Both the position numbers and the translations under genes were made by a program. From Tetraselmis striata (taxonomy: Eukaryota; Chlorophyta; Chlorodendrophyceae; Chlorodendrales; Chlorodendraceae), in contig VCJN01001554.1 of NCBI GenBank assembly GCA_006384855.1, forward strand, positions 1 to 64,000: a DNA stretch of 64,000 nt, in the 5' to 3' direction. This document shows positions 1-64,000 of the stretch, piece by piece (within the stretch, counting starts at the first letter, position 1; each line of letters begins with the position of its first letter). Under the pieces are notes generated by a model. The model made no database searches. It was not told where the DNA came from and saw nothing but the letters and a program-made list of their open reading frames with translations.

Positions 1-1501
1 CATCGCTGCCGCTTATTATTATCGGAGCATACATGTATATGCTTTGCTGCTTTATTTCGACAACTACGAGGTCCTTACTTCCGCGCAACTACCGCTCTGA
101 CATCACCGCTTTAAAACACCCCGACGGGCGGGGTGCGCTGGTGTGTAGTCGCCTGGTCAGCTGCATGGCCGGTTGGGACTTATGGTGCCAACCGAGCGGG
201 GATGATGTTGTAGTCTAATCAATGCCAGCTTAGTATCATTGGCAAATACCGGTAAGTGGTCTTCACCTAGTCAATCAAGCGCTGCGCTTCCGCCGCCGCG
301 CTGACATGTGCCCGCAGCTCAGCATGCCTCGCTGCGTTCAGAATGTTGTTCCCTCAGTTTTCGCTCTGCAACCACCGCAGCAGGCGCGAAATGAAACACT
401 CACTCGCCGCCAACGCGGAGCCGGTGTCTGCGCATCATCGCGCAGCCACGTCGCGCCGGGGCGCCGAGCCGCCATCCGCCCTATCGGCGTAGTATTGGGC
501 TGTCAGCTGCGCCGCGCCGCGCTTGTGCGTGGTGCTGGGCGGTCGAACATGATGAGTTTTCCCATATTCCCGTGCTGCAGTGCTGTGGCTACAACAGTGA
601 AGATTAATTAAATACCAGGTGTATCGTCAATTGCTGCTGTCAGCCCGGGGTTGACGACGAAGCAGCACCGGGCGCAGTGATGATATTATGACATACGGTC
701 GGCGGATCATCGTTGGGTCGCTGCATGTGCCGCTGCTTTCCGCGTTTATGCAGTGATATATGGTAGATAGGGTAGGCCATGCGCTGCTGCTGATATCAGC
801 TATATTATACCATGTGTATTTGTAACGTTCAGGTGCCGACAGCTTAATAAGTATAATATAGGGGATTCAATGAAGACTTTGTAGGTTTGGCTTGGATGCT
901 TCGTCCTACAAGCATGTTGCTGCATAAAGTTCTGCTTCGTATGGTTTTCGTTTATGACCGACCTCAGATAGAAGGGACGGCAGGGTCTTATTTCCATTGT
1001 TTTCTGTATTACCGGTGTTCATACACTACTTCAGCAATAACGTCATGAATCCTGAATAAGATTTGTAAGGTTTGCGACAGGTTGCCTGATTGCCTTCTCT
1101 GCTCCTTGCTGGGCATCAGTACCTTACCATTTTTTAACATGCAACGGACTGACCGCAGACAATCTTTTCCTGATGGCAAGGGGTTGCCCCTCTTCTCAGC
1201 ATAACACTTCACCTGAATTCAAAATGTTACACATTATAGTCGCTTCATTTACACTGCCATCAAGGCAGGGAATTCTGGGTTGACACAGGTAGCCCCCCCC
1301 CCCCCCCCCCTGTGTGAGATACTTCCCTCCATGAGCAAATGTGGACTTGCTCCTATGATAGAGGCGGATGATAGCGCGCGGCCATGCGGCCACGACCGCA
1401 TCGGCCCCATCTGCCTGCTGGGCTGCGCATGGCTTTGGCGCAAATGCGCTGGTAGATCGTCCATCTCTTTCATTTGAAGTAGGTGGTTGCGTGCCTGAAC
1501 T
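1..1501. other. Region downstream of the PIF1 helicase, no gene recognised
   Basis: No frame here gives a recognisable protein, and the short open frames show no splice-linked continuation. A run of about 20 C lies near 1291-1311. On the minus strand TGTAA-like motifs (TTACA on the plus strand, near 1225 and 1252) lie some 250-280 bases after the helicase stop codon and could serve its 3' end. Otherwise I see nothing. Confidence 0.5.
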
Positions 1502-4500
1502 TCACTCCGCGGCGCTGGTCAGGCTCAACGCCGCGCATCGCGCTCCTGTGGCTTGTTCCAGGCGGTGAGAGCCGCGGGCGTGGAAGTTGGAGCGCTGGGC
1601 GGAGGAGTGACCATGTTGAGGTCGACGCTGGTGAGCGGGGCCAGTTGTCGGCCGCTTCGCTGTCTCCATCCAGCGAATCAGGTTGCCAGGCGCGCCCTCA
1701 GCGCTTGGCGGGCTCGTCTTTTGGCGCTTGGTGCCCGCCGGCGCGCCGTGGTGAGTCTTGCCATTGGCCACGGCTGGCTGGTTGAAGGAAGCAGGCAGCC
1801 GCTTCGTTGCTGCTTGCTCAGCCGGCCTCTCCGGGGTCTTGTTGCCGAGGGCGGAGGCCGGCTGGGAGGCGGTTGGCCCGGCGACGCCGCACCGGTCGCG
1901 ATAGAAGGCGATGACCTTGGGACTGGCGCGCACCTTGGCGGGGTTGAAGCCTCGCAGCTCCAGGCCGGCGAAGGAGCGCGCTCGGCTGAGCGCGACGTAG
2001 ATCTGCCCGGCGGCGAAGGCGTCGCCCACCACGCACTGCACGCGGTCGAGAGTCATGCCCTGGGCACGGTGCACGGTGAGCGCCCACGCCAGCTTGAGCG
2101 GTATTTGCGTGCGGCTCGCCGCTTCGTTGCCGGCGAATTTGGTCCAGCGGGCCGGCTCCAGCGCGCGCACGGCGCCGTTGTCGAAGCGCACCCGTGGCCA
2201 GTTGGTATCGGGCTCCACGCCGACGACGACTCCGCGGCTGCCGTTCACCAGCTGCGCGTCGAGCCGCTTCAGCAGCACAACCTGCGCGCCACGCTTGAGG
2301 CGCAGCTCCGCCGGCGCGGGGCAGCTGCGCTCCAGCATGTCGGCCGCTGGACCGCCGCCGGCCGCCTCGGCTCGGTACAGGAGCGTCTCGCCCGGCAGCC
2401 GGTCGAGCTCCGTCGCGTTCTCCTTGTCGACGTCTTTGTTGGTGCAGTACAGCCGCGTCGGCAAGATGCCGTTGTTGTTGGGCAGCGGGCGGTGGCAGCT
2501 CCCGAGCGCAGTCAGCGACGCCGCGGAAAGCGCACCCCAGCGAACCTGCAACAGCCAGCAGCGCGATCGCGATTGTCAAGAGGATTATGAGAGTTCCGAC
2601 ATGCACTGTTGAGATACACTCCGCCTCATGATGTCGGTGGCAGCCGAGACTGGGCGGCCGGTATAGAGCATTCGTACTCAGCGAGCTATAGGCTTGGGCC
2701 GATTGTCCTTTGGTCTCGCAATAATGATAAACAGCTGCCGTTAAATGATACAATTGCGAGACGGCGCGAGCGAGAAGGAACGGAGTCCATGGTCGTGGGA
2801 AGTGTTTCGCGGCGAACACTTATTGACGCCGGCGCCGATGGGATCGTATTGACAATCGCTGAATAGCGTGTGTGCTGGCTCTTGCCGTGGCTGGCATATT
2901 TATACAATACTGTATACGGCTTATGTGTATCGTAATACTGTCTTATAGTTGAGCCGACTAATGTGACATATGGACAAACCCACGTGAATATATATTCCGA
3001 GACTGTAGTGTTCATGTGGATATCATAGAGGTATTTATCAGTAACATGTAAGCGTCCCGAAACACTGTGTGAGACTGCGCGTACCTCGTTCAGCACGTCG
3101 ATAAGCGCGGTGTCCCCTTTTTGGCGCATCACACGGGACAGCACGACATGGTGGTGCACCGCAGTGGGCCAGGCGTCAGACTCGAACGCGAACTCGCGCC
3201 CGGCGCGGTGCTGGACGGGGCCGAGCTGGAAGAAGTCGCCACACAGAATGAGCTGCACACCGCCGAAGGGCGCGTCGCTGCGGCGTGCTGCTTTGCCCAC
3301 CCGGTCTAGCAAGTCGAACATGTCGGCGCTGACCATGCTGACCTCGTCGAGGATGAGCACCTCCGCTTCACGCCAACGCCGCACAGTTTTTGAGTTCTGC
3401 AGCACCTGTGTGTGTCGGTGGGGCACACCAGCATCGACATTCAACACCACCGCAGTCCACCCCATAAATGCCTTCTGTCGCATAAATGCAAGGCGTCCGC
3501 TATATTTCAACACATCTCGCCGCAGCTGTACTGATGTTATTAAGACTATTTATATGCGCATGGCCTAGATGTCTTGACACATCACAATATTGTTGAAAAT
3601 AGAGCTACAGCAGAGTGCTTCATAACGATACTCGAACCAGAAAACCGAATATCCGCCCCGGCTCGTCGGCAATTAAGAATTAGTCGAAATTAATGCGAGG
3701 GGTGTTTATGGAGGCAGCCAGTCAGGCAGTGCGAATATATCGTTATCGGCCAGACGGCCAGACCGCCCGTCCGTCTGCCCATCCCACCTTGGAAATGATA
3801 ACCTCTGGCTTTCCTCGGCCGAGGCCGATGCCGGCAAAGCTGTGGATGGTGCTGCCGCCGATGTTGACGGCTGCGATCCCCGTGGGCGCTGTGAGGTGCA
3901 TCCGGTCGGCCGACAAGGTGGCGGCCAGTCCCGCCTGGATGTGCTTCAGCAGGAAGCTCTTGCCGGTGCCGGCGGGGCCGCTGAGGAATATGTTGTGCCG
4001 CTTAGCCACCGCCAGCTGCAGCACCGCCGCCTGCTCCTCGTTGGGCTCCCCCTCTGGCGCCGGCACCACCGCAGCCTGGTTGGTGTAGCCCACGGAATTG
4101 AACCGTCCCGGCACCGTCACGGACTGCGCGGCGCCACGCCCCTCTACGTGCAGCGAGAGGCCTCCCTGTGCCGCCCGTACACGCAGCGCCGTCGTGACTC
4201 AGCTCCCGGCAGCCCTCACAAGCTCACAACGCAGGTGAGAATCGCCCCAATCAGCCCCCCCCCCCCCCCCCCCCGGCCCCGGCCCCGGCCCCGGCAGGCT
4301 ATCGCCCGTAAGACTGCTAATAAGCAGTGTACTTGTACACTAAGTAGCACAATACGGGTCAGGCTGGTGTCCGTAGGGGATATGGGATATGGATAACGCA
4401 GGAACATGTTGGCCCCGTCGTAGCGGAAACAACTACATCACCCCGACGCACGCCGACGAAGGACGCATCAGGGCCAGGGACAGTGCCGAAGTGGCGAAGT

Positions 4501-4568
4501 TAGGAACAATAGACAGAACTCACCTTTTCAGGGATGGCGGTGAAGTACCGGCCGGGAGCACTGGCCAT
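1502..4568 (-). CDS. PIF1-family ATP-dependent DNA helicase
   Basis: A 5'-3' DNA helicase of superfamily 1B, expected to act in nuclear or organellar genome maintenance. Proposed exons (minus strand): 4568-4524, 4165-3788, 3405-3085, 2545-1502, all joined in phase 0, giving about 595 residues. Seen motifs: Walker A GPAGTGKS (about residues 78-85), motif Ia TAPTGIAA, Walker B LILDEVSM (about 161), GDFFQLGP (about 197), a LNEVR...NNNGILPTRLY block across the last splice junction, and the C-terminal KLAWALTVHRAQGMTLD and YVALSRAR motifs. All core helicase motifs are therefore present. After the last motif a basic, Ser/Pro-rich tail of about 130 residues follows, which is low in conservation signals. 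The first exon may extend to an in-frame ATG at 4862, adding 98 residues of low-complexity leader that could be a targeting sequence. The start is uncertain; the helicase identity is not. Confidence 0.9.
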
Positions 4569-7500
4569 GATGGCGGTGCAAGATCGCTGCAGCGGACCAG
4601 GGGGGAGTGGGTATGTGGTGGAAGCGGGCAACCAAGCGGGCACCGCCCCGCCGATCTGAACGCGAGTACGAGTACGGCTGCTCGCTGAGCACAGTGCTGC
4701 GAGGGGTTGACAGCGACCGTGGGTTGCTGGAACCGACGTTATCTCACCGCAGCGCTCCGTAGTCGTCTGTCGCGGTGGTGGCTGTGGGTCTGCCTCGCCA
4801 TCAGGCGTCGCTGCGGACGGTCTGCCTGCTGGACGCGGCCGGCGGGCGAGATGTGGCGTCATCAGTACATTGTGCTAGTATAAGAATTTGAATATTCAAA
4901 TTATTCGGGGCCGCCAGACATGCAGCAGCAGGCGTGCTGAGCACAGCAACCTACCGCGGGCGACGAGCGGCGGCGGCGCGCGCGCGCGCGAGTGCATATA
5001 GTATACCCAGGGTAAAGCCCCGCCTGGTATAGCAGCCCTTTTATGATGCACTTATCCACTGAAGTTCAGCCCTTCAGGACGTATCTGAATATGCTGGGCC
5101 CATTGATTGCTGCGCACTACCGGTACGGGTAGCATATTATAGCCAAAATCATGCATAGTATTTTACTTATACCCGGATGCCGAAGCTTAGCTTCCACGAC
5201 CTTCAGTTGGTTGCAGCGCACGCTCCGAAACGTTGCGCTGACGCATCATTTTCTAAATGCTATTTTATTTCCCGCTCACAGTGAAAATGCCGCTTATCAA
5301 CAAAAAATGAATTGCATAATGCGATCGCGCAGCTTCATGGGGGTGCGCATGCCCCCAAGCTTGTACGCACGGAAAATATGATAGAAAATGTATAAATTGT
5401 GGGAGTGTCGTGCCATTTGGGTGATGACGTGGCATCGCAAAAGTGGACGCGCCACTACCCCTACAGTTTTGTCAGTGCTCGAAAGGGCCTAAGATTGCAG
5501 TCCATTGTTAGCATAGCATGCGACGCGCCGTGTGGGCCAAGCTTCACCATGGGGATAGCCCATATCAAAGTCATCCCGATACACTAGTAAGTGCCATGAC
5601 GTGCAGCGCGGCGGGAGGTGTGAGAGGAAAGATATGCGTTGTGCCATAGCATTGATTATTGCGGAATTGCAGAATTTCTACGGATAGCACGTAAGAAAAT
5701 TCTGACAATCTGTGAAAACGCTATAGTGCAGTTATTGTTCGTCTACTTGAGGCCTATATATACTCACTGGCCTCAAGTCTCAGGCACTATGGGTTGCACC
5801 TAGGTGCCCGTTACACGGCCTAATAACATTGGGCTCCAAAGTTTGAAAACATGTTTTCAATTGGGGGTCGAAGACCCCTTGAACGTCAGGAAATGGAAAT
5901 TTCGAGCGCGAGCATCCGGGCATATCTGCCTGACGCCAAGCGCTTTCCAACGCGCGATTTCGTACGCCTCAATCCGACACCGTGTCGCGAAGATATGCCT
6001 GTTATTGGCACACCTCCCAAAACTGCACCATTGTTTCCTAGACAACACTAAATAACGGCGCTCGTTCAATCAGATTCATGTACCATCTGGCGTAGAGACT
6101 CCTTTTTACTCAATGAAAATACGGAGCGGCCGCATGACACCACTATTTGGGCGAATTTGGAAGAAAATCCCACCTATACTTATCGCCAAAGCAAAAAACG
6201 TTATTGACATGATGCTCCGATCCCGCTTACAAATGAAATAATGCTTAAACTGCCTGGGGCGGTTGTTGCAGGTCTTCTACCACTTTATCACACGCTTCTC
6301 TGCGCCAAAATTATCGACATTTCCCAATTCAAGACGATGCACCCCAGTGGCTATTAAACGCACATGCGGTTGGTTGAATGGGATCCAAGAATATTGATGA
6401 TGTATACCCGTGAAACAGTGAATTCCTGCGTGTTTTGTGAATTTGAGTTTTGGGGTGCAAGACTTTTGTGGGGGTGTATACTTGTACTCGTACTTTATTG
6501 TTAGGTACCCATAAAATAGGGTACCCGTAGGTTTTTATAAATAAAACCCCGGTTGGCCACATTGCGAACTACCGTAGTTCCTCTGATAATCATACACTGT
6601 AACTACTGAAATTCCTATTCACGAATAATATTGATGAGATATTACAAGAGCGGCAAAGAAGTGTCAGCTGGTTTTTTGGTATATTTGGGGCGGGGTTTTC
6701 ATAATTGTAATAGTATATATAATCAATTGTTATTACGGTGGTAATTTACTGGTCACAAATGCTCGGAGCGTGCAGAGCATTCATGGCCGCGGCGGCGGTG
6801 GCGCAGCGCGCGGTTTGACGCGCTTTGCCAGGTAGCTTTGCTGCGCCTTTACGGCGGTTTGCGGACGATTCCACATAATAAATGCACTGTTCGCTGCCAC
6901 TATCTCGCCATAACGTACCGTATGGAGCGCATGAATTATATGACCGCATGAGACGAGCGGAAGACATGCGCTTTGTTCAAAGTCTCAAGCACGACGAGAT
7001 TGTTGCGAAGTAGCTTCATCCGTAGCTGAATTGCTATCATTTATGAATACTTGCGCTCACATTGCCCAGCTTCCTAAGAGTTGTGACAATAATAAATGTG
7101 CCTCAACTAGTGCCTGGTTGCTTATAACATGGCTGAGAATGCTGCTGTAGTAAGTGCGCAAATACTGACATATACACCATAATAGATGAGGCGTGGTGAA
7201 CAATCAGCTTGCCGAGCAGGGTCAAGTAGCACCCCATGCTGCTCCCCCACTCCCCTACAACAACCCTTGCGGATGCTATTGATGCCGTGATCCATCTTGG
7301 CTCCCTGATGAAAATGCTGTGCTAATTGTATGCAATGCATTGCAAATGTGGAACAAGATGGATCCTTTGGCAGTGAGGCTGTCATTGCTGACAAGTTGCG
7401 AGAGTCAAAATGATGCATAATACGCACGCTGCCTAGCAACATCTTCCTAGTATTTTAGTCGTGTTTCTCTACGGCGGTGAGGGGGTATTGTCGCCGGGTT

Positions 7501-9205
7501 TCAGGGTTTGCGGGTTTTGATAATTTACTATTATTTGATAATGACTAATAATGAAAGTAAAAGGCGAACTTTACTTGGCTTCTTATGACTAATAGTTCTT
7601 ACGATGACGATTAAACCGGTAATAAATCACTCCCGGCGGTAGCAAGCCCAGGTATAAACCAGTTCTGCCGCACAGCCTCTGATAATATTTCTTCCAGCAG
7701 TACTGCTTCTCGTACCCGATCAGTACCCCCAGTAGTAAGCCTTGTCGGCATATATCAGTATATCGTCCGTCATCGGCGCGGAGCCAGCGATTACTACACC
7801 TGCCCACAAAAGTCTTGCCCCCCTTGCCAAGCATCAATTGTAGATTGGCCCATTATGAGCCCTCGCCTTCGTTTTCGGCCGCGCCTTTCCAGGTGCCATA
7901 CGTAAACATTACATCATGCGTGGGGGCAGCTCTATGTGGCGTTTGTTCTGCTCTCGCTGCAAAAGCCATAGTGCCATACGTGTGCGTGTCATCGTTCAGG
8001 GTTAGGAATGAATCTGATAACCCAATGTCACGAGGCATGATTTTTTATAATATCGCACGTATATGCGTTCTATGTGTACGGCTGCATGCCAAGAGTTAGT
8101 AGTTCTACCATCGTAGAACACGCTCACAAAGTCGCGCTCTCCCCGCCGTCGGCATGAAAGCAAGTGAGCCCTTCCCACCAAACGGCCAATACTGAAACTA
8201 AGGCTTGCTCCAAAACCAGCCCACCTACAGCTGCTGTCCTCATTCAATGCGCCCTTAGTAGAGCCGGGCTTCAGCGCGTACTGCACAGGGGTTCAGTCCC
8301 GAGTCAGCGGGTGGGTCCATATACATGGTCACCTGCTCGGGCATTGTCCAGGGTATGTGGTAGGGCTGGCCATCACTACGCTCCCATATTCTGCTCTTGG
8401 GCTGCGCCTAGCGGGCCCCTAAGCGGGGAAATCCGCCCGCGCAGGGCGAGTACAACGCATTGCTATTGGGATGCGGGTCGCGCGGCAAGCCACTGTATTA
8501 GACCTTTTAGGAGAACCTAAAGATATTTGCATCGCCCCCCCCCCCCCCCCCCCCCTCCCCCCACCCGCCTCGGTTATATTTCCACCGAGGGCCCTCGTAG
8601 GATTCGCACCTGCGCCGAGCAGAATCATGAGCGTAACAGGCAGCCCCCCGCCCCCCCCCTCCGCCACCAGATACGTACAGGGCAAGACTTGCGAGGGGGA
8701 CTGGACTGTATGTGCACTGCAACCTAATGTAAATATCAATGGGAATGACAATACCCATATATGGGCACTTGAGCGTAACAACTACTTGTGTGCATCCAAT
8801 CCAGCAAATGAACTACTTGGGCTGCAATTGAGCAATGTAGGCAATCAGAGAAGCTGCCGAAAATCGAGCCTTACCAGGAGCTCATGGCGTCCTGCTGCAA
8901 GCAGCTGGGTGATTGCATCGTGCATGCCGTAAGCCCAACACGCCCTTCCGATTTCTTTGGTTGTGTGAATGTAGTTGCTACCCGGTGCCAATGGCGGCGC
9001 TGTTATCATAATGTCACACTCACACCCACCCACCCACACGCACACGCATTCAATGGCAAAGACTTGTATATCATCGATTCAGCGGCAGTAGTACTGCCAA
9101 CGTGTGTCAACTTGACAGCGTTATACATAGTCTGATGGAGATCACATAGCGACGCGTTGGTGGTAGCGAGGATTTCTCCCTGACCAGGCCAGTGTCGGTC
9201 ACCGC
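4569..9205. other. Long intergenic stretch, no gene recognised
   Basis: Over 4.6 kb I find no convincing protein. Bases 4569-4862 may be upstream coding sequence of the helicase. A C-tract followed by CCCCGG repeats lies at 4257-4293, inside the first helicase intron, and long C-tracts lie near 8537-8566 and 8645-8660. Base composition drops toward AT between about 5000 and 7600. The reverse complement of 8590-8620 has a weak B-box-like string (GGTGCGAATCC) but no tRNA fold that I could draw. Confidence 0.4.
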
Positions 9206-10865
9206 TTAGGGCGCGTCAAGCCGGAGCAGAAAGTCGCGGATGATGCCAGGGAACTCGTTCTTGATTGACTTCTTGCCGTGCTCACAGATCACCAGCTCCG
9301 CGCAAGGCAGCAGCTCCGCCATCGCCTTTGGCGTAGCCACTGGGTGGGCGGGGTCGTCATGCGTGCTCAGCAGCAGCGTTGGCACGGCGGGAAGGCGCCC
9401 TTCCATCGCGGCGGGTCTGGGAAGATCCGACAGGGCTGCGCCGGCGAGTGCGTTGCTCGGCGTGTGCCCCTTGCCGGAGGTCGCCGCGGCAAAGAGAGCC
9501 TCGCGCCGCGACTCCCGGGCCTCCCATGCCGTCGGCAGCCTGCAGAACACAATGCCCGCGATCCGAGCGGCGTGCTCGCCAAGCGCGGCGTATACTGTGG
9601 CAGCGCTAGTCATGCTGTTGCCGCCGAGCACAATCGGGCCGGTCAGGCCAAAGGCGTCTGCCACGGCCAGGGCGTCTCCGCGCTGCGCTTCCCAGGTGAA
9701 CGCCTCCGGCGGCTGCTCCTCCCACCCCGCCGACTCCCCGTGCCCTCGCGCATCGTACAGTATCACCACGCGGTCGTTGAGGATGTCCTGTCAATCATGA
9801 GCATGCGAGTCGGTGCGCCGCAGCTGATCCATCCAGCGCATGATGCAGGATGGCATGTTATGGCAGCCGCTGACAGAAAGTACATGAACAAACAAGAGCC
9901 GCTTTCCTGCTACAGGTGCCAACTCTTCTATAAGAACCCTCATTGTAAGCCTCTTATGGGGCTTGCTACCAACCTATAAGAACATTCGCTGTAGTTTTGT
10001 TAAGATTTGGTGTCTTGCAGGTAGGGCAGGTTCTTATCTGCCGTGTTCGTATTACCGCATCCGCACCCGGCAGGTACTCAGCAAACCGGCACTAATTACA
10101 GATGCCTTCAATAATTGCAGACTAATGATCGGTCCACTGAAATGGCATGCGCAGCAGGTATCTGCGGCTGACTGGGCTCTGCATCAGCCCCTGCGTATTG
10201 CGCATCTGAGGACAGTGGAACAGTCATGGAGGATGATGCAGACTGCCAATGCATGGGGCGCCGTTCACCTGACAATACTTGGCCTGGTGCTCTTTGTTTC
10301 GGGTCAGGCCGTGCCCTGCAAGGATGGATACAGTGAGGAGTGCTGCTACACACATGCTGCAACGGGAATAAACAAGGAATGTTTCGCATGTCACTCCAGT
10401 CATGCCAACGAATGCGTCATTATTCGCGCTCATGATTGGTCGACAACCTTTGCTGTGAAGTCAAGAAAATAATAACAAAAAAAACAATACGTTCGGGGTG
10501 ACGAGCGCGAATCGCATCATCGATACGGCGGGAGGGGGTAGCCTACCAAATACGATGGGGAGGCCGCCAGTCGCCTCTGCTTCCGGGCTGGACACCTTCA
10601 CCGCGGCCAGCTGGCCTCCCCCGCCGCCAACCGGGACCATTGTCACTGGCCCCAGGCTCGACGTCCCTGATCCTGCAGCCCGGGTCGTCATCGCCACCTT
10701 TGGCCGCGGAGCCCTGAGGACGCGGGCCCGTAGCACCGCCTGGATACGCTTGTGACGGTGAGCGCTCTGTGGCTCTGCCTCAACGTTGCCGTGGAAAGCG
10801 AGGGGTCTCCTAGTGGTGATACTGTTCTTGTGAAGAGAAAACGAGGGCGTGGGCTTCAAAACCAT
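9206..10865 (-). CDS. Alpha/beta hydrolase-fold protein
   Basis: A hydrolase of unknown substrate. Exons on the minus strand: 10865-10547, 10315-10269, 9787-9206. Phases match (1, then 0), giving 315 residues. The short middle exon supplies the oxyanion-loop HG motif (PIVFGHGLTRN), which then runs into DRVVILYDARGHGESAG, the classic strand and turn before helix A. The nucleophile elbow is GGNSMTS, a Ser at the expected place but with Thr where most families have the second Gly. The likely acid is in LLLSTHDDPAHP and the His in ICEHGKKS near the end. The ATG at 10865 gives an Arg/Ser-rich leader that could be a transit peptide. The ATG at 10691 (257 residues) would remove it. It stands alone with no linked pathway genes. 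Confidence 0.75.
9940..10075 (+). repeat. Dispersed repeat family R130, copy A (inside hydrolase intron 2)
   Basis: One of at least six copies of a sequence of about 130-160 bases. Shared landmarks are AAGAACATTCGCTATAG in the 5' half and GGCAGGTTCTTAT followed by TTACCGC and GCACCCG in the 3' half. This copy lies in the second intron of the hydrolase gene, antisense to it. Confidence 0.65.
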
Positions 10866-12184
10866 TGTCGTCTCGCTCATGCCGCCACTGGTGTTGCCGC
10901 AGGGCAGGCGGGAGCCGAGGTGTTGATCAGCTGGGATCACCGGCGGCCCGAGCAAGGATTACCAGTACTCCCGGTACAGGCAGAAATACCCTTTATCTGT
11001 CATCTCGTATACCAGGTCGATGAACGGATTTAGCTTTGACTAGCGACCAACTACTGCACACGCCCGATGAAGCATTTTATTTTCACTGCTGAAGCATTTT
11101 ATTTTTGGGCTGGGGCATTTATCTGTATATGCGTGTATATATGCGTTACCGTTTCGCATATATTCCACATCGAGCTAAGTAAAACCTAAAACCTACCTGG
11201 ACTAATAATCATGGTATTTTTAATTTTTATTTTATTTTATCTCATCGCGTATCGCCCGTAGTATTTTATTTTATCTTATCGCGTTCATATTCTATCTATA
11301 GCACATCACATCATAGATGGATAGCATATGCTATTTTTCCAGCATCGTCACGCAGCAGCGCAGCATGCTGCGGAAGGGTCGGCGGGTTTTCGCAGGGTTT
11401 TCCCGTATTTTGCTCGGGTTCTTGCGGTAGTTTTACCATATGCATTAACTTTACCCAGGTTCCAACGATTACACGTACGAGCAACAACCGTGTCATCAAG
11501 CCGGCTGGTGGCGCCAGATGGACCGCCATGAGTATGAGTAGCGCTATGAAGTACCTGTACGGTATGAGTATGAGTTTACGACGAGTTTGAGAAAACGCCG
11601 TGAGTGCCGGTAAAGCGCGTCGGCCTCATCATCATGCTGCGGGTTCGAAGCAGCACGCAGTTCCGCAGCGCGCCGCAATTGATGCCGACCCCAGCAGCAG
11701 GCACTGCTCATATCAGCAATAGAATCTTCTCGGTCCCGTCCTCCCGCCGTTTGCACTTGCTGCCGCAGCACCACACCATTTCTGCCCGGCACATCCAATC
11801 CCCCACCAGCCCATCTGCGTAAGGTCTCCGCTGTTGGGAAACTCGCGCGCGCAGCCGCCATAGAACGCGCACGGACCGCACCCTCACCGCCCCCTCGTGC
11901 TCCGTTCGTACACCCAGTACGCACCCACTTTCCCTTGTGAGGTCCATCAGGTTACTCTATGCGCCTGGCTTGTAGAGCCAGCCGTGCCGTGATTTCTCTC
12001 TGTGTGCCCTTGCACGTGTGTATCAACTGGTCTCTGCTCCTGCTGCGGCTGCAGCCCTCCCCCTTTCTCACGAGTCACAACCTCGCTGTTTCTCGCAGGC
12101 TGCTGCCGGGAACACCCCGAAAAGTCGCGTACACGACCTCTTCCGGGAGAAAAATACAGACAGCTTGCCCTGCTCGCGCGAACC
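10866..12184. other. Divergent intergenic region (hydrolase and Bax-inhibitor gene)
   Basis: This 1.3-kb gap separates the hydrolase (minus) from the Bax-inhibitor-like gene (plus), so it probably holds both promoters. An AT-rich block of TTTTATTTTATCTCATCGCG-like repeats lies at about 11215-11285. No further gene is recognised. Confidence 0.4.
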
Positions 12185-13625
12185 ATGGCGACTATGATGC
12201 CCACCCTCACCTGCGCCGCTCCTGGGAAGACGGCGCGCGTTGCACCGCTGCGGAGCTCCCTCGCACTGGCGGGTCGGCCGCTGGCGGCGCGGGTGCGGCC
12301 GTGCCGTGCGGCGGCCCCGGTCCGCCGGCTCGCGGTTGCCGCGCAGCTGCAGAGCACCGGCAACCCGATGCTCAGCTACGGCCGCTTTCAGGAGGCGGAG
12401 TACGGGTCGCCGGTGCGCACCGGCGGCGGCGGCGGTGAGATGACGGTCAACGGCGCGGTGGACAAGACGGCGCTCACGCTGGTGCTGGCTATGACGGCGG
12501 CGGCGTTCACGTGGACGCAAGTCTACACGGGCGCGATGGCGGGCAAGGCCGTCATGGCTATGACTCAGGGTGAGGCAGCATGCCCCGCTAATATTTCGAC
12601 CTCGTCCAGTATTATAACCGCTTAACACTCCCGGCGAAACTTGATCACCGTCGTCTGAAGTGGGCCTTGTGACAAAGGTCATCGTGAGGGCACTTTTTTG
12701 CTACAGTAGAATGCACCCTATTGGCCATCTATAGCAGTTAAGTGAGTACTTTTTGCCCAAACGTGCTGATTCCATTTTAGATAACGGCTACGACTTTGGC
12801 GGTGTATTTCTCCACGAGTGTTTATGTTTTGGCGATGCTAGCCCGGGGCCTACAGAGATAAGAAGTGGCAAGGGGATGGGCGTTGGAGCTCACTCGCTCC
12901 TGCTGCCGCCTGTGCTGGCCCACACCTGCAGTCTCCGGCATCGGCGGCCTGCTGGTGGCGCTGGGCACCATGTTCATGCCGCACTGGTCGCCCGTCACCG
13001 CGCCGCTGTACGCCGTGCTCAAGGGGCTGGCGCTCGGCGGCACCTCCGCGTTCATGGAGCTCATGTACCCCGGCATCGTGGTCCAGGCCCTGGTGGCCAC
13101 CTTCGGCACGCTCGGCACGCTGCTGGTCGCCTTCAAAACGCGCCTCATCTCTGTCGGCGAGGGCTTCCGCAGCATGGTGTACATGGCCACCGGCGGCTTC
13201 TTTGTGGGCATGCTCGTCATGATGCTGCTCCGCCTCTGCGGCGTGCCTGTGCCTATGGCCTCCGGTAAACTTGCCCCCCTCTTTCCTACTTGAACGGCAC
13301 CACCATGACAGCAACCTCCGGCCGCTGCCCATTATCTAATCAGCCACGACCCTGCGCGATGGACCCTTCCACGCATACCAGCTGACCTGCCCTGCACCCC
13401 CCATCCCCCGCAGGCCCCCTGGCGCTGGGCATCGGCCTGGTCTCCACCGCCCTGGCCGCCTTCAACCTGCTCATCGACTTTGACGACATCCGCACCACCG
13501 CGTGGCAGGGCGCACCCAAGTGGATGGAGTGGTACAGCGCCTTCAGCCTGCTGGTCACGCTGGTCTGGATGTACACGTCCATCCTGCGCGTGCTGTCCCT
13601 GCTGGCCGGCGGCCGCGACGACTGA
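12185..13625 (+). CDS. Bax inhibitor-1/YccA family membrane protein, probably plastid-targeted
   Basis: A multi-spanning membrane protein of the bacterial-type BaxI/YccA group. Exons 12185-12569, 12932-13264 and 13414-13625 join in phases 1 and 1 to give 309 residues. The first 50 or so residues are Ala/Arg-rich without acids, like a chloroplast transit peptide. The mature part starts with the family signature NPMLSYGRF and then MTVNGAVDKTALTLV, the first membrane helix. About seven hydrophobic segments follow, with an acidic cluster (LLIDFDDIR) between helices. The end, EWYSAFSLLVTLVW...EILRLL-like YTSILRVLSLL, is also typical of bacterial homologues. Members in bacteria bind membrane proteases or act as ion channels; the plastid role is unknown. 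The ATG context and the good presequence support this start. Confidence 0.85.
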
Positions 13626-14150
13626 CCCTGGCCAGGCAGAGCATAGCAGAGATGGGAAGATTGCGATATTAGGGGGTGCGGCCTGACAGTGCTGAGCAGC
13701 CAACTGCACACACTGCCCCCCCCCCCCCCTCTGTGCTTTATTCCCTCCAATGGGTATTGCGCCCAAGGAGTACTATCCAAATACAACAGTTTTGAACCCA
13801 ACTTCACCCACTAGCTCGCTTATTCTCCCAATGGAGGGATACACCCACACCCACGTGCACGCCGCCGTTGTGAACCATAATGAATCCACTTTTCCTATGG
13901 CAGCCGCAACATCAGCTGTCATCATGTCGCAAAAATCCGCACCGTTGCCACGCTGCACCATGCCACTATTTTGAACCCCTTAAACGGCAAAGGCAAACGG
14001 CTAGAATGATCCCAATACTCGCAAAAAGTCACCGTTTACATGGCACAGAAATCCCGACGCCCCATGCTGCAGAACTGCGTTTTTCTTCCAGGAACAAAGG
14101 TGATGATGTGCACAATGCAATATTCCTCGCTATTGGAAAATGCACATGAA
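13626..14150. other. Convergent intergenic gap
   Basis: This is the 3' side of both the Bax-inhibitor gene and the first carrier copy. It has a C-tract at 13717-13730. I see no gene. Confidence 0.5.
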
Positions 14151-14155
14151 TTACA
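14151..14155 (-). terminator. TGTAA polyadenylation-type signal of carrier copy 1
   Basis: Read on the minus strand this is TGTAA, 53 bases after the stop codon of the first carrier gene. TGTAA is the usual poly(A) signal of chlorophyte green algae. The use here is inferred from motif and distance only. Confidence 0.45.
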
Positions 14156-14207
14156 AACAGACCGCCCCAGGCCTGGTCCCCCCGTCCGCCACGCCGGGCC
14201 GCCTAGT

Positions 14208-16638
14208 CTACATGACGGCCGACACGTTCAGCACCACCGTCGCGATGAGCGCCAGCTGCAGCAGCAGCGGCGCGACAAAGCGCACCCAGGTGGTGTACGG
14301 GATCTTGCCGATCGCGAGCGCCCCCATGAGCACGCCTGACGTGGGCGTCATCAGGTTCACCATGCCCGACGCGCATTGGAAGGCGGTGACCAGCAGGTGG
14401 CGCGCTGCGCCGCTGAAGTCGGCCAGCGGGCTCATGATGGGCATCGTCAGCGTGGCCAGCCCGGAGGAGGAGGGGATAAGCAGCGACAGCAGCACCTGCG
14501 GTGGCACGGCGGGCGGGTGTCTCAGGTCTTCGCAGGGAATCACTTGTTATTCACACAATATTTGGCTTTTCGGAAACGTGAAAGGACGTCATCATCCAGT
14601 GTCTTATTTGTGGATTGGTGTATAATAGCGGTCTCTTGATTCTACGCGACTGTTGGTCCAGGCAAGCGTGCAAGGGCACAGGCCGTAGTGGGGGGGGGGG
14701 GGGGGGGGGCAGCGCCAGCGTCGCACCTGCAGCCAATACGCAGCGTTGATGAACAGCGCGGAGGAGAGGCCGCTCGTGGCGGACGCCATCCAGGACAGCA
14801 CCGTGTCCGTAATCATGCCGTCGTTCATGACGGTCACGATACCCCGCGCAAGCGCAACCACAAACGCGACGCCCAGCAGGTCAGCGCCACCGCGCACCAG
14901 CGTCGACCAGAAGTCCTCCTCATCGCGCTTGTGCAGCACGGCCACGGCGATGGTGGAGGCTGCGGAGGGGCGGATGGGGGGGGGGGGGGGGAGGGGGTCA
15001 CGCATGCCGAAGGAGAGGAGCATGTTGATGCGGTGCTTGATGGGCGATGTAGCCGTCAAAGCAATCACCCTCGTTGCACGGCTTACTGCGTGGCATCTGT
15101 GGCGATGACTTACGTCAAGTCAATGAGCAAATATGACCGCATGCAAATTAATACCCCCCCCCTTTTCACGACATCGGTTGGGGCAATACGTAGGAGGGGG
15201 TAAGGAATTGTACGTTCTACGTTTATATGGCTTTCCTGACACGGGGCGACATGAGATGGTGTCCCCAAGACAGCCTGGAGCTGCTTGTTGGGGTAAAGAT
15301 GCGGAGTAGAAGCAGCCCATGATATAGTGTGATATGAATGGGCCATTGGATACGATGGCTGTATTCTACATTTGATACTGCCCCCGCAAGAACAAGGATG
15401 TGATGGGAGTGTGCTGAAATGCCTGTGGGGTGGGGGTGTTGGTTGCAGTGGGGAATTCAGATGTAGAGGGGGCACCCACCGAAGAACAGCGCGCTCATGT
15501 GGCACATCTCCCACCCGGCGAGAGCCACGCCGTAGATGAGCACGACAAAGGTGGCAGCAAAGATGCCCAGCGTGACGGCCTGCTTGCCGCTCAGCTCGGT
15601 CGCCGCCTCGGCGTCGCCCCCCGCCGCCGTGTCGACCTGAGCTACCTCAGGTGCGGCGATATCCTTGGGCTGCTGCCCCGCCAGCAGTGAGGCAGCAGGG
15701 TCTGCCTTGACGGCCGCGGCGTATCGATAAACGTGCGCCACGCCCGCAGCCCAGCTGAGGCCGAGCACCGCCAGGCGCGGGCCGAGGCCCTCCACGAGCG
15801 GCACGCCCGCGGCCTTGCAGGCGACGATGGTGGCAAAGGGGTTGAGCGTGGAGCCCAGCACGCCCAGCCCCGCGCCCAGCATGACGATGCCCACAGCGGT
15901 AAGGCTGTCGTAGCCCGCGCGGACCATCACGGGAATGAGGATGCCGTAGAACGGGATGGTCTCCTCCGCCATGCCGAACGCGGTGCCGCCAGCGCAGAAG
16001 AGGGTCATCAAAATGGGGATGAGCAGCGGCTCCCGCCCGCGCAGCGCGCTCACGGCGCGCCCGATGCCGGCGTCGATGGCGCCCGTGCGCGTGACGGTGG
16101 CTAGAAAGCCGCCGATCATGAGCAGGAACATGGTGATGTCCGACGTCGCATAGAAGCCCGCGATGGGCGCCAGCAGCACGGCAGCCAGACCCTGCGGGGA
16201 GGGAGCCACGGGGGCGTAGGTTCCCGGCACGGGCACCGTCCGCCCCAGCGCCTGGCTCATCACCCGCTCATACTCCCCTGCCGGGATTACCCACGTCGCG
16301 ACCGCCACAAGCGCGATAAGGCCGAGCAGCGTGGAGTAGGCGGTGGGGAACTTGAACCCGCCGGCCGCCTCCCCTGCATTATCGCCCGCTGTCTCCTCGC
16401 CCTCGGAGTCGCTGGATGTGGCAGCCGCAGCAACAGGTTTGAGTAACCGTCTCGTGGATGCTGTTGTTGGCCTGCAACTCGCGGCAGACGGGGGCGCGCA
16501 GCAGGGCAGGGGCAGCGCAACGGCGCGGCTCGTCGGGGAAGCGAGACGAGATGGGGCGCGCGCGGGCCGCCGCCCGACCGCCCGACCGAGGCGCAGCCGC
16601 GCGTGGGACGTAGCGACCGTGGAGTGCGTCGTCCGCAT
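14208..16638 (-). CDS. YfcC/DcuC-type carboxylate or amino-acid carrier, organelle presequence (copy 1)
   Basis: A bacterial-type secondary transporter (C4-dicarboxylate anaerobic carrier superfamily, YfcC-like, related to arginine/ornithine exchangers). Exons on the minus strand: 16638-15480, 14959-14727, 14495-14208, total 559 residues. The first 85 or so residues are Arg/Ala/Ser-rich and look like a transit peptide. The carrier starts at FPTAYSTLLGL, then TWVIPAGEY, GGF...TRTGAIDAGIG, AFGMAEETIPFYG, LGSTLNPFATIVA in the first half. GGADLLGVAFVVALARGI, IPSSSGLATLTMPIMSPLADF and LMTPTSGVLMGALAIG follow in the second half, so all family blocks are present. About twelve membrane segments are expected. 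The substrate cannot be read from sequence. The ATG at 16638 is the first true ATG in frame. Its neighbour at 17.8-20.6 kb is a tandem copy. Confidence 0.88.
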
Positions 16639-17785
16639 CTCAATCACTGGGGGTGTAATCGCGAAGGGGGGCGGCGGTTTGCCGGTTTCGGTCTTCAGCA
16701 GGCAAAGGCGCTGCCCTCGCGCGCTGTGGCACGGGTCACGGGTGTATGTGTACCGCGTGACGCCGATGATGTAGTCGCCTGACTACTGGGACGACCCGTT
16801 GAAGACATATCGCCCCTCCGGCTCGGCGTCGTCGCCAGCGTCGGCGTAAAGTCAATACTTAATAATAAATTGGTACCAGTGCTGGCGGTGTAAAATACAA
16901 ATTGGTCAGTCACAAATCCGCGCCGCAAAAAGCAGTACTAAAAGACCAACGAGGCAACGAGTACAGTACGGGTATATGAGATAGCGACTCTGAGATAATC
17001 CTTCTGTCGTACTGCTACGGGCAGCACGCCACCGCTGCGGGTAGTTTCGGGCACGCTACAACGATTTACTTGCGGCCTTCGTACTCTTATAATACATAGA
17101 CCAAATATACAAATTATATTATGTATGTATCAAAAGGCACAGGCATCCAGAAAAATAAATAAAACACACAGATATGTCAAGGCAGCAAAAATAATAAAAT
17201 ATACACACATATATCGCATCATCGGCAAATCTCATAACGTGCTGAAGTCATGAATGTCCAGCCCCGGCCGCCAAGCTGACAAGTAGCGGCGGAGCCCCCG
17301 CCAGGCATCGCGATTATCGTCCCTGATGGCCTGTGCGCCGATTAGCTACATCACTGCTTGAAAAGTCGCGAAGATAATCGGGCTTTTATAGTTGCAAACT
17401 CAATCTCAGTGAAACATCGGAATGTTGTGCTGTCTCGTACGATACTTATCACTTTCCGATATCGCCTTCTGCTGCTAGCTCATGTAATTCATATACTTAT
17501 CACTTAGGCGATACTCGTACCAGTACGCATGATAATATATCGTACCAGGTAGGTGTCATATCCGCCGGAATTTTACAATGATGACGATGAGGACATGTCA
17601 CTATTGATATCCTGGATCTGTCTCGTGCTGTTTTATCCAGTGAGCCTGCCCGTGTCATTGTGTGCAGATCTATAGTCATAACGTGGAAATATGATGAAAG
17701 TCTACGGTACCGGGGATAAGTGATGCGGCGAGGCAATGCTGGGAAGGGTCGCGGCTGTACTTGGCCAGTGGTCGGAGCTGATGAT
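16639..17785. other. Spacer between the tandem carrier genes
   Basis: This 1.1-kb spacer holds the promoter of copy 1 and the 3' flank of copy 2. The part at 17080-17240 is AT-rich. A TGTAA-type motif on the minus strand lies near 17572-17576, about 210 bases after the copy 2 stop. No gene is recognised. Confidence 0.45.
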
Positions 17786-20622
17786 CTACATGACGACCGA
17801 CACGTTCAGCACTACCGTCGTGATGAGCGATAGCTGCAGCAGCAGTGGCGCGACAAAGCGCACCCAGGTGGTGTATGGGATCTTGCCGATCGCGAGCGCC
17901 CCCATGAGCACGCCTGACGTGGGCGTCATGAGGTTTACTATACCTGACGCGCACTGGAAGGAGGTCACCAGCAGGTGGCGCGCGACGCCACTGAAGTCGG
18001 CCAACGGGCTCATGATGGGCATCGTCAGCATGGCCAACCCGGAGGAGCAGGGGATAAGCAGCGACAGCAGAACCTGCAAGCGCGCACAAGGAGGTGTGTC
18101 AGCCTTCATCGTGCCATTATGTCATCTTAATTATCCGAATCATGCTTGTGTTATTAAATGCGCGTCCCAAAATCCTCTTCCATCAGAATACATCTGTATG
18201 ATTAAATGCAGGAGTCGATCAATGTATCTATTCAACTTGTACAATCATCGTGATTCGCATACATCATTCATGAACATATTGCAACCTTTCTGGGCTGGTT
18301 ATATATTAATGCTTTGCTTAGCCCTTCCCCCACTCACCCTATTCCTCTTGCGAAGAGAGAAATAATTGCATCCTATCACAATACACCATGGATAAAGCAC
18401 GGAATATTCACCTAATGCACATGAGTAAATTCTCTGTTATTTTATCGCCCGCGAACCGACTTAACTGGCACGATAGCATAGTTACAAACTATTTGACGAG
18501 GGAGACAGCATTCATAGGCAAGTAGGGTTGATTATTCAAAGCGTTGAGTATACTCTTTGTGTGTTGTGGTATGCCATTGGATATTTCTATTGTGACACTA
18601 TAAAGCGAGCTCAGTCAGTGGCTCACCTGCACCCAGTACGCGACGTTGATGAACATCGCGGAAGAGAGGCCGCTTGTGGCGGACACCATCCAGGACAGCA
18701 CTATATCGGTGATCATGCCATCGTTCATGACTTTCACAATGCCACTTGCCAGCGCCAATATGAAGGCTACACCCAGAAGGTCTGAACCGCCACGCACCAT
18801 CGTTGCCCAGAAGTCCTCGTCGTTGTGTTTGTGCAGCACAGCCACAGCGATGCTGGAGGCTACAGAAGAAGTTGGGGGGCGGGCAGAGGGAGAGAGGGGG
18901 GGGTATATGAATCTCCTGGACAGTAGGAGACGGCAGGCCCACAAACATCTACATCATAGCATTCGGCATGTCGAATATATTGCTGTGATTTACGTCATGG
19001 CTCCATCACAGTCATGTTTTGGGGGCATGTGTAAGCAATTCTCCCCCCCTCCCCCCCCCACCCCACCGCCTCCCCCCTACCTCTCACCCTGTTTCTTATG
19101 GCAATAATTACTATAGACCCTAGGCTGGTTGATCCAGAGTAAATATTTTGTCCGTCTTTTCACCGCATTTTTGGGGCATTTCACGTGCGCAAACCCCGAG
19201 CGCGGAACCGAGCTATAAATTGCAAGCTACCGGCGCCTGGTACACCGGTACGAGGTACTTAGTACGAGGACATACCGCCGATAACGTTTCCGTATATGGC
19301 ATGAGAATTATGAGTATGACCCGTACTATAGGCTCCGGGCCCCGGGCCGGGCCCGGACAGTTCATGACAACAATAATTATGTTTGGAATGGATGAGACTG
19401 TTCGAAGTCCTGATACGAAAAGGCACTCACCGAAGAACAGCGCGCTCATGTGGCACATCTCCCACCCGGCGAGAGCCACGCCGTAGATTAGCACGACAAA
19501 GGTGGCAGCAAAGATGCCCAGCGTGACGGCCTGCTTGCCGCTCATCTCGGTCGCCTTCTCGGCGTCACCTCCCGCCGCTGTGTCGACCTGAGCTGCCTCA
19601 GGTGCGGCGATTTCCTTGGACTGCTGCCCCGCCAGCAGTGAGGCAGCGGGGTCTGCCTTGACGGCCGCGGCGTATCGATAAACGTGCGCCACGCCCGCAG
19701 CCCAGCTGAGGCCGAGCACCACAAGGCGCGGGCCGACGCCCTCCACGAGCGGCACGCCCGCGGCCTTGCAGGCGACGATGGTGGCAAAGGGATTGAGCGT
19801 GGAGCCCAGCACGCCCAGCCCCGCGCCCAGCATGACGATGCTCACAGCGGTGATACTGTCGTAGCCCGCGCGGACCATCACGGGAATGAGGATGCCGTAG
19901 AACGGGATGGTCTCCTCCGCCATGCCGAACGCGGTGCCGCCAGCGCAGAAGAGGGTCATCAAAATGGGGATGAGCAGCGCCTCGCGCCCGCGCAGCGCGC
20001 TCATGGCTCGGCCGATGCCGGCGTCGATGGCGCCCGTGCGCGTGATGGTGGCCATGAAGCCGCCGATCATGAGCAAGAACATGACGATGTCCGCCGTCGC
20101 GCAGAAGCCGGCAACGGGGGCCAGCAGCACGGCGGCCAGACCCTGCGGGGAGGGAGCCACGAGGGCGTCGGTGCCCGGCACGGGCATCGCCCGCCCCAGC
20201 GCCTGGCTGATCACCCGCCCGTATTCCCCTGCCGGGATTACCCACGTCGCGGCTGCCACAATCACGGTAAGGCCGAGGAGCGTGGAGTAGGCGGTGGGGA
20301 ACTTAAATCCGCCGGCCGCCTCCCCCGCCGCCTCTACTCTCGCCGCCTCCTGGCCCTCCGCATCCGTGGGCGCGTCAGCAGCAGCGGCATGATTACGTAT
20401 CCGCCTCGAGAACGCTGCTGCTGACCTTGGGATCGCGGCAGACCGGGGCGCGCGGCATATTCGGGGCAAGCCGACGTCGTGGCTCGTCGTCGTCGTCGTC
20501 GTCGCCGTTGGGGTAGCGAGACGAGATGGGGCGCGCGCGGGCCGCCGTACGACCGGTCTAACGGGGCGGAGCCGCGTCTGGGGAGCGGCTGCCGCGGAAC
20601 ACGTCAACCGGCTTACTATCAT
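17786..20622 (-). CDS. YfcC/DcuC-type carrier, organelle presequence (copy 2)
   Basis: A tandem duplicate of the carrier at 14.2-16.6 kb, on the same strand, with both introns at the same codons and in the same phases. Exons: 20622-19431, 18859-18627, 18073-17786, total 570 residues. The mature regions differ at scattered positions (for example ARGI in copy 1 is ASGI here, and the FCATADI segment replaces FYATSDI), while presequence and introns have diverged strongly. Both copies keep full reading frames and all family blocks, so both look functional. A true ATG starts the frame at 20622, followed by a long Arg/Ser/Thr-rich presequence of about 100 residues. Intron 1 is longer than in copy 1 (571 against 520 bases) and ends with a C-rich tract. 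Confidence 0.88.
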
Positions 20623-21677
20623 TGTACCGTAGGCGTGGGGGCGACAGCTGTTTGGCGGTTTGGGTATCCAGCAGGCAAAATGGGCCAGCTATGCGCGCTG
20701 GGGCTCGGCCGGTGCTGCTAATAAGACCCGGCGCCGATTACCACCCGCTGCCTCCTCGTGTGGTTGGTTACACGGCGGGGAAGATTTTCGTGTGACACCC
20801 TCCTGCTCGTGGTCGGCGTCAGTGGGAACTTCGCAGTCATAAATAAAGTCGCTGTTCTCGAGATGCGTCGTCATCGGCTCGTCATCATTATTAATTCAGG
20901 GTTTTGGCACCAGTACATTAAGGGTCTTATAGTCGAGGGCTTGTATCCCTCTACTCCACAACTAATCGAACCCAGAAAAAGGGCGGGGGTCCGTTCGGTT
21001 CCTGGCAGCTAAGCGACTTCGTGGTTCCCTTGGCTCCTTATTGGTTCTTGGCTCCCTGTCCTCCTGCTCGACCTTGGTTTCAGGCTGCTTATGTCATCTC
21101 TTTTGCTGGCAACCTTTCATAGTTGCTGTTAGTTCTGTTTCTAGTGCGCATTTTTGAAAGCCCTAATGTAATAGATTAGAATCGAACCCTCATCATACGG
21201 GTACCCATCCGTCGTCTCCTGCTGCTGCGCTGCGATTTTGCTGCTGGAGCAGCGCAGGGCCGCCGAGCACAGCGGCCGATATTATAGATCAGTCACGATG
21301 GTCGCCGTTGTAACCAAAAAGAATTCGTATGGTTGCCGTTGGTCGGCGCATATCAGGGAAGTGCCGACGTACACAGCGCGTTGATAGCCCCTCGGCCTGT
21401 AAACTGTGGCCACCCGAGCCAGCGATTCTGCTAGCGCCACTGCAGCATCTAAGCTACCTGGCACCGTACGGTGAGGCCTGCCGCCAGTGCCCGCACACCG
21501 AGGAGCGCATTCTCACCGCACCGGCGATAGTCTATTATCTACCGGGAATTGTTGCGTGTTAAAATCGCTGGCAGGGGTGTGTTTCGCCGCCGCTCTAACT
21601 AACTTGTATGCCCCCGTCGCCCCGTTCCCCATCTATCCTCCTCGGGCCCCCAGTTATTGTCCCCAACCAGCAGAGAA
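20623..21677. promoter_or_regulatory. Divergent intergenic region, likely bidirectional promoter
   Basis: One kilobase separates the start codon of carrier copy 2 (minus) from that of the HCF173-like gene (plus). Both core promoters must lie here or nearby. I could not recognise a specific box or an additional gene. Confidence 0.4.
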
Positions 21678-24600
21678 ATGGCTAGCGTCACGGCGATCAG
21701 CCACTTCGTAAGTTTCCGCGCGCCTGCACCGAGGCGGCGCGCGATCCTGCGCCCCCGCTGCTTCGCCAGCGGACTCCCCCTTCCGGCGCCGCATCACCAC
21801 CGCCTCGAGGTTGGACCCGCCAAGACAAATCTCGTTGATCCCTCTGCACTTGTCAGCGAGGCTCCCCGCACTCCCAGCCCTATTTCAGTGCGCACAGCCT
21901 GTTCCGTCCGCGGCCCCGCATTGGCACAGCCACCCCCTGGGGATGGGCCAGCGGTGGCGCAGCTGTGTAGGGAGTAGTCAAACCGGGCGATGCGGCGAGC
22001 GGCTCAGCCCCGACGGCCCCACCGCCGGAACTCAGAATCAGTGGCAGATTCTCGGACCCCAAACCAATTTCGCACGTGGTGTACACCTGCCATTAGTAGC
22101 CCTTGGGCACACACCCACTTAGTCCATGACCTCCCCCCCCCCCCCCTGCCCCCCACGCGCCCTGTCCCCTGGCGGAGACTACACCAATCGCCACTTGGCC
22201 GGGTGTGCAGTCACATCACCGAGTGGGGCGAAGTCGTGCCCTTCTCCAATCGCTGCCTACAGTGATTTATTACACCGCTTGGCATGTTACGTCTCCTCTC
22301 ACTCCCTCTCCCTCTCTGGAACCGACTTCGAGTTATACCGCTTGCTGACCTGGGGCCCTCACATGCCCAAAGCCAAGTTGCCCCAACATACATCCCCAAA
22401 TGGCTGCTGGCAATACCCCGCCACCTCCGAGCTGAAACTCCGATGCCTCCCCATCCGCCCCTACCTAGCCCCCCCTTCCCCTGCGAAAGAGAATGCACCC
22501 GTCATTCGTACTCATCACTCCCTTCATGATTGCGCAGGTCCGCGGCCGTCCCAGGTTGGCTCCGCCCCGTGCCGCTGCTGCCCCGGCCGGCCTTGCCGCG
22601 CTGGCCGCCTTGCTGCCGCCGGGAGCCCTGGCCGCCGCAGCTGTGGTGGTGCTGGGCGCTGCCGCCGCAGGCGCCGCCATGGCGATGCGCGGCGCGGACG
22701 GCGACAAGGCCGAGGAGGGTGGCGTGGCCGAGGGACGCGCGGAGGTGGTGCCAAAGGACGCAGTACTGGTGGCGGGCGCGACGGGGCAGCTGGGCGCGGA
22801 GGTGGTGGGCGCGCTGCTGGCGGCGGGCGCGCAGGTGGTGGCGGCCGGCCGGCAGGCGAGCGCGGGCGAGCTGGAGGCCGCGCTGGCGGCGCGAGGCCTC
22901 GCCCCCGGCCCGGCACCCTCCGGCGGCTACCTGCACCTCGCGCCCGGCACGGACATCGCGGACCCCGGCAGCCTGAGCGCCGACCTGTTCCGCGGCGTCA
23001 CGGCGGTGGTGGCGGCGGTGGGCCCGCGCTTTGGCAAGCAGGCCGACGGCAGCATGGGGTGCGCACCGCTGCCCCCCCCCCCCCCCCCCCCCCCCACCCT
23101 CAACACCCTGCAGCTCACCGCCCGCCCAATGCTCCCATGCGCCAGGCATCTAATGCCAATGGCTTGATGCGGTGGTCCTTTTCTTTGGCAGCTTTAGGTT
23201 GCGCATGTCAGGTAGGCAAAACCGCGCCGACAAGGTAGCTGCTATTTGTATCTGTAGAGCTTGAGTTGCGGGCCCTGCGGTGAGTGCTTAGTCGCAAACA
23301 TGCACAACCCTAGTTGGCGAGTGCAAATGCTGATGGGGTGAGGAAGGGTCAGCGACCCCTTTTTTATAACCTAGCAGGGGAAGAGAGGGGGGCAGGGGGA
23401 AAAGGGTGGAGCTCGGGGGGGGGGGGGGGGGGGGGGGAAGGGGGAAGGGTGTCTTCTCTGCTGCTTGGGATGGATGGTCTGAGGTCCGGCTGCCCTGTGA
23501 TGCGGCGACGCAGGTTTGCCGCCGGGAGCAGCCCGGCTGAGGTGGACTCTGCCGGCGTGGCGGCGCTGGTGGCGGCGGCCGCAGAGCACCTACCGGCCAC
23601 TGGCAGCGGCAGCAAGGAGGTGCTGAGCATGCGGAGCGCGGAGGACCTGGAGGTGCGCCACACCGCCGCCACACACCCCCTTCTGCGCGCCGTCCACTAT
23701 TGCTCTGGTGGCCCCGTTCCAGTCGCCGTACCTCCCCCCCTGGTGGGCTAGTGCCACCTTCATCTTCCTCCTTTCTACATCGGAGTTGAGTTAAAGTGCA
23801 TTGGTGGGCGCGTTAAGGGTGGACACTCGGCGCTTCACCTCGCCTCCTGAACCGTTATCACTACCCAAGTTTGGCGAATATACTATCACTGCGTTGTATC
23901 GCCGTGTCATGTAGACTGCGTTCTGTCATTGCCGCTCCTCGCATCTACTGCAGCGCCCTGTGGTGCGTGCTCAGCTTCTAGAACGCCGTGCTTCAGTCCC
24001 CGCACCGGCGAGGGTGCACGCACGCCATTGCAATCATGGGAAATACAGCAAGCCGCCCTCACTGCCCTTGCATCGAGAACCGGAAATGCCAACAGCCGAG
24101 CGACATCACCCATTACCATTTGGTCATCATGGTATTTGAACATGACAGAGGGAGAGAGAGAGACAGAGACAGAGAGAGAGAGAAAGATTTTCGGGGGGAC
24201 GGGGAGGGGGGTTCAACGTGGCGATGATAAGTCGCCCTATTCATTACCACTGCATTCTCCGCACTTCTTCTGTTATGCACCCGCCTATGAACCCAAACTT
24301 GCGTACTGAATCCACTTGGTCCGGGGTATCCACAGTAGGATGGCACATAACGCACCTGCCATGCGCTGGCAGGGTAGTCCACATGCGGATACTGACGTGA
24401 TTGGACAGCACCCGAATGGCCCCCACGCAGTGCCTACTCACCAACAGGGCCCATTTGGTTGCACGTAGCTCGTGGGGCACAGTGTGCAGACCCACCCCCT
24501 CTCAAGCTCTGGTTTAGAATGGCTGTGAGAACCACAGGAGATGTGCGGGAGGTATGTGTGTGTGTGTGTACACAGCAAATGTGACACTGTTTCAGCATTG

Positions 24601-27600
24601 CACTCCCACGCCCACCGCTGTCTTCGTCTCCCTACGCAGCGCAGTGCGCGCGCCGCTAGTCCAGGACCTGAGTGCTCGACCTAGTCTTTGTGCTCAGGGT
24701 GCCCTCGCCCCTGAGCGGCCCGGATCCAGCCGCGCACACCCTGCGCGCACACATCGGCATCCCCGTGAGGATGGTGGGGTATCGGCAACGATGCTTTGGT
24801 GTCTGCATGCGCGGCACATCCGCGGCCCCGCTCACTTTTCGTTCGTCATGGTGTTGACGTAGTCTGTCCGGCGGATGGACTGAATCAGCAGGTCCACCTC
24901 CTCGCGCAGCACGAACTTCTTTGTGTACGCGAGCTGGTTGTACTCGCAGTCGCCCGGCTTGTACGCGCTGTAGGCTTGGTCTGTACGCATAGAGGCGGGA
25001 CGGCATATGCATCGACATAACAGTCCAGTAAAGTCTATGATAAATCCATGGCATACCTGCTGCTAGGTGGGCGGTGCCTAAGCAGCCATGCAGATGCTGG
25101 CGGCGCGGCGCATACCGGTCGACACCAGTCTCAGGGGGAAGCCTGTGAGCGGGTCCTTGAGCTTATCCCCCGAGTGGGCAGTCACCAGCGTGGCGCCAGA
25201 CACGGGGCTGACCACCTTCCGCAGCCCGATGTGTGGTTTGTTCCCCTGCGTCACGAAATCATTGGCAATGTCTGGGTTTTTAGTGGAACCCCGAATCCTC
25301 CCAGAATGACGACTCCTCGATTTCAGGCGGTCGTTTTCTAGCGGTACAGTTTCCGCTCGCAAGCAAGCTTCGCGCGAGATTGGGAAGTTCTTGGCATGGA
25401 GTGGGCACTCACAGTCCCCGCGGGGCCCGCCATGGAGTATGCGGTCCGCCCAGCGCGCTCGTGGTCCCACTCGTACTTGGTCGACATTGCGCCGGTCCGG
25501 GCGCTGTGCAGATCCGCGCGGCCGTACAGCCGAATAGTCGTCGGTAACGCGCGGCGCCTCTCAGTCGCCGACCTGGACGATGCTAAGCGCCCCGACCCTA
25601 AGCGACTGCAAGCAGCTGTCGCGGAATCTGACGGTAGAGGGCGATCGTAGAGTCTGCCGAGTCTCTGTGCTGGTAGAAAACGTCTACGGGCGCAGTCGAT
25701 GCGTCGTTCACGACCGCTCGTGTCGCATGTTTCTGACGGGGTTCCGCTTCGGGCGCATGCCGGCCCGGCGGCGGGGTCTGCTCGTGCTAGTTTTGCTCAT
25801 CCGTATACTACATGTACCGCCTGCGTACCTAGTACAGGTACAGTACAGATTTAAGCTAGTCCCTATCTGAAACCCAATATTTATACCGCGCACGTGTTCG
25901 CGTACCCGCTCGTACACATCATAAATTCCGTACGTACCGGTACGTTAGCTGGCAACATACTACAGGCGTCAAAGTAATGAACGGGTGGGTCTTACTCCAT
26001 CTCCATCTATCTACAGCATCTATTGTGCCGTAATCCTATAACATCCTTACCCATTAATCGCTACGTAGGATTAATCGTTTCGTCCACCTCTCACTGCTAC
26101 CTGGAGTATTCTTGCACGTATGATGTAGCGACTATGGGTGTGAAGAATTGAAGCAACTCCCCGGCACAATGGCATTATCTGACCATATCTTCCAGTGGTC
26201 CAATATAAGTTGAACTAGTACCGGAGCGGGTACCAACATTTCGAAGCAAGTGCCGATTCAAAGGATGGAAAGGGCGCATTAGATGACCCCGTGCCCCAAA
26301 AGTGTCAAGGTTCTTACAAGTGCGCCGGCACCCATGGTATCTATGCCAGTGTGAATGGACAGAGAGAGAGAGAGAGAGGGAGAGAGAGAGATGCCAGTCC
26401 ATGGGGTGTTCGTTGCTAAATCGATGAATGAATTATTGTATGTGTGTAATGGGCTAGCACTCCTGGTATTGCTAAGTAGTTTGGCATCCATGTCCAATCC
26501 ATCACGTGCGCAGACATTCTGACTGTGTTTGCATACTGTGCTCAACTGCCAGTCAAAGGTCAACTTACATTGCAATTGCATGAGTGCTACACAACACAGG
26601 GCGTCACTGCTACGTCGCATGCCAACTGATAGACAGGATATCAGCTGCCCAAACATACGCTGACGTCATGTGCCGTGTTTGCCCCCGCCCAGACCTGGCG
26701 CCGCCTGGACGATGTCATCATGGGCGGCCAGTCGTCCTCCGTCATGGCGCTCGCAGAGGCGGGCGGAGAAGGCACCGCCGTGTGGACCGGCAATCTCATC
26801 CTCGAGGTGCGATCATGCCCCCCCCCCTCCCCCCCCTCCTCTCCACTGGAGTCCCACCGAGTTGGATCCCGAGAATAAACATGCCGCCATGAAGTTTAAG
26901 GATGCATATACACGGGACTACACGCAGTTGGAGGCAGTACAGATGCCGACCCACCTTGAAGAACCCTAATAAGCCTCGAATTGCGCTTGCGCATAACCTA
27001 TCAGACCATCCGTTCTGCTTTCGCTATAGTGCCTCCGTCTTCATTTGACACCTCACAGGCGGGTCAGGTTCTCATTCGCAGTGTCCTCATCCCCGCGTCG
27101 GCACCCGTGGTGACACCGTCAGGTGCGAGCTCGGCTCACGCTCCGGTATCCGACGTGCGTGTAGCGGTGTGCGGACACTGTGAGTCAGTGGCTGCAGTGT
27201 GTTTCTGGAATACAGCAAGCAGAGTTTGTCTCCGGTGGTTGAGACTGTCGTTACATACTGTCCATGAGAAATAGATGTGAATTAATGAATCAACGTAGGA
27301 TGTAATGGCCAATATGCGCCATATAAGTGGAGCAGGTGCACCTTGCGGGCAGTAAGTGAGAGTAAGAGTGTGAGCCATAATTCGTACCGGTAGTTTCTAC
27401 CTCGCACGACATCATTTGGATAGACTGCTAGTAGTGATTCGCAGTGCATTCCTAGTACTTTACCCCCCCCCCCCCCCTGTTTAGCTGAAATGGTCCGAGC
27501 CCTGCGCGTAGGCGTTCATGCTCACCCACGTTACGCCATGTCTTGGCGCACCCCCCCTGGTCTGAGCTGACACGCGGACCGCGCGCAGGGTGGCGGCTTC

Positions 27601-30600
27601 TGCGGGACGCGCACCGACGCCGCCGACTTTGGGCTGACCGGCTACGACGGCATCTGCCTCCGCGTCAAGGGCAGCGGCCAGCGGCTCAAGCTCAACCTCA
27701 AGACGGCACGCCCCCCCTCTCCACAACCATTCTGTCCCTCCTCTGCGTAGCGCCTTGATGCCGTTCTTCTGACCAGCCCCTCTCCCAGTGTTCCACACTA
27801 CACCCGTTCTACGTGCATCAATAACTTAATCGTGGACGATCCGCCATGATATGGGATCTCTGCGACGAGGTCCCTCCTACTCCTACAGCATGCTCAAGTA
27901 TGCCTATAAGAATCCCGATCACAAGCCTCAATGCGGGCTTGCATACTACCTGTAGTCAAGAACATTCGCTATAGCTCGGCTGTGGCTTCGTCATTATTCG
28001 ACATTGGCAGGCAGGGCAGCCTCGCATTCACAGGGGTTTTCTTAATACCGCGCCGGCACCCTTGGATGTTCTCATCCAGCGAGTCCCTTAAGCAAGCCGC
28101 TGCTTTGCTCTGGGTTATCAATGCACCTTCTGTGGGAAGCGCCTGTGTGCTGTCGGGCCACTACGTGGAGCGCCCACCGCAACGTGGCCGAATTCAACGG
28201 AAGCGGGGGCCTGTAGCATCGGTTGGCGCTGCGGAGCTCGCGCAAGTAGCAGACGCCGTGGAATTGCTGCGGAAGTCTTGTATAAGTCAACCAAACGCTC
28301 CCCATCACGCCGTGTTTAACCCCCCCCCCCCCCCCCTCCCCCTTCCCCCCCCCCCCCCCCCCCCCCCCCCCGACACCAACTTGTTGCTGGGCACATGCAT
28401 GCAGGAGGAGCAGGCGGATGTGCCGGAGAGCACGTACCAGGCCTGCTTCAACACGCTGGATGGGGAGTGGACCACAGGTGTGTGATTGTGTGTGTGTGTG
28501 TGTGTGTGCCGCTCTGTATCGTACATATAAGCACATGCTCGGTTAACACCCTGCCCATATCACGACACGAAAATGGCGCAGAATGTCCAGTGGGGGGCAG
28601 TGATTGGCCGAATGCCGATAGCACAGCGTGCGGAATTTCGTTGATGGACGAAAAACAGCCATTGTCAAAAGTTGGCAGCGGGCCCCCAAGGGGTTGGACA
28701 GCCACCTCCAAAAGTTTGGCGTTACCCTTTTTGTCCATCATGCCAATCGTGCGGAACTCCGGAGGGGGCGATGAGGCTGCTACGCACCAATGCTAACGCC
28801 GAGCGCGACGGGCATATTACCAATGTGAATGTCTGACTCAACGGTACAGAATATGCATTAGTGTTGGCGAACCAATGATGCGGATGTACACCAATGTTAT
28901 ATTAGTGCTCACTGTTTCGGGAAGATCCGCCCCTGAGCTGCCCCGCAACGCACCTCCCGGGGGCGCTTGACAAGTGGCGGGGTGTGCCGCGCGCTGCTGC
29001 ATTGCGCGTCCGCCCTCTCGCAGTCCGGCTGCCGTGGCACGAGTTTCGCTGCGTCAAGCGCGCCTCGTTCGACCCCGCCGGCCCGCCGCTGGACCCCACC
29101 AAGGTTCGACAGATGGGGCTCGTGTACTCGCGCTTCGAGTTCAACGGCCTGCCGAACCCATTCTTCGCGCCCGGCGAGTTCCGCCTGCTCATCGACGGCG
29201 GCGTGCGGGCGTACAAGGAGCCGCGCCCGCAGTTTGTGATGGTCCGCCAGCCCCCCACCCCCTCCCCCTTCTCATCTTTCAACCCACTCCCGCGTCGGTC
29301 ACTCCATCGAGCTCTATCCTGCCGGCTTGTCCCGATACCGGTGGGGTGGTATATCACCGGCCTTTACAGGCAATCGGTCAATAACATCATCTGGGAAGTA
29401 CTGCACTGCCAGCAAGTTGACAACAGTAAGCCGCTGACGTCGATGAAGGAGCTACGGGTACGCTGTCGCCACTCCCAACACAAGTGTTTTTAAGCCCTCG
29501 CTCCCGTCTACGGGTGCCGACGCGGGAATCGTAGCACTGCGAATACAAACCTTCCGTACCCGGCAGGGCTCAAGTACGGACAAAGCTACAGCGGAATTAT
29601 TAAATCTTATAGTCCTCAAGGTAATATGTGACAACCCTTTAGGCGGATGATGAGTTTGGGTTCGTATATGCGAGTCGGCGCTCGTGTTGTCCCCTCCCGC
29701 GCGCGCGCTATTGCCCCCTCTCGCTGCACCGTGGATCATTCGCCTCAGTGGTTGCGTATTGCGATCGCAAGACCCCCCGCAACCGCGTTGCTTTGCGAGT
29801 CGCCGAAACCTCGCCCGGATGCTGATACCCGATTGTCTTGTGGCATCGGCAGGTGTCCTCCGCGGGCGTCGAGCGCAACGCGCGCATTGGCGACGACGCC
29901 GAGGCGCGCGCCGCGGACATCCCCATCGTCCAGCTCAACCCCGGCGGCATCCTCAACTACAAGTACGAGGGCGAGTGCGCGCTACGCGCCTCGCGCCTTT
30001 CGTACACGATCGTCCGCCCCACCGGTGAGAAGCATCGACTTCCCACCCGCAAACACCAATAACGGCGCTGCCGCTCCCTTGTACCGGTACCAACGCCGGG
30101 ATGCCCATTGATTTGATCTTAATGCGCTGTCTTGCTACGATAGTTCTTATTTGCATTATTTGGGTTACTAAAGTTTCAGATAGCACAGCAATAGTGCAAG
30201 CCGTCACTGTACACGGCTTAGTTCGGCAGCTCAAATTAAAGTAAAGTTGTTTATGTGCTATCATTAATGGCGGGATGTATGATTGGATACGGGCATATTA
30301 AAGCATAGGATTATACATACATACAAAGTACAACAAAGTTTCTATGTATTATACTAATGCGTACGTTATACTCGTATTTGTATATATTCTGTTTGCAAAC
30401 ACACATAGTAGGTATACCAATTGCCACATTTCACACACACACACATCGCACCCATTCATACATAAATTCATACAGTCATACATATATTATATTCATTTAT
30501 TTAGTTCCATCCACTGCTTTGCGGGGCGCACGTCTGAGCGGTGAGCTCTCCTCCGACTCTTCCAGTTGGCAGGTGTCCCTGAAATCGCGATGTGAATGGA

Positions 30601-32883
30601 CTGCTCGCGTGCTAGATCACTGCGGCCCCATGTCTCATTGCGGTTGTCGCATCGAAATGACGTGATTTGCCTCGCCGAAATGACTACAGCGATGCGCCGT
30701 TCCTTGACACCAATATCGCGACCTGGATAACACTCTACTCTGGCCGCCGTTACTTCATCCGGCTCTGTATCATAGCCATTTATTGTGCGCGGTGCCGCGG
30801 GCGAATATTTGGCACCACTCGCAGCAAAGCAGGACAGGGAGAGTCCCGTGTGTGCTCACCCTCAAAGGGGAACGAGTTGATCCCCCCGACGACTGGAAGT
30901 GCTAACAGAGCTATAGGGCCCGATGACATCCAATGTCGAGCACAGTCTCAACGCGGGATTTGACACCAGCTGCCCGTCGACACTCCGATACTTGTTGCGA
31001 GTAGGACCAAATATTCGCGGCACTACTCCCCGCTTTCGCCATGTAGCCACCCGCCACGGGAGCCCCTCCGACGCCGCGCCGAATTGAATCGAAATGATTT
31101 AAAACGCGCCAACTTTCTGCTCTCCGCCGCTGAGTCGTTCTGCGGGTCCACCATTGGCCAAGCTAAGTGTATTATGCCGCCGGCTGATCGACCACCCTCC
31201 TGCGTTTCCAACCCCCTCCTACTTCCAACACGTAAAAGCGCCCCCCTGCTTATACCTCTAGTAGTTGGGCGTAGTGACCGTAGTAGTTGGGCGTAGTGTG
31301 TTTTTGGGTGTGGGTGTGTCTGCTCGTGCCGGCGGTCGATCGCGGTGTCGACCACCCTCCCGCGTTTCCAAGCCCCTCCTGCCCTCAACATGTAAAAGCG
31401 CCCCCCCCCCCCCCCCCCCCCCCCCCCCCGCCTGCTGCGACCAGGGTAGTAGTTAGGCGTAGTGTATTTTGGGGGGTGTGTGTCTGCTCGTGCCGGCGGT
31501 CGGTCGCGGTGTGGGCTATGGGGTCGTCGTCGTAGGTGAGTGTGCTGCGATGGTGTGAGGGTATGTCGGGCGATGCGGAGCAGTGGGTGGATGTCTCGCC
31601 GCGCCGCCCCTGCTCACGCTCGCGCTCGCCCCTCGCACGCGACCTCGCAGGGCTGGTGCAGGGGGCAGAGGAGGCGGCGGGCCCCTGCTTGGCGCTGGAG
31701 TTTGGGCAGGGCGACACGGTGTCGGGCCGGGTGTCGCGCGCCGAGGTGGCGCAGGTGGCGGCGGCCGCCCTGGCGCTGCCGGCAGCTGTCGGCAAGACGT
31801 TTGAGGTGCGACATCATTTACTGGCCGGGATATCGGGCAGTCGTGGCGTCGGGCCCTCCCTCACATTGCCTTTTTTTTGTTGCACATGTATTGCACTCTC
31901 GAAATGCTCTGCTCCGCAGGTTGGGGCTTGCCCCAACTCGCATTACTCGAATGGGCCGACGCCCAAACGGGTAGGGCGGGCCTTTCGTGGTCAGTGCCGG
32001 GTATTTTAACGGCAGTGTTTTAGATAACAGTGATAGCTAGTGTGAAACCCTTGCAGCGCCTCTACGACGGCCGTTTAGGCAGCGATCCAGTTAATACGGA
32101 TAGCCCTGGGTAGGCGACGCTCCGTGATGGTCAACAGGCCGGTGTTCATCGCATGAGTAGAAATGCGCGGTTGGTATATCGCGGGGATATGTGCGATGAA
32201 TCATAATCGGTGGCGACTGGCGGTCCCGGCGTGGAGCCACTGCGAACGAGGCACCCCTCGCCCGTGTTCCGCCGCACCAACCAACACAACGGCGACACAA
32301 GTCAGCTGCTTTTTTAGCAGCCTGGGCGTGAGGTATGATCTCTGACGCCGACAGGTGCGGCGCTGCGAGGCCGCGGACGCCAAGGACCGCACCCTGGCGC
32401 GCGACGACCTGCAGCGCCTCTTTCTGTGCGCCCACACAGGTGCGCCCGCCCGTCCCCGCCGCGGCGTGGCCCCTCCCCACAGCCCGCCTGCCAGTTACTT
32501 CTAGGGGTAATCCTTGGTTTTCGGGTATGGGTTCCCGCGGTATATACTACGCGAGGCCACTCGCAGGAATCTCAGCGTACTATATCGGCATATCGTATGG
32601 TGCCAGTCCTGTCCCGGGGGCGAAAAGAAAACGATATCGGCATATTGGCCCTGTATTAGCCACTTTTTTTGTTGCTCTAAAAGGTGAGTCATGGATCTCA
32701 CGCTCAGTCTGCGCCACCCTCCTGGCGTGCATGTTACTGCCCGCCCCCTCACCAGACTGGGACCGGGCCAAGTTCGGGGTGCCGCCGTACCCGCGGCCCG
32801 TGGAGTACGTGCCGCCGCCCGCGAAGGAGGCGGCCCCGGCAACCGAGGCGCAGGAGAGCAAGCCCGTGGCCGCGAGCGCGTAG
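21678..32883 (+). CDS. HCF173-like plastid protein (atypical SDR split by a CIA30 domain)
   Basis: A homologue of plant HCF173, which binds psbA mRNA and is needed for photosystem II D1 synthesis. Exons: 21678-21707, 22538-23058, 23514-23652, 26693-26806, 27589-27705, 28405-28477, 29024-29241, 29853-30024, 31651-31805, 32355-32439, 32756-32883. Phases match throughout and give 583 residues, close to the plant length. Order: presequence and a hydrophobic Ala-rich stretch (about 27-58), Rossmann motif GATGQLG (90-96), CIA30 domain (about 231-400; WRRLDDVIMGGQS, GGGFCGTRT, YDGICLRVKG, GEWTTVRLPWHEF), then the second SDR half with VSSAGV (405), ILNYKYEGE, LSYTIVRPT, GRVSRAEVAQV and KTFEV. The fifth intron would start with GC instead of GT (27706). 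Exon 1 could be replaced by an in-frame ATG at 22494. The neighbouring paralogue family (plant At4g18810-type) cannot be excluded. A second gene lies antisense in intron 3. Confidence 0.88.
24832..25487 (-). CDS. Nested antisense gene: unrecognised 115-residue protein
   Basis: A complete small gene inside intron 3 of the HCF173-like gene, on the other strand. Exons on the minus strand: 25487-25413, 25245-25116, 24974-24832, with donors GTGAGT and GTATGC and phases 0 and 1 that match exactly. It starts with ATG and ends with TGA. The protein is hydrophilic, Lys/Tyr/Arg-rich and has no signal or membrane segment. It begins MSTKYEWDHERAG, continues with GNKPHIGLRKVVSP and SGDKLKDPLTGFP, and ends with the segment GDCEYNQLAYTKKFVLREEV and IRRTDYVNTMTNEK. 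I do not recognise the family. Small, basic, Tyr-rich proteins of this kind occur among ciliary microtubule-associated proteins, which is only a guess. The clean splicing and even composition argue that it is real. Confidence 0.7.
26955..27110 (+). repeat. Dispersed repeat family R130, copy B
   Basis: Degenerate copy in intron 4 of the HCF173-like gene. It keeps the AAGCCTC start, a TTCGCTATAG core and the 3' block GGTTCTCATTCGCAGTGTC followed by CGTCGGCACCCG. Confidence 0.55.
27900..28065 (+). repeat. Dispersed repeat family R130, copy C
   Basis: This copy lies in intron 5 of the HCF173-like gene. It carries CACAAGCCTCAATGCGGGCT, AAGAACATTCGCTATAGCTC and CAGGCAGGGCAG, matching copy F at 50.5 kb almost base for base in those blocks. 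Confidence 0.65.
28320..28372 (+). repeat. Interrupted poly-C tract in an intron
   Basis: About 50 bases of almost pure C with a few T, ending some 30 bases before the acceptor of HCF173-like exon 6. It is among the longest of some forty such tracts in the window. Confidence 0.9.
29500..29635 (-). repeat. Dispersed repeat family R130, copy D (inverted)
   Basis: Read on the minus strand this has CCGCTGTAGCTTTG, GAGCCCTGCC, TTCGCAGTGC and CGCGTCGGCACCCG, the same blocks in the same order as the other copies. It lies in intron 7 of the HCF173-like gene. A very degenerate further copy may lie at 30085-30200 (minus). Confidence 0.5.
31193..31515 (+). repeat. Two-copy tandem repeat of about 160 bp in an intron
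   Basis: Two direct, adjacent, imperfect units in intron 8 of the HCF173-like gene. Each contains CCACCCTCC-GCGTTTCCAA, TAAAAGCGCCCCC, AGTTGGGCGTAGTGT and TGCTCGTGCCGGCGGTCG. In the second unit the C-run has grown to about 30 bases. Confidence 0.75.
31844..32025 (+). repeat. 180-bp direct repeat, copy 1
   Basis: Matches 33742-33921 over its whole length (about 85-90% by eye): GGCGTCGGGCCCTCCCTCAC, GCACATGTAT-GCACT, GCCCCAACTCGCA, GGTAGGGCGG and GGCAGTGTTTTAGA are shared. This copy lies in intron 9 of the HCF173-like gene. Confidence 0.8.
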
Positions 32884-33472
32884 TCTTTTTGTCGGCAGCG
32901 AGTCCCGGAAGGGGCGAAACAGCGTGACACCCAGGAGACCCCCCCCCCCCCCCCCCCCACCCATCAAAACAAACAGTCACTGGCCCGCGTACATCCCTCC
33001 TATGTATTCAGTGCCATGTTGTGCCACGGTAAGGCTAGATTAGTAGATGGTATCGCACATCGTGTTGTAATGACGAGTATGTAGCCACACTGAGATGAGG
33101 TGACACCTCATGATCACTCTTGAAAGCCCATATATATGCACGTGCCACCACTCCGTAACGATTTGCCATTCATTGTCGCCATGGAACTGTGCTTTGGCGA
33201 TGTGCTCCATCCCTCCCACGAGCCGTTGATACACCAGCAGCGTGAAAGGGCTTCAATGGAAGTGGTCCCTCTCATCTGTTGATCGATGCGATGAGGTGGC
33301 GCAACGCTTTAGTTGGGCGGCATGCATCTGACGTCACGCAGGCTTGCTGCTGTGTCCGCAGCACTGACTATTCATTTGCCAGGACGGCATGCAGACGATT
33401 CCTCAGAGATAATGCGTGCACAGGTCTCCGACTTCTTGGGCGCTCTGCATGGATATAATATAAATATAAATA

Positions 33473-33511
<39 letters not shown>
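33473..33511 (+). repeat. (ATCT)n microsatellite
   Basis: About ten uninterrupted ATCT units, followed by a short TA run. Confidence 0.9.
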
Positions 33512-33741
33512 GTATATATATATATAGCGCCATGTAATATTTCGATAATACACATACTCATGTACATCCCGTGCTGGATATGGCAGCGATATCGCGTACT
33601 GTACACGCACCCGTGAAATATAGTACCGTAGTCCAAAACATACATTATTATGCTTTTATTTTGGGGGCGGGGTCCCCCCCCCCCCCCCCCCCCCTTCACG
33701 GCACCCTGGATGTTACTGGGAATGGGAAAATTTTCCAGCTA

Positions 33742-33921
33742 TGGCGTCGGGCCCTCCCTCACATTGCCTTCTTTGTTGCACATGTATCGCACTTCCGAAA
33801 TGCTTTGGTCCTCAGGTTGCGGCCTGCCCCAACTCGCAGTACTCGGACGGGCCCACGCCCAAGCGGGTAGGGCGGTCCTTTCGTGGTCACTGCCGGTGTA
33901 TCTTGATGGCAGTGTTTTAGA
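33742..33921 (+). repeat. 180-bp direct repeat, copy 2
   Basis: Second copy of the repeat at 31844-32025, 1.9 kb downstream and beyond the last HCF173-like exon. The flanking segment at 34008-34072 matches 32051-32122 but in inverted orientation (shared TACGACGGCCGTT and TAGGCGACGCTCCG on opposite strands). Confidence 0.8.
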
Positions 33922-34289
33922 CGGTGATCCAACAGTGTTGGAAACTCCGTCACGGGCATTTAATTAGTCTTGCAAAATGCTCCGGCAATTTGCTTGTTGC
34001 CTGTAACGGAGCGTCGCCTACCCAGTAGGGCTTTCCGTGACTGCCACAACGGCCGTCGTAGAGACGCTGCAAGGGGCTCACTTGTGCCAGTCCTTTCCCG
34101 GGGGCGGTAAAACAGTGCTTACTGCGATATGTATTTGGGTATGTACACGAGCACTCGCGCTTTATACGCGACATAATCCGCTAGCAGAATTAAGAAACGA
34201 CTACTACGGATAGTCAATATAATCACATGAGCTAGCAGCAGAAGGCGATATCGGAAATCACCAAAATAAAAGGCAATCAGAAAGGTCCT

Positions 34290-34830
34290 CTATCGCGACT
34301 GCGGGGTGGAAGCAGTAACATGAGAAGACGCAGAGTGCGTGGGCACGAGCACACGCATCAGACTTGGCCATCTGCACACCGGCAGAGAGAATGCCGCCCA
34401 GGGTACCATGCACGCAAGCCGAGACCCGTTGCAACAACCCCCGCCGTGTGCGCGACAGGTGACGGCGGAACTCAGCAGGTTGGCTGGCGACAAAGTTCCG
34501 AAGTGCCTGAACAGATTGACCACGAAGAAAGCAAGAGGTCGGGGCGGAAGGACCGCCAGGGAAGTTGCGCACAGCCAACAGCACCGCGAAGATGTAGACC
34601 ACCGTCAAAGCGGACTTCCCGAGACGGCCGCGGTCCTCAACCACAAAAGGGTAGTACCGGTGAACACCCTGCACTGGGGCGGAAGACGCCCGGTCCGCTG
34701 CCAACTTAGCATGCTCCGCCTCGGTCGCCGCGATTCCCGGGATGCACCAGCGGGGGTCGTTGCTCCAAGTGGGGGTCGTGGAGGACACGCACGCGAAGTC
34801 GATCATGTAATCGCATGCTGCCCCCCCCCC
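34290..34830 (-). mobile_element. Possible old retroelement remnant (LINE-like C-terminal region)
   Basis: An open stretch on the minus strand encodes a pattern that I associate with the region after the reverse transcriptase in green-algal LINE-like elements: an acidic D..V..P-type start, a run of AA..AE..K, then YPFVVEDRGRLG. It is a fragment; no reverse transcriptase domain, ends or target duplication is visible. The family assignment is weak. Confidence 0.25.
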
Positions 34831-35369
34831 CCCCCCCCCCCCCCCCAACCCCGCCAGCGTCAGGTCCGACGGCCGCGAGCGGTCCGCTGGGCGCAGCCCA
34901 CTCGTCTCAAGGGTCAAGTCGCCGGCTCCCGAGCGGTCCCGGTCAAGCACCGCCCCCGCATCAATTGCCACAGATGCCCACAGATTCTTCAAAGCGGTAT
35001 GCATGCGATGCTTGTAGTTCGCTACGGGGCATATGGGCAGATGATCCACGATGAAATCCGTAGCGCTCCGGTTCGAGCCATCCGTAGAGCGAAGCCATAA
35101 GGGATCAATACCACACGTTGCAATGCCGGAAGGGGTATTGCCCGTAAATGGTGACAAAATGACTGCGGTATAAGTACTGTTGTTATTAGAGTAAAATTGA
35201 AGTTCGCCCCGGGCGGGACATCGGCCGAAGCCGTCCCAGCACTGACCTCTTGCGCCAACTGCAGTTTTGTTAGTAGGTCTGGCAATTGCCCTTGCCTCAT
35301 TCGAGCCCCGAAGGGCTAATGCATCTACCGGGTAAACCAGGGACACGCCGGGCCGATATTTATTGCCAA

Positions 35370-35440
35370 ATTACATCGACCAGGAATCGAACCCGAGACT
35401 TCTCGACCAAGAGGGGACCGCTCAACCGAGCGGACACGGA
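35370..35440 (-). other. tRNA-like sequence with pol III A and B boxes (SINE or degenerate tRNA)
   Basis: On the minus strand an A-box-like GCTCGGTTGAGCGG is followed some 30 bases later by a perfect B box, GGGTTCGATTCC. A T-arm of five pairs can be drawn (TCGGG with CCTGG around TTCGATT), and a D-arm of four. The acceptor strands that would flank it do not pair, so a working tRNA is unlikely. A tRNA-derived SINE head is the simpler reading. Confidence 0.4.
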
Positions 35441-36066
35441 ATGCACCTGTTGTTATTATCATTGTAGAAGAAAGTGTCGTTCGACACACTGTCCAGCGCG
35501 GAAAATCCCGCGTTCGATACATGTGTGTGGCTGTCTATAGCTGTACATGAACATGGCACACTGCCATGTATGCACGAATTGTTACAGTGTACCGGGGCGC
35601 ACGCGGCTTTGTACAGCTTGTGGCTTTGGCAGGCGGTTGCGCGCAGGCACTTGCTAGGCTTGGAAATACAATTTAGTCTTGAAGCCATTGGGGATGGATT
35701 GTTGCGGACAGCCTCGGGCATCGGGCATGGCGCTCCCGGACTGGGCGTGGCAATTGCAGCGGCCGGGAGTCGGGCCCAGTGCGGCGCTGCATGATGGCGT
35801 CATCATAAAAAGGTAGTTGACATAGTTAACATAGTATTCTTGAGCCACCGCCGCGGGGCCGAGCCGTGACCATGAGGTGGTCATGGGCCCCGTGCCGGGA
35901 ACACGAGGCGAGGGTGCGGAGGCGCGGTGGGGGTCTGCGGGTGCATTGGCGGGGTGTGCACAAGGTGGGGTTTGGTGGAGTCATATTGTGAGGTAGTAAT
36001 ATAGAGGGGCAAAAATGAGCCCCGGTGGGGGAGAGGAAGAAGCGGGGGGGGGGGGGGGGGGGGGGA

Positions 36067-39000
36067 TCATGGCTCCAGCTGGAGGTAGCTCTCGTTGGAC
36101 AGGCCGAGCTCGCCAAACTTGTGCGGCGCCTCCTTCCGCATCTGCACGCGAATGGACGACCGGTCAGCGCGCAAATGGACGGCCGGGCGGCCATCCATGG
36201 CCCGTGAGTGTTGAGGGCCGCATCAACACGGGAAGCCGCGGTGGATTCGGGCCAAAAGCAGCGCAGCGGCTCCCAACACTCGTGCGGGTGAGGCATGGAG
36301 ACACACCGTACACGCAGACGGGCTTCACAGGTGTTGTTCCCACCCAGCAAAGAGACACAACCCAAAGCAGCTATTGTCAACGCGTATCGGAATCCGCCGC
36401 AAACACACAACCGACATGGCGATGTTTCGATTTGCGACCCGTGAACCAAATGTAATTGGCGCGGTGTATTCATACACACATACTACACCACCACCGCGCG
36501 TAAATGCAATGATGTCCATAAGAGCATTGACGCGTATGGACGGAAGCCGGTGGACGACAGGTCACTTGTGGACGCGGAGTCCGATTACGGCGACCTTTGG
36601 AATGTTGGAGCCAATTTCAGTTTTCCGGAAGGAGGGGCGAATGATGTGATGGTGGGGGGGGGGGGGGGGGGGGGCAGAAGGGCAGGGGGGGAGGGGGGGG
36701 GGGGGGGGGGGGGCATCAACATGGCAAGCCGCGGCGGAAGCGGACCAAGCTACAATGCAGCCGCGTGGAGACATGGAGACACACCGTTTATGCAGATGGG
36801 CGTCACACATGTCGTTTTTTTCGGAATCTATAGCAAATACACGACCGTGGCGGTGGCGGTGGCGGTGCGACACGCCCGCGTGTTTCGATTTGCGCCCTAT
36901 AAACCAATTTAAATGGCGCAGTATATCCACACACACCACCACCACTGTATGTGTTCGAAGTGATGTCAATAAGAAGTGTGTGTGTATCACCGATGTGTGT
37001 ATCAACGGAAGTCGGTGGGCTGCAGGTCACGTATGGACGCGGAGTCGGAGTAAAGGGGACTCTTGGAGCCTCTTCAAAAAAATGGTTTGATTTGCGCCCC
37101 GTAAACCAAATTAAATGGTGCAGTGTATCCACACACTGCACGACCACCACATGTTTTCGAAATGATGTCAATAAGAAGACACCGACGTGTGTATCGACGC
37201 AAGTCGGTAGTCTGCAGGTCACTGATGGACGCGGAGGCGGGAGAAAAGTGAATCATGGAAAGTTGAAGCCACATTCAGTTTTCCGCAAGAAGGAGCAAAT
37301 CAAGCGAGGATGGGGGGGGGGGGGGGGGGCAACCTGCTCGAGCACTGACTCGAAGGGCCGGAAGGGCAGAAACACCAGCAGCTCGCCCTTTGCCGCGTCC
37401 AGCAGCACGTCGCCGCCCTCGTGCGTCACGAAGAACGGCGTCTTCACCGCCAAGCTGCGCCGGGCGTCACACACCGCCGACCCGTCATGACCGGACGGAC
37501 GGGCTTCGGCCGGTACGATGCAATGTAAAATAAATATAAAAGAACATGTTGTGTCTAATAAGATGGAGCTCTGATGGGATTTGAGGAATTTCCGGCATCC
37601 AATTCCTTTTGTCTATGGGATTCATTAGTATTCCAAATCACACATTCAGAAACTGAATTAAGAGGATCGGATTCCAGGATTCCACATTTATCAGATTCCT
37701 GGATTTTCGAACATTCAACAATTTATGACCTCTGGATATAATTATGGGAAATACATATTAACTCTGTAATCCATTGGAATTCTGCTAGTTCGCTTGGAAC
37801 TCTGCGGAATTCTTGAATTCTGCCTCCAGTTCCTTTCTTTGTTTGCTGGATATCATTGGCTGCTGGGGGGGCGGGGGGGGGGGGGGGGGGGGAGGGGCGC
37901 GTACGTGGCGTAGCCGGGCGCCTCCACAAACACCTGGTCCGCCGCCACCTCCAGCGCCACGCTGCCCACGTCCAGCGGCGGGCCGCCCTCCGGCGTGCGC
38001 ACCGTCAGCCGCACCGCCTCCGCCGGCGCCCCCACAAACTCGAGGCTGTGCTGCAGGCGGCCGGCGCCGGCGCCGCCCGCCAGCGCCTCCACCAGCGCGT
38101 CGCCGATAGGCGCACTGCCGGGGGCCGCCGGCGCCGAGGCGGCGCCGACCCCACTGCCGCTTCCGCCGCTGCTGGTGCTGCTGCCGCTGCCGCTGGGGCC
38201 AGCGCCGCTGCCCGCGGGGGGCGTGGCGCCCTTGGGGGGCCGCGCGGCGGTGGCGGGGATGGGCTTGGTGACGAGCGGGAACACGGGGTCCTCCTCCACC
38301 GTGTCCTGCGGCCCAGGGCGGCCGGGGTAAGGGGCAAGGGGGGGGGGGGGGGGGGGGGGGCGGAGGTGCACAACAGTCAGCGGCAGCCGCACCTCCCCGC
38401 AAGAGGTGAACCATCTCGGCGCCATCGACTACCCAATTTGAGGCTAGTCACGGATACTTTGAAGACTGAACATGGATGCTCTAAATCCACCATCCAGGTT
38501 CAGGTTGAGAGAGAGAGGGGCAGAGAGAGGGGAGGGGGGCGTTGAATGTAGGCAGCCACGGGGGCGCTGAGACGGTGCGGTGGCTGAGGGGCATCACCCC
38601 ACGCCGAGCAACTATCGGGCTGCCGCCCGGCAAATCCGGTTGTCACTATGAAGAAACATGGCAACACAAGGGCCCCGGACTGGGCTCGCGTGCAATCTAT
38701 CGGGGGAATCCCCCGTACGCCCGCCCCCGTTTCGTCCACGGTCAACCCCTGACAGGCGGAGGGGCTTCTTACTCACGGCGTCCTCATTACCGCGCCCGCA
38801 CCCGCAGCAACATACTGCACACAGTCTGTCGTGTACCGCCTGGGGTGGTGCCGACACTGTGTGTGTGTGTGTGTGTGTTGAAAGGAAGGGGGGGGGTTGA
38901 AAGGAAGGGGGGGGGGGGGGGGAGCAAGGGGAGCTTCATGCAAAGACGGCATCGAGGATGGGGTGCGTTTCATCGCCGCGCCATCATACCCCCTTGCATG

Positions 39001-42000
39001 GCCATCGGTCCTTTAGGGACCACCGCGTCGCACATAACGCCTTTTTGATTCGTACCCGAACAGATTCCGAATCAGAGGGGTCACCGGAGCCCATTATGCC
39101 ACTGACCACACTGTCAATGCAAGCGAAACCAGCAACAGATCCACCGGAACGAGTACAGCCATCAACGGCGGATGTCGACCACATGCCATGGGTAAGAGAG
39201 GGGGGAGGGGGGGGGGGGTCACGCGCGCACCTCCACCTCGGTGACCAGCGCCTTCTTGTCCAGACGTATCCGCATGCTGGCCACGTGCTCGCCCTTGTAG
39301 CGCATGCGCGGCAGCTTGTACTTGGGGTCCAGCACCAGCTTGTGCTGCGCGCGCCATGGGGGCAAGGGCGGGCCGACAGGGGGGCAACAGAGTCCACGTC
39401 AGCGCCGGACCGTGCCATTGGGTCTGCGGGTCGGTATAACAACGATCCACTGCGTTGCGCCGCCGGCCCAGAGATTCTGCGCTACACTCGTGGCGTATTA
39501 CAACCGGGTTACGCACACACACAGCGGACCTTCTTTGCGAGGGGGCCCAAAGCGGCGCCGCGCAGCGGACCCCGCCGTGGGAGCGATGGAGCCATTGCTA
39601 CCGGGTGCCATCGGGCGAGGGACGTACTGCACAGAGCGGGGCCTCCCTAACGTCACACATCCGACCACTGCCGCCCCCATCAGACAAACACGAATCATTC
39701 CCAGAGCGAACACCAGCATTAACGCGAGCTCCCGTCCGTTACTGAGAGGATACGGGATGGGACGGTGTAGGCGGTGATGACCGGGGCGACCCACTAATCT
39801 ACACGCTACTCCACGCAGGCGAAGACGGGTCCACGGTGACGACGGAAACGCCATTTTTCTTTGCGCCCCCGGGACAGAACTGCAGGTCCCCGGGACAGTG
39901 AGACCTGTTGACAGAAATGCCCGCCCGCATGACGGCACCCCCCGGCCCTGCTCTCACCAGGGGCGGAGCGCGCTCATGGCGGCACAGAGCCGGCCATTGG
40001 CACGTCCCCGGGCACCCCCTCTCCACCACCACAACCTCTTGCTGGTACCCGTGCAGGCTGCTCATGAGTGACCGACCGGCTGTGCAGCTGAAACACTGAG
40101 GCGCCCATCCCCCAGAACCTGTTAGTGCAAACTGACCGGGTGCCATGTCATGCCATGCACTGCCAGCGACTGATCCTGACGGAATAGCCAGCAGCTGCAC
40201 ATGTAGAATGTGCAGATGTGCAGCTGAAACACTGAGGCGGGAATCCCCGAGAACCTGAGATGGCCAATAACCCTCGTTGCGGACTGACCGGGTGCCATGT
40301 CATGCCACACCATGCCATGACAGCGACCGATCCCGACGGGACAGCTGCACATGCAGATGCCATGCGAAATACTTGCAACATTCGATGCTCTGTGCAGCTG
40401 TGCCCCTCCGGATCCAGTTGCATCACCGCACCCGTCACCGGCGCCTCCGTCGTAGCTTGCAGCATGTCAGCCCACCGTGCGGAGGACCGGAGAGGGGGGG
40501 TGTGGGGGGGGGGGGGGGGGCAATGGCAGCGCCCACCTTGTGCTGCACCCAGCCGAGCGCGAGCTCGATGATAAAGTTCTTCAGCTGGCGGTGCGCCTTG
40601 GTCGCGGTGGCGCACACCTCGTCGTTGAAGACGCAGTCGTACACCGTGCACGCCTCGCCCTTGCGGTCCATGTCCACGCGCGGCTCGCCCAGCGAGATGG
40701 GGCAGCGCAGCGCTTGCTGCGGCGGGGAGGGGAGGGGAGGGTGGGGGGGCAGCCACAGCCGGGTGTCAGCGCAGTCGAACTGTGGCCGTTCGTTACGCAG
40801 TAGAGCCGATTCGAAACGAGATCGAGAGCGGTAACTTTGGGATTCTGGGCCCGGTAAGCTCCCAAATTCTGAAATCCAATTGGAATTATTCTGGTGGATT
40901 ACTGAGATCTTGGCTCGGATTTCATCGGAGGGCGATTTTGAGTTCTGGCATTTTCTTCTTCGATTGGCTTGTGGGTGTTCTTAGCGCCTTGTTGTGCCGC
41001 AGGGGAAGAATCGCACTGACTGAATCCTAACGAGATCGCCAATTCGGATTCTGGAATAGATGGTCGGGTGAAACCGGGGTGAAATCCAAAATTCTGACAT
41101 CTTGTTGAATTTGTCGGAATTCTGAGTACCCAGCTTGGAATTGCTCGGAACCCCACTATGTATTCTGGCAGTGTTTGGGATTGGCTGCTTTTGGCAAGGA
41201 GGGCGGGGGGAGGGGGGGGGTGGGGGGGGGGGTGGGAGGGAATTCCACCCCCCCCCCCCCCCCCCCCGGCCCCCATCTTCTGACCCTCTCCTTCTCCTGT
41301 CCCTTCTCTGTGGGGGCGTCAACCCCCGAGCGGGCCAGGCCTCGGGGAGTGTGCACATGTCGCCGCACCTGCGCGTCCGCGTCCGCGTCGTCGCCCTGGT
41401 CGAGCGCGCGCTGCACCGCCTCTGGCACTTTGCCCTCCTCCCACTTGGCGCCCGGCGGCGCCACCTTGTCGGAGCCGCAGATGTTGATGAAGACCTTGTT
41501 GCCCTTGTCATCGGCGGTCTTGATCACAAATCTGCGGCGCAGGGACGTCAGCAAAGGATGCGAGCCCACCGCTGCATGGCTACTGGGCGACTCTTTGGGC
41601 GGAGATGGTTTCAAGGGGCGGTGGTGCCGTAGCTAAAATGAAACCGACTGCCAAGGCTTGTACCGCAACAATGGATCGGATCCGCGCCAACTCGGAAATA
41701 AATGTCGTACCACCGACCGGGAGGTTATGTGTGGTGTTTTCCGAATAAAATATGGTCCCACATCTTCATGAAAGGGTCCAAAGCAACGCAATTGGTCGCT
41801 AGTGTGGTTGCGGTATGAATGGTTTCAGGTACGTATACGGTACAGGTAGCACAACGTCTGCTTGGCCCAGCTCGGCCGGCACCCAGCGCTCACCCTGGTT
41901 CCGGGACGATGTCCTGCCCCTCCGCCACCTTGTCCGCTGCAGTGGCCTCTCCTTTCTGCTGCCGCACCGCCTTCAACAGTTCCTGCAGGAAGCGGTCGGA

Positions 42001-42434
42001 TTGAGGGGGGCGTTGTGGTTGCTGTTAGGCCTGGACGTGAAGGACCCGCCGAGGCGGCGTATCCGCGACTATCGCTAGGAGGGTCTTTCACTATATCTGT
42101 CGTTCACATTGAAATTTATAACGATACGTTATACATGCGTGACGGATTCCCACGGACTTCGCCATTGTTCACAGTTTCCGGGAAGCTGGATCCGTTTGGA
42201 AGGCGCGCCGCGGCGGCCCGCGAGCTCGCGCCGGTAGGCGGCACGCAACGCAGCGGGCCTCACCCCCAGCTCCGGAGGCGCGTCCTCCGGATTGTTCTCG
42301 TACATCTGAAGCAACGCCATGAGGTCCTCCATGGATGGCTGTCCCTCCGCGCCGCCGGGTGCCGCCTCCGCGCCGCCGTCCGGGCCGCCGGCCGCCCCCT
42401 GCCCGCCCAGCATCCCCGCCAGCATCGCCTCCAT
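36067..42434 (-). CDS. PIH1-domain protein (dynein-arm/R2TP assembly co-chaperone type)
   Basis: PIH1 proteins link HSP90/R2TP to assembly of dynein arms or snoRNPs. Exons on the minus strand: 42434-42264, 41982-41894, 41531-41369, 40716-40537, 39344-39231, 38305-37905, 37454-37334, 36141-36067. Phases match and give 437 residues. An acidic/Gly-rich leader with MEDLMALLQMYENNPED precedes the PIH1 domain (about 87-240): PEPGFVIKT, KVFINICGSDKV, CPISLGEPRVDMDRKG, CTVYDCVFND, then KLVLDPKYKLPRMRYKG. A Ser/Gly/Pro-rich linker follows. The C-terminal CS-like domain starts at LQHSLEFVG (about 320), continues with VFVEAPGYA|TLAVKTPFFV across an intron and ends with GELLVFLPF. The C-terminus is NESYLQLEP. 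Which subfamily it belongs to (PIH1D1, PIH1D2/TWI1, MOT48 or Kintoun) needs a tree. All introns carry C-tracts on the coding strand. Confidence 0.87.
36222..37315 (+). repeat. Degenerate tandem duplications filling the last PIH1 intron
   Basis: Three copies of a block with TTCGATTTGCG-CCC-TAAACCAA, GG-GCAGT-TATCCACACAC and GATGTCAATAAGA lie at about 36420-36525, 36880-36975 and 37080-37180. Three copies of a companion block (CGGAAGTCGGTGG-C, GCAGGTCAC, GGACGCGGAG) follow each of them. A larger block (ATCAACA-GG-AAGCCGCGG, CATGGAGACACACCGT) occurs twice, at 36222 and 36715. Two G-tracts (36655-36676 and 36695-36713) lie between. Confidence 0.75.
37866..37892 (+). repeat. Poly-G tract just inside a PIH1 5' splice site
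   Basis: Read along the gene this is poly-C, beginning 12 bases after the donor of exon 6. It is a clear example of the splice-site C-tracts described in the findings. Confidence 0.9.
38760..38815 (+). repeat. Dispersed repeat family R130, copy E (3' part only)
   Basis: Keeps only the 3' block, CTTCTTACTCACGGCGTCCT then CATTACCGCGCCCGCACCCG, in intron 5 of the PIH1 gene. Confidence 0.5.
40076..40355 (+). repeat. Two-copy tandem repeat of about 137 bp in PIH1 intron 4
   Basis: Both units contain TGCAGCTGAAACACTGAGGC, AACTGACCGGGTGCCATGTC or a close variant, CAGCGAC-GATCC-GACGG and CAGCTGCACATG. The second unit has a few short insertions. Confidence 0.75.
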
Positions 42435-43465
42435 GACTGTGCCCGCCCCCTCGCAGCGACTGCTCTGTCTCGCCCTTCTGGCAAATAGGACCGAGGCTCA
42501 GGTGCGTGAGATGGACCTTGATACGCTGTGTGTTTGGGTAGCAGCAAACGGGGCGCGCCTAGAAGTGCGGGAAAAACACGGGGAGGGATCAGGGAAGCAA
42601 GCAAGGTGGTTTTTCCGCCTCCGTGACCAGTACCACGCGCAAACAGCAACATCAGCAGCAGCACAAACATTTAAGAGGCATATCATTTATTGATTATTAT
42701 GGGTTCAAGGATTATTATGGGTTTGGTTGATACACACAGCAGCAGCAGCACAAACAGCATTGGTGTCGTCAACTTGACGCGATGACAGGGCCTGCCACGT
42801 GGCCGCCAGCATCAAGGCCATCAGGCCGGGGCCTTCGTTGACGTCCGCAATACTTTCAGATTTATTATTATTTGTTTTTTCGCCGCCGGGACTTTCAGAT
42901 TTATTATTATTTACATCTACTTTCAGATCAAAACTACCTGTACCGTACTGTTCAGGGGTTTCTAATACCGTTCAGGGATTCTGCTGTGTACGAGTATCTG
43001 CATCCACGAGTGCCCGTACGGATGATACTGGATTCGTACAGATACGAAAAATACGAGTATTTTACGATGACGACAGACGATCCTGAATGATGACTCTCCC
43101 TACTGGTGTACCCCGGCCCGCCCTGCCCTGATAAACCAACAGCACCGCCGCCAGCAGCAGAAATATCGATAGCGACAACGTTAACGCGGTTGGCTCAATG
43201 TCAGACACAGTCGCTTTGGTCGCAGGCGGACGGCGCTAGCAGTAATAATTGGCGCGCGGGAGTGATGATGAAAAACGTGAAAACATCCTTCCGCGCCTCG
43301 GCTTTTACCTGACTCAGGCCTTCGCTCAGTTCCAGCCCCAGTTCCACTGTCCGCAGCATACTGAGCCCCGCCAGAGAAGCACCTAAGCCAGTGGGCCGGA
43401 GCAGCTTCCTCGATCCCCGCCCTTCTGATCATCTGGCGATACGAGCGTCAGCGCGCGCCGTCGCA
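42435..43465. promoter_or_regulatory. Divergent intergenic region between the PIH1 and AUP1-like genes
   Basis: One kilobase separates the two divergent start codons, so both promoters should lie here. A TTTCAGATTTATTATTATTT block is repeated at about 42855 and 42893. I see no other gene. Confidence 0.4.
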
Positions 43466-44791
43466 ATGCGCGCTCTCGCGCGGGCCGACCAGTTGGGCAT
43501 CTCGCCGCCCGCCGCCCGCTTCCCGGCACGCACCACCCCCTTGGCGCCTGGCGCCCGGCACGTCCCTGCGCGACGACGCTCGCCCCGCCTCTCCAGTTCC
43601 GGGATCCCTGGGCGGCTGCAACGATGGGAGGATTGTGCAGAGGCTGGGCGCAGGGCCGGTGATCTTGTTGGGATTCTGCGCGCCGCCACCGATCCCGCGG
43701 GTGCATCGTCTTCTAGCGACGACGACGATGCCACACCGGCCCCGTCGTCGGTCACGGCTGCCGTGGCGGCGCTTTTCCCATCCACACACCTCCCTAGCCA
43801 GCCCTCGCTACCGCTGCTGCTGTACTTCCCGATCGGCTGTGCGGTAGCAGCGTTTCGCATGGTGCTGTGGATGGCGCTGCTGGCGACCGACAGCCGGCTG
43901 ACGAACCAGGACGGCCCCATCGCCGCGCTGCGTTCGCTGCTGGGCGTCTCCGTGGCGTGGGAGGGCGAGGAACACCTGCCCGCCGAGCGGCACGTGCTCG
44001 TGAGTAACCACCTGACGGCAGGCGACCTCATTGTGCTGTACACGCGCCCGCAGCGCTACATCCATCTCATCACGCCGGCAGTGCCGGAGGCCGCCACGCG
44101 CGTGGCAAACCACCGCGTGCTGCTGCGACATGCGACGCCCGCGACGTACGACGCGCTGGCCACGGACGAGGGGATAGCCGAGTCGGTGCATCTCTTCCCA
44201 GAGGGTGAGCTCCGCCCTCTAGCTTTGAACTCTTTGATGTGCGCAAGAGCGACATATGATGGGCGCATTCAGGTCCGGGCATGGAGCAGTCTATATGTGT
44301 TTTACACTGAAAGAGACGCAGGGACAACAGTCGTGATGTCCATGGCGATGTTTTTGCTTTGCATTGGGCCCTTTTGCGGCTTCATGAGCGGGGCTTGTGT
44401 TCGCTGCGTGAGGCTGAGGGGCGGAGCTGTTGCCACAGGCGGCATGACCAACGGCACCGGCATGATGCGCTTCTCCCGCGGCTTTGTGCGCTTCTCGCGC
44501 GACCTGCCCGTGGTGCCCATGGCGCTGCGCGTGCGGGTGCCGCTCGGCGTGTCGACCCACACGCTGACCTCCAGCTTCGCGGCGAACTTGTTCTGGTTCT
44601 CCTTCGCGCCCTGGATCAGCTTCACCTGCACCGTGCTGCCGCCGATGCGGATGGAGGCGGGCGAGAGCCCGGGGCGGTTTGCGCGGCGGCTGGAGAAGGC
44701 GGTCGCGGAGGAGCTGGGCGTGCCAGTGGCGGAGCTGACAATCCAGGCCAAAAAGCAGGCGATGCAGCGTGCCAAGCTGGCGGGTAAATAG
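43466..44791 (+). CDS. AUP1-like membrane acyltransferase (LPLAT/PlsC family)
   Basis: A homologue of animal AUP1, a lipid-droplet/ER protein with a lysophosphatidate-type acyltransferase fold. Exons 43466-44204 and 44439-44791 join in phase 1 to 363 residues. After a basic, low-complexity leader of about 110 residues comes a membrane hairpin (LLLYFPIGCAVAAFRMVLW), as in AUP1. The catalytic HX4D is present in NHLTAGD (about 180-186), and the glycerol-binding FPEG spans the splice junction (FPEG|GMTNG). The AUP1-specific stretch RFSRDLPVVPMALRVRVPLG and then NLFWFSFAPW follows, and the end is ESPGRFARRLEKAVAEELGV. No clear CUE domain or E2-binding tail follows, unlike the animal protein, so only the acyltransferase part is kept. 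The ATG at 43466 is the only in-frame ATG upstream of the hairpin. Confidence 0.8.
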   Translation: MRALARADQLGISPPAARFPARTTPLAPGARHVPARRRSPRLSSSGIPGRLQRWEDCAEAGRRAGDLVGILRAATDPAGASSSSDDDDATPAPSSVTAAVAALFPSTHLPSQPSLPLLLYFPIGCAVAAFRMVLWMALLATDSRLTNQDGPIAALRSLLGVSVAWEGEEHLPAERHVLVSNHLTAGDLIVLYTRPQRYIHLITPAVPEAATRVANHRVLLRHATPATYDALATDEGIAESVHLFPEGELRPLALNSLMCARATYDGRIQVRAWSSLYVFYTERDAGTTVVMSMAMFLLCIGPFCGFMSGACVRCVRLRGGAVATGGMTNGTGMMRFSRGFVRFSRDLPVVPMALRVRVPLGVSTHTLTSSFAANLFWFSFAPWISFTCTVLPPMRMEAGESPGRFARRLEKAVAEELGVPVAELTIQAKKQAMQRAKLAGK

Positions 44792-46837
44792 ATGTGACGG
44801 CGCCTCCAACCCCATGCGAAAAGCACGCCCTGATAATTGCATGCCAGCCGCACCTTCACCGCGGTGGTCCACACGCACCCAACGTCTGCTCAAAGCAGCA
44901 CGAGTGATCTCATCCACCGCCGTTTTTTTCCAATAAAGCGAACGCTATCCCCCAGCTGGTACTTATTGCAGTTGAAACGAAATGACAGGGAAACCAACGG
45001 AACGCTTCTGCCCCACGGCATCCCCCTCGCACTCACACACACACACACACACACACCTCAGTGAGATAGAAGCGACGCTTGCTCCCGCTAGATGTAATTT
45101 TCAGAAAACCTAGAGACAATTGAGGCCGGTGGAGTCATTGAACGAGCGTTGCATGCCATTAAAGGAAGGGCACCTGCTGGAGGGGCTTTAATCCAAAATA
45201 TTTGATTGGACAGGGTTGAAACTGCCATTGTATCTTGATGCGGTCGCACTCCTGCCCACGTGCGGAAGCATTAAGCTTGGGAGGATCAGGAAGCCCGCAG
45301 GCACGCGCTGCCATTGCACCAGACTCCCCCCCCCTCCCCTCCCCCGCCTTGGTGTACTCGGTACACGGTTGACATACCCCCTCCTGCGGACCGCGAAGAT
45401 TCGGCTTCGCGATGAGTCAAGGCCGGGTAATGGATGGCCAGGTATGGTAGCTGAGAAGATGAAGCCGACCCTCAGCCCGAGAGATTCCAAATTATGTTCC
45501 GCGTGGGGGAAGGCGGTGCTGCATGGCGACCCGGGTATTTGCAGCATGAGTGCAATCAATCATATGATGACAGCAGCAACAATACTCACGGCCATGACGT
45601 CCATATCTACACAGCGAGTCAATTCGATGTAGCAGTGCGCATCGGGGCACCCATTCACCCGCCGCGGGGATCGTTCGCTTACAGGATCGCTCGGCAAGAT
45701 CCAGTGCCGCTCCCTGTGTGTGCGAGGCCTTTGGCAACTTACCGGCGATGACGCCACAACGCTGGCCGGGCCACTGATCGTTTTGTGCGCCATCACAGTT
45801 CCCAAATTGCATGGATACATTGTATTGGATTGGTCAGTAGGGAATGCTGCAGCTAGAAAAGAGACGGAGGGCTATCGCACATCGGGGGATCCCGGGCTCG
45901 CCGGCTCCACGTGGAGCTATGGCAGCTGTGGTTGGATATTCGTATCGAGCCGTGATGACCCCGCACCCTGTTTGCTATGTTGGAACGGTTGCCGCGGCCA
46001 AGAGGCAGTGCGGAGTGGGACACGGGCCGCATGCAGCCTCTCCGGAGTCTCAAGATAATGAAGCAGCGCTCAGGCCCGCCCACAAATCTGCCGAGAACGC
46101 AGCGCCGCCGTGATGTATTAATCAGCCATGATGCGGCGGCCAGATGGCACTTGGTAAGAAGGGACTGCGCCAGCCTCCAGCTGGGCTTGCATGTTAGATA
46201 CAGGCACACTGCTGACTATGGCCCCGCCTACGTTTTGACATCTGGCGGTTTGGGAGGGCTTTCATTCGCCGTGCCGGCGGCCGTGCTTCGATTTCGGCAT
46301 TAGCAGCACCGCAGGGACATGAGAGCAGCTGCGCCCCCGGCAGCGTGGATCCTCGGACCATGGACAAGACATCGCGGAGCACTCGGCGGCTTGGATGCCA
46401 CCGCCCGAGAGCAGTCCGCCCACCTGACCGCCACAGCAAGCCCCCCTCCCCTCTCCCTCATCCCAGTATCAGCCTTGTTTGCGGTACAGGTCCGGTCCCT
46501 GTGTCAGCGCTCCCCCCCCCCCCCCCCCCCCCGACTGTGCAGCCGCAGCATCCGCAGCCCTCCTTCCCCCCATCGCCCTCCCGCATCCGCAGTTGGAATG
46601 GAGCAGGCGGGGAAGGCTGCAAATGCCACTTGTACTGGAGCCTCCTCTTCCGGCTTGCCAGTCAGGAACGAACCGGGGGAATCGAGCGATGGTTACATTG
46701 TGGAGCAGTGTTACATGGCATCGCAACACCGCTGGGGGCACTTAGTGTCCCGCCTTCTTGGCGGACCCCTGAGCAGGCAGCAGCGGCAGGGGGGGGGGGG
46801 GGGGGGGAAGGGGGGGTGTTCCTCCTAAGCAGGGTGT
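44792..46837. other. Intergenic stretch, no gene recognised
   Basis: A TGTAA motif at 45093-45097 may serve the AUP1-like gene. A CA run (about 45033-45056) and C- and G-tracts (46510-46532, 46790-46808) are present. The translations here are dominated by homopolymers and show no family. Confidence 0.5.
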
Positions 46838-47166
46838 TCACTGGGGCAGCAAGGAAACTTTCTGCGCGTGGGGCGCGGGAATATGGGCTTTCCCGGGGGA
46901 ATGCGGGGGTTGCGTGGATGAGGGAAGGGGGGGGGGGGCACCTTGTAGTAGGCCGACATGACGGCCCCGTACGTGAGCCCCAGCGTCACCGCCGACACGC
47001 GAACTACCTGCGGCAGCGGGCAGCGCGCAGCGGGAGGGCGGAGGCCCGGGGGCGGGGGGGGGGGGGGGGGGGGGGGGGGCGCTCGTTAGCCCAGCGAGCA
47101 GCCCGGAAAGCGAGCGGTGGACGCCCCCAGAGCGCCCACCCGGTTCGCGCGCCCAAAGTCATTCAT
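46838..47166 (-). CDS. Possible micro-gene resembling mitochondrial ATP synthase subunit e
   Basis: Tentative exons on the minus strand: 47166-47140, 47007-46942, 46861-46838, all phase 0, ATG to TGA, only 38 residues. The middle exon encodes VVRVSAVTLGLTYGAVMSAY, which fits the R-x-S-A-x-x-L-G-x-x-Y-G signature of the membrane helix of subunit e, with its GxxxG-type dimerisation surface partly present. Known subunit e proteins are about 70-85 residues long with a charged tail, which I cannot find. The first and last exons are therefore guesses; only the middle one has support. It could also be a decayed copy. Confidence 0.3.
47050..47079 (+). repeat. Poly-G tract
   Basis: About 28 G in a row (poly-C on the minus strand), within the first intron of the proposed micro-gene. 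Confidence 0.9.
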
Positions 47167-47708
47167 GACTCTGCTGAAAGAAAACTTGAGCACTGAAACC
47201 CGTTGCTGGCAGGTGGGTCTAGCCAGGGCCGGTCAAGGCAAGGGGACAGGAGGTGAGCCCCCCTGGAAGGAAGTGATGGGAGGGTTAACCACTGGGTGAA
47301 ACTGGGGGGTGAAACCGGGGGTGAAACCCTAAGCCGGACCCGCCATCCAGGCCCGAAAAGGATAGGCTCGTGGCGGCTGCAAGTGCAGGCGGCGATCTCA
47401 CCCGCGCGAGGCTGCTCTTCCCAGAGTAGAACATGGTGCTGGGGTGGTGAGGGAGGAGGGGCGAAGCGGGGCGAATCAGGCTGTTACTGGTGGAGGGGTG
47501 ATGGCGCTTTGCTGGCTGCCACTATTGGTACTCAGGAAGCATTATGTTTTGCTGCGCTGGATTTGTTGCTAGGCAGTAGGGCGGCTGATGCCCTGTTGGC
47601 GCCCGCCTGCAGTGGAACTTTTTGGGTACAGGGAGAGCGTCCGGAGAATGCACGCAAAGTACTGCAGTCCAGCCGCTCGCGGAGTAGCGACCATATCATA
47701 GCGTTTTT

Positions 47709-47820
47709 CTTAAAGTATCTGTAGCGACTAAGGATTAGTAGATGTTAGTTAGCGACTACGATTTTACGCATTAAGTACAATTGTAGTTAGCTGACTAACA
47801 ACTACTACAGATACTTTAAG
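47709..47820. repeat. Inverted repeat, 16-bp perfect arms
   Basis: The arms CTTAAAGTATCTGTAG (47709-47724) and CTACAGATACTTTAAG (47805-47820) are exact reverse complements, and inner TTAGTTAG/CTAAC motifs extend the pairing. It could be a small MITE or a hairpin. Confidence 0.8.
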
Positions 47821-48037
47821 TACAGTTATTGTATTAAGCTATTGTACTAGCTATTGTATTAAGTACAGTTAGCTAGTACAATTAGCGACGATATTTTATC
47901 TCTCTAGGCAGCACTTTAGGCCGCACCGCGCGTGCTGGTACCGCTATTCGTCGCGCTGCGTGTTGCAGCTCATGTGTGGAACAAGTATCCGGGTACCGGT
48001 AACAATCGCATCGCTTTGTAAGAAACAAACAACCATC

Positions 48038-48091
48038 AAACCCTAAACACCCTCGAACCCTAAACACCTTATAACCCTAAACAAACCCTAG
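48038..48091 (+). repeat. Interstitial plant-type telomere-like repeats (CCCTAAA)
   Basis: Four AAACCCTAA-type units spaced by 7-10 bases. A pair of similar units occurs at 56843-56872. They match the TTTAGGG telomere of plants and many green algae, and also the telo-box promoter motif. Confidence 0.75.
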
Positions 48092-48681
48092 TAATGGGTC
48101 TGGTTACTCGGGGAGTCGGGGCTACTGAGTCGGGCGAAAGCAAAGTACTACTGAGGGCGGCAGGCAGGCGGGGGGCGGGCCGGCGGGGGCAATAAGGCAC
48201 TGCAGACGCTAAGTAAGGATTACCAGGGCGGCTGAGCGCGCGTGGCGCTCGTCCGCCGACAGATGAAGGGCCGGAGGTACAGGTACTTTGCGAAGAACAC
48301 GTGCAGTAGGGCGACGACGGACAAGACCCTAGTCGTGGTGCCCTCATCCCTCATCCTTCGACAGCCCTAGGGGGGCGCGCAAGGCATGCCGCGGCATGTG
48401 CGCCGATGCCCAGCAGCAGACTGGCAGGAGAGCTTCGCGCGCCTGTCCACACCGAGGCGCCAGCCTGCTCGGACGTCGCGCAGCCTCGACGACACGTACG
48501 TCATCACCTCCCCAACCCTCGCGGCAGATCTTCCCCGAGAAAGAGACGGCGCGCGGGTCGCTATCCCCCGCGTCGGCAGAGCGCGGTCGTCGCGAGCGGA
48601 ACAACGGGGCGCCCCGCCGACCCGCCAGGCACGCGCGCCCACCGAGCGACACAGCGGTGACCACACAGCGCAGGGGGCGGC

Positions 48682-50024
48682 ATGGCGACTGCACTGAAGA
48701 ACCTGTTTGGGCGTCGCGGCTCCGCGGCGCCGAGTGGACCGGCTGGCGCAAGCGAGTTCTCGGACTCGCCAGAGACCGCGCCCGCGTGGCTCAAGGGCGG
48801 CGTGTACAAGCCCAACAAGGACGTCGGCAAGACGCTGCCCATCGCCTGGGACGGCACCTCCGGTACCGGGGTTGGCGGTTCGGCAACGCGAGGCGGCGGC
48901 AAGGGGAGCGCGCCCGCTGCCGGCGGTGGCGGTGGAGCGGGAGGGCGGGGCGGCAGCAACCAGCTCGTGCCGGCCGCCGACAGCCGCAAGCTGCGCTCCA
49001 CTCTGGAGCTGCCAGAGGGGCAGGTGCAGATCATGGTGGACCCCGAGGCGGCGCGCATTTGGAGCGCCATCCGCGAGGTTTCGGAGGTGCTGATCGAGAA
49101 GGCTCTGCTGTGCGGCGAGGTGGAGCTGGTGGCCAAGTTTCGGCAGGAGCTGGCGGTGCTGCAGATCCGCAACCCCGGGCTGCTCCACTCCGACGCGCTC
49201 TGCAACCTGCTCAACGGGCTGAGCCACGTGGACCTGCTGGCGCTGCCTCGCCAGCGCGCGGTGCTGGCGCTGCAGAAGATTCTGCTCACCATGCAGGTGG
49301 AGACAACCCCACCCGCATGCCGCTCATCGCACCTCGCACCTCTACTTGTCACTGTGCATTATCTAGGGACATGAATAAATGCAGATACGGTGCACATGGC
49401 GATGGAATGAGAGAGGTGGAGGGGGCGGGGGGGGGGGGGGGGGGGGGGGAGCCGCACGCATTGCTTTGCGTGCTGCAGTATCGTGGAGCTTGAGCACTTC
49501 AAAGCAAAGCCGAAGAAGAGGCAAAAAAACGGAAAACGCACAGTTTTGAAATGTGCTGTTCTGTACCTTCGCCTCAGGATTAGTAGTGATTACGCAGTTT
49601 CAATCCCATTTCCCCGATAACATGTGTATTACTTACGCGGCATATCGTTCATGTTTAATTCCTCCACGGGCCGTTGAGAATAGGGACCGGCTGCTGCAAT
49701 TCGTATGAAAATGTAAACACACGTGCGCGTACACAGGTACGATTGTATATGTCTTCCTGCATTGCGTCTCACTTATGTGCACAGTGGCCATGGCGGCCCT
49801 CGGGCGTTGCATTGTCATTGCGTCTCGCTGGCATGGCGGCCCGCAGTGCTGTGAGCCCTGCGCTTCTGCTCCCCCCCCCCCCCCCCCTCCCTTGCGCAGG
49901 AGCTGTCGCAGTCCAGCCAGTACCAGTACGTGCCGGAGGGGGTGGACCCCGCCACCCTGCGCGGCCTCCCGCCCAGCTCGCTCCCCGACCTCACCATCTA
50001 CATCCAGGACTACAAGGTTCGTAC

Positions 50025-50058
<34 letters not shown>

Positions 50059-53000
50059 TCCCGCCTGACTGGCGGCCGTGGCTGAGGCCCCGCAACTGAG
50101 CTCTGGGGTAATCCATGCGCAGAGGGTGGCCTCCGAGGCGCAGGCCAGGGCGCAGGCGGCTGTCCGGCGCGCGGAGGAGGCGGAGGCGGCGCTGAGAGAC
50201 AGCACGGTGAGAGCTGGCTTGCTGGCCGGGTGACGATGGGATGAGCTAACTGGGGTTGCTAGCTGGGGGAGCACGATCACGACTCGCTGCGGGGCTCGGC
50301 GCATGCTCTGGGGTTCAAAGGGGCCGATTCTGCCTGCACACATTGTAGTTGTAGTTGTAGTTGTCCTCTCCGTTGCAAATGGGGTGCATTTACACACTTA
50401 TTCAGCCGCTCCTATATTGCCAACATTGATGATTGTTTTCCCTCTCCGTCTACCCCTCCACCTATATACCGCCCCTATAGGAACTCTATACCTATATACC
50501 TATATATGGCGCCCATATAGGAACTCTTATCACAAGCCTCGTCCTGGGCTTGCATGCAATATATAATAAGAACATTCGCTATAGCTCCGCTGTAGTTTTG
50601 CCTACATGTGACCTGTAGCAGGCAGGGCAGGTTCTTATTCTCATTGTTCTTTATTACCGTTTCCGCACCCGCATCTATCATATTACAAGTGTATATAGAT
50701 GTGCACATGTGAAGAAATATACATATATATATATACATGTACATGTACATGTACATGTGTATACATATATGTATATATATATATCAATTTATAATATATA
50801 TATACCCACAAAAAACAATAACCTGCCAAACTGGCCAAAGGTCAAATTAGGCGAAATCGTGGCAGAATTATAGTGAGCATTCCCCTCGTTAGCATGCAAT
50901 CCCGATCATAAAGATGTGCTCGTGCCGCCACTACCGACGACTTTCCCCCGGCAAGAACGCCCCCCCCCCCCCCGCCCCCCCCCCCCATCGTTCGGGTTTT
51001 ATGTAAATGGACCGCTGCGCAATGCGTCGAGCCTAATGGTGTCCCTTGGGTGACCAAGGAGCATGGCTGCAGCGTTGCGTTGGCTGTCAGACTGTAGGCG
51101 CACTACTGATGTAAACGCTGCTCGCTGCCGTCCAATCAGAGCGCGCAGCCCTCTCGTGCCACTTTCCGTGAGCTGCTTTCTGTGCTTCATCCGCCTCTTG
51201 GCTGTGGCGGTGCTGTGTGAGGCTTGTTTAGAATCGTGCACTGATCAGTGAATTAATTGCAAGGGGCATTGCGCAATTGCGACAAGGTCGCGCAATGTGG
51301 TGATGGTGCTGTCACGTGCTCTGACGTGCGGCGCGCGCTTGTGGCTGCGCAGATGGCGCTGCCCTCCAGCTCGCACTCCGCGAGCCGCCCAGCCACAAAG
51401 ACACTCACGCCCGGGCAGCAGAAGGCGCAGCAAAAGGCCATCGGCGAGCTGGACGAGCAGATGCGGCGGGGCGAGATGCAGCTGAGCGACCTGGAGGAGG
51501 AGCTGAAGGACAAGGAGCGCCGCTACAGCGAGCTCATTGCCAAGCTGGAGCAAACCAAGCAGGCAATCGAGGAGATTGACGCCCTGCTCAGGGTAAGCCA
51601 CCCCCCTTCTGCACCCCCCCCCCCCCCCCCAAACACCCCCACCTCCCAGGGCTACTACTCTAACCCGCACGCCATGCCCCCCTTTCACATCTGTCCCCAC
51701 TGCCTTCCCTCCGCTCCTACCCCTTCTCACATTCTGCCCCCATCATATCATGCCATGCTATGCCAGGCAAGCAGCAATAAAGCCTGCCTTACCTTGGGTA
51801 GGTTTGTAACGATCCCGATCGGTTGGTTCAACGTTCATCATTTGTTGGAGTACTTTGTATTTTTATAAAATTGAGAAGTAACTACTATTTCACCCAAGTC
51901 CCGAATCGCACCATAAATGAATACATGGCAGCATTTACATTTACCAATAAAAGTTACAATCGCCAATGCTCAATGGTGTTGCTCGATCGGATGGTAAGAT
52001 ACAAAATCTCTCCATGTTTTATTCGTTCGACATTAAAGTACATTTCTTATTGGAGTACTAATTGAAGTTTCAATCCGATGAGTACACGCAAAACATGTAG
52101 TCATATACTTGCTACATGTGTACTTAGTTTCCCCTCTCGTGTCTCCTTATACCCTACAAGCATCTGGGAGAGCACCCCGATGAAGACCATAAATAAACGG
52201 TGCGAGTACCCGCCACAGGGACCTACTATACCATACGACTAGCTACCCAACCATGATATACGACAAAGGTATTGGCAGTGCCGCTCGTGGGGAAAATACG
52301 GTGAGTAATTGCGCATACCGCACTATATTGTTGCGTTGGCGCGCAGGGGGGGGGGGGGGGGGTCATGAACTGTTTTGCACCAAGGCCGTATTATTTAATC
52401 CTAAGGCGGGGTCGAATACCAATTATGTACTGCCAAGGCGATATCTTACTTTGTAGCTTATTACGCATGCTGCCTTTAGTGTACAGAGCAACATTCAGTT
52501 GTCTGTCGGGGGTTGATATGATTATTTCCCCACGTGGCAGTGGCGTTGGAGGAGGGGGGGGGGGGGGGGGGGGGTCAAAATAAGACTTAATTGCGATTTC
52601 CCCAGAAATGGCACCGTACAATCCCTCCCCCCCCCCCCCCCCACCACCTCCCCTAATTCCTGTTTCTTAGCTAATTGGAGACAATTGATCCACCGCACAT
52701 CAGTGGGCAGCTGCGTTTATACCACACATGTCTTTTCATTCGGTGATGTGCCCGTCCACTGCCGCGTGACAGACGAGCTCCAAGGAGAGCGAGACCAAGC
52801 TGCGGCAGCTGCTCCAGAAGCAGAACGCGGCGGCGCTCCAGCTCGGCATGGAGTCCGTGGCGGCCGCGGGTGTGGGCGACCTGAAGAGCCGCCGCCCGTC
52901 GCGCGGGGACGACCTCCAGGCGCTGGTGGACGGCGCCGGCATGATGGCGGACGAGGCCTCCTTCGCCGCGCGGAACATGCCCAGCAAGATGCTGGGGAAG

Positions 53001-56000
53001 ATGCTCAAGCCAGACGACCCTGCGCTCGTGGCCTACATGGCCGAGAACCGCAAAGTGCGCGCCGCTCTTCGTCCCACACTCCCTCTCCTGCCCGCTTCCT
53101 CCAAGCTGACTACTGTACACATCATGCAAGTGAATATCATACAAACACAAACGGTCGTCCGCGGGTAAATAGCGGACTGGTTAACCCCCTCCCCCTGCGA
53201 AGAGGAAAACTATTGATAGAACGGAAAAAATCAGAATATATAGCGGATATTCCGCTGCAAAGGCGCTAAACGATACGTTATTTAAGTGTGTGTGTACATA
53301 TGATGACATATTTTATAAACGGTATCCACAGTGTCGCTGTCATTGCAATGTAGCAGCACTCGATACACTTGCTGGATGTGCTAGTGGTTGTTTCATACGT
53401 ATGCTTGCGGATACTGCGCACACCGCCCCATCGCGATTAGGGTGCTGCGGCACAATCATGCTGGCGCTTGCATGCTATAGTTTCTAAAGTAGACGTTTGA
53501 AAGCAGTAAGTTGTTGCCGGATTACCACAAAAGGCGGCTGCATTACCTGCAGAGAAAGGGGTTTATTCAGATACAATGGTTTCGGAGCGCTTTGGCTGAA
53601 ACGGGTGTGGGGCGTGCTCTCTGTGATGACTTTATCAGTCCCGCATAACGGCCTTACGGCGCTCAAACTGGCGGCTTGGCAGCTTGGCAGCACGTGACAC
53701 GAAGACTGCGCGCAAGGAACTGCCCAATATCTGAATGCAGGTTATTTGAAATATGTAGGCGAAACCATACCTGAACCAATGCGAATGTGTATTTCGCCTA
53801 ATGTGTATTCCCAAGCTGCCGAGGCTTATATTGCAGGCCGGCTGCATTGCGTAGTGTCAGCCAGGGTATGCATTGCGCACGACCCTACTGCTGGTGCACA
53901 CGTTGGCTTTATCCGGTACAATGGTTTCGGAGCGCTTGGGCCGGCAGTCGCTCGGGAGCGCGTGCTCCCCATGATGGTGACTGTTTTACCTGTACTCGTA
54001 TGAGTGCCGCCGTGACATCAATCACCACATTGCCAATAACGACCTGATGCCATATGCCGGTCAGAGGCGGTCAAATGTGCAAATAACCGCCGCAAAAACT
54101 GTAGTACGAGGCGAGTTACGAGTATATGTTCCTACGTCAGCTTTCATGCATCCTCAATTTGAGGCGTAGATTTGCATCCTCTCCAATTTGAGACTGTTTT
54201 TTTAACAGCACGACAGCCAAAACTGGACGATGTTGAATCCATCTTGACTGCTACCAGGGGCTTTCGAGTGCAATGGTTTCGGAGCGCTGGGGCTGTGAAT
54301 GACTGTGAAGTGCGCTCTTGGTGACGCCTTTTTCTCCCTACTTCTGAAATGCGCTGTCGTCTGCAGACCATGGAGGACGCGGCCGCCCGGGCGGTGGTGG
54401 CCTACGTGCAGAAGCTGCTCGGTCTGGACGGGCTGGTCGGGGAGATTGAGGACTCGGAGGAGTGGAAGGCGGTGATGGCTGCGGAGGCCGCCGGTGGCGC
54501 GGTGGAGGAGGGCGCGGACGGCGCCGGCAAGGAGGGTGCGGCGCGTGCAGGGGAAGATGGCGCGGAGGACGCGGTGGAGGGGGGAGACGAGGAGGAGGAG
54601 GATGAGGAGGACGACGACGATGACGACGATGATGACGAGGATGAGGACTACGATGACGACGCTGTTGACCAGGAGATGGAGAGCGTGCTGGGCGCCCTGG
54701 ACGACTTGGACATGGCGGAGGGGAACGAGGGTGAGGTGGACCCCGCCACCGGCAAGACCATCAATCGCTTGCTTGCGGGCGTGCTTGGCGAGGTGGAGGG
54801 CAGCCCGGTGGTCGTCGGCGGCAAGAAGACAAAGAAGAGCAAGGGCGGCAGGAAGGGCGGGGACGCGGCTGCGGCGGTGCCCAGGGCGTCAACGCCAGAG
54901 GGCGCCAAGACGGTGATGGACGCGGAGACGCGCATCCGGAAGCTGCTCGCTTTCCTGCAGATCCGCATGGAGGCGCGCGGCGTGGCTGTGGGCCGTCTGC
55001 AGGTGACCTCCCCCAACACCCCAGTATTATCTATGTTTGAGTCCGTTTCCATGTTTATGTCCATGCCCATGCCCATGCCAATGCCCCTATCTATGTCTAT
55101 GTCCATGCCCATGCCCATGCCAATGCCCCTATCTATGTCTATGACAATGTCCAGGTCCAAGTCTTTGCGCATGTCCATGTATGTGTCCATGTCTGTGCCT
55201 GTGTCTATGTCCAGGTCCAGGTCCAGGTCCGTGTCATCGTCCAGGTCTATGTCGTTGTCCAAGTCCAGGTCTAGGTATTTGTCCATGTGTCTATAAATAT
55301 GTCTATACCGTACAAGCTAGTGCGCGGTTGGTGTAATATGTACATATATACTTGAAAGGCCCGCGTGGATCTATTGAGTCGGCAGGTTTCGGGGCTCCTG
55401 CTTCGTCCGCACACGCGCACGTGGTTACTGTCCTAACGCCCATCAATCCGCCCGCCACTGTCCCTGTGTAACATGTATGCGGATGATCAATTGCAGTCGC
55501 CACCTGGACAAGTTCAGCGATATAAATGGAACGAAAAGTGGCGAGTGTTTTAAAGCCGCAACTAATCTGTCATACATAGGCGGTGTTTCCGCATATTGTG
55601 GTTTACGTGGCGAGGCCTCTCGTTGTCTGCTCTGCTTGGGCTCTGGCGTGATTGTTATCTCCTCCTCTCGACACAACATACAGAACTGGCATGTACGCGT
55701 ATTTTCATGCTTACAGACCTAGGGATCCAAAATTGATATGAACTGCCCCCATGCAAAACGGGAAGGCTAAACCTGGACGATTGAAAGCCTGGACGATGTT
55801 GCAAACGGCGTATTTGAACTAAACGTGTCAATATATAAAAGTCCACAATTTGGCGTAACAATGAAGTGTTGTTTCCCTAACATACATGAATACTGCGTGG
55901 ATGTGTCACGGGCGTGGATTTGAAATGCACGCCTCTCTGCCCGGTAGGTGCGCTGTATCGCCACTGTCAGTCGCCGCACGAGGCGGCTGTTGCTGCGCGG

Positions 56001-56504
56001 CCACATCCGCTAACCCTCCCCCCCCCCCCTCCCCCGGTTGTGTTCAGACGCTGTGGCACAAGCTGCAGGTGCCGCAAGAGGCGCGTGACGACGTGCTGGC
56101 GCACTGGCCCGGCATGGGGTCGGAGGACCTGGCGGGCCTGCACGGCGAGCTGCGGCGGCTGGAGGACAAGCTGGCGGAGGCGCGTGCCAAGGAGCGCGCC
56201 CTGCAGGGCAACGCGCTGCGCAACGCGATCATGATGGTGGACACGCTGGAGCCCAAGTGGACAGAGATGGAGGCGGACCGCGTGAAGCTCAAGGCGCTGA
56301 AGGCCATCCCGGGGAGCAGCAAGGAGGCGGAGCGCATGCTGATGGAGGAAGCCAAGGTGGTGGCCAGGGCGGAGCAGCGCGCCATCAAGAAGCGCAAGGA
56401 GTTATTTGAGCGCTTTGATGGCGCGCTGCAGTGGCTCCCCAACATGAAGCCCGACCTCCTGGACCGGTTCAAGGTGCCGCCGAGGGCTACTGCACGTCGT
56501 TTCA

Positions 56505-56535
<31 letters not shown>

Positions 56536-59500
56536 TCAATGGTAAACACATTATCTTGTCGAGTTGTGAATCGCCCATGACTCGACACAATGACTTCAGA
56601 TGCTTACTCCTTGTATGAAGATATTCTCGAAACACATAAGAGGGGCTATATTATTATAGATAAGATGTATTCCTATGAATATTATAGTACATGATAAGTC
56701 ATGGAATATTGTATGAAGTTATAGTGCATACTACAATCTATTTATTTTGCATGTTGCGCCACATATCAACACAAAGCGCCCATGTGTTGTACTAGCTCGT
56801 TTACACCACCAGAATTCGAAACCTCGTATATTGTGAAGCAGCAACCCTAAACATAACCTGAAACCCTAAAACCGCCCATGTGGGGTAGGACCATGAGCGT
56901 ACAAGTACATTAGAATATCGAGTGTGTGTTGGATACGGGTTCGGCATAGTCATACCCCGACTGTCCGTATCCATTGCCGCGTGCTACCAGGGCTGAAATT
57001 AAACCAGCGGGACGCTAAACGTAGTGCATCCAGTGAATCCCAGCACTTTCAGAGTCCCCCTCCCCCCCCCCCCCCCCCCCGGATCTCTTCTAACCCTAGA
57101 TGGCAATGCGTACTGTAACGTGCCTTGGGTTTGCGGTGCATTATCGTTTGTGCCCCCCTCTCGAGAAGATAAAAATAATTACCTTTGAGCTATTTCAGAA
57201 TACGTCAGGAACACCACACAGATATTCCGAACTGGTGCTAGGAGCTGTGCTGAGGTTCGCTGGTTGCTGCCCGCAGGCGGACCACATGAGCCTGGCGCCC
57301 ACCAACCTGGCGGAGCTGGAGGTGATGATTGAGTACGTGGAGCTGAAGGCGCGGGTGCCGCAGGCCACCAAGCAGTTCCAGGAAAAGAAGCGGCAGCTCA
57401 AGGTGCGCTGCTGCCTGACGAACTCTGGTGCTGGCTGCGGGGTGCGTGCAGGGCAGGAATGACCTACCAGGGACAAATGGGGCATGGGTACGAGCCATAT
57501 GAAGTCGCGGCGCAGAGCCGCCATTGCAAACGACTGATATTGTTTAGTGAAGCGTTTCCACATGGACTGCAGTGGAACACATTATGTCGTAAACTTTAAG
57601 TCAATACCGACAAGCAGTGCGCCTTGGGCGATTGTGGTTTATAATCTGTTCAGGATGAATCATATTCATACATTAAACGTTTAGGGTGTACATATTTACT
57701 GTATATACTATATAATCACGTTTAGGGGGTATATGGATATACTGTAGTACATATATGAAAGTTTCAGGGTGTATAATTGTATATAGTATGTATGTATACA
57801 TCATTTAGGCTGATGTGTGTATCCTAATTGTTATAACGTTATGTAACGATATGAGGGTGTATCTATGCACGGTATATATTTATTTATATTTAGATCAGGT
57901 TTAGGGAGGATATGTATATATATTGTTATGTATAGACATACATAGATCATATAAAAGTATCTATAATAATATCTATCATATCTATCATATAAAAGTATCT
58001 ATACTTATATATAGTTATACATTTACTATATATATTTACATGTATGACAATTATATATAGGGTGTGTATAACTTATATTATGTATACAACTTATTTAGTG
58101 TGTATGATTGCATGTAATGGTGTATGTATACATCATATGAAGTAACTTGACAGTTGAATCAGCGATGCGTTGATTTTTCAGCAAATTTTAAAAGAACGGG
58201 TTATATATCACTGGCCTACAGTTCCATGAATTGCATTGCCAGCGCTTTGAAGTACCAGAGTTTTTTCCCATTACCAGCAGCGAGTAGCGAGTACCAGTAC
58301 CAGTACCAGCTTGCTGTAGGTGTTGATTTTCTAATTCTGGGGAACTGCCTTTTTTGTAATTCACACCAGTACCAGCAGTTCTGGGGAACTGCCCTTTTTG
58401 TAATTCACACCAGTACCTCCCAACCGTGAGATCGTAATCGGACGGCTGTGTAATTAAGGACCGTGGGTGGGCGGGCGGGGCGGGCGGGTGGATTATAGTA
58501 CTTAGTATTTCATGCCAGTAGATAAGCGCTTTAGTCATGCACCTGCTATAGGCCCGATCCGCTGCACTGTACGGGTACCCGTACGGCAATAAAGCTCACC
58601 GCTGAAAAATCGACGCTTCGCTGGATAAGGTGATGTGTGTATCCTGATCGTTATAACATTATATAATGTTTAGGGGCTATATAAACGCCCTGGACGTTCT
58701 TTATCCGCAGACTGTGTGATGTGTTTGTACGCTTTGTGTGTGTGTGCGTTTTAGATGACGTTTTCGAAACCCCCCCCCTCTCACCAAAACGGCAAAACTA
58801 TGAAAGCGGAGGAATAAATCAGAATATATCAGGAATAGTCCAACGTTACGGTGCAAACAATTCATTATTTTTTGGCCCCGTGGACCGCATTCAATTGTAC
58901 GGTATAAGTAGGTTCCCTTCATAAGTCTCATTTTAGCTTTGCATCTAACCTGTGATAAGAACATTTACTATATTTTCGCGTTATGGTGATCTAGAGTTGA
59001 CCTCTGACAGTCGGGTTTTATTCTCAGCGTTCCTGTCAATGTGGCACATGTATAACCATATATATACACAGCGCGTAACAGTGGTTATACATTGGGCTTG
59101 GTGTAATTAAGCTATGGAGAGAACATTTATCCACAGCACCCCTCATACCCCTATCGCCATTTTTGGTCCAAAAAGAAATGGCATGTACAGTATGATTTAA
59201 TCCAGATGCTTATGCTGTGCCCTACTTTGTTGTGAAGGTGTTAATATCAAAGTTTTTGCAGTAGCTTCATTTGTAGTCTTTGTAGATTACGCCGACGTGA
59301 CATGGTTTGGTTTCGCTCCGATGCATCAATCATATGTAGCAGAGCAGCAAGCTTCACTGGGTTGCGCTGGGCCCCGGAGCAGAGCGCTCCGCGCCTGACG
59401 CTGTGCCGGTACTGATGCTGGTCACCAGATTCTCGTGCGGGACAAGGGCATGGCCAAGGCGATGCGGAAGGCGGCCCTGAAGGAGAAGAGGCTAGAGATC

Positions 59501-60023
59501 AAAGCGATCAAAGGCCAGCCGCGCAGGGCTGAAGAAGGAGATCAAGATGGCGGGGCAGAGCATGGCGGGCATCGTGGCGCTGACGTACCTCAAGAAGAAG
59601 CCCAAGAAGGTCACCGCAAAGGTACTACCGCGCGTGTCATGCCACCCGTTGTTGTGGGTGCCTTCTCTGAGCTGCAGCACGGACAAGGCGTTGTATTGGT
59701 GCTGAGTAGAGGTACCGTATGGCGCGCAGAAAATGAAAAAGCTGGACGAGGCGGCGGCGAAGCAGAGGAGGCTGAACCTGGCCAAGGAGACACTCAAGCG
59801 GGACTCCAAGCCCACGGGCGTGCAGCTGGAGAAGACGATGTGGAAGCGCAAGCAGGCCGAGGCGGATGGCGCGTTGTCGCCGGTGGCGGAAGACGAGGCG
59901 CCAATGCCGGAGCTGCCGGCCTTCCCGGCAGAGGCCGAGGTGCCCGGCAGTGCGGACTTGGAGGGCGCGGCTCTGGAGGCGCTCAAGGACATCGCGCCCG
60001 CCATAAGTGGCGAGCTGGCCTGA
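48682..60023 (+). CDS. Large coiled-coil protein, family not recognised
   Basis: Exons: 48682-49296, 49900-50016, 50123-50206, 51353-51592, 52773-53054, 54367-55002, 56048-56473, 57277-57402, 59496-59621, 59730-60023. Every intron is phase 0 and the sum is about 981 residues. The N-terminus (MATALKNLFGRRG) is followed by a Gly/Ser-rich linker, then a helical segment (ARIWSAIREVSEVLIEKALL ... LLALPRQRAVLALQKILL). The 272-352 region and 659-842 region are charged, heptad-like coiled coils (LDEQMRRGEMQLSDLEEELK; ELRRLEDKLAEARAKERAL). Residues of about 520-545 form a nearly pure Asp/Glu run, followed by a Lys/Gly-rich stretch (KKTKKSKGGRKGG). The end is Lys-rich, then Pro/Ala/Glu-rich, ending ISGELA. 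No catalytic motif, signal or membrane helix is seen. The ninth exon is uncertain: 59429-59495 also looks coding but in another frame. Length and character suit a structural, perhaps ciliary or centrosomal protein, which is inference. Confidence 0.8.
50027..50054 (+). repeat. Poly-C tract just inside a 5' splice site
   Basis: Twenty-eight C, starting about 11 bases after the donor of exon 2 of the coiled-coil gene. Confidence 0.9.
50515..50682 (+). repeat. Dispersed repeat family R130, copy F (best preserved)
   Basis: In intron 3 of the coiled-coil gene. It has ATCACAAGCCTCGTCCTGGG, AAGAACATTCGCTATAGCTC, CAGGCAGGGCAGGTTCTTAT and TTATTACCGTTTCCGCACCC, and I used it as the reference copy. Confidence 0.7.
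53560..54345 (+). repeat. Three-copy degenerate repeat around CAATGGTTTCGGAGCGCT
   Basis: The block CAATGGTTTCGGAGCGCT, followed by TGGGC-like sequence, GCGTGCTC and GATGACT-like motifs, occurs at about 53574, 53920 and 54272 in intron 5 of the coiled-coil gene. The last copy ends shortly before the acceptor of exon 6. Confidence 0.7.
55036..55275 (+). repeat. Minisatellite of TGTCCATG/TGCCCATG-type hexamers
   Basis: About 240 bases of 6-mer variants (ATGTCC, ATGCCC, AGGTCC), with a 50-bp higher unit repeated once (two blocks around CCAATGCCCCTATCTATGTC). It starts about 35 bases after the donor of exon 6 of the coiled-coil gene and keeps the exon's frame open, reading Met-Ser/Met-Pro repeats. 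Confidence 0.85.
56503..56533 (+). repeat. Poly-G tract just inside a 5' splice site
   Basis: About 31 G in a row, starting 30 bases after the donor of exon 7. It is one of the few tracts that is G rather than C on the coding strand. Confidence 0.9.
57655..58159. repeat. AT-rich degenerate repeat with TTTAGGG-like motifs
   Basis: A long intronic stretch of related units containing GTTTAGGG(G)TGTATAT and TGATGTGTGTATCCT. The unit TGATGTGTGTATCCTAATTG at 57811 recurs with few changes at 58631, on the far side of an inserted MITE-like element. Confidence 0.65.
58160..58623. mobile_element. MITE-like element with 23-bp terminal inverted repeats
   Basis: The left end, CAGCGATGCGTTGATTTTTC then AGC (58160-58182), and the right end (58601-58623) are inverted repeats differing at two positions, both beginning CAGCG. 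The 464-bp body has no coding sequence, and contains a 44-bp unit repeated in tandem (58335-58427) and a TACGGGTACCCGTA palindrome. No clear target duplication is visible. The superfamily is not assigned. Confidence 0.65.
58335..58427 (+). repeat. Two-copy 44-bp tandem repeat inside the MITE-like element
   Basis: Two nearly identical units of TTCTGGGGAACTGCC, TTTTTGTAATTCACACCAGT and ACC. The only clear difference is one base in the T-run. Confidence 0.85.
58925..59045 (+). repeat. Dispersed repeat family R130, copy G (very degenerate)
   Basis: Keeps GATAAGAACATTTACTATA and a TTTTATTCTCAGCGTTCCTG-like 3' block. It lies in the long eighth intron of the coiled-coil gene. Confidence 0.35.
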
Positions 60024-60091
60024 GCGCATGACGGCAGCGGACTGAAGGGCGTTATACGTGGCGGGTACCGTGCGCGCTGTGGTCTGGACGG

Positions 60092-60096
60092 TGTAA
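60092..60096 (+). terminator. TGTAA polyadenylation-type signal of the coiled-coil gene
   Basis: TGTAA lies 68 bases after the stop codon, a normal spacing for chlorophyte poly(A) signals. Confidence 0.45.
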
Positions 60097-61778
60097 ATAA
60101 GGCTCATTTACAATGCACAACGTCCCTCTGATGGAAAACGCTATGCACAGTGTGGGGCATCAAGCTGTGCTCCGCAGTGTGCCATCATTGCCAACGGCAT
60201 CGATGTTTAAGTCCTACATCGGTAGCTGGACGATCTAATACGACCGGCAACTCGAAATATAATGTACTACTACACTCAGCAAAATAACGGGACACTTTGT
60301 ACTTGCGCAAGACTATTACTGCGCGCCAAGCGGCAAAGGCCGTACCGATTGAGATGAGATATACATTTCAAAAATAATGTGAGTATGTATATATGGTATG
60401 TGGCGCTTTTCGGCCTACAGGTAGGGGCGAGTCTAATGCCCCTGCCTCGTGCGTAAGGGGCTCACGTTCGAATCCCGCCAGTGACATAACGCCCCGACGC
60501 ACACCTGTTGCGCGCACCGCTCGCTCGCCGCCTGACTCCAAAGGACTTGGCCGCGGTGGCTGCGGGGCAAGAAGAGGTAGAGACCACAGTACTCGCAGCC
60601 GCGCCACATTATCGATTGCACGCCCGTGTTGCAATAATATTTAACTTTATTAGTTAAAACGAGCAAAATGCTCGCTGAGTGCGCGCACTAGAGCAACCCC
60701 ATATTATATATGCCATGTAGAAGCCCCAACGGCCTGCGAGTGCACGGGCTCGTGATGCACGACAACAGTCGCCACACATACCTACATGTTGCATAAACAG
60801 GGCATGTCAACAAATTACCTTACCCAAGTTGCACACCAAGTTGGCCACTACGTACCCAACTTGTACGCCCAAGTTGTACACTTACGTTTTATGTAACGCG
60901 CCGGGCCATCTCGCACACAAGCGATGATTCGCCAAAATCACGGGCGTTTGCGTTTTTGCCAAGCACACGCCACCGCATCAATCCATACGACAAGCGGCAT
61001 GCGCTACTAGTTCGAGGGCGCACCACCATGCCAAGCCCGCATACTGCAAAAAGCGATTCGATACCATCTGGCGTGCAGCCTTTCCACGGATTCGTGCTAT
61101 TGTCCCCAGCCAGTTGTCCCTGTTATTTTTTGCGGCATGTGATAGAAGTGTGTTGGAAGTTTGATATTATTTTGAAAGGGAAATTGTACATACACTTTGT
61201 ATTGCGAATCAATATTCCGAAAAGCACTATTGAGTACAGTGTCTGAGTTGGAATTTCCCATATTGATTGTGAATTACTCCACGTGCATAATCATCGTTAT
61301 ATCGTCCCTTTTAATATCGATAGACGACAATACAACGATTTAGCGACTGCCGATTAACATGATGGTTACGTTGTCATCCACTAATCCTCGTCACTTAATC
61401 ATTACGCGTTTTCGATACTACGGGCACGCATTTTTTTACGTAATGTACCGGGGACACAAAACGCGCCAGAAGCAATGTGGCAAAACACTGCTACGGCTCG
61501 TCGTCACCGCGCTGTCTGTAACAAGAGGTATGCCACCTCTACGCACTAGAAAACAATCTACGGGGAATTCCATATTGGTGTCTTCTCATTCTCTACTGCC
61601 TCGGCCAGATATGTTGTATGGCATATATACAACACGAGCATACAACACGGGCCGCGTCGGCATCATTAACGGTTTTTAATTACATACTACTAGTACCACG
61701 CGGGCCGCGCTCCTACCAGAAGCGTCGCCCTCTAAGATGTTGCAGCGGGCTGAACCAACATCACACCAACGGTTCCGG
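60097..61778. other. Intergenic region, no gene recognised
   Basis: I see no coding gene. A tRNA-like stretch lies at about 60418-60485. Between 60820 and 60890 the phrase CCAAGTTG recurs four times at short spacing. The rest is AT-rich and unremarkable. Confidence 0.45.
60418..60485 (+). other. tRNA-like sequence, weak
   Basis: Contains GTAGGGGCGAGTCTAATGCC (A-box-like), a hairpin CCCCT...AGGGG and CACGTTCGAATCCCGCCAGT, close to the T-arm and 3' end of a tRNA. The T-stem does not pair well, so I take it for a tRNA-derived repeat and not a gene. Confidence 0.3.
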
Positions 61779-62037
61779 TCAGGGTACTACTGCGGAGGAG
61801 CAACCATCAGCCGGCAGCCGACCGGGGAAGGAAGGTCTTGAGGTACGGGGTTTGGGTACGGGGAGGGTTGCCCGGTGGCGGCCTAGTCCGTGCGTGCGGC
61901 GGTTGACGCCGTAAACCACGAGCTCCTGGGCGGTCATGTGGCGGTGTTGGGTCCAGCAGGCGACGCCCTTGCGCCTCTTGCTCGGGATGTACATAGGGAT
62001 GTCGCAATCCAGGCACTTGTAGGACGTCCAACCCACA

Positions 62038-63521
62038 GGCGCCCGGCGCCAGGCATCGGCCCACCAGGAGCGAAGGATCATGGGTGCGGCATGCCAGGCG
62101 GCACCATCCCCACCTCCACGTGGTGGGTGCTAGTAACCCCTAAGACCCGTACCCGGCTGGGTGCGGCAGGGGGCTGAGCGAGCCGGCCGGTTATGGCGGG
62201 TCCTTGGATCCTGCGACAACTGGGGAGCCCTATGGGGGACTTTTTTAATTAATAATCATAGTCCTGGTAGCGCATGCTGGCGCCGCCGGGCAGCAGCCAT
62301 GTACGGGGGGCTGCTAAAAATAATTTTTGTACGACCTCGGCCTTGCGTCGGCCTCTCCGAGATCCGCCTACGGGTGGGGAGGGAATCTGTGCGACTCGGA
62401 CGGGGGCAGCCTACTCGCGAGGGCTGTTCGAAATAAAATCGTGTTCTCGTACCTCGGTGCAACCCGCGACCGACCTGCAGAAGATTTGGCGTACCCCCCC
62501 ACCCGTATGTGTTCCACCTGTGAGTCACTCAAATCCCGGCCTAGTACAACGGAGTGTTTGGCGGCGCCCTGCGGCCGACCCGTTCGGAACACCCGGGAAA
62601 CCCTCAGCCGTCCCGTGAGAACGGGCGAGGGCGGCGAGCGCGAGGAGACAGGAGCCCGGCACTTAAAGGCGGGGCGGGCGTTCGGGGGCGGAGAGGCCGG
62701 GCATGGCAGCGACTCAGGGGCCAGGAGTCAGACAGGAGCCGGAGTGCCTTGAGGGAGTCGCAGCCATGCCGCGGGTGGAGTCAGCCGGCGGTCAGCTCGG
62801 TTCTGACCCCGGACGGGCGGCCACAGCGACGAGGCGCGCTGCGGAGGCGAGCGGCGCGCGGGCGAGCAAGACCGGCCTGCCGACCACGGAGCGACGACAC
62901 GCGGACGCGGGGAGGGAGGGGGGGGGGGGGGGGGTGCCCGCCTTCCCCCTCTAGACCCCCTTGGGGATCCTACCGCAAGAGCTCAGGCGGACGAGATGGA
63001 GGCAGCATCGGCGGACCGCGGCCGAGGCCGGCGGACCGCCACAGCCGGCGTGGTGGGGCGATCAGCGTAGCGACCTGCGGGATATTGTCAGCGATGGCGG
63101 CAGGTGGAGCCAAGACGCGCGACAACCGAAGATTGCGCGGTGCCGGTGCATTGCCAATGTACGGGAAAACTTTTTCGGGGGTGGGGCGAGTACTGCATTC
63201 GTAATCCCCGTACTGCCAATTAGCGGTAGTCGCTCGTACGGGCGACTCTCCGTAGTTATCCAGCAAAAGTCGCTACTGATCACAGCTACTGATTAAGTAG
63301 CTGTGATCAGCTACTTAAGTAACACAGCTACTGATCACGTGATGGAAGGAGGCGGGGCTTGGAAACGAAAGAGGATGGCCGGAAGCCTGAGATGTAATTA
63401 CGCTATCTGTGTTCCCTACTATGGTTGGATATGGCAGGCCCTAAGAGCAACTCAGTCTGGGCGGTGGAGAGCAGCATTCTAGCACGTTGTATTCAATTTC
63501 AATTTCAATATCCAACCCACA
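62038..63521 (+). mobile_element. 1.48-kb insertion in the transposase gene, flanked by 11-bp direct repeats
   Basis: The 11 bases TCCAACCCACA occur at 62027-62037 and at 63511-63521 and bracket the insertion as a target-site duplication. The right end carries a short tail, TTCAATTTCAATTTCAATA, of the kind found at the 3' end of non-LTR retroelements. The body is GC-rich and has no recognisable reverse transcriptase, so it is probably non-autonomous. It also contains AATAAA-like and palindromic segments. Confidence 0.55.
63276..63341. repeat. Palindrome CTGATCACAGCTACT with a third copy
   Basis: Perfect 15-bp arms at 63276-63290 and 63296-63310 with a 5-base loop, followed by another CACAGCTACTGATCACGTG at 63323. 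It lies inside the insertion. Confidence 0.85.
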
Positions 63522-64000
63522 TTGTCGTCGTCCACACAGCACATAGTGCAGTGGGCTTGCTTGGTGGCAATGTCGTTGCCTGGGCATTTGCCCAAGTGCA
63601 TGGTGCTGTGAGGCAACGGGGGCGGCTCGATGGTGATGTCGGCCAATACTCGCTCAGTCATGCGAGTCGGCTCCACCTTCCATGTCAGTCCGTTGTAGAT
63701 CATGGCCTTGCACACCAGGTCGGAGAAGTTGACACCGGTTGACTCCTTGAGTGGGTGGTGCCTCGGGAGGTAGCGTTTCGCTAGCTTCCAGCAAGCGCGC
63801 GGATTTTCCACGTCGTAGCCAAGAGTAGCGTGCGACGAGGTAGCGGCCGATGCAGCGAAGCGGCGGACCCGGCCGCCGACTGTACGGTTAGCCGTACCGT
63901 GACGCTGCCGTCATGTGGACTCGGTGTGGGCTGAAACGAGTGGTATATCCGGCTAGTCAAGCACCTTTGTCACAGGGATCGAGACGCCGGATGACCGAGG

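Follow-up and report, generated by a model that had tools for sequence, protein, structure and literature searches.

The locus described here raises the question of whether an open frame on the minus strand (24832..25487), enclosed by an intron of a plus-strand gene, is a protein-coding gene in its own right or whether its coding appearance is incidental. The frame was analyzed within a stretch of 64,000 nucleotides of Tetraselmis striata DNA (hereafter the window). When the minus strand was read with the exons joined, an ATG, three exons and a stop codon gave a coding sequence of 354 nt including the stop, with two introns of the GT-AG type and splice phases that agree (0 after codon 25, then 1 after codon 68; Table 1). 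The initial annotation had described a complete antisense gene of three exons, and its ATG, stop, outer coordinates, phases and splice sites were all found to be exact; the length of the product had to be corrected from 115 residues to 117. No in-frame ATG was found 5′ of this start before a stop located approximately 103–104 codons upstream, and in a second haplotype (see below) a 1-nt insertion shifts the frame upstream of the ATG. A longer N-terminus was consequently rejected, even though the upstream frame is open, and the ATG at 25487 is the likely start of the nested gene. A 14-nt direct repeat (93%) was also noticed between part of exon 2 (25172–25185) and the start of intron 1 (25399–25412), which is perhaps due to chance.

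Table 1. Coordinates of the nested gene, its host and neighboring features in the window.
Feature	Position	Strand	Remarks
Nested gene, exon 1	25413..25487	-	75 nt, 25 codons, ATG at 25487; GC3 22/25
Nested gene, intron 1	25246..25412	-	167 nt, GTGAGT...ACGCAG
Nested gene, exon 2	25116..25245	-	130 nt; GC3 36/43; 0 mismatches between haplotypes
Nested gene, intron 2	24981..25115	-	135 nt, GTATGC...GTACAG
Nested gene, exon 3	24832..24980	-	149 nt with TGA stop; GC3 43/48
Candidate promoter, TATA-box-like TATAAATA	25878..25885	-	approximately 400 nt upstream of the nested ATG
Host exon, start of NAD-binding (NmrA/Epimerase-like) domain	22538..23058	+	domain match below Pfam cut-offs
Host exon directly 5′ of the enclosing intron	23514..23652	+	modeled exon
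Host intron holding the nested gene	23653..26692	+	3,040 nt
Host exon directly 3′ of the enclosing intron, where the CIA30 domain begins	26693..26806	+	modeled exon
Low-divergence island between haplotypes	24471..25720		8 mismatches/1250 nt vs 83/1790 nt elsewhere in the host intron; edges picked after inspection of the data

The joined exons modeled for the host gene were translated, and the product matched the Pfam family CIA30 (PF08547) with an E-value of 1.8e-32. This domain is flanked by NAD-binding matches, NmrA before it (5.8e-5) and NAD_binding_10 after it (2.5e-4), both of them below the Pfam curated cut-offs. A CIA30 domain placed between NAD-binding segments is what we take to be the layout of HCF173. 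The host is therefore best described as a putative HCF173-like gene of the CIA30/NAD-binding type, as had been proposed initially; its likeness to HCF173 lies in the CIA30 domain with partial NAD-binding matches on both sides, and it may encode HCF173 itself or another CIA30/NAD-binding protein. Further places encoding CIA30 are present elsewhere in the assembly, and CIA30 matches of equal score were observed on contigs C1701 and C1745. A TGTAA motif lies 183 nt 3′ of the host stop, which, like the type of the host gene, is in keeping with a green alga. The coding part of the nested gene was found wholly within a single intron of this host. The enclosing intron had been presented as the third one, of 3.0 kb and on the opposite strand; size and strand were borne out, whereas its rank as "third" holds only with one more host exon upstream of those modeled. 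HCF173 has been reported to bind the psbA 5′ UTR and to be needed for the initiation of psbA translation (PMC7076361).

The nested gene is more than a chance open frame. The GC contents of its codon positions 1, 2, and 3 were 0.57, 0.45, and 0.86, against 0.71, 0.53, and 0.88 in a training set of 1,338 codons taken from the host and other genes of the window, and the overall GC contents of its two introns were 0.53 and 0.56. As controls for GC3, 118 stop-free windows of 43 codons were drawn from presumed noncoding DNA of the host and its surroundings. One of these 118 equaled exon 2 (36/43), the others did not exceed 34/43, and none reached the proportion of exon 3. The excess of GC3 over the mean of GC1 and GC2 was 0.28, 0.28, and 0.48 in the three exons and 0.36 in the whole nested frame; its maximum in the control windows was 0.27, with none at 0.3.

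A dynamic-programming gene finder was also run on the minus strand of the host intron under three intron penalties, using as null 200 dinucleotide-shuffled strands per penalty. The real strand scored 17.9, 13.1, and 11.1, and the maxima of the shuffled strands were 9.4, 6.8, and 6.3, none of the 200 reaching the real score at any penalty. The nested stop belonged to the best models throughout, as did portions of exons 1 and 3. Their optimum differed from the exact three-exon model, with exon 2 skipped under both higher penalties; under the lowest one exon 2 was shortened, exon 1 was extended and a far upstream exon was added. Since the best models deviate in this way, the test backs the presence of a gene here but not each exact boundary. 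When eight other stretches of the window were scored on both strands, seven of them gave no more than 7.0; the minus strand of stretch 17000–19150 outscored the nested gene (19.9–20.8), and real unmodeled exons may lie inside it.

Other open frames on the minus strand of the window gave domain matches. Two similar neighboring frames (15460–16782 and 19216–20688) matched DcuC (PF03606), with E-values of 3e-54 and 2.9e-54, and constitute a pair of C4-dicarboxylate anaerobic carrier matches; this carrier family is mostly bacterial. Another frame (1505–2575) matched a Pif1 2B domain and UvrD_C_2, and it may belong to a Helitron-like element or to a Pif1 helicase of the organism itself.

In its alignment with the window, contig C1741 behaved as a diverged haplotype, the blocks being collinear and 89–98% identical, and the assembly appears to keep both haplotypes as separate contigs (C1256 and C1741; C1701 and C1745). 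The start and stop codons, the splice sites and the reading frame of the nested gene are all retained in the C1741 allele. The flanking DNA of the host intron carries indels, whereas neither nested allele shows a frameshift, a premature stop or the loss of a splice site. The alleles differ at four coding sites, two of them nonsynonymous (T15S and N115S) and two synonymous (codons 25 and 85), which are too few for a selection test. Across its 656 nt the nested gene contained 7 mismatches and no gap, compared with 84 mismatches over the remaining 2,384 nt of the host intron (Fisher p 6e-4). This comparison was extended with sliding 656-nt windows (n = 9,661) over the haplotype alignment of approximately 10.3 kb. 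Gap-free windows as good as the nested gene amounted to 205 of the 9,661, all of them starting between 24705 and 24909. Judged by mismatches alone, 943 of the 9,661 were as good, 933 of which start between 24273 and 25209 and the other 10 between 29056 and 29107, over a host exon. The minimum, 3 mismatches, was reached by windows starting at 24419–24452, which extend into exon 3 and lie mostly downstream of the nested gene. The nested gene thus sits in the least diverged part of a haplotype comparison of approximately 10 kb.

This similarity was rejected as proof of coding constraint, since conservation between haplotypes is as high in the nested introns (3 differences in 302 sites) as in the exons (4 in 354). 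Equally low divergence would be expected from gene conversion or from a haplotype shared locally. In the 250 nt at 24471–24720, 3′ of the nested stop, there were 0 substitutions between haplotypes and 49 gap columns.

The whole assembly (224 Mb, 2,903 contigs) was searched, and the nested sequence was detected at only two places, the window and the C1741 haplotype, with no paralogue or second locus. Since it occurs only there, the nested gene does not have the appearance of a transposon or a repeat. Its product matched no family of Pfam, NCBIfam or PHROGs at E-values up to 10. Among PDB sequences the best match was cytochrome c1 (8smr_J), with which it has a short DPLTG-PL stretch in common; at an E-value of 0.15 this match is not significant, and kinship was rejected in favor of chance. 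The product of exon 3 alone gave 0 matches in the PDB, and that of exons 2 and 3 gave non-significant ones (E-values of 0.21 and 1.5). Scans with peptide patterns yielded 2 and 15 pattern matches in viral contigs and 15 in contigs of prokaryote genomes, none of them a relative of the nested product; such collections are an unlikely home for an algal gene, short exact patterns miss diverged homologues, and records near the source may have been left out of them. These results agree with the initial annotation in leaving the protein unplaced, and nothing in the collections searched, which comprised these family libraries, PDB sequences and viral and prokaryotic contigs, pointed toward ciliates. 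Several small ciliary proteins were considered in view of the aromatic and basic composition of the product, but none is put forward. The segment GDCEYNQLAYTKKFVLREEV, which had been thought conserved in character, could not be demonstrated to be so: it is without homologue in the collections searched, and although its residues are the same in both alleles (with one synonymous change, at codon 85), so is all of the protein except two residues.

The nested product has a calculated mass of 13.0 kDa, a pI of 9.0 and a hydropathy of -0.58, being therefore basic and hydrophilic. Its exon-3 part was modeled from the single sequence as one long helix (residues 8–46 of 48), with modest confidence (mean pLDDT 68.7, pTM 0.33).

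Signals for expression were looked for around the coding part. The TATAAA core of the candidate promoter (Table 1) is found in the second haplotype at a nearly equal distance from the nested ATG. Between the nested stop and the nearer end of the host intron, neither TGTAA, the usual polyadenylation motif of green algae, nor AATAAA was found. In the chlorophytes covered by a study of polyadenylation signals, UGUAA was reported no farther than 50 nt from the cleavage site in about 60% of transcripts on average (PMC1868727), so that its absence weighs only mildly against the nested gene. A search of the host intron against Rfam gave no match at E-values up to 1, and a known structured RNA in the intron was rejected accordingly.

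Considering these results together, the nested gene is very probably an independent protein-coding nuclear gene, present at a single locus and lying antisense inside one intron of the HCF173-like host. It would be transcribed from its own promoter, perhaps that containing the TATA-like element near 25880, and spliced to an mRNA of three exons, whose translation would give a basic, presumably soluble 13 kDa protein with a helical C-terminal third. This protein would act in a process of its own, and the location shared with the host would be mainly positional. It is unlikely, in our judgment, that the antisense gene is instead a cis regulator of the HCF173-like host, one that collides with, induces or alters the transcription or splicing of the host, the pair being co-regulated, a possibility raised in the initial annotation. 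The geometry, with the nested gene wholly inside a 3-kb intron and on the other strand, would allow it, and a nested antisense gene of Caenorhabditis elegans has been reported to induce its host (PMC12274878). Such a role, on the other hand, needs no full protein-coding structure, and according to the same report opposite nested pairs are on average less coexpressed than neighboring non-nested genes (PMC12274878). Even less credit can be given to a more elaborate proposal, in which a new, lineage-restricted gene would tune the HCF173-like host by antisense transcription, and so possibly the synthesis of the photosystem II protein D1, the two being connected through their position.

There is slighter probability still that the locus gives rise to a non-coding antisense RNA that is structured or regulatory, or is a conserved regulatory element, in which the open frame is incidental. 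Within the low-divergence island, the introns and flanks differ between haplotypes as little as the exons do, which is consistent with this explanation; against it are the GC3 values of the three exons, each comparable to that of the training genes and rarely seen in the controls, the frame that is intact in both alleles and the negative result with Rfam in the host intron. Least probable of all is that the frame arose by chance in intron DNA or is what remains of a dead gene. The missing homologue in the collections searched, the missing polyadenylation motif downstream of the nested stop and the one control window of 118 that equals exon 2 in GC3 would fit such an origin, but no shuffled strand among the 200 per penalty was comparable, none of the 118 control windows matched the GC3 of exon 3, and both alleles have escaped frameshifts, stops and splice-site losses despite the indels in the flanking host intron.

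If the independent protein-coding gene is expressed, it would enlarge the algal gene set by a small unplaced protein and provide a further nested antisense pair, of a kind that may be missed in annotation since the region looks like a host intron. It would also supply a specific case for testing interference with the gene of a likely chloroplast translation factor. The literature searched contained no paper on nested genes of green algae by title. The opposite-strand nested arrangement itself is common in complex genomes and ordinary: several hundred such pairs are reported in many animals, and 567 opposite-strand nested protein-coding pairs in C. elegans, ceh-10 in polq-1 among them (PMC12274878). 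According to a suggestion by the authors of that report, induction of the host by the nested gene is likelier than the reverse (PMC12274878). The C. elegans pairs are animal ones, whereas the present pair is algal, known here from sequence alone, and its host is a gene for a chloroplast-type protein. The nested gene and ceh-10 in polq-1 are alike in their organization, each being a complete coding gene that occupies one intron of a host on the opposite strand.
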